39,278 nt of DNA, from contig JAMCWE010000167.1 of the NCBI GenBank assembly GCA_023475265.1, forward strand, positions 1 to 39,278. Direction: 5' to 3'. This document shows, one piece after another, positions 1 through 39,278 of this stretch. Source of the DNA: Bacteroidota bacterium (GTDB lineage: Bacteria > Bacteroidota > Ignavibacteria > Ignavibacteriales > Ignavibacteriaceae). Both the position numbers and the translations under genes were made by a program. Numbering within the stretch: position 1 is the stretch's first letter; every line of letters starts with the position of its first letter. A model generated the notes under the pieces. It searched no databases, was not told the DNA's origin, and worked only from the letters and a program-made list of their open reading frames with translations.

Positions 1-126
1 TTAATTAGAAAGGTTGGCAAAACCTATAAATATTACGTAACAGAATTTGGAAGACAAGTAATAATCACATGTTTGAAGTTGAAGAATTTAGTGATTATAC
101 CAAGCCTCAATTTTGTTAACGCCTAA
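1..126 (+). CDS. C-terminal fragment of a protein (possible winged-helix end), cut by window edge
   Basis: Frame 1 is open from the first base to a TAA at 124-126 and encodes 41 residues, beginning LIRKVGKTYKYYVTEFGRQV. The pattern 'LIRKVGKTYKYYVTEFGR' has the look of the wing of a winged-helix domain (basic hairpin, then Tyr, Thr and a Gly-Arg turn), as found at the C-terminus of some mobile-element-associated proteins. No start can be seen because the gene begins outside the window. There is no gene between its stop and the MFS gene on the other strand at 221. It may be an intact gene's end or a remnant; family assignment is a guess. Confidence 0.4.
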   Translation, partial: LIRKVGKTYKYYVTEFGRQVIITCLKLKNLVIIPSLNFVNA

Positions 127-220
127 TCTATTTCTTGCCAGTTTTGGTTTTAATTTTATTGATAAGGTACTAATGAATTTAGAAAAGTATGTCAAGTTGA
201 AATTATTAATTTTATACTTT

Positions 221-1714
221 TCACACACTCTCCTCTTTAATTTCTTTCGGAATAAAATACGCAACAACAATTCCAATAAAAACAATTATAACTAAGTAGA
301 AATAAATACTGTGAACAGCATTTCCCAAAATATTTTTTAACTGCTCTATATAAGCTGACGAATATTTTTGTTTTTGAATTGGATCGATTAAAATTTTTAT
401 AATATCAATATTCTTTTGCGATTCAGGAATCATAGACTTTATGTGATAGTTGAGCAAGCCACCGAACAGCGTTGCGCCAAAAGTACTGCCGAGCATTCTC
501 ATAAAAGAATTTGAGCTTGTTGCTACTCCGCGTTTTTCCCACGGCACAACATGCTGAACGACTACAATCGAAGTTGTGGAAGTTAATCCAAGTCCCAATC
601 CGACAATAAAAATGTAAAATGAAATTTCAATTAAGCTTGCGTTTTGATTTATCATCAACAAAAGCAATGAGCCGGCAAGCAAGACAATCGAGCCTGAGAT
701 CGCTGTAAATCTAAAACTTGTTTTTAGAATTATTTTTCCGGCTTGGCTTGAAGCAAGCGGCCAGCCGATTGACATTGAAGCCAAAAGGAATCCCGCTACG
801 ATTGCTGTTGTTCCTAATACTCCCTGAGCAAACATTGGAATGATAGAACTTATTGCAATGGTAGTTATCCCGACGATCAATCCTAAAATATTAGGAAATA
901 ATATTGCCGATGATTTTAATAACGAAAACGGAATTATCGGATCTTCAGCGCGATGTTCAATAATCCAGAAAATAACAAAAAGGACTAATGACGAAAAAAT
1001 CATTCCTAAAAATCTTATATCATCTAATTGCCAAATACTGCCCGCTTCTAATAATGGAATAAGTAAAAACGAAATTGCGCTGATTAAAAGTATTGAGCCG
1101 GCGTAATCTATCTTACCGGGTTTGGATTTTTTATTTAAAATTTTATCATCTGAAATTTTTGATCTTTGAACTGTGAATGATTTTAATTTTGAAGCATCTT
1201 CATGGAAATAAAATGCAATTGTCATTATACAGACAACTCCGATTGGAATGTTTATAAAAAATATCCATGCCCAGCTAAAATTCTGAACAATAATTCCTCC
1301 GACTGCAGGACCAATGACTGCAGAAATTCCCCAAACGCTGCTGAGATAACCTTGAATGCGAGCGCGTTCTTCGAGTCTATAAATATCACCAATAATGGTT
1401 TGGCTTGTAGGCAAAACAGCACCTGCGCCTATTCCTTGTATTGCTCTGAAAATAATCAGCATATACATACTGTTTGCAAATCCGCACAGAGCCGATCCGA
1501 TAATAAATAACATAACGCCAAAAACGAAGATTTTTTTCCGCCCGTAAATATCAGATAACTTTCCGTAGAGAGGAATTGTTGCGCCCTGCGTAAGTAGAAA
1601 TGCTGAGAACACCCATGTGAATAATGAAAATCCCCCCAGGCTGCTGACGATGGTTGGAATTGCCGTTGCAACTATTGTGGCTTCAACGGCAGACATAAAA
1701 TTTGCAAGCATCAT
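221..1714 (-). CDS. MFS transporter, DHA2 (EmrB/QacA-like) drug exporter
   Basis: An inner-membrane proton-coupled exporter of the 14-helix DHA2 type, by family usually for drugs or other amphipathic compounds. Visible signatures are motif A (GKLSDIYGRKK, about residues 51-61), the helix-4 RAIQGIGAG segment, and the 'WIFFINIPIG' segment typical of DHA2 proteins. Length of about 497 aa is normal. The start is uncertain: the frame stays open upstream for about 26 more codons (to a stop near 1793) and the translated stretch just upstream (RPLILFA) looks like the beginning of helix 1, but it offers only CTG or ATT as possible starts. ATG codons at 1714 and 1711 have no clear ribosome site. The gene is divergent from recQ; no regulator is adjacent. 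Substrate unknown. Confidence 0.85.
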   Translation of the reverse strand: MMLANFMSAVEATIVATAIPTIVSSLGGFSLFTWVFSAFLLTQGATIPLYGKLSDIYGRKKIFVFGVMLFIIGSALCGFANSMYMLIIFRAIQGIGAGAVLPTSQTIIGDIYRLEERARIQGYLSSVWGISAVIGPAVGGIIVQNFSWAWIFFINIPIGVVCIMTIAFYFHEDASKLKSFTVQRSKISDDKILNKKSKPGKIDYAGSILLISAISFLLIPLLEAGSIWQLDDIRFLGMIFSSLVLFVIFWIIEHRAEDPIIPFSLLKSSAILFPNILGLIVGITTIAISSIIPMFAQGVLGTTAIVAGFLLASMSIGWPLASSQAGKIILKTSFRFTAISGSIVLLAGSLLLLMINQNASLIEISFYIFIVGLGLGLTSTTSIVVVQHVVPWEKRGVATSSNSFMRMLGSTFGATLFGGLLNYHIKSMIPESQKNIDIIKILIDPIQKQKYSSAYIEQLKNILGNAVHSIYFYLVIIVFIGIVVAYFIPKEIKEESV

Positions 1715-1889
1715 TGCAAATAGAATCAGCGGTCTGTTTAGGTTTCCAGTTTCCCTGTGAAATAATTGTGTAATAATACGTTCCCCGGAATTTTAATTAA
1801 AACATTTGTGTTAAAGATAAAAAAGAAAAATCAAATCTTTAACTAATGTTGGGATTAAATTATTCAGATAATTAATCGCACCGTATTGT

Positions 1890-1897
1890 TATCTTTG
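1890..1897 (+). promoter_or_regulatory. Candidate -7 promoter element for recQ
   Basis: The octamer TATCTTTG fits the Bacteroidota housekeeping -7 consensus TAnnTTTG and lies about 30 bases before the recQ ATG. No good TTTG -33 element is seen at the usual distance. That this organism's sigma factor uses the Bacteroidota consensus is an assumption. Confidence 0.3.
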
Positions 1898-1928
1898 AGT
1901 AGTAAATTCAAATAATGTTTTTGATTAG

Positions 1929-3383
1929 ATGAAAGAAATACTTAAGAAATATTTTGGCTTCGATTCCTTTCGCGGTGAACAGGAAAATATTATAAATAGA
2001 TTGGTGAATAAGAAAGGTCATTCGCTTGTTTTAATGCCTACGGGCAGCGGAAAATCATTGTGCTACCAAGTTCCCGCTTTAATTTTTGATGGAGGTACAA
2101 TAGTAATTAGTCCGCTCATCGCACTTATGCAGGATCAAGTTGATGCTTTGAGAAAGAAAAATATTCCGGCGGGATTTATCAATTCTACTCTCTCCAAAAA
2201 AGAACGGGATTCCAGATTGGAAGATTTTATCGGTGGTAAGATAAAATTATTATATGTAACTCCGGAACGTTTTAGGAAAAGTGAATTCGTTGATAAAATC
2301 AAATCAACTAATATTTCGCTTCTTGCAATTGACGAAGCGCATTGCATTTCGGAATGGGGACATGACTTCAGACCAGATTATTCAAGGATTGCAGAGTTTA
2401 GAAAAATAATCGACAATCCTTTAACAATTGCGCTAACTGCAACTGCAACTCCCGAAGTTCAAAAAGATATAATTGAAAAGCTGGACATCAATAAAGATGA
2501 GATAAAAATTTTTCATCAAGGAATTGACAGGCCAAACCTTAGACTTGAAGCGCTTGATATTTTTGATGAGAAGGAAAAGTATGCTGCAATAATTTCCGTT
2601 CTAAATAATTATTCAGGATCGGGCATAATTTATTTTGCATTGATACAAACATTGGAGAAGTTTTCCCAGATGCTTCGCGATCAAGGATTTGCGCACGGAG
2701 TTTATCATGGTAAGCTTCCGGATAAGCAGAGAAAGCAAATGCAACGGGAATTTATTAGCGGAAAACAAAAACTTATCCTTGCAACAAATGCTTTTGGTAT
2801 GGGAATAGATAAACCGGATATTCGATTTGTCATTCATGCGGAAGTTCCATCATCAATTGAATCTTATTACCAGGAAATAGGACGCGCTGGCAGAGATGGG
2901 AAAGATTCGCTTTGTCTTCTACTTTATAATCAAGATGATCTTTATACTCAAATGGAATTTATTAAGTGGTCTAATCCAAGTGCGGATTTTTATTCAGCGC
3001 TTTATGATTTGTTAAAGAGAGATATTCATGCTGTAAATTCTGTTGATGGAATTGAACATTTACGAGAACAAATGAATTTTAAGAACCGCAAAGATTTTAG
3101 AATCGAAACTGCACTTGGCATGCTCGATCGTTACGGTGTAACAGAAGGCTTAATAGAAAATCGTGATCTAAAAATAATTGATGAATTACCCGATGAGCTT
3201 GAGAATGAAAATCATCTAAAAGAAAAACTTTTGAATGATAACAAGAAGCTGCTTTCTGTAGTAAATTATTTTAGAGGAGAAGAATGCCGCAGAGTTTTTA
3301 TCTCGGATTACTTTGGATTCAAAGATGAAAAACCTTGCGGCAACTGCGATAACTGCTCTTTAAACACAATGGAACACGGATGA
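1929..3383 (+). CDS. recQ: RecQ-family ATP-dependent DNA helicase (short form)
   Basis: A 3'-5' superfamily 2 DNA helicase acting in recombination and replication-fork repair. The 484 residues show Walker A (MPTGSGKS, 36-43), the DEAH box (135-138) followed by 'CISEWGHDFRPDY', the TATAT motif III, and the motif V-VI block 'FGMGIDKPDIRFVIH ... QEIGRAGRDG'. The zinc site is complete: C453, C470, C473 and C476, with spacing as in E. coli RecQ. The protein stops eight residues after the last zinc ligand, so the winged-helix (RQC) and HRDC domains of the about 600-residue forms are absent, as in short RecQ/RecS proteins. The last four codons and the stop are supplied by, or directly abut, the palindromic repeat at 3372-3450, so the reading frame may have been shortened by repeat insertion. 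Confidence 0.93.
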   Translation: MKEILKKYFGFDSFRGEQENIINRLVNKKGHSLVLMPTGSGKSLCYQVPALIFDGGTIVISPLIALMQDQVDALRKKNIPAGFINSTLSKKERDSRLEDFIGGKIKLLYVTPERFRKSEFVDKIKSTNISLLAIDEAHCISEWGHDFRPDYSRIAEFRKIIDNPLTIALTATATPEVQKDIIEKLDINKDEIKIFHQGIDRPNLRLEALDIFDEKEKYAAIISVLNNYSGSGIIYFALIQTLEKFSQMLRDQGFAHGVYHGKLPDKQRKQMQREFISGKQKLILATNAFGMGIDKPDIRFVIHAEVPSSIESYYQEIGRAGRDGKDSLCLLLYNQDDLYTQMEFIKWSNPSADFYSALYDLLKRDIHAVNSVDGIEHLREQMNFKNRKDFRIETALGMLDRYGVTEGLIENRDLKIIDELPDELENENHLKEKLLNDNKKLLSVVNYFRGEECRRVFISDYFGFKDEKPCGNCDNCSLNTMEHG

Positions 3384-3450
3384 CACGGATTAGGCTGATT
3401 TACGCTGATCAAATCCGTGTTAATCAGCTAAATCCGCTCAATCCGCGTTC
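3372..3450. repeat. Imperfect palindromic repeat (79 bp) overlapping the recQ stop
   Basis: Two arms of about 39 bases form an imperfect inverted repeat centred near 3411, from GAACACGGAT on the left to ATCCGCGTTC on the right. Inside each arm the words 'CACGGATTA', 'GCTGATT' and 'AATCCG' recur at about 11-base steps, so the element is both tandem and inverted. It lies between the convergent recQ and metallophosphoesterase genes and contains the recQ stop codon (3381-3383). This wording (ATCCGTGTTAATCAGC) resembles dispersed intergenic repeats I associate with Bacteroidota-like genomes. A role as a bidirectional terminator is possible, but there is no strong T-run. Confidence 0.75.
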
Positions 3451-3457
3451 TATTCTT

Positions 3458-5203
3458 TTATTCAAACTTCAACAAACCAAAATACTCAGGTTGATAAGGA
3501 AGATAATATTGCATCAACGACCAAAAACTCTGCTGTATTTTTGATTGCAGTCTATGGCGGATAACTTCAAATCCCCAGATTGTTCCTTTCTTTAGTTTGC
3601 TAACATTTAACTGATCAAACGGGATTTTGAATTCTGCGCTCCAATTATCTTTACCGACATGCGTCTTTACATCAAACTTAAATGAGAATAATCCTTTGGA
3701 ACTGCTGCACAAAACTGTTCCCTTTGGATTAACCATGAGTCTGAAGAAAGTTGTTTGATCATGCTTGGTATCAAAGAATAATTCAAAATCATCATCACCA
3801 AAAACTAAAGGAATATCGCCGTAAGCTTTCGCAGAAAGATTTTCAGGATGAGGTTCATCGCCGATAATACTTACATATAAATCTTTATCATTATACAGAA
3901 GCCTTATATGTGTTTTTTCTTTAGATGAATCGCCAGTATATCCATCATATAGCTGGTCTATTCCTTTATCTTTTTTCCACGCTTGTTCATCTGCTATTCC
4001 ATCAAGATTTATTTTTTCATTTGTGAACTTTGCAAAAGTCTGCGGCGGATTAAACAAATGGAAATAGTAAACACTATGTGTGTTAGCTCCGGCTAATGTT
4101 GTGTAAGGTGCAGATACCTTTAATTTCGGTAACTCGTCTCTTGAAAATTTTCCTTTTGGACCTGATAAAGAAAATTTAACCAACTTTGTTTCTCCCGGTC
4201 CAACTTTAACATTTGCACCCCATGGTTCAAACTTCCAGCGGTAATCTTTTGTCTTCCATGTCAGAGTATAATCTCGTTCAACGTCGCTTCTATTTTTTAT
4301 GGGAACTTCAACATTCATTTTTGTCGGTGCTTTTGCCGGATCAGGAATTAAAATTGTTTCATCTCCATTAAAAAATCTTGGCGATCTTCTAGACTCTCCA
4401 GTTTTAACAGCATCGGGTGGATATACTTTTCCATTAGATATAAATGCATAATCCACTTTACTTCCGTTAACTGTTACATATAAAAATCCATGTCCGTAAC
4501 CAGCAAGAAAATTATTAAAATCCATATTGCCGGATGAGTTTAAGCAAAAGTACGGAATTCCATTTTCAACTCTGTAATCATAAATATGATAATGACCGGA
4601 AAAGATTCCTTTTACATGATACTTCTTCAAAATTTCTTGAAGCGGTTTCCAATCAAACTTAGGATTCATGTAAAGCGGCGAGTGAAATGAAATAAAAATA
4701 TTGTCGGCATTCTTAGCTTTCTCTAAATCTTGCAGAAGCCATTGATATTCTGCTGTTGGTATGGTATCAAACTGCTGATCGAGAAATGCATTTATAATTA
4801 TGAAGTGAGAATTTTTATAATCGAAAGAATAATACAGCTTATCTTTTCCCCAGGCTTCTGTATAAGCAGGCTGAATTTCTTTTGTGGTTACATCATGATT
4901 ACCGGGTGTCGGATAGAATGGGCAAGTTAAAGGAGAAATTTGCTGCTTAAATCTTTTCCATTGTTCTCTTGCTTGATTAATATCGTAAGTATATCCATGA
5001 ATCATATCGCCGACATGAATTACAAATGACGGCTTCAGCAGTTCAGTTTCTTTAACTATCTCTTCAAAAGTATTTGGATTTTCAAATTGGCTGTCACCCC
5101 AAACTACAAATTTAAATTCTTGAGCGTTTAAGTTTTGAAATAAAGAAAGTATTACAATAAGCGAGAGAAGAATGAAATTTTCCTTTAAGAATAATCGGAA
5201 CAT
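3458..5203 (-). CDS. Secreted metallophosphoesterase with C-terminal CBM9-like domain
   Basis: A calcineurin-like metallophosphoesterase exported by a signal peptide (hydrophobic stretch up to LNAQ, about residue 28). The metal motifs are visible in order: GDSQ (a D-x-Q variant of the usual D-x-H), VGDMIHG, PGNHD, SFHSPLY and GHYH. These give a dinuclear metal site in the N-terminal 250 residues. A middle beta region follows. Residues from about 395 to the end ('INLDGIADEQAWKK ... DDDFELFFD ... WSAEFKIPFDQL') match the carbohydrate-binding family 9-like / DOMON-type fold found on secreted enzymes. No T9SS sorting tail is present, so it is probably periplasmic or outer-membrane associated. The substrate cannot be told from sequence. 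It stands alone, convergent with recQ and 120 bases from the gld operon. Confidence 0.85.
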   Translation of the reverse strand: MFRLFLKENFILLSLIVILSLFQNLNAQEFKFVVWGDSQFENPNTFEEIVKETELLKPSFVIHVGDMIHGYTYDINQAREQWKRFKQQISPLTCPFYPTPGNHDVTTKEIQPAYTEAWGKDKLYYSFDYKNSHFIIINAFLDQQFDTIPTAEYQWLLQDLEKAKNADNIFISFHSPLYMNPKFDWKPLQEILKKYHVKGIFSGHYHIYDYRVENGIPYFCLNSSGNMDFNNFLAGYGHGFLYVTVNGSKVDYAFISNGKVYPPDAVKTGESRRSPRFFNGDETILIPDPAKAPTKMNVEVPIKNRSDVERDYTLTWKTKDYRWKFEPWGANVKVGPGETKLVKFSLSGPKGKFSRDELPKLKVSAPYTTLAGANTHSVYYFHLFNPPQTFAKFTNEKINLDGIADEQAWKKDKGIDQLYDGYTGDSSKEKTHIRLLYNDKDLYVSIIGDEPHPENLSAKAYGDIPLVFGDDDFELFFDTKHDQTTFFRLMVNPKGTVLCSSSKGLFSFKFDVKTHVGKDNWSAEFKIPFDQLNVSKLKKGTIWGFEVIRHRLQSKIQQSFWSLMQYYLPYQPEYFGLLKFE

Positions 5204-5323
5204 CTCTATAACCTTTTAGAAATTCATCATAAACAATTTCTGCAAATATAGAAAAGTTATTTTAATGATTAGTGATTTTGAAGCGGGAAAAATCTTTTAA
5301 TTAAATATTTGCAATTAATACTT

Positions 5324-6268
5324 TTACTTTTTTATGAAAGAATCTCTACTAACAAAAACTCTTTTCCAGAAATCTGCTTTTTTCCCATCAAAGTAAGTAT
5401 CGGGATATTGTGAGGAAGTAATTACGATATTTGAAGTATCAGCAAATGCTGAAACATTTATTGCACCAAACCTTGGAGTTTGGATAGTGAGCGTGTATTC
5501 GGCTTTTCTAAAAATAGATTGATCAGGGTTATCGATAAAATTAGGATCTTCCATATTTGAAAGAGAGCTCAGATAATTTGCAATCTTCGCCGAATCAACA
5601 CTGCTTCCGTTAATTCCCCACTTACCATTAGTCTTAACTAATTGAAATGAGCTGTCTGCCGGATAAGTAAAAGTAAGTTTGTTCCAGCTTAAATAATTAT
5701 CTTTAACTACTGCATCATCTCTAAAATAATTTGCATCATGATTGAATACAAAATCTAAAAATTCATTTGTTTGATAAATATTATCATCACCTTCAACACG
5801 AACGTAAGTTAACATGGTCCGTGGCTGCTGATAAGTAAACTTACCAATAATCAAGTCCAGAGTATTTTTCCCGCCTTCAAAAACTTTTACTCTTGTTCCT
5901 GAAGTATCCACATTAAATTCTTTCCATTGTTTTTCACTTTGTCCTACTACACTTTCTGGCTTAACTTCCAAAAGCTGAGATAATAAATCTTGAACTTTTG
6001 AATTCGGTACAACAGCAGACTTTCCGTTTGTTAGATTTACTTTCCAGTAATTTCCTTCTTTGAATATTCTAACTTCTTTATGGAATAGAGATTTTGGATA
6101 AATGCTAATTGAAGTAACCTTCGCAGTATCAATCGAAACCAAGCTGCTTCTGAACGATCTTTCACCATGGCTTGAATCATAAATTATGAATGCAACAACC
6201 ACTAATAATAGAACAAGGAAAACTATTCCGAGTGATTTTATCGACAGCTTATTAACCATAAATTTCAT
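5324..6268 (-). CDS. DUF4340 domain protein of the Gld-type ABC operon
   Basis: A 314-residue protein with one N-terminal membrane helix (about residues 10-30, LGIVFLVLLLVVVAFIIY) and a large extracytoplasmic part. The middle segment 'LDLIIGKFTYQQPRTMLTYVRVEGDDNIYQTN' is typical of DUF4340, a family normally encoded beside GldG-like ABC accessory proteins. It is the last gene of the gldA-gldF-gldG operon and overlaps the end of gldG by 17 bases (8 if the ATG at 6259 is used), indicating translational coupling. By context it is an accessory or periplasmic part of that transporter; its biochemical role is not known. Confidence 0.8.
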   Translation of the reverse strand: MKFMVNKLSIKSLGIVFLVLLLVVVAFIIYDSSHGERSFRSSLVSIDTAKVTSISIYPKSLFHKEVRIFKEGNYWKVNLTNGKSAVVPNSKVQDLLSQLLEVKPESVVGQSEKQWKEFNVDTSGTRVKVFEGGKNTLDLIIGKFTYQQPRTMLTYVRVEGDDNIYQTNEFLDFVFNHDANYFRDDAVVKDNYLSWNKLTFTYPADSSFQLVKTNGKWGINGSSVDSAKIANYLSSLSNMEDPNFIDNPDQSIFRKAEYTLTIQTPRFGAINVSAFADTSNIVITSSQYPDTYFDGKKADFWKRVFVSRDSFIKK

Positions 6269-7775
6269 TCATCCATTTATTTTTTAGTCTTCTTCTGCGC
6301 TGATATCTGAAAATTCCGTAAGCAATAATTAAAAGTATAGGAAGTAAAAAGTTCAGATACTTCACTAATACTTTTGTGCTTTCTTCAATGTTAGCTTTTA
6401 TAGGTCGGGAATTAATTCCTTTGGTACGAAGTGAAATTAATCCGGTATCATCAGAAAGCCAATCAATTGCATTCGCCATTAAATTCACATTGTCCGGCTC
6501 AAGTCTTTGAGCATTTTGTCCTGAGCCATTAGTCGCAAAATCTCCGTTACCAAATACAACCATCTTAGAATAAATTCCGTTCTCTATTTTTCCATCAACT
6601 GCAACTGCAACAGACAATGAAGAAACCGGGAAATCGTTTTTAGTCCATTGTTTTGTTACTTCAAAGTATACTGGTGGGCGCTGAATTCCTGCTTTGTCTG
6701 AAGTTGATGCTAAAGTGACAAAATGAAGCAAACTATCTTTTGATGTATATTTTATAGGGCTTACGAACGGCATTAGTACTTGCACAATCCCCTTTGTTAT
6801 AGGATGATCAGCGAATTTTGTAATCATTGGTAAATAAGGAAATCTAACCGGCGTATTCATTACAAACATTCCCTGCTGCTGACGAACCATTACACTTCCG
6901 CAGTTAGCATCAATTACAAAACCATCTTCAACATCAACTCCTTTATTTTTCAACCAGTCACTTAAACCAATATTCAAACTTGAACCGGTAGCATTTTGCA
7001 AATTTCCTTTTACTCGATCAAGAGCTACTAAAATTCTTCCTCCTCTTGAAAGAAAATCATCAAGTTGTTTTAACAAATCAGGCGCAATCGTATCCTGCGG
7101 AGAAACAATAACAAGTGTCTTGTAGTCAGCCGGAATAGTAGTCGTATCAGTTAGCTGGACAGTGTTTACATCATAAAGGATTGAAAGCTGTTCATTAAGC
7201 TGCTGGAGTTCGGGAAGAGATGGTTCACCATTTCCTTGAAGGAAAGCAATTTTTGTTTTGTTCTTAAGTGATAATTTTTTAATTGTTGATGAAAGAGCAT
7301 ATTCCATAGCAGAACCAGGTTGGATTAATGGAATCCTTTCGGTACGACCTCGATACTCCAAAACTGCGCCTAAATAAGCACGCTGCTGCTTCATTTGATC
7401 TCGTTCACGCACATTGATCATAACCGGTTGAATTCCGGCCTGCTGCGCCTTCATCTCAGCTGCTTGATCTTTATTTGGATTTATAAAATCGTAAACGACT
7501 TTACCATCAGATTCATTGCTGTATTCAATCAGCATATCTTTAAAATCATTTTTTACTTGAGCTACATCCGGTGGAAGATTTTCAGAAAAATAAGCTGTAA
7601 CAGTAACTGGTGCATCTAATGATTTTAAAATATCATCGGTTGCTTTGCTTAAAGTATATTGATGGCCCTCTGTAAAATCAAGCCGCACAAAGAAACGGTC
7701 TGCGACAATATTTATCAATAAGAGGATACCAAAAATTAATGCGATTGTTGTAAATACTTTTTGTTTAGTCAGCAT
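6252..7775 (-). CDS. gldG: GldG-family ABC transporter accessory protein
   Basis: A 507-residue membrane-anchored protein with one helix near the N-terminus (residues about 10-28) and one near the C-terminus (VLVKYLNFLLPILLIIAYGIF), ending in a basic cytoplasmic tail (YQRRRRLKNKW). Between them is the GldG/IFT52-like extracytoplasmic domain: 'RLDFTEGHQYTLSKAT' directly after helix 1 and 'IAFLQGNGEPSL' at the start of the second half are hallmark segments. GldF and GldG form an ABC-2 transporter with GldA that supports gliding in Flavobacterium; homologues are widespread in non-gliding bacteria. The start lies 5 bases after the gldF stop. The transported substrate is unknown. Confidence 0.85.
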   Translation of the reverse strand: MLTKQKVFTTIALIFGILLLINIVADRFFVRLDFTEGHQYTLSKATDDILKSLDAPVTVTAYFSENLPPDVAQVKNDFKDMLIEYSNESDGKVVYDFINPNKDQAAEMKAQQAGIQPVMINVRERDQMKQQRAYLGAVLEYRGRTERIPLIQPGSAMEYALSSTIKKLSLKNKTKIAFLQGNGEPSLPELQQLNEQLSILYDVNTVQLTDTTTIPADYKTLVIVSPQDTIAPDLLKQLDDFLSRGGRILVALDRVKGNLQNATGSSLNIGLSDWLKNKGVDVEDGFVIDANCGSVMVRQQQGMFVMNTPVRFPYLPMITKFADHPITKGIVQVLMPFVSPIKYTSKDSLLHFVTLASTSDKAGIQRPPVYFEVTKQWTKNDFPVSSLSVAVAVDGKIENGIYSKMVVFGNGDFATNGSGQNAQRLEPDNVNLMANAIDWLSDDTGLISLRTKGINSRPIKANIEESTKVLVKYLNFLLPILLIIAYGIFRYQRRRRLKNKWMNEIYG

Positions 7776-7780
7776 AGTTT

Positions 7781-8506
7781 TTATTCAACAATATTTCTTT
7801 TTGAAAGAGAAGATTCAGCTAAAATTAATCCGAACACTGTTATACTTAAAAAGAAGATAACATCTTTAGAATCGATAACCCCACGAGAAATCGAATCGAA
7901 GTGAGTTGAAAGACTCAGATAACTTAATATTTCTCCAATTATTCCTGTGAAGTTTGAAGATAAAACATTAAAGATGATTAAGAAAAAAACTCCGATAAAT
8001 AATGATAGTAAAAATGATACTATTTGATTGTTTGTAACGCTGCTTGCAAACAATCCAATGCTGATATATGCCATACTCATCAATATTAATCCAAGGTAAC
8101 CGCACCAGACAGCGCCGTGATCAATTGGTCCTAACGCCCAAACGCTAATGTAATATGGAAGTGTAAGAAGAAGCGCTACTCCGATTAGCATTAAACAAGC
8201 AAGAAACTTTCCCAGAATTACGTCCCAGTCGGTTACAGCTTTCGTTAATAATAATTCGATTGTTCCGGTTTTATTTTCTTCAACGAGCATTCGCATCGTA
8301 AGCGCCGGAGTAAAAAAGAAAAGCGTCCAATAAGCCACAGAAAAAAATGATTGAAGCGAAGCTTGACCAACAAAGAAAATATCAGAGCCGAAAAGCCAAG
8401 TGAAAAATCCGCTGAGGCCAAGAAATACTACAATTAAAATGTAAGCTGTTAAAGAATCAAAAAAAGATCTGAGTTCTTTTAATGCAATGATCCAAATTTT
8501 TTTCAT
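7781..8506 (-). CDS. gldF: ABC-2 type permease, GldF family
   Basis: A 241-residue integral membrane protein with six predicted helices, starting with the ABC-2 amphipathic segment 'IWIIALKELRSFFDSLTAYI'. The stretch 'LTMRMLVEENKTGTIELLLTKAVTDWDVILGKF' between helices 2 and 3 is the conserved cytoplasmic coupling region of GldF/NosY-like permeases. It is sandwiched between gldA and gldG with 5-base gaps on both sides, so the three are surely cotranscribed. No Shine-Dalgarno site is visible before the ATG. Together with GldA and GldG it makes an inner-membrane ABC transporter. Confidence 0.85.
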   Translation of the reverse strand: MKKIWIIALKELRSFFDSLTAYILIVVFLGLSGFFTWLFGSDIFFVGQASLQSFFSVAYWTLFFFTPALTMRMLVEENKTGTIELLLTKAVTDWDVILGKFLACLMLIGVALLLTLPYYISVWALGPIDHGAVWCGYLGLILMSMAYISIGLFASSVTNNQIVSFLLSLFIGVFFLIIFNVLSSNFTGIIGEILSYLSLSTHFDSISRGVIDSKDVIFFLSITVFGLILAESSLSKRNIVE

Positions 8507-8511
8507 AATAA

Positions 8512-9444
8512 TTAATCAGTAGTTAGTTCTCTAAAAATATCTTCAAGTTTAGTTTCGATTGGTGTCATTTCAGTTAACACCCATTTCTTTTGGACGCACA
8601 TATTAAAAATGGTTCTCCTTGAAGAAGTTCCCGGTTTACTTTGAATTAAAAAAGTTCCATTATGATCAGTAACCGGATCAACCATTTGAACTGAATCTAA
8701 CGACTGCAAAGTTGAAATTAAATTATCCTTGTTATCTGAATCGGAAATTTGAACCCGCAGGACTTCATTTCCCTGCGCTTGTTTGCGCAATGTCTCCGGT
8801 GTTCCGTCGGCAACAATTTTTCCTTTGTTGATGATTAAAATTCTGTCGCAGGTTGCTTCAACTTCGGGCAAAATATGAGTGCTTAAAATAACCGTTTTTT
8901 CTTTACCAATATGACGAATGAGTTTTCTAATTTCAATTATTTGGTTTGGATCTAATCCCGTAGTCGGCTCATCTAAAATTAATATTTCAGGGTCATGAAT
9001 CATTGCTTGAGCAAGCCCGACTCTCTGCCTATATCCTTTTGAAAGCTCTCCAATTTTTTTATGCTTCTCTTCATTCAATCCGCAAACATGAACCATCTCA
9101 ACAATTTTATCTTGAATTTTATTGTTTTCAATTCCTTGCAGCTTTCCAACAAAATCCAGATACTCCAGAACCGGCATGTCATAATAAAGCGGATTGTTTT
9201 CCGGTAAGTAGCCTATTTTCTTTTTTATTTCATCCGGGTTTGAATGGATGGAAAGATTGTTAATCTTTACGTCGCCCGCCGATGGAGCCATGAAACAAGT
9301 GATAATTTTCATTGTGGTTGTTTTACCTGCGCCATTTGGACCTAGAAAGCCCAATATCTCACCGGTATTTACTTGAAATGAAATCTCATCTACTGCTTTT
9401 TGTGGTCCGTATTGTTTGGTAAGATTTTCTACAACAATGCTCAT
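8512..9444 (-). CDS. gldA: ABC transporter ATP-binding protein, GldA type
   Basis: A 310-residue ATPase subunit. Visible motifs are Walker A (GPNGAGKTT, about 35-43), the Q-loop region 'IGYLPENNPLY', the signature LSKGYRQRVG, Walker B ILILDEPTTGLDP and the H-loop 'ILSTHILPEV'. The extra C-terminal 80 residues after the nucleotide-binding fold are usual in GldA/CcmA-like drug-type ATPases. It is the first gene of the gldA-gldF-gldG-DUF4340 operon. In Flavobacterium gldA sits apart from gldFG; here all are contiguous, which makes the ATPase-permease pairing clear. The exact substrate, and whether it serves gliding here, is not known. Confidence 0.88.
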   Translation of the reverse strand: MSIVVENLTKQYGPQKAVDEISFQVNTGEILGFLGPNGAGKTTTMKIITCFMAPSAGDVKINNLSIHSNPDEIKKKIGYLPENNPLYYDMPVLEYLDFVGKLQGIENNKIQDKIVEMVHVCGLNEEKHKKIGELSKGYRQRVGLAQAMIHDPEILILDEPTTGLDPNQIIEIRKLIRHIGKEKTVILSTHILPEVEATCDRILIINKGKIVADGTPETLRKQAQGNEVLRVQISDSDNKDNLISTLQSLDSVQMVDPVTDHNGTFLIQSKPGTSSRRTIFNMCVQKKWVLTEMTPIETKLEDIFRELTTD

Positions 9445-9598
9445 TATAATTTATTTTTTGAGTTGTGAAAAATATTCATGCGAAAATAAATAATCTTTTT
9501 GCAATTATTTTTTTAAGAATGATTTTAGACGAACATTATTTGAAATGGTTCCGACAAGTTAACTGAAAAAAGATTTCAATGTGATTTAGGTATTAGCT

Positions 9599-10759
9599 TC
9601 ATTTTTTATAGACTATTTCTCCGGCAACTAATGTCATATAAATTGAAAAGTCTTCATCAAATAAAACTATATCGGCATCTTTTCCAATTTCTATTGCGCC
9701 TTTTCTGTCATCAATTCCCAAAAGCTTTGCAGGATTTTTAGTAATTGTATTGATTGCAGTTTCCAAATTACATCCGGTAAATTCCATAAATTTTAATGCG
9801 ATATTTCCCAGGCTCATTGTTGAACCGATAAGTGTTCCGTCAAAATAACGGGCAGCGCCGCCTTTCGATTCATACTGCTTTCCATTGTATGTATAAATTC
9901 CATCCGGCAAGCCAATTCCGTGCATGCCGTCGGTGATACAAATGCATCTATCCTTGCCGACCAATCGATAAATTAAGTTTACAATGCTTGGATGAAGATG
10001 ATGTCCGTCGCTGATAATTTGAACCGGTATTTCTTTATTTTCAAATATCGCTGCGAGTGGCCCCGGAGTTCTATGATTAAGCGGAGGCATCGCATTAAAA
10101 ATATGAGTAACATGATTTATTCCGGCTTCAAATCCTTTTATTGTTTCTTCATAAGTTGCATCCGAATGTGCAAACGAGGCAACTGCGCCATGCTTTCGAA
10201 GCTTCTTTATATTTTCCAAATTTCCTGGAAGTTCAGGGGCAATGGTCATCATCTTTAATGAATTGCCGGCTGCTTCAAATATTTCTTCCAATGCATTTGG
10301 ATAAGATTCATAAATACTATCCTCAGCCAAGCCGCCTTTCTTTTTTATATTGATGAATGGTCCTTCCAAATGAATTCCGAGTAAAGCAGCACCGCCAAGA
10401 TTTTTCCCCATAAATTCATTCATTAATTTTAGATGAGAATTTCCCCATTGAGGTTTTACAACTGTTGTTCCCAAAAATCCTGTTGTACCGGTCTTCGCTA
10501 AAGTTTTAGAAATTGTTTCAAGAGCTTCTTTATTATTATCAAGAACATCCGCGCCGCCCGCTCCTTGAATGTGAACATCAATAAATCCCGGCGCTGCTAT
10601 TTTTCCCTCAGCATCAATAATTACTTCATCGAAATGTTCATTGACATTTGATTTTTTTATTTCACTTATTTTTCCGTTTACAATTTTTATATCAGAAAAT
10701 TCTTTCTTGCCGGCTGAATTGAATAGTGCGCAATTTCTAATAACAATATTTTTTTCCAT
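9599..10759 (-). CDS. nagA: N-acetylglucosamine-6-phosphate deacetylase
   Basis: Cytoplasmic amidohydrolase converting N-acetylglucosamine-6-phosphate to glucosamine-6-phosphate and acetate, in amino-sugar catabolism and wall recycling. Metal and substrate motifs appear in order: GFIDVHIQGAGG, the metal Glu in GIHLEGPFI, FAHSDAT, 'INHVTHIFNAMPPLNHRTPG', 'ISDGHHLHPS' and the catalytic Asp in ITDGMHG. Length (386 aa) fits the family. I chose the ATG at 10759 because it has AAAGGA five bases upstream; an in-frame TTG at 10795 has none and adds 12 atypical residues. It is a single gene divergent from the APC permease. The ROK kinase at 15837 could supply the 6-phosphate if it acts on N-acetylglucosamine, but the two are not linked. 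Confidence 0.92.
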   Translation of the reverse strand: MEKNIVIRNCALFNSAGKKEFSDIKIVNGKISEIKKSNVNEHFDEVIIDAEGKIAAPGFIDVHIQGAGGADVLDNNKEALETISKTLAKTGTTGFLGTTVVKPQWGNSHLKLMNEFMGKNLGGAALLGIHLEGPFINIKKKGGLAEDSIYESYPNALEEIFEAAGNSLKMMTIAPELPGNLENIKKLRKHGAVASFAHSDATYEETIKGFEAGINHVTHIFNAMPPLNHRTPGPLAAIFENKEIPVQIISDGHHLHPSIVNLIYRLVGKDRCICITDGMHGIGLPDGIYTYNGKQYESKGGAARYFDGTLIGSTMSLGNIALKFMEFTGCNLETAINTITKNPAKLLGIDDRKGAIEIGKDADIVLFDEDFSIYMTLVAGEIVYKK

Positions 10760-10764
10760 TGATG

Positions 10765-10770
10765 TCCTTT
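10765..10770 (-). promoter_or_regulatory. Ribosome binding site fixing the nagA start
   Basis: AAAGGA on the minus strand, with a five-base spacer before the ATG at 10759. It supports this start over the in-frame TTG at 10795. Confidence 0.6.
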
Positions 10771-10869
10771 TGTTAAAAATTATTCTCAAAAACAATTTCT
10801 ACTATTTACAATTTCCAAATTACAAAAGATGATTGCAATAATTACATAAATCTTTTTTTATTAAACTTA

Positions 10870-10904
10870 TTTGTAGTATTAAAAATGGGATTATACTATA
10901 TTCG
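10870..10904 (+). promoter_or_regulatory. Candidate promoter for the APC permease gene
   Basis: TTTG at 10870-10873 and TATATTCG at 10897-10904 resemble the Bacteroidota -33 (TTTG) and -7 (TAnnTTTG) boxes with one mismatch and a 23-base spacer, slightly longer than usual. Transcription would begin about 25-30 bases before the TTG start. Confidence 0.25.
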
Positions 10905-10927
10905 CAAAAATATTTTTCAATCCGGAT

Positions 10928-10933
10928 GAGGAA
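10928..10933 (+). promoter_or_regulatory. Ribosome binding site fixing the APC permease TTG start
   Basis: GAGGAA with a five-base spacer before TTG at 10939. It is what justifies a TTG start for this gene. Confidence 0.55.
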
Positions 10934-10938
10934 TTAAT

Positions 10939-12300
10939 TTGGCAGAAATAAAGCACTACCATCTAGATAGAAGCTTAGGATTTCTTCACGCAACAGCTTC
11001 AAACATGGCAACAATGGTTGGAATTGGTCCATTCATTACAATTCCTTTAATCGTTGCAACAATGGGCGGACCTCAGGCAATGCTTGGCTGGGCTGTCGGC
11101 GCAATCATCGCTATTTCAGATGGACAAGTTTGGGCAGAGTTAAGCACAGCGCTTCCCGGCGAAGGCGGCTCTTATATTTATCTTCGTGAAGCATACAAAA
11201 GATATTTTGGTAAGTTAATTGCTTTTTTATTCATATGGTCTTTCCTTCTCAGCGGGCCGTTCGAAATTGCTTCCGGTATAGTGGGAATGATGGAGTATCT
11301 TTCTTTCATCTGGCCGTGGCTTACCGGAATAAATATTCGCTTGATTGCTTTTGCCGCAGGACTAATTACAATTATTCTTCATTACAACAAAATAAAATTT
11401 GTCGGCGTCATTACTGTAATTCTTTGGGCAGTTATGTTAGTGACTGTCGGGCTAACAATTGTAGTCGGGATAATTCATTTCAAACCTGAAGTTGCTTTTG
11501 ATTTTCCCAAAGGATGGTTTTCTTTTTCATGGGGATTTGTAATGGGACTGGGCAGCGCAACTTTAATTGCAATGTACGATTTGATGGGATATTATAATAT
11601 CTGTTATGTCGAAGAGGAAGTTAAAAATCCCGGTTATGTTTTTCCGCGGGCAATTATTTGGTCGGTAATAGGAGTTACTATTCTTTATGCTGTAATGAAT
11701 TTTTCCATCATTGGTGTTTTGCCCTGGCATGAAGTTGCAAAATCCCACCACATTGTATCGGATATTTTTAATGATTACTACGGGCGGTTATCAGCAATAA
11801 TTATAACTCTTCTCGTTGCAGTTACTGCTTACGGCTCAATTTATGCTTTGATGATGAGCTATTCACGGCTTCCATTTGCCGCTGCAAGAGACGGATTTTT
11901 CTTCGGCTGGCTTAAAGCAGTTCATCCGAAAAAACACTTTCCGCATTACTCACTTCTGCTTGTCGGCGGTATAACATGCGTTGCTAGTCTTTTCAATTTA
12001 GATTTTATTATTGCTGCTACTTTGTCCAGCAGAATATTGATTCAATTTCTCGGACAAATAATCGGCTTAACAATTCTCCGAAAGAATGATCCAAACATGA
12101 AAAGACCTTTTAAAATGTGGCTGTATCCAATTCCTTCAATCGTTGCGTTCATAGGATTCAGTTATATTTTTATTAGCTCCGGTATCGAAGCAATAAGCTT
12201 AGGATTAGCCTGGTTAGTTGTTGGGATTGTTTTCTTTTTGTTCTGGGCAAAAAAAACTCACGAATGGCCGTTTCGGGTTAATCAGTTTGCTAGTAAATAA
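10939..12300 (+). CDS. APC-superfamily amino acid/amine permease
   Basis: A 453-residue inner-membrane transporter with 12 hydrophobic segments. The N-terminal region 'GFLHATASNMATMVGIGPFITIPLIVATMGGP' holds the unwound helix-1 G-[SIA]-G type motif of the amino acid-polyamine-organocation family, and 'WAELSTALPGEGGSYIYLREAY' is the conserved helix 2-3 loop seen across APC permeases. It probably imports an amino acid or amine; the substrate cannot be read off. The start is a TTG at 10939 backed by a GAGGAA site. The gene stands alone between nagA (divergent) and the bacilliredoxin gene (convergent), with no obvious terminator between stop and 12351. Confidence 0.88.
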   Translation: MAEIKHYHLDRSLGFLHATASNMATMVGIGPFITIPLIVATMGGPQAMLGWAVGAIIAISDGQVWAELSTALPGEGGSYIYLREAYKRYFGKLIAFLFIWSFLLSGPFEIASGIVGMMEYLSFIWPWLTGINIRLIAFAAGLITIILHYNKIKFVGVITVILWAVMLVTVGLTIVVGIIHFKPEVAFDFPKGWFSFSWGFVMGLGSATLIAMYDLMGYYNICYVEEEVKNPGYVFPRAIIWSVIGVTILYAVMNFSIIGVLPWHEVAKSHHIVSDIFNDYYGRLSAIIITLLVAVTAYGSIYALMMSYSRLPFAAARDGFFFGWLKAVHPKKHFPHYSLLLVGGITCVASLFNLDFIIAATLSSRILIQFLGQIIGLTILRKNDPNMKRPFKMWLYPIPSIVAFIGFSYIFISSGIEAISLGLAWLVVGIVFFLFWAKKTHEWPFRVNQFASK

Positions 12301-12350
12301 AACTCTAAAATCGTAAAAATATTTTTTGCGTTATTTGTGGTTCCCAATTG

Positions 12351-12698
12351 TTATTGATGCGCTTTCAATTCATCAACCGTAATATCAAAGTGGCTTGCTG
12401 CCCATTTAATTTCCGAATTACCCCTTAGCCAAATAAGCTGCGGCGATTCATGCTTCAACTTTAAATCTTCAGCAATTTTTCTGCTTACATCTTTCGCTTC
12501 AATTACATTAACTTTGACAAATTTTAATTTGCTTTCATCCGGAAGCTTTGAATACCACAGATTAAAGTCTTCTTCAACCATTGAACTGATCGAACATACG
12601 GGACTGTATTTAAAAATTATTAATTCTTCAACGGGTAGAAGATCATTTCTTATTCCTTCCCATTGTTCAATATTTTTTAATTTGACTATACTATTCAT
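12351..12698 (-). CDS. ytxJ: Monothiol bacilliredoxin-like protein, YtxJ/BrxC family
   Basis: A 115-residue thioredoxin-fold protein. The segment 'IFKYSPVCSISSM' carries the single active-site cysteine of the YtxJ (BrxC) family, and 'KLKHESPQLIWL' holds the conserved cis-proline region (HESPQ) of the same family. In Firmicutes these proteins remove bacillithiol from S-bacillithiolated proteins; presence here suggests a low-molecular-weight thiol of that kind, but no bacillithiol synthesis gene is in the window. It follows the NYN-nuclease gene by 44 bases and is probably the last gene of the operon that includes lptD. Only one Cys is present in the motif, so it must act by a monothiol mechanism. 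Confidence 0.75.
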   Translation of the reverse strand: MNSIVKLKNIEQWEGIRNDLLPVEELIIFKYSPVCSISSMVEEDFNLWYSKLPDESKLKFVKVNVIEAKDVSRKIAEDLKLKHESPQLIWLRGNSEIKWAASHFDITVDELKAHQ

Positions 12699-12743
12699 TT
12701 GAACTTCTATAAATATTTTTTTCGCTGACTAAAATTAGAAAAA

Positions 12744-13199
12744 TCATTTCTCACCGAAAAGCTTTTTGAAATACTCCGGGTTATTCATTTCGCTAATTAT
12801 TTTTGTTTCTTCGTCCGGTTCTTCCTTCTTCAAAATCATTTTAATAAAATCTTCACTCGATATTACTTCGCAGCTGCACTTCCGTGCAAAATCTTTTAAA
12901 TTATCGTCCGAAGTAACTACAACAATATTTTTTCTGTTAGCTTCCGATTCAATTTCATGCTTAATTTTTTCATCTGCAATCTTATTGCTGCTGTAAATAA
13001 TTTTAATCAAATCAAGCTTAATCGGAATTCTTTCGTAGCCATCGTAGTGCAGTGAAATTTTCACTTGCTTTCCGCGGAAGAAATCTTCTATTAAAAAAGC
13101 AAGCTTTTCTCTCGGCGTTTGTTTGTCCTTCTGCAAAAGCTTTTCAAACTTTTTAATCTTGTGAATAACATTATTCCCGTCGATGATATAATGCTTCAT
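12744..13199 (-). CDS. NYN-domain protein, YacP-like putative endoribonuclease
   Basis: A 151-residue protein with the YacP-like NYN (PIN-like) fold. The opening 'HYIIDGNNVIHK' contains the first catalytic Asp and the Asn pair of the family; further acidic positions are seen in 'VVVTSDDNLKDFARK' and 'EVISSEDFIKM'. Bacillus Rae1/YacP, from the same family, cleaves mRNA in the ribosomal A site, but specificity here is unknown. It begins three bases after the lptD stop, so the two are translationally linked, and the bacilliredoxin gene follows. The link to outer-membrane assembly may only reflect operon layout. Confidence 0.78.
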   Translation of the reverse strand: MKHYIIDGNNVIHKIKKFEKLLQKDKQTPREKLAFLIEDFFRGKQVKISLHYDGYERIPIKLDLIKIIYSSNKIADEKIKHEIESEANRKNIVVVTSDDNLKDFARKCSCEVISSEDFIKMILKKEEPDEETKIISEMNNPEYFKKLFGEK

Positions 13200-13202
13200 A
13201 GT

Positions 13203-15794
13203 TTATTTCCCGTTATAGAAATCTCCGCGCTTGGTAATCTTAAGATCCTGAAGCTGCGGCGCTTTCACTCTAATTTCAAAATAATATCCGCTGAACAAAC
13301 CAACCGGGTTCCATGTAAAATTCATCAGCCAGCATTCGAGATCGCGGGAAATTCTAATTTGAGGGGCTGTGAATTGTTTATTTTCAAAATCATAACCGCT
13401 GGTAACTGAAAATTTCCACTGCTTGGTTAAATTGAAATCCAGGCTTCCGCTTATATTTGAAGATCTGAATGGAGCCAAAGGATTACTTTTCGATAAAGTA
13501 TAGTTGTAGCTTAGCGACAAGCTCCAGGGTATTGCAAAATCCGGCTCTTTGTTGTTATAAATTCCCTGGTAAACATTATTTTGATCGGGCATGAAAGCTT
13601 CGCTTTGAACTTGCTTATTTTCAGTTCCCGATTCTTCCGATTTTAGTTTCTCTCCGGAAAGACTTGTTGATACAGAAAAAGTGAAGTTAGTTAATCTTGC
13701 AATTCCTTTACCTTCATTGATTAAAAATTTATTTATATCAACAGTAGAATTTTGCCCAACAACTGCGTAGTCATACAGTGAAAAAGTTGACGATGCATTA
13801 AAATTGAACCAGTCTCCAATTTGTGTTCTGCCGGAAATAGTGAATGGCGAAAACCTTAAGCTGTCTGCGGCAAAATTATAATTTATTCCGGCATTCAAAT
13901 TCAGCAGTTGAATTTTCTTTTCTTTCGAAGTTGTATCAGAAGGATCGACAGCGGTTTTCATTTCAAAAACGTTTCCTAAAGACAAACCAATATTTTGCTG
14001 CTCGCCGCCAATATCCGGAATAAAAACTTCATTCTGATATTTATTGTATTGAATAGATTGACCAGCATGATTTTTATAGCTGCCGTAATATCCCCAGCCA
14101 TACTTCGTAAAATCCGGCGAGTAGTAATACGAAATTGATGGAGTAACTATTTGTCTTATTGCGCTGATTCCAAAAACGTTTGGCTGAAATATTCCGTAAA
14201 ATTTTGTAGATGCAGAAACTCCAATTTTAAATGAACGAACTTCACTGATTTTGTGAATAGTATTAGTTACAACTGAATCGCCGCTGCTGTCGGCTTTCAT
14301 TCCGGCAGAATACATTTCAATTTGTTTGTTAAACCAATCTTCGGTGTAAGAAATGTTTGGAGAGATATTGAAGTACCCGATTTTAGGTGAAGCGCTAGCA
14401 TTTATGTTATGTTGAATGCCGCCTTTAATATCCAGCTGTCCTCCGGTTTTTGTTCGTTGGTTTAAGAATTGACCATTGTAATCAAAGCCAACTAGCTCAT
14501 ACCACTTTTGTTCGTTAAACACTCCTTCTCTTTTAAAAGGATATTGATGCGGAATATTAAAAGTTAAGCTTGGCAGAACTTCGCTTATGTTGCCGGATTC
14601 AAGATCTTGGCTGCGGCTATAACTTAAAGATAAACTATTGCCCGATTCATCCCAGGTTTTGGAAAGTGTTGCATTGGAAAAAATATTATTTGTTAAAGCT
14701 TCGTTAAGATTGAATGCAGTGTTTTCAATATATGTTTTTCCCGAAACGAATTGAAGGTTAGCATCCAATCTTAAAGTCGGGGTGAAATTTTCATGATGAT
14801 TTAATCTTAAACTCCATTCTTTACTTGAACTTGAACCTTGACTGCTTTCAGATTTAAATAATTTATAACCGGCTTCAATTGTTCCGCTGTAATCATAACG
14901 TTTATTATATCTAAAACGGCTCAATAAACCGAAGCTGCCGCGCGTATAATAATCGCCGGTCATGTTCAAATCTATATAATCATTTATTGCCCAAAAATAT
15001 CCGAAGTGAGAAAAGTAAAATCCGTAATTTGCATCCTGCCCGAATGCGGGTGGAATTATTCCCGATCTTCTTCCGGACTGCAGCGGGAAAACTCCGAACG
15101 GCAATGGAATAGGAAAAGGCACGCCGCCAAAGTAAAGCCAGATCCATTCTGCGTCAATTTCTCTTTTCTGTATCACTTTCATTTTCGGTGAATAAAAATA
15201 ATAGTGAGGCGGAGTTACTGTGCAAGTTGTAAAGATTCCATCTTGAATGAAAAAAGTATTCTTGTCAACTTTCTTAATTTTTTCACCGGAATAAGTTGAA
15301 CCTTCAGTTTTTGTATTTGCTAAAGTTATATATCCTTGGCTTGTTTTAAAATTGTAGATCATCGTTTCGCCATCATAAACTTCCCCGCCTTGTGAAAGAA
15401 CGGGAGTGTTTTTGAATTTGCCTGGAAGTGAATCGTTCGGTACACCTGAAGCATCAACATCATGCGTTACGAAATTAACAGAGATGTTTGCACTTTTGAG
15501 ATCAGTATCTTTATACTTTAAGTCGCTGTTGCCGAAAAGATCCATTTTCTTTTTATCCACATAAAAGAAAAGAGAATCCTTCGAACTGGCATAAATAACA
15601 GTGTCAACATCGTAAGTTTTTTTCTTTGAAGTAGTATCTGAAGGTACTATTGAAGTTGTGTCGGAAGAAATTGAAGAATCTTTTTGAACAGATTTCAATT
15701 GGCTCTTGGTTTTTAAAAAAACAGAATCATGACTTTGAGCAAGAATGAGATCAAAGCTAATAAAAAGAATAAATATTGAAAGAATAAATTTCAT
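13203..15794 (-). CDS. lptD: LPS-assembly protein LptD-like outer-membrane protein
   Basis: An 863-residue outer-membrane protein with a signal peptide (MKFILSIFILFISFDLILAQ). After a Ser/Thr-rich linker comes the OstA/LptA-like beta-jellyroll ('GEVYDGETMIYNFKTSQGYI', 'FFIQDGIFTTC ... PPHYYFYSPKMKVI'), then a long beta-barrel that ends near the C-terminus. This is the layout of the LptD-type proteins of Bacteroidota-like bacteria, which insert lipopolysaccharide into the outer leaflet. The barrel is rich in alternating aromatic strands (for example 'FTPTLRLDANLQFVSG'). It lies 42 bases after the ROK kinase stop and 3 bases before the NYN gene. A seven-codon mini-frame (15814-15791) preceded by AAAGGA ends in the TGA that overlaps this start. 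Confidence 0.82.
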   Translation of the reverse strand: MKFILSIFILFISFDLILAQSHDSVFLKTKSQLKSVQKDSSISSDTTSIVPSDTTSKKKTYDVDTVIYASSKDSLFFYVDKKKMDLFGNSDLKYKDTDLKSANISVNFVTHDVDASGVPNDSLPGKFKNTPVLSQGGEVYDGETMIYNFKTSQGYITLANTKTEGSTYSGEKIKKVDKNTFFIQDGIFTTCTVTPPHYYFYSPKMKVIQKREIDAEWIWLYFGGVPFPIPLPFGVFPLQSGRRSGIIPPAFGQDANYGFYFSHFGYFWAINDYIDLNMTGDYYTRGSFGLLSRFRYNKRYDYSGTIEAGYKLFKSESSQGSSSSKEWSLRLNHHENFTPTLRLDANLQFVSGKTYIENTAFNLNEALTNNIFSNATLSKTWDESGNSLSLSYSRSQDLESGNISEVLPSLTFNIPHQYPFKREGVFNEQKWYELVGFDYNGQFLNQRTKTGGQLDIKGGIQHNINASASPKIGYFNISPNISYTEDWFNKQIEMYSAGMKADSSGDSVVTNTIHKISEVRSFKIGVSASTKFYGIFQPNVFGISAIRQIVTPSISYYYSPDFTKYGWGYYGSYKNHAGQSIQYNKYQNEVFIPDIGGEQQNIGLSLGNVFEMKTAVDPSDTTSKEKKIQLLNLNAGINYNFAADSLRFSPFTISGRTQIGDWFNFNASSTFSLYDYAVVGQNSTVDINKFLINEGKGIARLTNFTFSVSTSLSGEKLKSEESGTENKQVQSEAFMPDQNNVYQGIYNNKEPDFAIPWSLSLSYNYTLSKSNPLAPFRSSNISGSLDFNLTKQWKFSVTSGYDFENKQFTAPQIRISRDLECWLMNFTWNPVGLFSGYYFEIRVKAPQLQDLKITKRGDFYNGK

Positions 15795-15836
15795 AGATAA
15801 AAACGGATTTTCATTAATCCTTTCAATGCAATTTAA

Positions 15837-16799
15837 TTATGATTTATAAAATACAAGTGCTGAGGCACCTTTAATCCCGGCATCATTTTTTAATTTTGCC
15901 GGTAGAACTTTGACCCGTTTCTTAATTGGCTTAAGAACTCTGGAAATTATTGTTTGTTCCACTGCATCAAGTAATGGCTTTCCAAATCCCGATACACCGC
16001 CGCCGATTATAAATGTACTAATGTCAAATGCATTTGCAGTTGATGCAAGAGAAGCACCTAAATACAAACCTAAGTTTTGTATAATTGATTTTGCATACTC
16101 GTCTCCTTCTTCGGCAGCATGTTGAATCATTAGAGGAGTAATTAAGTTTAAATCGTTATTAATTAGCTTCCATATTTTAGAATCCTTATGTCCGTTTAAT
16201 TCGCTTTGAACTCTTTTAACAAGGTAATGGTTTCCGACATAAGTTTCCACACATCCAAATGATCCGCAATTACATTGAGGACCGTTTATATCAATCGACA
16301 TATGCCCGATTTCACCGGCGCTGCCAAATTCTCCTCTAAAAAGTTTTTGTTTGAAAATAATTCCTCCGCCGACTCCTGTTCCAAGTGTAACCATAACGAA
16401 AGATTCTATTTTTTTGCCAGCGCCGAAAATCATTTCTCCAATTGCCGCTACGTTAGCATCATTTTCTACGTGGACCTTCATCTTAAATTCTTTTTGCAAA
16501 ATCTTCCCGAGGTTTACTTTATTCCAGCCTGGAAGATTGGGAGGATTTTCTACTGTTCCTTTTTTAGTTGAAACAATGCCCGGCGCACCAATTCCTATTG
16601 CCTGAATTTTCAATTTATTTTTTAATAATAATTCTTTTACACCTTTTTTGATCTGAGAAATTACTTTGTCCGGCCCTTGATCTGCTAATGTATCAAGCGA
16701 TATTTTTTTAATGATTTTACCCTTTTGAGATACTATTCCGATCTTAACATTTGTTCCGCCAAGATCGACTCCCACAGCATATTTTTCAGTTTTAGGCAT
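15837..16799 (-). CDS. ROK-family sugar kinase (glucokinase-like)
   Basis: A 320-residue cytoplasmic sugar kinase. The phosphate-binding motif 'GVDLGGTNVKIGIV' opens the protein, followed by 'IGIGAPGIV', the catalytic Asp in 'VHVENDANVAAIGE', the 'TLGTGVGGGII' loop and the ROK signature with zinc ligands 'GEIGHMSID ... CNCGSFGCVETYV' (C-x-C-x4-C plus His). ROK glucokinases of about 320 residues phosphorylate glucose with ATP; N-acetylglucosamine or N-acetylmannosamine kinases share these motifs, so the substrate is open. The ATG has AGAGGA seven bases upstream. It is first in a run with lptD, the NYN nuclease and the bacilliredoxin. Confidence 0.87.
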   Translation of the reverse strand: MPKTEKYAVGVDLGGTNVKIGIVSQKGKIIKKISLDTLADQGPDKVISQIKKGVKELLLKNKLKIQAIGIGAPGIVSTKKGTVENPPNLPGWNKVNLGKILQKEFKMKVHVENDANVAAIGEMIFGAGKKIESFVMVTLGTGVGGGIIFKQKLFRGEFGSAGEIGHMSIDINGPQCNCGSFGCVETYVGNHYLVKRVQSELNGHKDSKIWKLINNDLNLITPLMIQHAAEEGDEYAKSIIQNLGLYLGASLASTANAFDISTFIIGGGVSGFGKPLLDAVEQTIISRVLKPIKKRVKVLPAKLKNDAGIKGASALVFYKS

Positions 16800-17296
16800 A
16801 AATTTGTCCTCTCAAATTTTTGTTAATCGTAGTAATTCTGAGTTATGTACAATTTATTTTAATTACAACAATGAATTTAATACTAAAGGAAATATTATTA
16901 AAATTAAAACGTATGAATATTTAAGAATGTTACAAAGAGAATGAAATTATGAAAAGTAGATTAAATCCTTTTTTGGCAAATATACATGCCTCCGTTGTTA
17001 TTTTAAAAACTAAAAAGTAAGTGGGCTGACTAATAATTCTAACTACCATCTTTAAACTTTAATCTGAGAATACATACCTAACATAAAAAATAATTTATTT
17101 AAATGAACATGCTTATTAGTCTTAAAAGATAATCCATAAGTAAATTTTGAATCGCTTAAAAATAATTTGCAATAAATTCTTAAAACGAAATCAAATCTCA
17201 TTTTGGTAAAAATATTTTACAAAAAGTTTGAGATTTTAATAAGAATTCAGTTGGTATAAAAGTTGGACTTCTAAGTAAAAAAATTAAAAGAGAAAA
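16800..17296. other. Gene-poor intergenic stretch upstream of ROK kinase and orphan membrane protein
   Basis: About 500 very AT-rich bases between two divergently transcribed genes. It holds a possible 23-codon frame on the plus strand (ATG at 16949) without clear support, and one notable hairpin at 17193-17236. No tRNA or other RNA gene is recognised. Confidence 0.5.
17193..17236 (+). repeat. Hairpin upstream of the orphan membrane protein gene
   Basis: AAATCTCA (17193-17200) pairs with TGAGATTT (17229-17236), and inside it TTTTGGTAAAA pairs with TTTTACAAAAA (17215-17225) with one mismatch. The 44-base structure ends 60 bases before the ATG at 17297. It could lie in the 5' leader of that gene or terminate a transcript; neither is shown. 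Confidence 0.45.
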
Positions 17297-17683
17297 ATGG
17301 TTTTAACTGAAATAATATTAGATTCGTTTGTATTATTTGCAACTATATTACTGATAATAATGGCCATATCTTATGTCTTTTTTAAGGTCAAAGGAAAGAA
17401 AAAGATCAAGACCCATTTAAGAAAAACATTTGTGAAAATTGGGGATGATGAAGTTCATTCTACAAATCAATTTGTAAATGTTCAACTTGCTGACAATAAT
17501 AATCACAATATGAATTACTATTCTTATCAGAATGCTTTGAACAATAATGGAAATGAAATTGAGATCAATAATCTCCCGCCGCAATTTAACTCGAAACAAG
17601 ATACTGAAAGTGCTAGATTAAAAAGAAAGCATTATCATTTCCACAAAACAACTAATTCAATTAGCAAAATTTCTTATAGATAA
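17297..17683 (+). CDS. Hypothetical single-pass membrane protein
   Basis: A 128-residue protein I do not recognise. One helix near the N-terminus ('SFVLFATILLIIMAISYVFF', residues about 10-29) is followed by a strongly basic stretch (KVKGKKKIKTHLRK), so the C-terminal 95 residues should be cytoplasmic. That part is polar, Asn-rich ('ADNNNHNMNYYSYQNALNNN') and His/Lys-rich at the end, and looks largely disordered. The ATG has a weak purine-rich site (AAAAGAGAAAA). It is monocistronic, with a hairpin in the upstream region and a convergent hairpin at the stop. Its function cannot be inferred. Confidence 0.55.
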   Translation: MVLTEIILDSFVLFATILLIIMAISYVFFKVKGKKKIKTHLRKTFVKIGDDEVHSTNQFVNVQLADNNNHNMNYYSYQNALNNNGNEIEINNLPPQFNSKQDTESARLKRKHYHFHKTTNSISKISYR

Positions 17684-17688
17684 AGTAT

Positions 17689-17721
17689 GAATTCCAATTC
17701 AAAATTTTAATTGGAGAATTC
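17689..17721. terminator. Hairpin between convergent genes, likely bidirectional terminator
   Basis: GAATTCCAATT (17689-17699) pairs with AATTGGAGAATTC (17709-17721) with one bulged base across a nine-base loop containing AAAATTTT. It spans the 23-base gap between the stop at 17683 (+) and the stop at 17707 (-) and runs into the last codons of the minus-strand gene. T-runs are weak. Confidence 0.45.
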
Positions 17722-18315
17722 TTTACTTATTATTTTTAACTTGCCCGGATAAGTAACATCTCCGATTGAAGTTGAAACGGTTGGCTGCGCATATAGAGCT
17801 ATTTTTGAAGCATGACTTTTATCCCCTGAAATTGCAAATGCTAGATTAATCAATTGATCATAATCCTTATCTTTAAAGAACCTCAACAAATCAATATCTA
17901 CTCTTATTGGAATAATTGTAATTTCGCCAGTGCCTGGAATTGAAACTGAATTATTTATATTTCCGCCGATCGTTTCCTTATCATCAATATACAAATTCCA
18001 GGGAAACGATTTAAGCTCGATGTCTGTTCTTGGATATCCGCTAGTTCCATCATTAGGATTTTTAGCTTCAACATTAACGAGAAATGAAACTGGAAATGAT
18101 TTATTAGCAAATGCGGATGTAATTCTTAAAATCTCGAACGGACTGAAATCTTTTATATTTGTTTTTCCTTCTAATGAAACTCCGTTGATTGAAAGATTAT
18201 TAACTGTTCCTAATTTAAATTTTAATCTAGATACGTTTACAATTGTTTTATAAACACTGCAGCTGATGTTTGAGAAAACTATAATAACAGAAAAGATAAA
18301 AATTATTTTCTTCAT
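17707..18315 (-). CDS. LEA type 2 (WHy-like) family lipoprotein
   Basis: A 202-residue protein with a lipoprotein signal: a hydrophobic N-terminus ending in FSNISC, with Cys at about residue 19. The mature part ('LSINGVSLEGKTNIKDFSPFEILRITSAF', 'PVSFLVNVEAKNPNDG', 'IDLLRFFKD') matches the bacterial LEA-14/LEA type 2 proteins, a beta-sandwich family linked with desiccation and envelope proteins. It is the last gene of the five-gene operon and overlaps the Gfo/Idh gene in an ATGA. A cell-envelope role is inferred; the precise function is unknown. Confidence 0.65.
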   Translation of the reverse strand: MKKIIFIFSVIIVFSNISCSVYKTIVNVSRLKFKLGTVNNLSINGVSLEGKTNIKDFSPFEILRITSAFANKSFPVSFLVNVEAKNPNDGTSGYPRTDIELKSFPWNLYIDDKETIGGNINNSVSIPGTGEITIIPIRVDIDLLRFFKDKDYDQLINLAFAISGDKSHASKIALYAQPTVSTSIGDVTYPGKLKIISKEFSN

Positions 18316-19310
18316 GACAATATTAGTTTTTGGGATTCTTCAATCTTTTTAAGAATTAATTGAGCAACTTTTAATGCACGTAAACCGTCTTCCCCTGAAA
18401 CTACGGGTCGTTCTTTTTTTAATACCGAATCAACAAAAAGTTCTAATTCATATTTTAAAGCATTAATTTCTTTAATCTCAGGCTGTTCATAAATAACTCG
18501 TTTCTTTTTTTCGCCAATTCCAATCTCGCCAAATGAAATTAAGCCGTTCCCAACTTTTTCATCAACAGGTATAAGTCTGTATACTTCAGAAACTCCGGTA
18601 ATAAAATCTAATGCAATATAATTATCACGCTGGAAAATTCTCATCTTCCTCATTCTCTTTTGGGAAATGCGGCTCGCTGTTACGTTTGCAACAGCGCCAT
18701 TCTCAAATTGAATTCGTGCATTTGCAATATCAATATTATTCGACACTACAGCCACACCGCTGGCAGCAATTTCTCTAACTTCACTTTTTACTAAACTTAA
18801 AATTATATCTATATCATGAATCATTAAATCAAGTACAACCGCAACATCAGTTCCGCGAGGATTAAATTGTGCTAATCTATCTGTCTGAATAAACTTTGGT
18901 TCAAGAATATATTTCTCAAGTGAGATGAGAGCCGGATTAAAGCGCTCGACATGACCGACTTGCATATTAAGATTCTTTTCTGCTGTAATTTTAACTAGCT
19001 CTTCTGCCTCCGAAATAGAAGCTGTGATTGGTTTTTCAACAAACACATGAATATTTTTTTCCAAACATTTTTTAGATACTTCATAATGTGAGCTTGTAGG
19101 TGCTGCAATCGAAACGGCGTTTACTTCATTTAATAAGTTATCAATTGTATCAAAAGCTTTAACTCCAAATTCATTTCCAACATTTTGTGCAGTTGATTTA
19201 TCTATATCAAAAACTCCTACAAGCTCGCAGTTCTCAATTTGCTTAAACAACTTAATATGAAATTTTCCAAGATGGCCGGTGCCTATAACTCCAATTTTTA
19301 GTTTTTCCAT
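18312..19310 (-). CDS. Gfo/Idh/MocA-family NAD(P)-dependent dehydrogenase
   Basis: A 332-residue sugar-type dehydrogenase. The Rossmann motif is 'IGVIGTGHLGKFH', the conserved lysine lies in 'HVFVEKPIT', and the substrate-side His in 'VLDLMIHDIDIIL'. 'MQVGHVERFNPA' and the general length recall the branch that includes GnnA (UDP-GlcNAc 3-dehydrogenase for amide-linked lipid A), but that is only a resemblance. I use the ATG at 19310, two bases from the previous stop; an upstream GTG at 19319 would give an overlap. It is fourth of five genes in an operon with a T9SS plug-like protein and a lipoprotein, which fits an envelope sugar role. Confidence 0.82.
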   Translation of the reverse strand: MEKLKIGVIGTGHLGKFHIKLFKQIENCELVGVFDIDKSTAQNVGNEFGVKAFDTIDNLLNEVNAVSIAAPTSSHYEVSKKCLEKNIHVFVEKPITASISEAEELVKITAEKNLNMQVGHVERFNPALISLEKYILEPKFIQTDRLAQFNPRGTDVAVVLDLMIHDIDIILSLVKSEVREIAASGVAVVSNNIDIANARIQFENGAVANVTASRISQKRMRKMRIFQRDNYIALDFITGVSEVYRLIPVDEKVGNGLISFGEIGIGEKKKRVIYEQPEIKEINALKYELELFVDSVLKKERPVVSGEDGLRALKVAQLILKKIEESQKLILS

Positions 19311-19311
19311 T

Positions 19312-20541
19312 TTATTCACTTTTGATTTGTTGATAACCGATTATCCTATCATAACCTCCGTAATTCGGATCGTTATAATAAAGAAAAATATTATAAATAT
19401 TTTTAGTGTCCCAGTTGTTCCCCTCAAGAGTAACCCAATCAGATTTATTAAGAACATCGTTATTATAATCTGCAATTACATACTGATAATCATAAATCCC
19501 TCTCTTCAAAGGAATCGTAATTGAATAAAGCCCATAATTATTTGTTAATTGATAATCGGGCGAAATCTTCCAGTTGTTAAATGCGCCAACAAGATAAATT
19601 CCTCCGGGAACTTCGCTCGGCGGGCGGATTGTAAAAGTAACATCTAAATATGTTGCATAGTCATCATTATAATTTGTAAAGATCGAACCGCCATTTAAAT
19701 CTGGTTTCCCTAATGTAAAAAACCGCGAGTAGTCAATTTCATCTTGATGAGCTTTCACATTTTTACTTTGAAAGATATTTGTATTGCGCAAATCTGTTTG
19801 ACGATATTCATTGCCCGGCAAAATATCTCTTGCAATAAAAGTAAATTTTCTATCACCGTTCCAATAAAACTGCCTTACATTAGTGTTGAAGCTGCGGTCA
19901 ACATAAATCGGGTAATCAATTTTATGATTATCAATAATTTCAATTTGATTTACATTGGATGGATAAAATTCATTTGGCAAATTAAAGTTTGTAGTTATAT
20001 TAAAAATTTTAGAAAGATCCGCTGGGAAATAAATTTTATCTTCTAGCTGTTCCTTTTTTAATGTATCTTGAAGTGCAACTGCCGGATATACCACGTAAAA
20101 TTTTCCGCTTGCATAAACAATTGATGTATCTTGCGAATCAGTTATATAAAATCTCCACTTGCCCGAAAACGGAAAATCAACATAACCTTTCGTATCAGGA
20201 TAGCTCCCTATAAAATGATATTTTGCTTCAGTCACAGTTGTTGGGAGCTTTGTAAAGTCTAATCTATAGCCAATATTTTTCCCCTGATTAAAAAGAAAAA
20301 TGTTGTTATATGGATTCCAATTCTTATCGCAAAATCTAAAAACAATATTTAGCGTTGGTATGAATTCCGATTGAACATCAAATTCAATTGTTAATTGCTG
20401 CGGACCGCTGTTTCCTGGAGTAATAATTGGTAATGAAGTTTCGTCATTATCACCGTATGCTTTTAAACTTTTTATTTCGATAGATTGAGGAAAAATTTGA
20501 AAAGCAAAATAAATTAAAAGAACAAATATTTTTATTTTCAA
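19312..20541 (-). CDS. T9SS plug-like protein (DUF5103 type)
   Basis: A 409-residue exported protein with a signal peptide (MKIKIFVLLIYFAFQIFPQ). The first part, 'IKSLKAYGDNDETSLPIITPGN' then 'FRFCDKNWNPYNNIFLFNQG', matches the N-terminal domain of DUF5103 proteins, annotated as the plug that closes the T9SS translocon SprA. The last 100 residues ('PPSEVPGGIYLVGAFNNWKI ... LKRGIYDYQYVIAD') form an E-set/glycogen-binding-like beta domain seen in the same proteins. The start is TTG at 20541, supported by AAAGGAG five bases upstream. The window's T9SS-tailed metzincin shows that the organism uses T9SS, which fits. The C-terminal end overlaps or abuts the dehydrogenase gene. Confidence 0.78.
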   Translation of the reverse strand: MKIKIFVLLIYFAFQIFPQSIEIKSLKAYGDNDETSLPIITPGNSGPQQLTIEFDVQSEFIPTLNIVFRFCDKNWNPYNNIFLFNQGKNIGYRLDFTKLPTTVTEAKYHFIGSYPDTKGYVDFPFSGKWRFYITDSQDTSIVYASGKFYVVYPAVALQDTLKKEQLEDKIYFPADLSKIFNITTNFNLPNEFYPSNVNQIEIIDNHKIDYPIYVDRSFNTNVRQFYWNGDRKFTFIARDILPGNEYRQTDLRNTNIFQSKNVKAHQDEIDYSRFFTLGKPDLNGGSIFTNYNDDYATYLDVTFTIRPPSEVPGGIYLVGAFNNWKISPDYQLTNNYGLYSITIPLKRGIYDYQYVIADYNNDVLNKSDWVTLEGNNWDTKNIYNIFLYYNDPNYGGYDRIIGYQQIKSE

Positions 20542-20546
20542 AACAA

Positions 20547-20553
20547 CTCCTTT
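20547..20553 (-). promoter_or_regulatory. Ribosome binding site fixing the TTG start of the plug-like gene
   Basis: AAAGGAG on the minus strand, with a five-base spacer before TTG at 20541. It is the strongest ribosome site in this operon. Confidence 0.6.
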
Positions 20554-20555
20554 AG

Positions 20556-20795
20556 TTAGAAGTTAAAAATCTCCACACATTTTATAGAGCTGAAAGGAAT
20601 AAAAATTTTTACAAGCTCTTTTTCCCTTTCCGCCTCGAGCATAATTCCTTCATCGAATACTCCGGTTAGCTTACCGGTTTTAAAAACTATTTCATAAATT
20701 GGAGTGTTAGCTTTCGAGTCCATAGTTAAGCCGTAGTTTTCGTGCATGGTTACATTTAATGTTTGTCCGACAAATTGTTTCCATTCAAGTTTCAT
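20556..20795 (-). CDS. Small conserved-looking protein, possible Sm-like fold
   Basis: A 79-residue cytoplasmic protein with no signal or helix. The second half, 'VFKTGKLTGVFDEGIMLEAE' then 'VKIFIPFSSIKCVEIF', alternates strands in a way that recalls the Sm/Hfq fold (a Gly in strand 2, Asp in 'FDEGIMLE', and a closing 'IPFSSIKCVE'), although it lacks the exact Sm motifs and could equally be another five-stranded barrel. It lies 10 bases after the secreted 236-residue protein and 14 bases before the T9SS plug-like gene, so it is cotranscribed with envelope genes. I do not recognise the family. Confidence 0.7.
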   Translation of the reverse strand: MKLEWKQFVGQTLNVTMHENYGLTMDSKANTPIYEIVFKTGKLTGVFDEGIMLEAEREKELVKIFIPFSSIKCVEIFNF

Positions 20796-20805
20796 AATAA
20801 ATGCC

Positions 20806-21516
20806 TTATAATAATTCGTTTAATGTTTGCTTGAATTTTTCTAAATCATTACAGTGATAATATTTTTTTAGGAATTGATTTGCAAGAATTTTTTCGCCCG
20901 CCGAAATATAATTTGCGTAAACAGCTGCTATCGCGGCTTTAATGGTTTCTGTTGATTTACAATCTTCTGAATTCATACTGAAGTGAGCGTCGATAATATC
21001 AATTAATTTTTCATTTTCCGATATGAAAATATTATATACTTCATCATTGACGGAAAAAATTTCAGCGTTATCATATATCCAGCAATTAATCGGAATGAAA
21101 GTATCTTCACTATCTTTATTGAACGAATCGAACTTCGAATTTCCAGTGACAATTATATTCTTATTTGTTTCCTTGGAAAAATAAATATAGGGTTCGAGGC
21201 AGCCCGATGGAATTGAATCAGCAACATAAAAAGAATCAACGGTATTGAAAATATAAAGTGTGTATAAAATTCTGCTGCTGTCTTTCTTTTCATCAATTAT
21301 AAGATATTCATTAATACCATCGCTGTCGAGATCAATTGAAAGTTCATGTGGATTGTTAAAATTTTTTTCGAGGAACAATTTCCCCGATTTGCTAGTTACG
21401 TTAAGCTTTGAATTTTCAATCTTAATATTATATTGATCAAAATTGAAATTTGCTGTTTGGCAGTAACTATTAATTTTAAATATTAAAAGAATAAAAAGCG
21501 CAATCTGTAATTTCAT
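20806..21516 (-). CDS. Secreted hypothetical protein
   Basis: A 236-residue protein with a signal peptide (MKLQIALFILLIFKINSYCQ). The mature part has a short repeat-like segment 'ELSIDLDSDGINEYLIIDE', similar to the calcium-type D-x-D-x-D-G loops of FG-GAP/VCBS repeats, followed by a mostly beta region, then a helical C-terminus (from 'DCKSTETIKAAIAAVYANY' on). I use ATG at 21516; a TTG at 21519 directly precedes it. It is the first gene of the five-gene operon. Function unknown. Confidence 0.6.
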   Translation of the reverse strand: MKLQIALFILLIFKINSYCQTANFNFDQYNIKIENSKLNVTSKSGKLFLEKNFNNPHELSIDLDSDGINEYLIIDEKKDSSRILYTLYIFNTVDSFYVADSIPSGCLEPYIYFSKETNKNIIVTGNSKFDSFNKDSEDTFIPINCWIYDNAEIFSVNDEVYNIFISENEKLIDIIDAHFSMNSEDCKSTETIKAAIAAVYANYISAGEKILANQFLKKYYHCNDLEKFKQTLNELL

Positions 21517-21759
21517 CAATTAAAATAAATAGTAATAATCATTTGAAATATAAATTATTCCAAACAATATAGCACTCCAATAATTCCGGAAAAGAAAAGA
21601 TTATTTTTTGCATTCGGATAAAAGTTTCTGGTAAATATGTTAAATTCTCTATAACTTGAATTAATAGATTTTTTAACTCTATGTTATGATTATAAATATT
21701 GAATATTGTCCTTTCTTTTAATTTTAAAATTAACTTTCACTAACCATTAAAGGATTTCT

Positions 21760-22605
21760 ATGAAAACTTTTTTCTTAAAAGCCATTCTGCTTCTTGGCGT
21801 GTCTTTAATTTTCGCCTCGAATGCATTTTCTCAGGAAGCTTATAATCTTAAATATAGGTTTACAAAAGGGAAAACATATCTATATAAAAATGAAACTGCA
21901 CTTAATTCAACCCAGGAAGTAATGGGACAAGAAATGAAATTCAACACAACTTCACAAAGTGTATTACGATTTAATGTAAACAATGTTGAAGAAAACGGTG
22001 ATGCAGAAATGATGATGTCTTTTGACTCTTTATTAGTTAAAACATCAATGATGGGAAGAGATACAACTTTAGATTTATCAAATCTAATTGGTAAACGTAC
22101 AGAAGCCACTGTAACTCCTTTTGGCAAAGTTAAAGATTATGAAATGATCGATTCTATTGATGAAAAATTTAAAATGATGTCGATTTCTCAGCAGGCCAGT
22201 CAATTTTTTGCCCAGTTTGCCGGTACTAAAATTAAAGAAGGTGAGACTTGGAATAATAGCCGCATCGACACTATAAAAACTATGGGAAGCTCAATTATAG
22301 ATACAATGGATTTTGCTTACACGCTTGCAGGCAAAGAATCAAAACTTGGACATGAATGCTTTAAAATTCCCTTCACAACTAATTCGAAAATGCACGGCAA
22401 AGGCAACATGCAGGGAATGGATCTTTTTATTGAAGGCACGGGAAAATCAACAGGAACAATTTATTTTGATGCACAATCCGGAATAATAGTCTACAGCGAA
22501 ACAAATATGGACAATGATATGACGATGGCAACTTCTGGACAGCAGAGCATGGTTATTCCAATGACTCAATCCACAAAATCAACTCAGACTTTAATTAGCG
22601 ATTAA
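21760..22605 (+). CDS. Secreted DUF6263-like protein
   Basis: A 281-residue exported protein; the signal peptide ends at AFSQ (about residue 25). The repeated pattern 'YNLKYRFTKGKTYLYKNE', 'LIGKRTEATVTPFGKVKDYE', 'VKEGETW'-like 'IKEGETWNNSRIDT' and 'GTIYFDAQSGIIVYSETN' matches the DUF6263 family of Bacteroidota-type secreted proteins of unknown function. The ATG has AAAGGA five bases upstream, the clearest ribosome site in this part. It is monocistronic, flanked by opposite-strand genes, and ends at a strong intrinsic terminator. Methionine content is high in the second half ('TNMDNDMTMATSGQQSM'). Confidence 0.7.
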   Translation: MKTFFLKAILLLGVSLIFASNAFSQEAYNLKYRFTKGKTYLYKNETALNSTQEVMGQEMKFNTTSQSVLRFNVNNVEENGDAEMMMSFDSLLVKTSMMGRDTTLDLSNLIGKRTEATVTPFGKVKDYEMIDSIDEKFKMMSISQQASQFFAQFAGTKIKEGETWNNSRIDTIKTMGSSIIDTMDFAYTLAGKESKLGHECFKIPFTTNSKMHGKGNMQGMDLFIEGTGKSTGTIYFDAQSGIIVYSETNMDNDMTMATSGQQSMVIPMTQSTKSTQTLISD

Positions 22606-22621
22606 ATTTATTTTATTATTC

Positions 22622-22655
22622 AAAGCCGGTTAGATTTTTTAACCGGCTTTTTTTT
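22622..22655 (+). terminator. Rho-independent terminator of the DUF6263-like gene
   Basis: AAAGCCGGTTA (22622-22632) pairs perfectly with TAACCGGCTTT (22640-22650) around a seven-base loop, and the stem runs into a run of eight T. It begins 16 bases after the stop. This is the clearest terminator in the window. Confidence 0.92.
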
Positions 22656-22712
22656 ATCTATAATTTACTTATCACTTCACACCTAATGCAAAAATAATAA
22701 AATCTTTTAGCT

Positions 22713-23774
22713 CTACCTCCCATGCAGTACTATAGTATTATTTGGAAACCCTCCCAAAGTATATCCAACAATAAATACATCGCTTTGGAAAACCCATAGA
22801 CCTATATAAATAACATTATCGTTTGCAACTTGCTTGAATTCATACATATCGCTTCCATTATAATGGAATACATGCCCGCTTTGCACTGCAAAAATACTTT
22901 GCTCGCTTGTCCCCATTATCTTTGAGATTATATTTGATAATGGATACACATTTATCCAAGAGTTTCCGTTCCACTTAAATATTCCACCATCCCCGCACGA
23001 ATAAAGAATATTCTGCGGGCTTACCCAAAGAAAGGCACTTCCCCATTTGGGTTGTGAACTAACTTCTAATGAGTCAATTACAGTCCATGAATTATTTTTA
23101 TATGATAGAAAATAATCTTCTTCAAAGTAATTTTTCGACATAGATAAACCAATCAGATATGTTATCCCGTTAATTGAAGCTACACTATTAAATGGAAAAC
23201 TTTTAGAAAATAATTGTGTTATAACAGTATCTTTTGTCCAATTAACTCCATCATAATGATATACTGTTTTATCAACACCCGAAGCCCATATATCATTAGG
23301 TGAACTTCCCTTAATATCTATAAGTGGTCCCCCCCGATTTATTTCTACCTCACTCCATTTAGTCCCATCATAATGAATTATTAAGCTTGAATCTGTAATA
23401 ACATTTTTAATCGGATCGTCATAGATTCTTTCCCCAACTGCCCAAATATTGTTTTGTGAAAAACCATATATCGAAAATAAGTCAATTGCTCCATTTACAG
23501 ATGGTCTTACTTCCGTCCATTTATTTCCATCAAAATGCCAAATCTTGCCATGACCTTGATCATTATGCCCCACTGCAAAGACATCGTTAGGGGAACTCCC
23601 CCAGACTGACCGCATCATCGTTTGTGCACTTCCGGGTAAAGAAAGAGTATCCATAGTCCAGTTGTAATCCCTTGGGTTTTTTATTACAGGCGGTTCTGTT
23701 CCCTTATCTTTGCATGCAGCTATTACAATCAATGCTGCTGCCAAAAATAATAATAGAATATTTTTTAATTTCAT
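22713..23774 (-). CDS. Lipoprotein with propeller-like repeats
   Basis: A 353-residue lipoprotein; the signal 'LLLFLAAALIVIAAC' ends in a lipobox with Cys at residue 20. The mature protein repeats a motif of the form 'GSSPNDVFAVG ... IWHFDGNKWTEV' about every 40-50 residues ('SQNNIWAVG', 'SPNDIWASG ... YHYDGVNWTK', 'SPQNILYSCGDGG', 'SEQSIFAVQSG'), which is typical of beta-propeller proteins of the BNR/kelch-like kind. It is probably at the outer membrane, facing outside or the periplasm. It lies downstream of the metzincin gene across an 88-base gap with a hairpin. Ligand unknown. Confidence 0.72.
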   Translation of the reverse strand: MKLKNILLLFLAAALIVIAACKDKGTEPPVIKNPRDYNWTMDTLSLPGSAQTMMRSVWGSSPNDVFAVGHNDQGHGKIWHFDGNKWTEVRPSVNGAIDLFSIYGFSQNNIWAVGERIYDDPIKNVITDSSLIIHYDGTKWSEVEINRGGPLIDIKGSSPNDIWASGVDKTVYHYDGVNWTKDTVITQLFSKSFPFNSVASINGITYLIGLSMSKNYFEEDYFLSYKNNSWTVIDSLEVSSQPKWGSAFLWVSPQNILYSCGDGGIFKWNGNSWINVYPLSNIISKIMGTSEQSIFAVQSGHVFHYNGSDMYEFKQVANDNVIYIGLWVFQSDVFIVGYTLGGFPNNTIVLHGR

Positions 23775-23810
23775 AAAGACTCCAATTTAATTCTAAACAA
23801 TTTTATCTTT

Positions 23811-23848
23811 AATAGGGCAGTTTAAGAATTTGCTTAAGCTGCCCTATT
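23811..23848. repeat. 16-bp-stem hairpin between metzincin and lipoprotein genes
   Basis: AATAGGGCAGTTTAAG (23811-23826) pairs with CTTAAGCTGCCCTATT (23833-23848) with one G-T pair and a six-base loop. The T-run lies on the plus-strand side (23850-23855), opposite to both genes, so as a minus-strand terminator it would have a weak U-tract. A role in mRNA processing or termination is open. Confidence 0.5.
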
Positions 23849-23862
23849 ATTTTTTACGTCTA

Positions 23863-25641
23863 TTACTTAGCCAATATCATCTTCTCTATAATTTTCTTAT
23901 TGTACGTCTGCATTGAATAAAAATAAATACCGGAGTTAACTTTTACGCCCGAATTATTTGTTCCATCCCATACAATAATATAACTGCCTCTCGGCACATA
24001 ATTATTTATGAGTTCTTTAACCACCCGCCCAAGCACATCATAAATAACAAGCCTGGTTTGCTGGTCTTCGGGCAGTGTAAAATTTATTTTTGTTGATGGA
24101 TTAAATGGATTGGGAAAACAAGTTAATGAATAGTCCTTAATCTCCGAGGTATTAATATTATTATTAAGCGTTAAAGCGATCTTGGGCGCTATCTCGCCGT
24201 AAATAGCCAGCCAATCCGGCGTTGAATATGTATTATCGCATGAATAATATTCCCTTACATCATACCACAGAAGATCATGCGTATAGTTGAGATCCAATAT
24301 ATATAAATCATCAGTATAAGATTGTATTCCTCTACCAACCGTTCCAATTTGAACTGGATTACCTAAGACTCCATTGTGTTTTACTATTCTCCAAATTTGA
24401 TAGGTTACAGAGGGGTTAGGATTATCAGTCCAGCGTAACGTTATAGGCTGTCCATAATTAAGATCGTTGTGCAGGTATTTACCATAATTGGAAGGATAAC
24501 CGATAAAATAAGCCGTGTATGTTGTATGATCCGTGGGATAGAATATATAAGTTTGGTTTGTTCCCCCTTCCTGGCTCCAATGATCAAAAGAATAATAAAT
24601 GCCGTTTATTGTTTGATCTATTGCCGCTGCTGTAATAGAGCTTGAATCCAAAACAGTAAAAGGAGAAGTTGGAAAATTATATTGAGTCCCATTTACATTA
24701 ATTACTCCTCCATTGCCTAAGCAGGGAAAATTATTTTGAAAAATAATATTATACTCTTTAAGAAAATTTGCAGTATAAGTGTTATCACTTTTAGGTATCG
24801 TAGTATCTCTAGAATAACTTGGTGTATTATTCTTATCTGTCCAATTTTGGAATCTTCTCATATACTGAACATGAGTTACCGGATCGGGATAAATTTGATC
24901 TATAGCGGAAATAGTCCAGGGCCATGTATTTTCCCTAGGATAAAAAGTATCTGGGGAAGAAGGATAACTACTAGTACCATTTTTATCTGTAACTTTAACT
25001 GTACCGCCGCCAAAGCTGTTTTGCACAGTAATTGTATGCTGGGGATTATAAAGATTTTCCACTGTGCTATGGTCGCAAGATGTAAGTGATCTTTTCACAC
25101 TTAAATTAGAATAATTCATTACACTTGTAGAGAGATCTCTATGAGTAAGATTAAAAATATGCCCGGCTTCATGTAATATTACTGTAATTATATCAGGATA
25201 ATGGTAGTTTGGCGTTACGAGACTTTCAATGTCAGTCCACGTAACATTTACATTTTTATTAATTTGTATTTCGTAGTTACCAGGAGGCGCATAACCATAA
25301 TATTGATCACCTTCTCCTCCTCCCCAGCCCATGTCTACAAAATCTATTTTTAAATTATAATTGGCAGCATCACCTTCAGATACTTGAACTACTCCGTCTG
25401 TGGCATTTGCCCAAGTGTAAAGGGCATTTGTAATAGCACTTCTGACTATTGGTATAATCTGAGAATTATTCAAATAACTAGCGGGATATTGTTCTGTAAA
25501 TCGTACACCTGTCAAACTGCTCTCATCAAAGTACCATTTTATATTACCCCGCTTATCGCTTATTCCTCCCGGACAGTCAGTTTGAGGATATGTGCTCACA
25601 AAGAATAAAAATAACATTATACAAAGAAGAGTAGCTTTCAT
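23863..25641 (-). CDS. Secreted matrixin-like metzincin protease with T9SS sorting domain
   Basis: A secreted zinc protease of 592 residues from the ATG at 25641 (signal peptide 'MKATLLCIMLFLFFVSTYPQ'). The catalytic motif HEAGHIFNLTH (H-E-x-x-H-x-x-x-x-x-H) is followed by the Met-turn SVMNY, the mark of metzincins of the matrixin group. Next come bacterial repeat-like beta domains ('ITVQNSFGGGTVKVTD', 'YNIIFQNNFPCLGNGGVINV') and a T9SS type A sorting domain at the C-terminus ('FPNPFNPSTKINF ... NSGIYFYSM', ending KKIIEKMILAK). It is thus exported by Sec and T9SS and released or anchored at the surface. A second start at 25692 also has a good ribosome site (AAAGGG); both AUGs are usable, so the N-terminus may be longer by 17 residues. 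Confidence 0.88.
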   Translation of the reverse strand: MKATLLCIMLFLFFVSTYPQTDCPGGISDKRGNIKWYFDESSLTGVRFTEQYPASYLNNSQIIPIVRSAITNALYTWANATDGVVQVSEGDAANYNLKIDFVDMGWGGGEGDQYYGYAPPGNYEIQINKNVNVTWTDIESLVTPNYHYPDIITVILHEAGHIFNLTHRDLSTSVMNYSNLSVKRSLTSCDHSTVENLYNPQHTITVQNSFGGGTVKVTDKNGTSSYPSSPDTFYPRENTWPWTISAIDQIYPDPVTHVQYMRRFQNWTDKNNTPSYSRDTTIPKSDNTYTANFLKEYNIIFQNNFPCLGNGGVINVNGTQYNFPTSPFTVLDSSSITAAAIDQTINGIYYSFDHWSQEGGTNQTYIFYPTDHTTYTAYFIGYPSNYGKYLHNDLNYGQPITLRWTDNPNPSVTYQIWRIVKHNGVLGNPVQIGTVGRGIQSYTDDLYILDLNYTHDLLWYDVREYYSCDNTYSTPDWLAIYGEIAPKIALTLNNNINTSEIKDYSLTCFPNPFNPSTKINFTLPEDQQTRLVIYDVLGRVVKELINNYVPRGSYIIVWDGTNNSGVKVNSGIYFYSMQTYNKKIIEKMILAK

Positions 25642-25758
25642 AAAAGTACTTCCTTTATTTATTCTAATTATTCTATTCAATATTTTTTTCATGGTTTTTC
25701 CCTTTCAAAAAATTTATATAAAACATTAAACACTCACTCTTTTAAAAACATAAGCAGA

Positions 25759-25785
25759 AGCGGTTGTAAAGTATATACAACCGCT
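25759..25785. repeat. Perfect 10-bp-stem hairpin upstream of the metzincin gene
   Basis: AGCGGTTGTA (25759-25768) pairs with TACAACCGCT (25776-25785) around a seven-base loop. It lies between the small Lys-rich gene (stop at 25890, minus strand) and the metzincin start, so it may end the upstream transcript; on the minus strand a T-rich stretch follows only about ten bases further. Confidence 0.5.
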
Positions 25786-25889
25786 CCACAGGTGAATGCC
25801 CGATGAAAGAGCATTTAACAGCCGTTGCATTGTTTAGCATTTAGATATTGCATCATAATGTCCGGCGAATTAATCATTCACAACAGCGC

Positions 25890-26273
25890 TTACTTAGCCG
25901 GCGGCTTCGGTTTTTTGACAGGTTTTTTCCTTTCGGATTTGCGAGTGCCGCCAAGCTGTTCTATTTCATTTGCATCTTCGCCAAATGCGGCTTTAGCTCC
26001 CAAAAGTACCTTGCTGCTGTATCCGTTTAGCTTTGCTTCCTCTTCAGTTATTCGGTTACCCAATGCATCCGCCTGCTTAAGCAATTGATTATATTCAGTC
26101 AGCAGGGAATCACATAGGTCAATTTGAGCTTTCATTTCTACTGCTGTAAAAATAGAACCGTCTCCTCCGTAATTAACAGGTTTCTCTCTCGTCTTGTCTA
26201 TTTCAGTCATTGCAGTAAGCTTATCCTTTGCCCTTGCCAGTGATTTGGAAGCTTTTCGTTCGGGAAATGCCAT
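25890..26273 (-). CDS. Small Lys-rich protein with C-terminal GGTRKSERKK motif, unknown function
   Basis: A 127-residue cytoplasmic protein, mostly helical and likely coiled-coil in residues 1-85, ending in 'IEQLGGTRKSERKKPVKKPKPPAK', a basic tail rich in Lys and Pro. The 'E-x-x-GGTRKSERKK' end reminds me of a family of small uncharacterised proteins, but I cannot name it. The ATG has an exceptionally strong ribosome site (AAAGGAGG, nine-base spacer). The gene is visibly richer in G+C than its neighbours. It is the only gene next to the repeat-laden 26.3-27.7 kb stretch. Tail charge suggests nucleic-acid or membrane contact; this is only inference. Confidence 0.65.
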   Translation of the reverse strand: MAFPERKASKSLARAKDKLTAMTEIDKTREKPVNYGGDGSIFTAVEMKAQIDLCDSLLTEYNQLLKQADALGNRITEEEAKLNGYSSKVLLGAKAAFGEDANEIEQLGGTRKSERKKPVKKPKPPAK

Positions 26274-26450
26274 TTCTCTTTTCCTCCTTTCTGCATGTTT
26301 ATTTGGGTTGATAAATATCCTTATTAGTAACGGTAATTTTACTCTGTTATAATAGCTTCTATGCGGAAGTCTCTTAAAACTGATAAATACTAATAAAGAA
26401 CTGATTTTTAGATAATTTCCTTTGTTTCTAGCTCATTTTAGGTGTTTTCG

Positions 26451-26681
26451 TACCTTTATTTCTTTGTTCCATACCTATGGAACGTTTCTCTATACCTACA
26501 AATCATCCATTTGTACCTTTGGTTAGTCTCTCCATACCTCCGGTTGATTGCTCAGTAGCTACAGTATATTATTCAACACCTTAGATTGATTCCTCTGTAC
26601 TTCCAGCATGTTCTTCCATACCTTTGGGAAGACCATCTGCACCTTAAAATCGTTTCTCAATTCCTTTGGATATACTATAAG
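26451..26681. repeat. 21-bp minisatellite, 11 units in exact phase
   Basis: The word TACCT (or one-change forms such as TAGCT, CACCT, TTCCT) recurs at 26451, 26472, 26493, 26514, 26535, 26556, 26577, 26598, 26619, 26640 and 26661: every 21 bases with no indel. The consensus unit is about TACCTTTGGTTCGTTTCTCCA cut to 21; individual units differ at many inner positions. Reverse-complement reading of the consensus gives the heptad G-M-E-K-R-T-K, another frame K-V-W-R-N-E-P; every frame I checked contains stops in some units. It lies 178 bases upstream of the small Lys-rich gene. It is best explained as a decayed coding or structural tandem repeat. Confidence 0.85.
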
Positions 26682-27137
26682 AACGTACAGATCTAATCTT
26701 CCAATCCAAGGAAAAAGTCTTTAACGATATAAATACATTCATCATGCTAATCATCTGATTTACTTAGCTAAGAAATCATTTCACTAAAGAAGTCAGTATT
26801 TAAAAGAACCCTGTAAAAAAGAGCACATGAAAAACACATGCATCTTTTCATAATTATTATTAAAGAAACAAAAACATATTCGATATTCGATTTATTACTT
26901 GGAAAGAAATCGGCATTTCCGTTAAAAGAATTTTGAATTGAACCACTTTTATGTACCCTTTGTCAACAGTTCGTTTAACCAATAATTGTAAAACAAAAAC
27001 TCTAAATCAAACTAGCCAAATTGAAAATTATTTACAAGAGGAAATTTTTTTTAAGTGGGAAATACAGATGGGTTTCAGAGGTGCCCAAAATAATATTAAA
27101 ATCAAAAATAAATTTAGATTGCAATAAAATTTCCAAT

Positions 27138-27640
27138 CATTCTACTTACTCCTAGAATGAATCTCTATCTCGTCCCTACGTATAAGCGTCAACTTAACGA
27201 GCAGGAAATTTGGAAACGTTTCATTTCCCCGACAGGGGAAAAATATTCTAGCCGTGGGTAACTCCCACGGATAAAATACAACATAAATAGGTCTTACTCT
27301 GAAAGAGTAGAATAATAAGATGCCGTATTTATTTCACTCTTTCAGAGTTGGCAATCTACCGGTTAATCTATTATGCATGGGTGTTACCCCTGCCCGGTTT
27401 ATCTGACCCCTGGCGGGGTCAAAAGATTGTGGATAAAAGAATTATGAAGAATTTTAACAAAATAAAGTTGACGCGAATGCGTCCCTACGGGACTTCTTTA
27501 TTTTAGGTTGTTGCCTATAAATATATTGTCCCTAAAGGAACAAACATTGGCTTATTATCTTTATTTATTGTGGTACCGTTAGGTACTTAATATATATAGA
27601 AACATTTGACAACCACAAAATTAAAAGTCCCGCAGGGACG
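27138..27640. repeat. Cluster of about ten short unrelated palindromes (REP-like)
   Basis: In 500 bases, hairpins with different stems follow each other: CATTCTA/TAGAATG (27138-27159), TTTCCCC/GGGGAAA (27224-27241), CCGTGGG/CCCACGG (27252-27270), ACTCT/AGAGT (27296-27308 and again 27336-27348), GGGT/ACCC (27379-27389), GACCCC/GGGGTC (27405-27420), GTCCC/GGGAC (27481-27493), GTACC/GGTAC (27573-27586) and GTCCC/GGGAC (27628-27640). Loops are 3-8 bases. The stems do not match each other except the two GTCCC ones and the ACTCT pair. They lie downstream of aguA in transcription sense. They resemble repetitive extragenic palindromes mobilised by IS200/IS605-like (RAYT) transposases, but no such gene is in the window. 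Confidence 0.75.
27177..27485. repeat. Inverted repeat pair framing part of the palindrome cluster
   Basis: GCGTCAACTT at 27186-27195 is exactly mirrored by AAGTTGACGC at 27465-27474, and the match extends outward imperfectly (ACG-T/C-AT-..-GCGTCAACTT), next to a partial GTCCCTACG on the left and a complete GTCCCTACGGGAC on the right. The pair is about 270 bases apart and encloses five or six hairpins, so it may mark the ends of a small inserted element. Confidence 0.5.
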
Positions 27641-27740
27641 AAATAAAAATTTTTTGGACAGATATGATGTGTTTAATCATTAGCGCTGCGGCTTAATTCA
27701 TAATCTGAAAGATAGATTTTATAAAATATATGATTTGAAA

Positions 27741-28772
27741 TTACACCGGCTGTTCATGAGTTAAACAGTGAAGTGTTCCAAGCCCCCAAACCAAATCAAC
27801 GGCGTGAATGCCGATGATAGGCCTGTCATTAATTAATTCGGAAAGAATTCCCAATGCGGTTTTGTCATTCGGATCATTAAAGGTTGGAACGATAACTGCG
27901 GAATTAGAAAAATAAAAATTCGCATAGCTTGCCGGAAGTCTTTGTCCTTTGAATACTACCGGCTCCGGCATTGGAAGTTCAACAACTTCAACTTTAGAAC
28001 CATTTTCAAGCTTCATATTTTGAAGCCGCTCTTTATTTTCCTGAAGCAATTTATAATTTTCATCTTTAGAATTTTTTTCTTGAACCAGCACGACCGTCTT
28101 CTCGTTTACAAACCTGCAAAGATCATCAACATGTCCATGGGTGTCGTCGCCGGCAATTCCTTTTCCAAGCCAAAGGACATTTTTAATTCCAAGATATTTA
28201 TTAAAAATTTCTTCGTAATCTTTTTTCGTAAATCCGGGATTCCTCACCTGTACTTTATCGTCCATTAAACATTCTTCTGTCGTAATAAGCGTTCCGTTTC
28301 CATTTGTATCAATTGAGCCGCCTTCAAGAACAACCTGCCTGCCTTGATATTCTGCGATGATTCTTTTTATCTCAAGCTTTTCGGAAATGAATTTCGGAAG
28401 TTTCTCATCTTTTTTGCAGTTGGAATATTTCGCCCATCCGTTGAATTTAAAATTAACCAACTCAACGTTACCATTATTTTTTACAAACGCCGGACCCGAA
28501 TCGCGCATCCAGCCTCTGTCCGTTTTCAAATGGAAAAATTCAACCTTGCTTAAATCAACTTCAGATGAAATTAAAACAGATTTTGCTTTCCGTTCATGTT
28601 CTTTCGATTCAACAACAATTCTAACAATTTCACCTTGAGAAATCTTTTTCACAATTTCAGAATAGACCCATTGAATCGGCGTGAACTTTCCCGGCCAGTC
28701 TTCTTTGTTGTGCGGCCATCCAAGCCATGTTGCTTGATGCGGTTCCCATTCGGCAGGAATTCTGTAATTCAT
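27741..28772 (-). CDS. aguA: Agmatine deiminase
   Basis: Cytoplasmic hydrolase that converts agmatine to N-carbamoylputrescine and ammonia. The 343 residues carry the family's opening 'PAEWEPHQATWLGWPHN', 'DRGWMRDSGPAFV', the substrate-side 'VLEGGSIDTNGNGTLITTEECL', 'GIAGDDTHGHVDDLCRF' with the catalytic acid and His, and the terminal nucleophile region 'GLGTLHCLTHEQP' with the reactive Cys. It starts three bases after the aguB stop, so the two steps are coupled. No arginine decarboxylase gene lies in the window. A 1 kb repeat-rich stretch follows its stop. Confidence 0.93.
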   Translation of the reverse strand: MNYRIPAEWEPHQATWLGWPHNKEDWPGKFTPIQWVYSEIVKKISQGEIVRIVVESKEHERKAKSVLISSEVDLSKVEFFHLKTDRGWMRDSGPAFVKNNGNVELVNFKFNGWAKYSNCKKDEKLPKFISEKLEIKRIIAEYQGRQVVLEGGSIDTNGNGTLITTEECLMDDKVQVRNPGFTKKDYEEIFNKYLGIKNVLWLGKGIAGDDTHGHVDDLCRFVNEKTVVLVQEKNSKDENYKLLQENKERLQNMKLENGSKVEVVELPMPEPVVFKGQRLPASYANFYFSNSAVIVPTFNDPNDKTALGILSELINDRPIIGIHAVDLVWGLGTLHCLTHEQPV

Positions 28773-28775
28773 AAT

Positions 28776-29681
28776 TTAGTCCAAAAATCTTTTTTCAATT
28801 CCGGAATAAGCATCGATTCTTCTATCCCGCAGGAACGGCCAGTTTCTTCGGATGTATTCAATTCTGCTGAGATTAATCTCCGCATAAATTATTTCTTCTT
28901 TATCTTTAGATCCCTGCGCAATAATTACTCCCTGCGGATCAGCAACAAACGATGATCCCCAAAATTCAATACCGGCAGAATCTTCAGAATCTTTTTCTAA
29001 TCCAACTCTGTTTACTGCTGCAACATACACTCCGTTTGCAATCGCGTGCCCTCTTTGAATTGTCATCCATGAATCAAATTGTGCTTTGCCGTGTTCTTTC
29101 TTTTCATGCGGGTGCCAGCCAATTGCGGTTGGGTAAAATAATATATCTGCACCGTTGAGAGCAGTTATTCTTGCTCCTTCAGGATACCATTGGTCCCAGC
29201 AAATTAAAGTTCCGATATTTCCGTATTTAGTCTTGAAAGATTTAAAACCAAGATCGCCGGGAGTGAAATAAAATTTTTCATAATATGCCGGGTCATCGGG
29301 AATGTGCATCTTGCGGTAATGCCCTACATTCTTGCCGTTGGCATCGATAATAACAGCGCTGTTATGATAAACTCCTTTTGCTCTTTTTTCAAAAAGCGGA
29401 ACAATTATAACTACTTTATTCCTTTTGGCAATTTTGCTTAATTGATTTGTTGAGGGGCCTGGAATCGTTTCAGCAAGTTCAAAATTTTTAATGTCTTCCG
29501 TCTGACAAAAATATTTAGATCGGAAAAGCTCAGGCAAGCAAATAACCTGCGCTCCTTTTTTTGATGCTTTCTCTATCCAGCTTACTGCTTTCTTCAAATT
29601 TTCAGTTGTATCATTTCCCAAGGACATTTGTAGCAGCGCAGCAGTAAATTTTTGATTATTCTTTTTTCCCTTTGAAATCAT
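28776..29681 (-). CDS. aguB: N-carbamoylputrescine amidohydrolase
   Basis: Nitrilase-superfamily enzyme making putrescine, ammonia and carbon dioxide from N-carbamoylputrescine. The Glu-Lys-Cys triad is visible: Glu in 'VICLPELF', Lys in 'HYRKMHIPDD' and Cys in 'GTLICWDQWYPEGAR'. 'YYEKFYFTPGDLGFK' and 'SFVADPQG' are further family landmarks. Length 301 is normal. It is the first gene of the aguB-aguA pair and follows the MORN-repeat gene by 75 bases. The 15-residue Lys-rich start (MISKGKKNNQKFTA) is slightly long for the family. Confidence 0.92.
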   Translation of the reverse strand: MISKGKKNNQKFTAALLQMSLGNDTTENLKKAVSWIEKASKKGAQVICLPELFRSKYFCQTEDIKNFELAETIPGPSTNQLSKIAKRNKVVIIVPLFEKRAKGVYHNSAVIIDANGKNVGHYRKMHIPDDPAYYEKFYFTPGDLGFKSFKTKYGNIGTLICWDQWYPEGARITALNGADILFYPTAIGWHPHEKKEHGKAQFDSWMTIQRGHAIANGVYVAAVNRVGLEKDSEDSAGIEFWGSSFVADPQGVIIAQGSKDKEEIIYAEINLSRIEYIRRNWPFLRDRRIDAYSGIEKRFLD

Positions 29682-29756
29682 TTTTAACTTTCATTTTTTA
29701 TATAAATGATAAACTCAATTCAAATCTAAATTCGCGATAAAATAATGTCAACAAAT

Positions 29757-31097
29757 CTAATAACCAACAGTTGAAATAACATTTCCTTTTTGATCTAACT
29801 CTTTGCTCGAAATTAATTTCCCATTAACATAATATTCTTCCTTTTTCATTTTGCCGTTTTCAAAATAAGTTCTGACAAATCCATCCAGCTTGCCGTCCCA
29901 ATATCCTTCAACTTTCATAAGTTCGCCGTATTTATAATAATATTTTTTAGTACCTCTGACGGTTCCGTCAACATAATTTGCTTCTGATTGCAAAAGTCCG
30001 TCATCATAAAAAGTTTTATAATCGCCGTTTGGAAGATTGTCTTTATTATAAAAATATTCTTTCAGCTTTCCATTCTTATAATAAATTAATTCAATTCCGT
30101 TTTTCCTATTATTTTCATAATTGCTTTCCGATTCAAGCGTGCCGTCATCGTAGAAAGTTCTCGTAATTCCCTTTTGAATTCCTCTTATAAAATCTATCGA
30201 TGAATCAATTATTCCGCTTTCATAATATACATACGATCTTCCGTCCAAAGTGTCGTTAGTATAATTCCATTCGCTTTTCAGAAACCCGTCTTCATAGTAA
30301 TATTTTGCTGTACCGTTCTTCTTTCCGTCTTTAAAAGGAATTTCTTCTTTTAACGTGCCGGAGGGATAATAAGTTCTGTCGGTTCGTTCCTCCGATTCAA
30401 ATTTACCCAGCAGCGTGTATTTGATTCTGTTTTTCAATTCACCGTTTACATAAGTGTCTTTAACTCGCAAGTCACCGGCAAGATCAAAAATTTTAACTTC
30501 TCCATCAAGCTTGTCGTTTTTAAAATTTCCTTCAAGAGCCGTGGTTCCATTATCGTTGAATACTTTTGTCGGGCCGTCTCTCAAACCACTTTTATAAGTA
30601 GTTATCACTTCTGTTTTCCCCGACTTGAAATAAGTCTTGCAAGTTCCGTTTAATTCACCGTTAACATAATACCAATCGCCTTGGAGCTCGCCTGTTTTAT
30701 AATAGGTATGAGTTAATCCTTCGAGCTTTCCATGCGCATAATTTTGCACCGACCAAAGTTCGCCGGTTTCGTAATACCATTTTGAAGTATCTTCTTTAAA
30801 TCCGTTTCTATAATTCCAATCAATGCTCAGAAGTCCATTTTCAAAATACCAATCGGATTTGCCGTTCTCTTTTCCGTTAACAAAATTCCAGGCCTTCCAC
30901 AAACGCCCGTCTGGATAATATTCCAAATATTGCCCGTTTAATTTTCCGTTAACATAATCGCCTTGAGTTTTTAATATCCCATTTGGATAAAATGTTTTTT
31001 TAACATTTACATTGCCGCTGTTTTGAGCTTTAGCTGCAGTGCCTAAAAATAGAAATAATATAATTACTGAAAGAACATCAATTTTATTTTTCAACAT
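29757..31097 (-). CDS. Secreted MORN_2/YwqK-type repeat protein
   Basis: A 446-residue exported protein (signal peptide ending near AKAQ) made almost wholly of about 18 repeats of 22-24 residues with the pattern 'YYPDGRLWKAWNFVNGKENG', that is [F/Y]Y-x-[D/N/S]G-x-L-x3-x-[N/Y]-x-NG-x-x-[D/N]G. This is the MORN_2 repeat of the YwqK family, sometimes annotated as an antitoxin for lack of a better name; nothing here suggests a toxin partner. It is an extended beta solenoid. I use ATG at 31097, next to a GTG at 31100. It lies upstream of aguB on the same strand, 75 bases apart. Ligand unknown. Confidence 0.85.
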   Translation of the reverse strand: MLKNKIDVLSVIILFLFLGTAAKAQNSGNVNVKKTFYPNGILKTQGDYVNGKLNGQYLEYYPDGRLWKAWNFVNGKENGKSDWYFENGLLSIDWNYRNGFKEDTSKWYYETGELWSVQNYAHGKLEGLTHTYYKTGELQGDWYYVNGELNGTCKTYFKSGKTEVITTYKSGLRDGPTKVFNDNGTTALEGNFKNDKLDGEVKIFDLAGDLRVKDTYVNGELKNRIKYTLLGKFESEERTDRTYYPSGTLKEEIPFKDGKKNGTAKYYYEDGFLKSEWNYTNDTLDGRSYVYYESGIIDSSIDFIRGIQKGITRTFYDDGTLESESNYENNRKNGIELIYYKNGKLKEYFYNKDNLPNGDYKTFYDDGLLQSEANYVDGTVRGTKKYYYKYGELMKVEGYWDGKLDGFVRTYFENGKMKKEEYYVNGKLISSKELDQKGNVISTVGY

Positions 31098-31271
31098 CAC
31101 TTTTTTGGTAAATAAATCTTAACTTTATTCATAAAATATTTATTGAATCTGGTTTTCAAAATTAAAACTATTTCTTCAGAAGAAAAATTTATAAGCATAA
31201 CTTTAGATATAAATCATATTGGCATGATTGAATTTTAAACTTCATTTATCTCATTTTTGTTAAAATTATTT

Positions 31272-32192
31272 ATGCATTACCATCAAAATAATAAGTCTTC
31301 TGTACAGAAAAATTTAGCTGTTTCGATACTTCTTAATACTTTTATTGTAATCGGCGAAATGATTGCAGGTATTTTCAGCAACAGCCTGGCGCTTATTTCG
31401 GACGCACTTCATAACTTCGGAGATTTGCTGTCGCTAATTCTAAGTTTGGTTGCGGTTAGAATGTCTAACTGGAAAGCTACACCAAACAAAACTTACGGTT
31501 ATATACGAGCGGAAATAATTGTTGCCTTCATAAATTCTTCTGCGCTTGTTGTAATTGGTATTTACTTAATTTATGAAGGTGTAGGAAGAATTATAAGTCC
31601 GGAAAGAGTAACCGGGATTTGGATTATAATTACAGCCTCGCTTGCTTTCATCGCAAATACAATTTCAACTTTTCTGCTGTATAAAAATTCTAAAGATAAT
31701 CTTAACGCAAAAGCAGCTTACCTTCATTTGTTTTATGATTCAGTGAATTCGCTTTTAGTAATCATCGCGGGAATATTAATTTACTTTTACAATTGGGTAA
31801 TCCTCGATCCGGTGTTTTCAATTTTAATCGGACTCTTTATAATTAAAAGCGGCTGGGATGTTGTCCTTGAAACGATTAACATTTTAAATGAAGGAACACC
31901 CAAAGAAATTAATTCGAACGAAGTTACTGCTTTTATTTCATCCTTCCCTGAAGTGAAGCAAATACACCATTTGCACATTTGGTCGCTTTCATCAAAAATG
32001 TACGCTTTGTCTGTTCATGTTGTTGTTGACGATCAATTAATTAGTAAAGGTTATCTGATAATCGATCAATTGGAAAAAGCGCTTAAAGAAAAATTTAGTA
32101 TTGATCATCCTACAATTCAGCTTGAGGCAGATTTAAGCAGAGAGCAAAATGATGTGATAAAAATAAATCCTAATTTCCAAAGTGGTGAGTGA
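31272..32192 (+). CDS. CDF-family cation efflux transporter
   Basis: A 306-residue inner-membrane antiporter exporting divalent metal (Zn-type by resemblance to CzcD/ZitB). The metal site is seen as 'SDALHNFGD' in helix 2 (H-x-x-x-D) and 'YLHLFYDSVNSL' in helix 5 (H-x-x-x-D). Six helices precede the cytoplasmic C-terminal domain ('SFPEVKQIHHLHIWSLSSKMYALSVHVVV') typical of the family. I use the ATG at 31272, which gives the His-containing MHYHQNN start found in homologues; a TTG at 31257 is an alternative. No metal-dependent regulator is adjacent. It converges with tyrA, 24 bases apart. Confidence 0.9.
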   Translation: MHYHQNNKSSVQKNLAVSILLNTFIVIGEMIAGIFSNSLALISDALHNFGDLLSLILSLVAVRMSNWKATPNKTYGYIRAEIIVAFINSSALVVIGIYLIYEGVGRIISPERVTGIWIIITASLAFIANTISTFLLYKNSKDNLNAKAAYLHLFYDSVNSLLVIIAGILIYFYNWVILDPVFSILIGLFIIKSGWDVVLETINILNEGTPKEINSNEVTAFISSFPEVKQIHHLHIWSLSSKMYALSVHVVVDDQLISKGYLIIDQLEKALKEKFSIDHPTIQLEADLSREQNDVIKINPNFQSGE

Positions 32193-32216
32193 CGCAAGAT
32201 AAAAACAAATCTCAGA

Positions 32217-33314
32217 TCATTTAGTTATGAATCCGGATTTTTCCATTATCTCTTTCGCTTTCAATGCTATCTCTTCACTTTCAAATGAAATTCTGAAAGT
32301 TCCCCCTGTACCTTCGCGGATTTTAAGAAGCTCAAGATCTTTTATGTTGATGTTGTTGTTGAATAATAGCGTCGTCAGCTTGCTCAAAACACCTGGTTCA
32401 TCTTTCACATAAATAAAAATATCAACTAATGGATTTATAAAACCCTTAGTGTTTTTAGGAATTTCATCCCTTCGTGTCCTGGCTTTTTGGAATGAGGCTT
32501 CTAAAGATTTTAAATCTTCTTGTTTCAATTGATCTTCGATTTGATTTAAATTTTTTATTAATACATCAATTGAATCTATAATTGCATTGTGATTTAATTT
32601 TAAGACTGATTCCCAAATATTAAAGCTGCTGGAAGCTATTCTTGTCATATCACGAAATCCGCCTGCTGCAAAATCTAAATAATTAAAATTACCATTTTCA
32701 CTTACTGAATTTACAAGAGCAATCGAAAGCAATTGCGGAAGATGGCTGACGCGGGCAATAACTTTATCGTGAAGGTAAGGATCTAAAAATCTAATTCTTG
32801 CGCCTAACGATTTTATCAGGTTAAGAAACTCTTCTAACTTCTTATTTCCTTTTGAAGATTCGGAAACTATATAAACTGAATTTTCAAATAACAGCGGATC
32901 GGAGCTTTTGTAGCCGCTTGTCTCTTTGCCTGTCATCGGGTGCCCGCCGATATAGCTTCCTTTACTTTCTAATTTTTTCCACTCATCTTCAAAAATTCCT
33001 TTTATACCGCAAACATCTGTTATTATTGTTCCATCTGCTACTTGAGGCGCAAGTTTGATAAAATAATTAAGAGATAATTCGGTTGGCAGACAAAGAAAAA
33101 TTACATCTGAAAATTTTGCTTCATCAATTGAATTTAATGCTTCATCGATTGATTTATCTTTTAAAGCCTCATCAAGAATTTCTTTTTTATCAAAACCTTT
33201 GATAACTAATTGGGATGAATCTTTTTTTCTTTCAGCCAGATTTGGTTTTAACGCTTTTGCTATCGATCCCCCAATTAAACCGAGGCCAATTATAGAAATA
33301 TTTTTCAAATTCAA
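32217..33314 (-). CDS. tyrA: Prephenate dehydrogenase with ACT domain
   Basis: NAD-dependent oxidative decarboxylation of prephenate to 4-hydroxyphenylpyruvate, the tyrosine branch step. The Rossmann motif 'SIIGLGLIGGSIAKAL' opens the protein, 'IITDVCGIKG' and the active-site His in 'GGHPMTGKETSGY' follow, and residues about 290-365 ('FIYVKDEPGVLSKLTTLLF') are an ACT domain for feedback control by tyrosine. The start is TTG (33314), with a second TTG two codons later; no ATG is near and the ribosome site is weak. It is the last gene of the mutS-DUF1684-aroF-tyrA run, 36 bases after aroF. Confidence 0.92.
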   Translation of the reverse strand: MNLKNISIIGLGLIGGSIAKALKPNLAERKKDSSQLVIKGFDKKEILDEALKDKSIDEALNSIDEAKFSDVIFLCLPTELSLNYFIKLAPQVADGTIITDVCGIKGIFEDEWKKLESKGSYIGGHPMTGKETSGYKSSDPLLFENSVYIVSESSKGNKKLEEFLNLIKSLGARIRFLDPYLHDKVIARVSHLPQLLSIALVNSVSENGNFNYLDFAAGGFRDMTRIASSSFNIWESVLKLNHNAIIDSIDVLIKNLNQIEDQLKQEDLKSLEASFQKARTRRDEIPKNTKGFINPLVDIFIYVKDEPGVLSKLTTLLFNNNINIKDLELLKIREGTGGTFRISFESEEIALKAKEIMEKSGFITK

Positions 33315-33350
33315 TCTAAATTTATTTTCTAATCATTACTAATAGCGCAA

Positions 33351-34364
33351 TTACATTTTTCTTCCGATAACTTCAGCAATTAATTTTACCTGCTGCATTA
33401 ATTCAGCAAATTGATCCGGCAGCAAAGCCTGCGGACCATCCGATAAAGCTTTTTCCGGATCATTGTGAACTTCAACCATCAAGCCATCAGTACCGGCTGC
33501 AACTGCTGCGCGAGCCATCGGCAATACCTTATCTCGCAATCCTGTTGCATGAGATGGATCGGCAATTACAGGCAAATGGCTTCGCTTATGAACGACCGGA
33601 ATCGCTGAAAGATCAAATGTATTTCTTGTGTAAGTTTCAAAAGTTCTTATTCCTCTTTCGCAAAGCATTACTTCTTTATTTCCGTTTGATAAAATATACT
33701 CTGCAGACATCAGCCAGTCTTCAACCGTGGCTGATAATCCTCTTTTAAGCATTATCGGCTTTGATGTTTTTCCTAAATCTCTCAGCAGAGAAAAATTTTG
33801 CATGTTCCTTGCGCCGACCTGAAAAATATCAGTGTATTCTTCTATCAATTTTATCTGGCTGGATTCCATCACTTCTGTAATTACAAGCAAGTTATATTTA
33901 TCGGCAGCATTCCTTAACAGCTTTAATCCTTGTTCGCCTAAACCTTGAAAAGAGTATGGAGAGGTTCTAGGTTTAAAAGCGCCGCCGCGTAAAATCTTCG
34001 CTCCTGCTTTTGCTACAATTTCGGCAACGGTAAAAATTTGTTCTTCACTTTCAACTGAACAAGGTCCGGCCATCATTACTACTTCATTCCCGCCGATAGA
34101 AACATTTTTAATTTTTATTACAGTATCTTCTTTCTGAAAGCTTCTGCTTGCAAGTTTAAACGGCTCTGTAATCCGGTAAACTTCTGCAACGCCGTCTAGA
34201 ATTTTAACTTTGCGCGTGTCAAAATCCGGCTTAACACCGATAGCACCTAAAACAATTTGTTCAATTCCTGTGGATTTATGAACTGCAAATCCGAAATCTT
34301 CCAAATGCTTAATTATATTTTCTATTTGTTTATCACTTACATTTTTTTCTAAAACAACTACCAC
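33351..34364 (-). CDS. aroF: 3-deoxy-7-phosphoheptulonate (DAHP) synthase
   Basis: First enzyme of the shikimate pathway, joining phosphoenolpyruvate and erythrose-4-phosphate. It is of the AroAI-beta type: an N-terminal ferredoxin-like regulatory domain of about 70 residues, then the barrel with 'MMAGPCSVESEEQ', 'ILRGGAFKPRTSPYSFQGLG', 'FQVGARNMQNFSLL', 'PIMLKRGLSATVEDWL' and 'PVIADPSHATGLRD'. The start is GTG at 34364, backed by AGGAG six bases upstream. It lies 17 bases after the DUF1684 gene and before tyrA, so tyrosine synthesis is clustered. The regulatory domain suggests allosteric control by aromatic amino acids. Confidence 0.93.
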   Translation of the reverse strand: MVVVLEKNVSDKQIENIIKHLEDFGFAVHKSTGIEQIVLGAIGVKPDFDTRKVKILDGVAEVYRITEPFKLASRSFQKEDTVIKIKNVSIGGNEVVMMAGPCSVESEEQIFTVAEIVAKAGAKILRGGAFKPRTSPYSFQGLGEQGLKLLRNAADKYNLLVITEVMESSQIKLIEEYTDIFQVGARNMQNFSLLRDLGKTSKPIMLKRGLSATVEDWLMSAEYILSNGNKEVMLCERGIRTFETYTRNTFDLSAIPVVHKRSHLPVIADPSHATGLRDKVLPMARAAVAAGTDGLMVEVHNDPEKALSDGPQALLPDQFAELMQQVKLIAEVIGRKM

Positions 34365-34370
34365 AATAAG

Positions 34371-34375
34371 CTCCT
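34371..34375 (-). promoter_or_regulatory. Ribosome binding site fixing the aroF GTG start
   Basis: AGGAG on the minus strand with a six-base spacer before GTG at 34364. Confidence 0.5.
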
Positions 34376-34381
34376 AAAAAT

Positions 34382-35014
34382 TTAATGAAAATTCTTTTCG
34401 CCGGCTTCTAATGCAATATCAAGATGATCTTCCTTTGATGGTATTGCACAAGAATATTTAGCACTATATGAGCAGTAAGGATTGTAGGCTAAATTAAAAT
34501 CGACGGTGTAAACATAAGCCGTATCCGCAATTAAATCAAAGTCCAAATATCTTCCGACACCATAGGTTTCCTCTCCGGTTGTTTTGTCCGTAAACCAAAT
34601 AGTGTAATAATCTGTTCCGTTTTTTGTTGTCCCTTTGTATACATTTAATTTATAATTTTTATTTTCGTATGAAAATTTAACATATCCAAATCTAATAGCT
34701 TTTCGCGCTTCTCCTTTTGTTCCGAAAATTGTTATTGTATCGGGAATAGTATTTCTGTATAACTTACTTTTAAAAACAAAATCCGGATTAACATCAAAAT
34801 ATTTTAATGGATGGAAGACTGCATTTTTATCCTGATTAAATGGAGAGTCCTTACTGTTCTTCATGTAATCATTCTTTTCTTTTCTAAACTTCTCAATATC
34901 TTCAATATATTTTTTTTGTTCGGGAGAATAACTTCTTCCGCACGACTCCATAAGAAAAATAATCGGAATTAAAATGATTAAAATTATATTTTGGTTTAAA
35001 TACCTCTTACGCAT
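34382..35014 (-). CDS. DUF1684 lipoprotein
   Basis: A 210-residue lipoprotein; the hydrophobic start ends in a lipobox at 'LMESC' (Cys about residue 25). The mature part has the DUF1684 landmarks 'VKFSYENKNYKLNVYKG', 'FTDKTTGEETYGVGRYLDFDL', 'DFNLAYNPYCSYSAKYSCAIPSKEDHL' with two conserved Cys and the Asn-Pro turn. The function of DUF1684 is not established. Its ATG overlaps the mutS stop by eight bases (ATGCGTAA), so it depends on mutS translation, an odd coupling of an envelope lipoprotein with a repair gene. Confidence 0.83.
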   Translation of the reverse strand: MRKRYLNQNIILIILIPIIFLMESCGRSYSPEQKKYIEDIEKFRKEKNDYMKNSKDSPFNQDKNAVFHPLKYFDVNPDFVFKSKLYRNTIPDTITIFGTKGEARKAIRFGYVKFSYENKNYKLNVYKGTTKNGTDYYTIWFTDKTTGEETYGVGRYLDFDLIADTAYVYTVDFNLAYNPYCSYSAKYSCAIPSKEDHLDIALEAGEKNFH

Positions 35015-37625
35015 TGTCTTTAACTTTTTTCTTTAATTCATGCAGCTTGTTCAAAGCTTCAAGTGGTGTGAGATTATTTATTTCGATGTCGTCAATTTCG
35101 TTTCTAATTTTATCATCACGAATTTCAAATAAACTTATTTGATTATCATTTTCTTGTCGTAACCTTTTTAATTTTTCTTTTTTCTCTTCATAAGGAGTTA
35201 GCTCTTTACTTTCCAAATTAGTAAGAATTTCTTTAGCACGTTTTGTTACAAACATCGGCAACCCCGCCATCTGTGCAACTTGAATTCCATAGCTATGGTC
35301 GCCTCTTCCGGAACTTACTTTGTGAAGAAAGAAAACTTTGTCTTCATGCTCGCGGACTTCAACTTTATAATTTTTTATGCGGGAAAATAGTTCAGCCATC
35401 TCGTTCAATTCATGATAATGAGTTGCAAAAAGTGTTTTCGCAGCTACATCGGGATTTTCATGAAGATATTCTGTTAAAGCCCACGCAATTGAAATCCCAT
35501 CAAACGTGCTTGTTCCTCTTCCGATCTCATCGAGAAGAATTAAACTTTGGGGACTTGCATTATTTAAAATGTTTGCGGCTTCCTGCATCTCAACTAAAAA
35601 TGTACTTTCACCTGCCGAAATATTATCGCTTGCGCCAACTCTTGTAAAAATTCTATCGACGATTCCAATATGAGCTTCTTTTGCCGGCACAAATGAACCA
35701 ATCTGTGCAAGCAAAACAATCAAACCGATTTGTCTTAAGTAAACCGATTTACCGGCCATGTTCGGCCCGGTAAGAATTATAATTTGATCGCTTTCATTTT
35801 CCAGCATACAGCTATTAGCAGTATACTTTTCACCCGGTGGAAGAATTCGTTCTACAACCGGATGCCTTCCTTCGTTAATTTCAATTTTAGAATTCTCGCT
35901 TAACACCGGCTTAACATAATTGTATTGTTCCGCGCATTCTGCAAATGAAATAAAACAATCAAGCATAGCAATTAGTCGCGCATTTTGTTGAATGCTTTCA
36001 GCTTCTGCTGCAACTGTTAATCTTATTTCATTGAACAATTGAGATTCAAGCTCGTAAATTTTTTCTTCGGCGTTTAGAATCTTCTCTTCGTATGTTTTTA
36101 ATTCCGGTGTTAAAAATCTTTCAGCATTAACTAAAGTTTGTTTACGAATATAATCTGCCGGGACTTTTTCTTTGTGTGCATGGCTTATTTCAATATAATA
36201 TCCAAACACTTTATTAAAATTTACTTTAAGTGATGGAATTCCTGTTCGTTCTCTTTCTGATTTTTGAAGATTTGCAATCCAATCTTTTCCGTGAAGTGAA
36301 ATGTCTCTCAACTCGTCTAATTCGGGACTAAAATTACTTTTAATAACACCGCCGTCTACTAAATTTAACGGTGGCGAATCAACCACAGCATTTTGAATTT
36401 TTTCAACTAATCGTTCAAGCGGTTCCAAGCCATCGGAAATCTGAGAAAGAGTTTTAACTTTTGCAGAATTCAAATGCTCTTTAATTATAGGGATTTTCTG
36501 AAGCGAAGTTTTTACGGCAATTATTTCTCTTGGATTTGCTCTGCCAGTGCAGACTTTTGAAATTAATCTTTCGAGATCGCCGATCTCTTTTAGCTCTTCA
36601 ATTATTTTCTTTCTTGCAGATTTATTTTCTAAAAGATCTTGAACACTCTCTTGCCGTTTAACAATCATATCAAGCTTGCGCAGAGGAGCAGAAATCCATT
36701 TCTTCAAAAGTCTTCCGCCCATTGCCGTTTCTGTTTTATCCAGGATAGAAATCAGCGATCCTTCCCGCCCGCCGTCATGCATCGAAAATGTAATTTCTAA
36801 ATTTCTTTTCGTCGAATAATCCAACGCCATATATTCGGAAGGATTGTAAGCCGAAATTTTATTTAGATGAGAAATGTTTTCCTTTTGTGTTTCCTGTAAA
36901 TAATTTAGAATAACACCTGCAGCAATAATTCCAGCTTGAAAATTTTCAATTCCAAATCCTTTTAGATTAACAGTCTTAAACTGCATTACAAGAAGCTCTT
37001 TTGCGTATTCATAATTAAAAATCCAATCATCTATTTTTGAAACTCGTATTGACTGGTTTATCTTATGTATGATCGAAGTTAATTCATCCTTATCTTTTTT
37101 TTGAACGAGAACTTCCGACGGTGAAATCGTTTCTATCTGCTGCTGAACTAAATTTGATTGCACTTCATAAGTAAAAAATTCTCCGGTGGAAATATCGCAG
37201 AAAGAAATTCCTGCAAATTCATCCTTTATACAAATTGCCATCAAGTAATTATTTTTTTTATGATCGAGCAGCTTTTCGGAAAATGCAACTCCCGGAGTAA
37301 CAACTTCAATTACTTCTCTTTTTACAATTCCTTTGGCAAACTTTGGGTTTTCAACTTGTTCGCAAACAGCAACGCGATAACCGGCTCTAACAAGCTTCGG
37401 CAAATAAGTATCAATTGCGTGATGCGGAAATCCGGCAAGCGGAACATCTTCAGCAGCGCCATTGGCTCGCTTGGTTAATGTTATTCCTAAAACTTTTGCG
37501 GCAATTTTTGCATCTTCTTCAAAAGTCTCAAAAAAGTCACCCATCCTGAATAAAAGAATTGTATCGGGATAAGATGCTTTAATCTTATTATATTGCGTCA
37601 TCAGTGGAGTTTGCATATCAATCAC
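35007..37625 (-). CDS. mutS: DNA mismatch repair protein MutS
   Basis: Recognises mismatches and short loops and recruits MutL. The 872 residues carry the mismatch-wedging F-x-E motif in 'MGDFFETFEEDA' (residues about 28-39), the connector, lever and clamp regions, Walker A GPNMAGKS (about 620), 'ILLDEIGRGTSTFDG' and 'FATHYHELNEM' of the ATPase. Length is normal for MutS1. The listed start is GTG at 37625; an in-frame ATG at 37616 is an alternative, and neither has a clear ribosome site. First gene of a run with DUF1684, aroF and tyrA; a long palindrome lies 64 bases upstream. No mutL is in the window. Confidence 0.95.
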   Translation of the reverse strand: MIDMQTPLMTQYNKIKASYPDTILLFRMGDFFETFEEDAKIAAKVLGITLTKRANGAAEDVPLAGFPHHAIDTYLPKLVRAGYRVAVCEQVENPKFAKGIVKREVIEVVTPGVAFSEKLLDHKKNNYLMAICIKDEFAGISFCDISTGEFFTYEVQSNLVQQQIETISPSEVLVQKKDKDELTSIIHKINQSIRVSKIDDWIFNYEYAKELLVMQFKTVNLKGFGIENFQAGIIAAGVILNYLQETQKENISHLNKISAYNPSEYMALDYSTKRNLEITFSMHDGGREGSLISILDKTETAMGGRLLKKWISAPLRKLDMIVKRQESVQDLLENKSARKKIIEELKEIGDLERLISKVCTGRANPREIIAVKTSLQKIPIIKEHLNSAKVKTLSQISDGLEPLERLVEKIQNAVVDSPPLNLVDGGVIKSNFSPELDELRDISLHGKDWIANLQKSERERTGIPSLKVNFNKVFGYYIEISHAHKEKVPADYIRKQTLVNAERFLTPELKTYEEKILNAEEKIYELESQLFNEIRLTVAAEAESIQQNARLIAMLDCFISFAECAEQYNYVKPVLSENSKIEINEGRHPVVERILPPGEKYTANSCMLENESDQIIILTGPNMAGKSVYLRQIGLIVLLAQIGSFVPAKEAHIGIVDRIFTRVGASDNISAGESTFLVEMQEAANILNNASPQSLILLDEIGRGTSTFDGISIAWALTEYLHENPDVAAKTLFATHYHELNEMAELFSRIKNYKVEVREHEDKVFFLHKVSSGRGDHSYGIQVAQMAGLPMFVTKRAKEILTNLESKELTPYEEKKEKLKRLRQENDNQISLFEIRDDKIRNEIDDIEINNLTPLEALNKLHELKKKVKDNA

Positions 37626-37688
37626 ATTTAAAGGAAGCTAAAAATAGTTGAATATCAAAAGAATTTCAATTTGAATTCACAACTATTA

Positions 37689-37745
37689 AATTGTTAAACT
37701 GCTTAATTGCTAAATTGTTTTTAGCAATTAGACAATTTAACAATT
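37689..37745. repeat. 57-bp AT-rich palindrome in the mutS/esterase divergent region
   Basis: Arms of 26 bases (37689-37714 and 37720-37745) form an imperfect inverted repeat with a five-base loop, from AATTGTTAAACTGC on the left to GACAATTTAACAATT on the right, about 22 of 26 matching. The words TTGTTAAA, AATTGCTAAA and TTGTT recur within the arm. It is built like the 3372-3450 repeat: long imperfect arms with internal short-period words. It lies upstream of both divergent genes. Confidence 0.65.
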
Positions 37746-37881
37746 ATCGCCGAAAGTGATTAGGTTTTAGCTCATATCAATTTATCATAAAATATTTTTC
37801 ACTTAATTATTACCCCACTTGAATAATAATTTCGATATATTTGATTAAATATAATTTCCACAAACTTGCCGGTTATAAATC

Positions 37882-38613
37882 TTGAAAGAAGAATATCATA
37901 AATGGCACTCGCAGTATTTTGAGCACGAATTTGAAATGCTTGTGTATGGGCAGGACGGTTTTCCTGTAATTATTTTTCCGACTCTTAATGGAACATTTTA
38001 CGAATTAAAAGACAACGGAATAATTGAAAGTGTTTCAAACCTTTTAGATGCCGGCAAAATAAAAATTTACTGCCCTCAAACAATTGATTATCTAATTTGG
38101 AATAACTTCTCGATCGCGCCGGTCGACCGCGCTAAATCCTATGTCGGTTACGAAAATGTTGTTCTGTTCGACATAATTGATTTTGCTAAACATGAAACCG
38201 GCGGCGAAAAAGTTGCATTATCTGGATTTGGCTTCGGTGCGTACCACGCATTAAATACTTCCTTTAAACATCCGGATAAAGTCAATCATCTAATTTGCAT
38301 CGATGGATTATTTGATATAAAACAATTTTTAGAAAATTATTACGATGACAATTGTTATTTCAACAACCCGCCGGATTATCTGCCCGGACTTAAAGACGAC
38401 TGGTATCTAAATAGAATTAAAAGTATAAATATTTTTTTAGCAGCCGGGGAATCGGATGAGAATCTTGAACAGAATAAAAAAATTTCCGGGCTGCTTAACC
38501 TTAAAGATGTAAATCATTTATTGGATATTCGTCCAGGCACTATCCACGATTGGCAATTGCGATGTGACATATTCCGTGAATATATGAATCAAATATTCGG
38601 TCAGAATTTATAA
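37882..38613 (+). CDS. Esterase-family alpha/beta hydrolase lacking the nucleophile serine
   Basis: A 243-residue cytoplasmic protein of the putative-esterase family (PF00756-like): 'EYHKWHSQYFEHEFEMLVYGQDGFPVIIFPT' is the typical opening. The nucleophile elbow is normally G-C-S-F-G-G-Y-H-A; here it reads 'LSGFGFGAYHALN', so Gly stands where Ser should be (the DNA reads GGA TTT GGC TTC GGT). The His of the triad seems kept ('GTIHDWQLRCDIF'). It is probably not a serine hydrolase, perhaps a binding protein. The start is TTG at 37882 because the family-conserved KEEYHKW lies directly after it and no ATG is near; no ribosome site is visible. Confidence 0.8.
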   Translation: MKEEYHKWHSQYFEHEFEMLVYGQDGFPVIIFPTLNGTFYELKDNGIIESVSNLLDAGKIKIYCPQTIDYLIWNNFSIAPVDRAKSYVGYENVVLFDIIDFAKHETGGEKVALSGFGFGAYHALNTSFKHPDKVNHLICIDGLFDIKQFLENYYDDNCYFNNPPDYLPGLKDDWYLNRIKSINIFLAAGESDENLEQNKKISGLLNLKDVNHLLDIRPGTIHDWQLRCDIFREYMNQIFGQNL

Positions 38614-38627
38614 TCTTCTGGGTTTAG

Positions 38628-38888
38628 CTATTTCAGCAAAATAAGTTTTTTCATCTCAACATAACTTCCCGCCGTCATTCTGTAAAAATATATTCCGCTT
38701 GAAAGATTGCTTGCATCGAAGGTTATTGAGTACTTGCCTTGAGATTTATATCCGTCAACAAGTGTCTTTACCACGTTGCCAAGTATGTCGTAGACTTTTA
38801 GCGTTACATAGCTGTACGCTGAAAGTTGATAGCTGATTGCTGTTGTTGGGTTGAATGGATTTGGATAATTCTGATATAACCTTGAAGC
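38628..38888 (-). pseudogene. Orphan T9SS type A sorting domain (truncated gene remnant)
   Basis: The minus strand encodes about 86 residues from a stop at 38889-38891 to the TAG at 38628-38630: 'LYQNYPNPFNPTTAISYQL' then 'YDILGNVVKTLVDGYKSQG', 'LSSGIYFYRM' and the end EMKKLILLK. This is a complete T9SS C-terminal sorting domain with no body in front of it; an in-frame TGA directly precedes it and the upstream DNA is unrelated. There is no start codon before the domain. It is likely the end of a gene broken by rearrangement, with the palindromic element at 38963 just 75 bases away. Confidence 0.75.
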
Positions 38889-38962
38889 TCACCGAAAATT
38901 AAATGTAACTTCGAAAGTTGCTTTGCATATTGTTTCGGCTGCAAAATTAAATACAGATCAAA

Positions 38963-39173
38963 ACTAAATGATTACTCACCTTACGCATGGGGTGGAGTTT
39001 ATAGCCACGACCTTCAGGTCGTGGAAATATAAGGCGCTCCGGATACTTGGGCTTTAGCCCCAAATGGATTCAAAATGTGGCTAAAGCCAAATTGTAAGTA
39101 TCTTATTTAATCCACGACTTAAAAGTCGTGGCTATGGGAAACCAAATAATGCGTAAGGTGAGTGATTATTAGT
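38963..39173. mobile_element. MITE-like nested-palindrome element (211 bp)
   Basis: Three concentric inverted repeats. Outer: ACTAAATGATTACTCACC followed by TTACGCAT (38963-38988) versus 39149-39173, with a one-base gap and few mismatches. Middle: 39002-39025 versus 39111-39134, about 20 of 24 matching, each itself a hairpin (CCACGACC TTCA GGTCGTGG on the left; CCACGACT ... AGTCGTGG on the right). Inner: GATACTT plus GGGCTTTAGCC (39042-39059) versus GGCTAAAGCC plus AAGTATC (39079-39102). No coding capacity is visible. The symmetry suggests a non-autonomous transposon or REP-type unit; no transposase is near. Confidence 0.7.
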
Positions 39174-39278
39174 CCTGACTTGTCCCCTGAAAAATATTTA
39201 AAAATTAAGTTATTGTTTTTTAATAGATTACAGAGGTAAAAAAAGTAATTTGTCGCACTAAGGAGCTTACCCCCCCCC
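39174..39278. other. Right end: no gene, terminal run of nine C
   Basis: About 100 AT-rich bases without recognisable features, closing with nine consecutive C (39270-39278). The run is out of character for this AT-rich DNA and looks like a contig end or an assembly artefact. Confidence 0.5.

Follow-up and report, generated by a model that had tools for sequence, protein, structure and literature searches.

A probable composite of an IS701-type inverted-repeat shell and a Y1/REP-like hairpin core at the end of a bacterial contig

Known gene-less repeats and the nested element of the window

Usually, MITEs and REP elements are assigned to two distinct classes of repeats, each with transposases of its own. 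The Correia and RUP elements and the Thiomargarita hupL MITE are gene-less, possess terminal inverted repeats and are associated with a target duplication, features that they share with the family of the element described here, but they differ from this element in their ends and in their parents. MITEs, REP units and RAYTs are already known (PMC2817692, PMC3733652, PMC8266576, PMC4853749), and the REPs of gammaproteobacterial RAYTs are listed in PMC2817692. The nearest known counterparts of the core are the REP, REPIN and BIME elements of RAYTs (TnpAREP) and the TIRYT units. RAYT units are described in PMC2817692, PMC3733652 and PMC8266576 with a linker enclosed by two hairpins of about 20 nt in inverted orientation, and also with such hairpins on either side of a Y1 transposase gene; the core of the present element and its gene-carrying relatives resemble these two arrangements, respectively. 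Searches of the open-licence literature returned no description of the composite reported here. Among the matches listed for its exact ends and motifs, none was about this shell as judged by title, and PMC2817692 was the only one on the topic. No article combining a nested MITE, REP sequences, a RAYT and an insertion sequence was found, nor any with a title on MITEs in Ignavibacteria.

The window, a stretch of 39,278 nt, is a whole contig (G000:C114) of a genome of 4.77 Mb that is assembled in 270 contigs and is 96.8% complete. A sequence-only reading had claimed three nested inverted repeats near its right end, and these were confirmed as real, each layer having an identifiable parent. An inverted-repeat search of the window revealed an outer pair (38967-38988/39149-39170, 22 nt, 91%), a middle pair (39001-39025/39111-39135, 25 nt, 88%) and an inner pair (39047-39062/39076-39091, 16 nt, 88%). 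The region 38930-39200 folded as a single strand with -52.5 kcal/mol, compared with a shuffled mean of -24.6 (z = -8.43), and none of 200 shuffles was as good. Each middle arm includes a palindrome of 20 nt (39005-39024 and 39112-39131), for which four matches with at most three mismatches were counted on both strands against 0.04 expected.

The same reading had delimited a unit of 211 bp at 38963-39173. Its nested repeats stand; positions 38975-39162 fit better as boundaries, enclosing 188 bp with exact 13-bp ends (Table 1). The additional 11-12 bp on each side are flank, and their partial self-complementarity stems from the preferred target TTANTAA, itself almost a palindrome. No ORF of at least 80 aa overlaps the nested-repeat element, in agreement with the lack of coding capacity that had been noted, and the neighbouring gene end described as a truncated T9SS gene was recovered as such, with a T9SS type A sorting domain (TIGR04183, 50.5 bits) on the minus strand, with an in-frame stop upstream. 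A target duplication, which had been proposed as a check, was found at 7 bp for the family (see below), but the window copy is flanked by the 6-bp direct repeat TGATTA alone, and its 7-mers at the family offset agree at one of seven positions.

Table 1. Coordinates of the element, its parts and its neighbours at the right end of the window
Feature	Position	Strand	Evidence and remarks
C-terminal remnant of a gene for a T9SS-secreted protein (neighbour, outside the element)	38628..38888	-	TIGR04183, 50.5 bits (cut-off 23); in-frame stop just upstream
Left flanking direct repeat TGATTA	38969..38974	.	Probable, imperfect target duplication; 6 bp match, family has 7 bp (TTANTAA)
Left terminal inverted repeat CTCACCTTACGCA	38975..38987	+	Exact inverted partner at 39150-39162; IS701-family elements with the same ends
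REP-like hairpin CCACGACCTTCAGGTCGTGG	39005..39024	+	Palindrome with 9-bp stem; covarying in 48 aligned units; type found beside Y1 transposase genes
Central stem, left half GGCTTTAGCC	39050..39059	+	16 of 37 genomes with the pattern, none of the 37 with its reverse; flanks Y1 genes
Central stem, right half GGCTAAAGCC	39079..39088	+	Same pattern search; flanks Y1 genes
Inverted REP-like hairpin CCACGACTTAAAAGTCGTGG	39112..39131	-	Palindrome; covariation
Right terminal inverted repeat TGCGTAAGGTGAG	39150..39162	-	Inverted-repeat and arm searches
Right flanking direct repeat TGATTA	39163..39168	.	Sequence
Left end of another insertion-sequence-like repeat (CCTGACTTGTCCCC..., C-tract)	39174..39278	+	Adjoins the element, outside it; cuts off the contig

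The contig stops 116 bp beyond the right edge of the element, within another repeat that starts at 39174. Copies of this repeat (97-98%) lie close to contig ends on C159 and C85 of the same genome, and it is also present in G009, G008 and G005; the copies in G009 and G008 (89-91%) run on into an ORF. The C-tract was present in all four copies read. At 39174-39278, and also in L275 and L276, nine C are followed by an A-rich stretch immediately before an ORF, and by eye this repeat has an IS1634-like appearance. The sequence-only reading had considered an assembly chimera at the contig end; since the repeat at 39174 recurs near other contig ends, it accounts for the contig end without a chimera.

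The outer shell and IS701-family elements

The arm CTCACCTTACGCA occurs 17 times with at most one mismatch in the window's own genome, compared with 2 occurrences of a reversed-pattern control, and five elements of this genome (window, C247, C68, C148 and C206) carry both arms with no more than two mismatches in total. Further copies, for which a search had been suggested, were present in other genomes as well: the 12-base arm was detected in 28 of the 59 genomes searched (own genome counted), with up to 81 copies per genome. In a genome collection, at least 115 stretches contained the arm together with the target motif, as did one viral contig, and the arm-bearing contigs among the matches listed were labelled as Ignavibacteria, Chloroflexi, Chlamydiae, Legionella and others. 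A shell element of 89 bp lies in the same-genus genome G011 (L053, contig position 6950).

Paired shell elements were collected, leaving out pairs with N, duplicates and pairs cut by a locus end, which yielded 86 elements, including at least two that look like chance pairs and were retained (L230:2360 and L241:1351). Perfect 7-bp direct repeats were present outside the ends of 50 of these, compared with a mean of 8.5 and a maximum of 16 in 200 shuffles, which ignore kinship. As 40 of the 86 elements came from loci selected by the target motif, the remaining 46 were tallied separately. Of these, 18 had a perfect 7-bp duplication, compared with a mean of 2.1 and no more than 6 after shuffling. 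Targets follow the consensus TTANTAA, in which the free middle base agreed in 65 of the 86 pairs and in 32 of the 46 unselected ones. The duplication of the shell family is 7 bp long, with 8 bp in a few copies as judged by eye. An empty site, the other check that had been proposed, was found for a family member: G012:C189 is uninterrupted where G007:C4 holds an element between two copies of TTAATTA. For the window copy none was found, the best same-genus match (G004) aligning at query positions 2-650 alone, which is the upstream gene (80%). Shell interiors folded at z < -3 in 62 of 86 cases, compared with 2 of 86 flank controls. The exact core was present in 3 of the 86 shells and absent from 83, and many shell interiors were unrelated. 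One shell family of G007 and G012, with the interior CCTCCGAGGTTTTCCTAAACCTCGGAGG, has reached dozens of copies; a single query gave 58 and 48 matches, respectively, with flanks and both strands included in the count.

Full elements with this terminal inverted repeat are about 1.15 kb long and encode a single DDE transposase that scores above the cut-off (250 bits) of NCBIfam NF049921 (IS701 family, IS701_2). Three such elements with the same ends, L115 (333 bits), L213 (326.7 bits) and L259 (325.5 bits), represent the kind of autonomous partner for which a search had been proposed. Such full-length elements occur in a Legionella MAG (L115), in a Berkelbacteria MAG (L213) and on a Piscirickettsia plasmid. 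Intact IS701-type relatives with near and variant ends were detected in G038 (324.9 bits) and G003 (328.5 bits). The IS701_2 cut-off was passed by only 2 of the 59 genomes. No transposase over it was found in the arm-rich genomes G005, G033, G012 and G045, and the sole IS701-type copy found in the window's own genome is frameshifted (C38). A search of solved structures with the transposase revealed no relative up to E = 1. The gene-less length of 188 bp, the exact 13-bp ends and the IS701-family partner support the MITE-like character that had been ascribed to the unit.

Just upstream of the IS701-type copy on C38 there is a group II intron (RF00029, 55.7 bits; L281, positions 54-203). At the ends of C80 and C223 (L282 and L283), the arm CTCACCTTACGC runs directly into an identical sequence beginning with GTGCGCC, which resembles the consensus of an intron 5' end, as if the terminal inverted repeat were an intron homing site.

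The hairpin core, its Y1 relatives and the composite

The middle and inner repeats together make up a single core module. From left to right it comprises the 20-nt palindrome, a stretch of about 23 nt, GGCTTTAGCC, a short loop, GGCTAAAGCC, a second stretch of about 23 nt and the inverted palindrome. The central pair was detected in 16 of 37 genomes, and its reversed-pattern control gave 0 in all 37. With the centre fixed by the search, a strong REP palindrome was present on 81 of 106 flanking sides, compared with 1 of 106 after shuffling. In an alignment of 48 of the 53 modules, the local hairpins were 92% paired and showed many two-sided changes, percentages here leaning slightly high because L299, L306, L307, L317 and L337 had been left out by hand. 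Covariation over the whole structure of the 48 modules was 0.312 versus 0.084 in shuffles that ignore kinship, the central stem being uninformative in this respect because it had been searched for exactly. Long-range pairing from hairpin to hairpin reached 77.8% (shuffled 73.4%) with a covariation of 0.184 (shuffled 0.130), above all 500 shuffles, in which kinship was again ignored. Given this strong local and much weaker long-range pairing, it is apparently the small hairpins that are maintained, whereas the concentric look seems to follow for the most part from the inverted order in which they are placed.

The core module also occurs without the shell. A third small palindrome of the CCTGCCTACCGGTCAGGCAGG type is inserted within the REP-like hairpins of L301, L306, L307 and L316, and similar palindromes were seen inside the broken transposase gene of C38. 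Moreover, the module was observed in a shell of another kind with GTGTTGCAGAAC-like arms (L279 (G000:C119), L309, L311, L314, L321, L323 (G011)), which suggests a second carrier of the core.

Module parts were found on both sides of a Y1 (IS200-like) transposase gene at five loci of related genomes, none of them in the window's genome. At L377 (G045) and L378 (G038), which are PF01797 loci, the order is hairpin, GGCTTTAGCC, Y1 gene, GGCTAAAGCC and hairpin. L375 (G019) has the same order plus an extra centre half, and at L348 (G003, cut by the contig end) and L349 (G005) the order or number of the parts is changed. Three of the five were recognised on both sides by an automated motif scan, and the other two in separate analyses. 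For a tree of Y1 proteins, 66 loci gave 47 with a Y1 ORF and, after two had been dropped (<85 aa or N), 45 proteins; the five module-flanked proteins formed one clade with a support of 98/96. L422 was rejected as a sixth locus, having a lone one-sided motif, no flanking hairpin that could be found and a position elsewhere in the tree. The window's own genome yielded nine Y1 matches with six ORFs, none of the six with the module and one of them at a contig end. The surroundings of the autonomous Y1 units revealed no suitably placed shell arm. Other same-genus Y1 loci (L343, L347, L352, L359, L364 and L366) have flanking hairpin families of their own (for example CCCAGTCGTAAACGACTGGG, CACCTAACTGAAGTTAGGTG and GCACAGACTATTAGTCTGTGC). 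The module parts around Y1 genes together with the single Y1 clade make the window core look like this Y1 unit without its gene.

A correctly oriented shell arm accompanied 28 of 51 modules, 13 of them on both sides and 15 on one, compared with 0 on both sides and 6-7 on one in the controls; four of the 51 (window, L073 twice and L112) had been fetched for their shell arms, and the remaining 47 gave 10 and 14, respectively. At 23 of the 51 modules no shell arm was recognised. The spacing between shell end and hairpin was 15-18 nt on 30 of 35 sides at 23 loci, close relatives included, and is 17 and 18 nt in the window. A control with reversed ends gave five matches, all at 11 nt, so that a shared spacing can arise from relatedness alone. 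G012 and G007 contain six full composites on different contigs that are 83-97% identical from end to end, five of them with perfect 7-bp duplications (L073, L112, L303, L304 and L306) and the sixth, L305, with 8 bp by eye. L301, which has an extra insert, is 77-83% identical to these six. Three composites with the variant end TGGAGTTACGCA occur in G039 (92-97% identical), and the composite of the window shares 69-73% identity over 110-114 bp with the G012/G007 type. The near-identical composites with duplications of their own indicate that the composite travelled as a single unit in these relatives, and, as the spacing stays similar whichever end variant is present, a single ancestral composite is favoured over random insertions that took place repeatedly. 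The unit had been called more elaborate than a simple MITE with terminal inverted repeats, and it proved so in a way not proposed then: a second, unrelated mobile unit of the Y1/REP type is present inside the shell.

Interpretation and comparison with known systems

The best explanation, to which we assign a probability of roughly 0.85, is that positions 38975-39162 (188 bp) represent a composite transposable element, non-autonomous and made of an IS701-family (ISAba11-like) MITE shell and a gene-less Y1 (HuH, RAYT-type) core. Because of the end sequences, an IS701-type transposase is the presumed mover of the composite. A DDE transposase of this type, acting in trans, would bind to the 13-bp ends and cleave there, and the excised unit would enter TTANTAA-like sites with a 7-bp duplication as the result. 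The core hairpins would represent remnants of a Y1 transposase system and possibly still serve as substrates, so that a Y1 protein could still act on them. We infer that the window copy was once mobile; at present it is probably inactive, given that the assembled genome yielded no intact transposase of the IS701 or the Y1 kind.

The 83 shells without the exact core and the many unrelated interiors imply that the shell needs no Y1-type core, as would be the case if the unit were an ordinary IS701-type MITE and its interior hairpins had arisen incidentally, from nothing but base composition or local inverted duplication. This account is improbable, however, given that the core parts flank Y1 genes, that the core occurs without the shell and at a near-constant spacing from it where both are present, and that the hairpins are kept via compensatory changes. 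Conversely, an element of the REPIN/BIME type could have been moved solely by a Y1 transposase, its outer arms being chance or passive flank. Such an origin agrees with the match of the core parts to Y1-flanking units and with the existence of modules without recognisable arms, yet IS701-family elements end in these arms, which are accompanied by 7-bp duplications and are also found around interiors that lack this core; we consider it the least credible of the biological alternatives.

A structured RNA or a bidirectional transcription terminator, kept for its function at gene 3' ends, seems scarcely more credible than the latter. Its strong folding, its covarying hairpins and its position outside recognised genes would be in keeping with such a role, but no Rfam family reached the gathering threshold in the window, the hairpin type sits beside transposase genes, and insertion is evident from the target duplications of the family and the empty site of a family member. 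Finally, the distance of 116 bp from the contig end might raise suspicion of an assembly artefact; as composites of this plan are present in other genomes at a distance from contig ends, and the repeat that terminates the contig recurs in other places, the chance of this is negligible.

Beyond the composite reading, we advance a more speculative and, in our estimation, rather unlikely proposal. The DDE-type shell and the Y1/HuH hairpin core might form a stable two-system element, evolving as one unit with near-fixed spacing that is usable by two unrelated transposases, one through double-strand cut-and-paste via the ends and the other by acting on the hairpins as single strands. On a wider view, IS701-type shells might serve as general vehicles between which hairpin cargo is exchanged across many phyla. 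The latter idea derives from the interiors folding at z < -3 in 62 of 86 shells versus 2 of 86 flank controls. What is at hand is a recurring element that carries recognition-like sequences of both the MITE and the REP class in a near-fixed geometry in several genomes, and an end sequence from contigs of many labels that is tied to one transposase family. If both halves were usable, this would constitute a natural system for the spread of hairpin repeats without a gene of their own and for the build-up of hairpins inside MITEs.

Among insertion sequences, the shell is similar to ISAba11: an ISAba11-annotated element (L260) matches NF049921 with 394 bits and has 13-bp ends (TAGGACTTACGCA) with the inner CTTACGCA in common. 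However, the outer five bases of its terminal inverted repeat are unlike those of the shell, the L260 copy is compatible with a 5-bp duplication (ATATA) whereas the shell family has 7 bp, and the window element, in contrast to an ISAba11-type insertion sequence, is gene-less. In the available parts of PMC4853749 and PMC3733652, other bacterial MITEs are described without a nested Y1/REP core. The core itself would work like a RAYT unit. Unlike classical REPs it has no GTAG or GT(A/G)G head, most aligned units having TTGCC/TAGCC instead (hairpin after TTG or TAG), and it is therefore classified as RAYT-like and set apart from the classical GTAG REP. It further differs from REP, REPIN and BIME elements by the GGCTTTAGCC/GGCTAAAGCC stem between its hairpins, which was also the search key, and by its location, in the window, inside a DDE-type shell.
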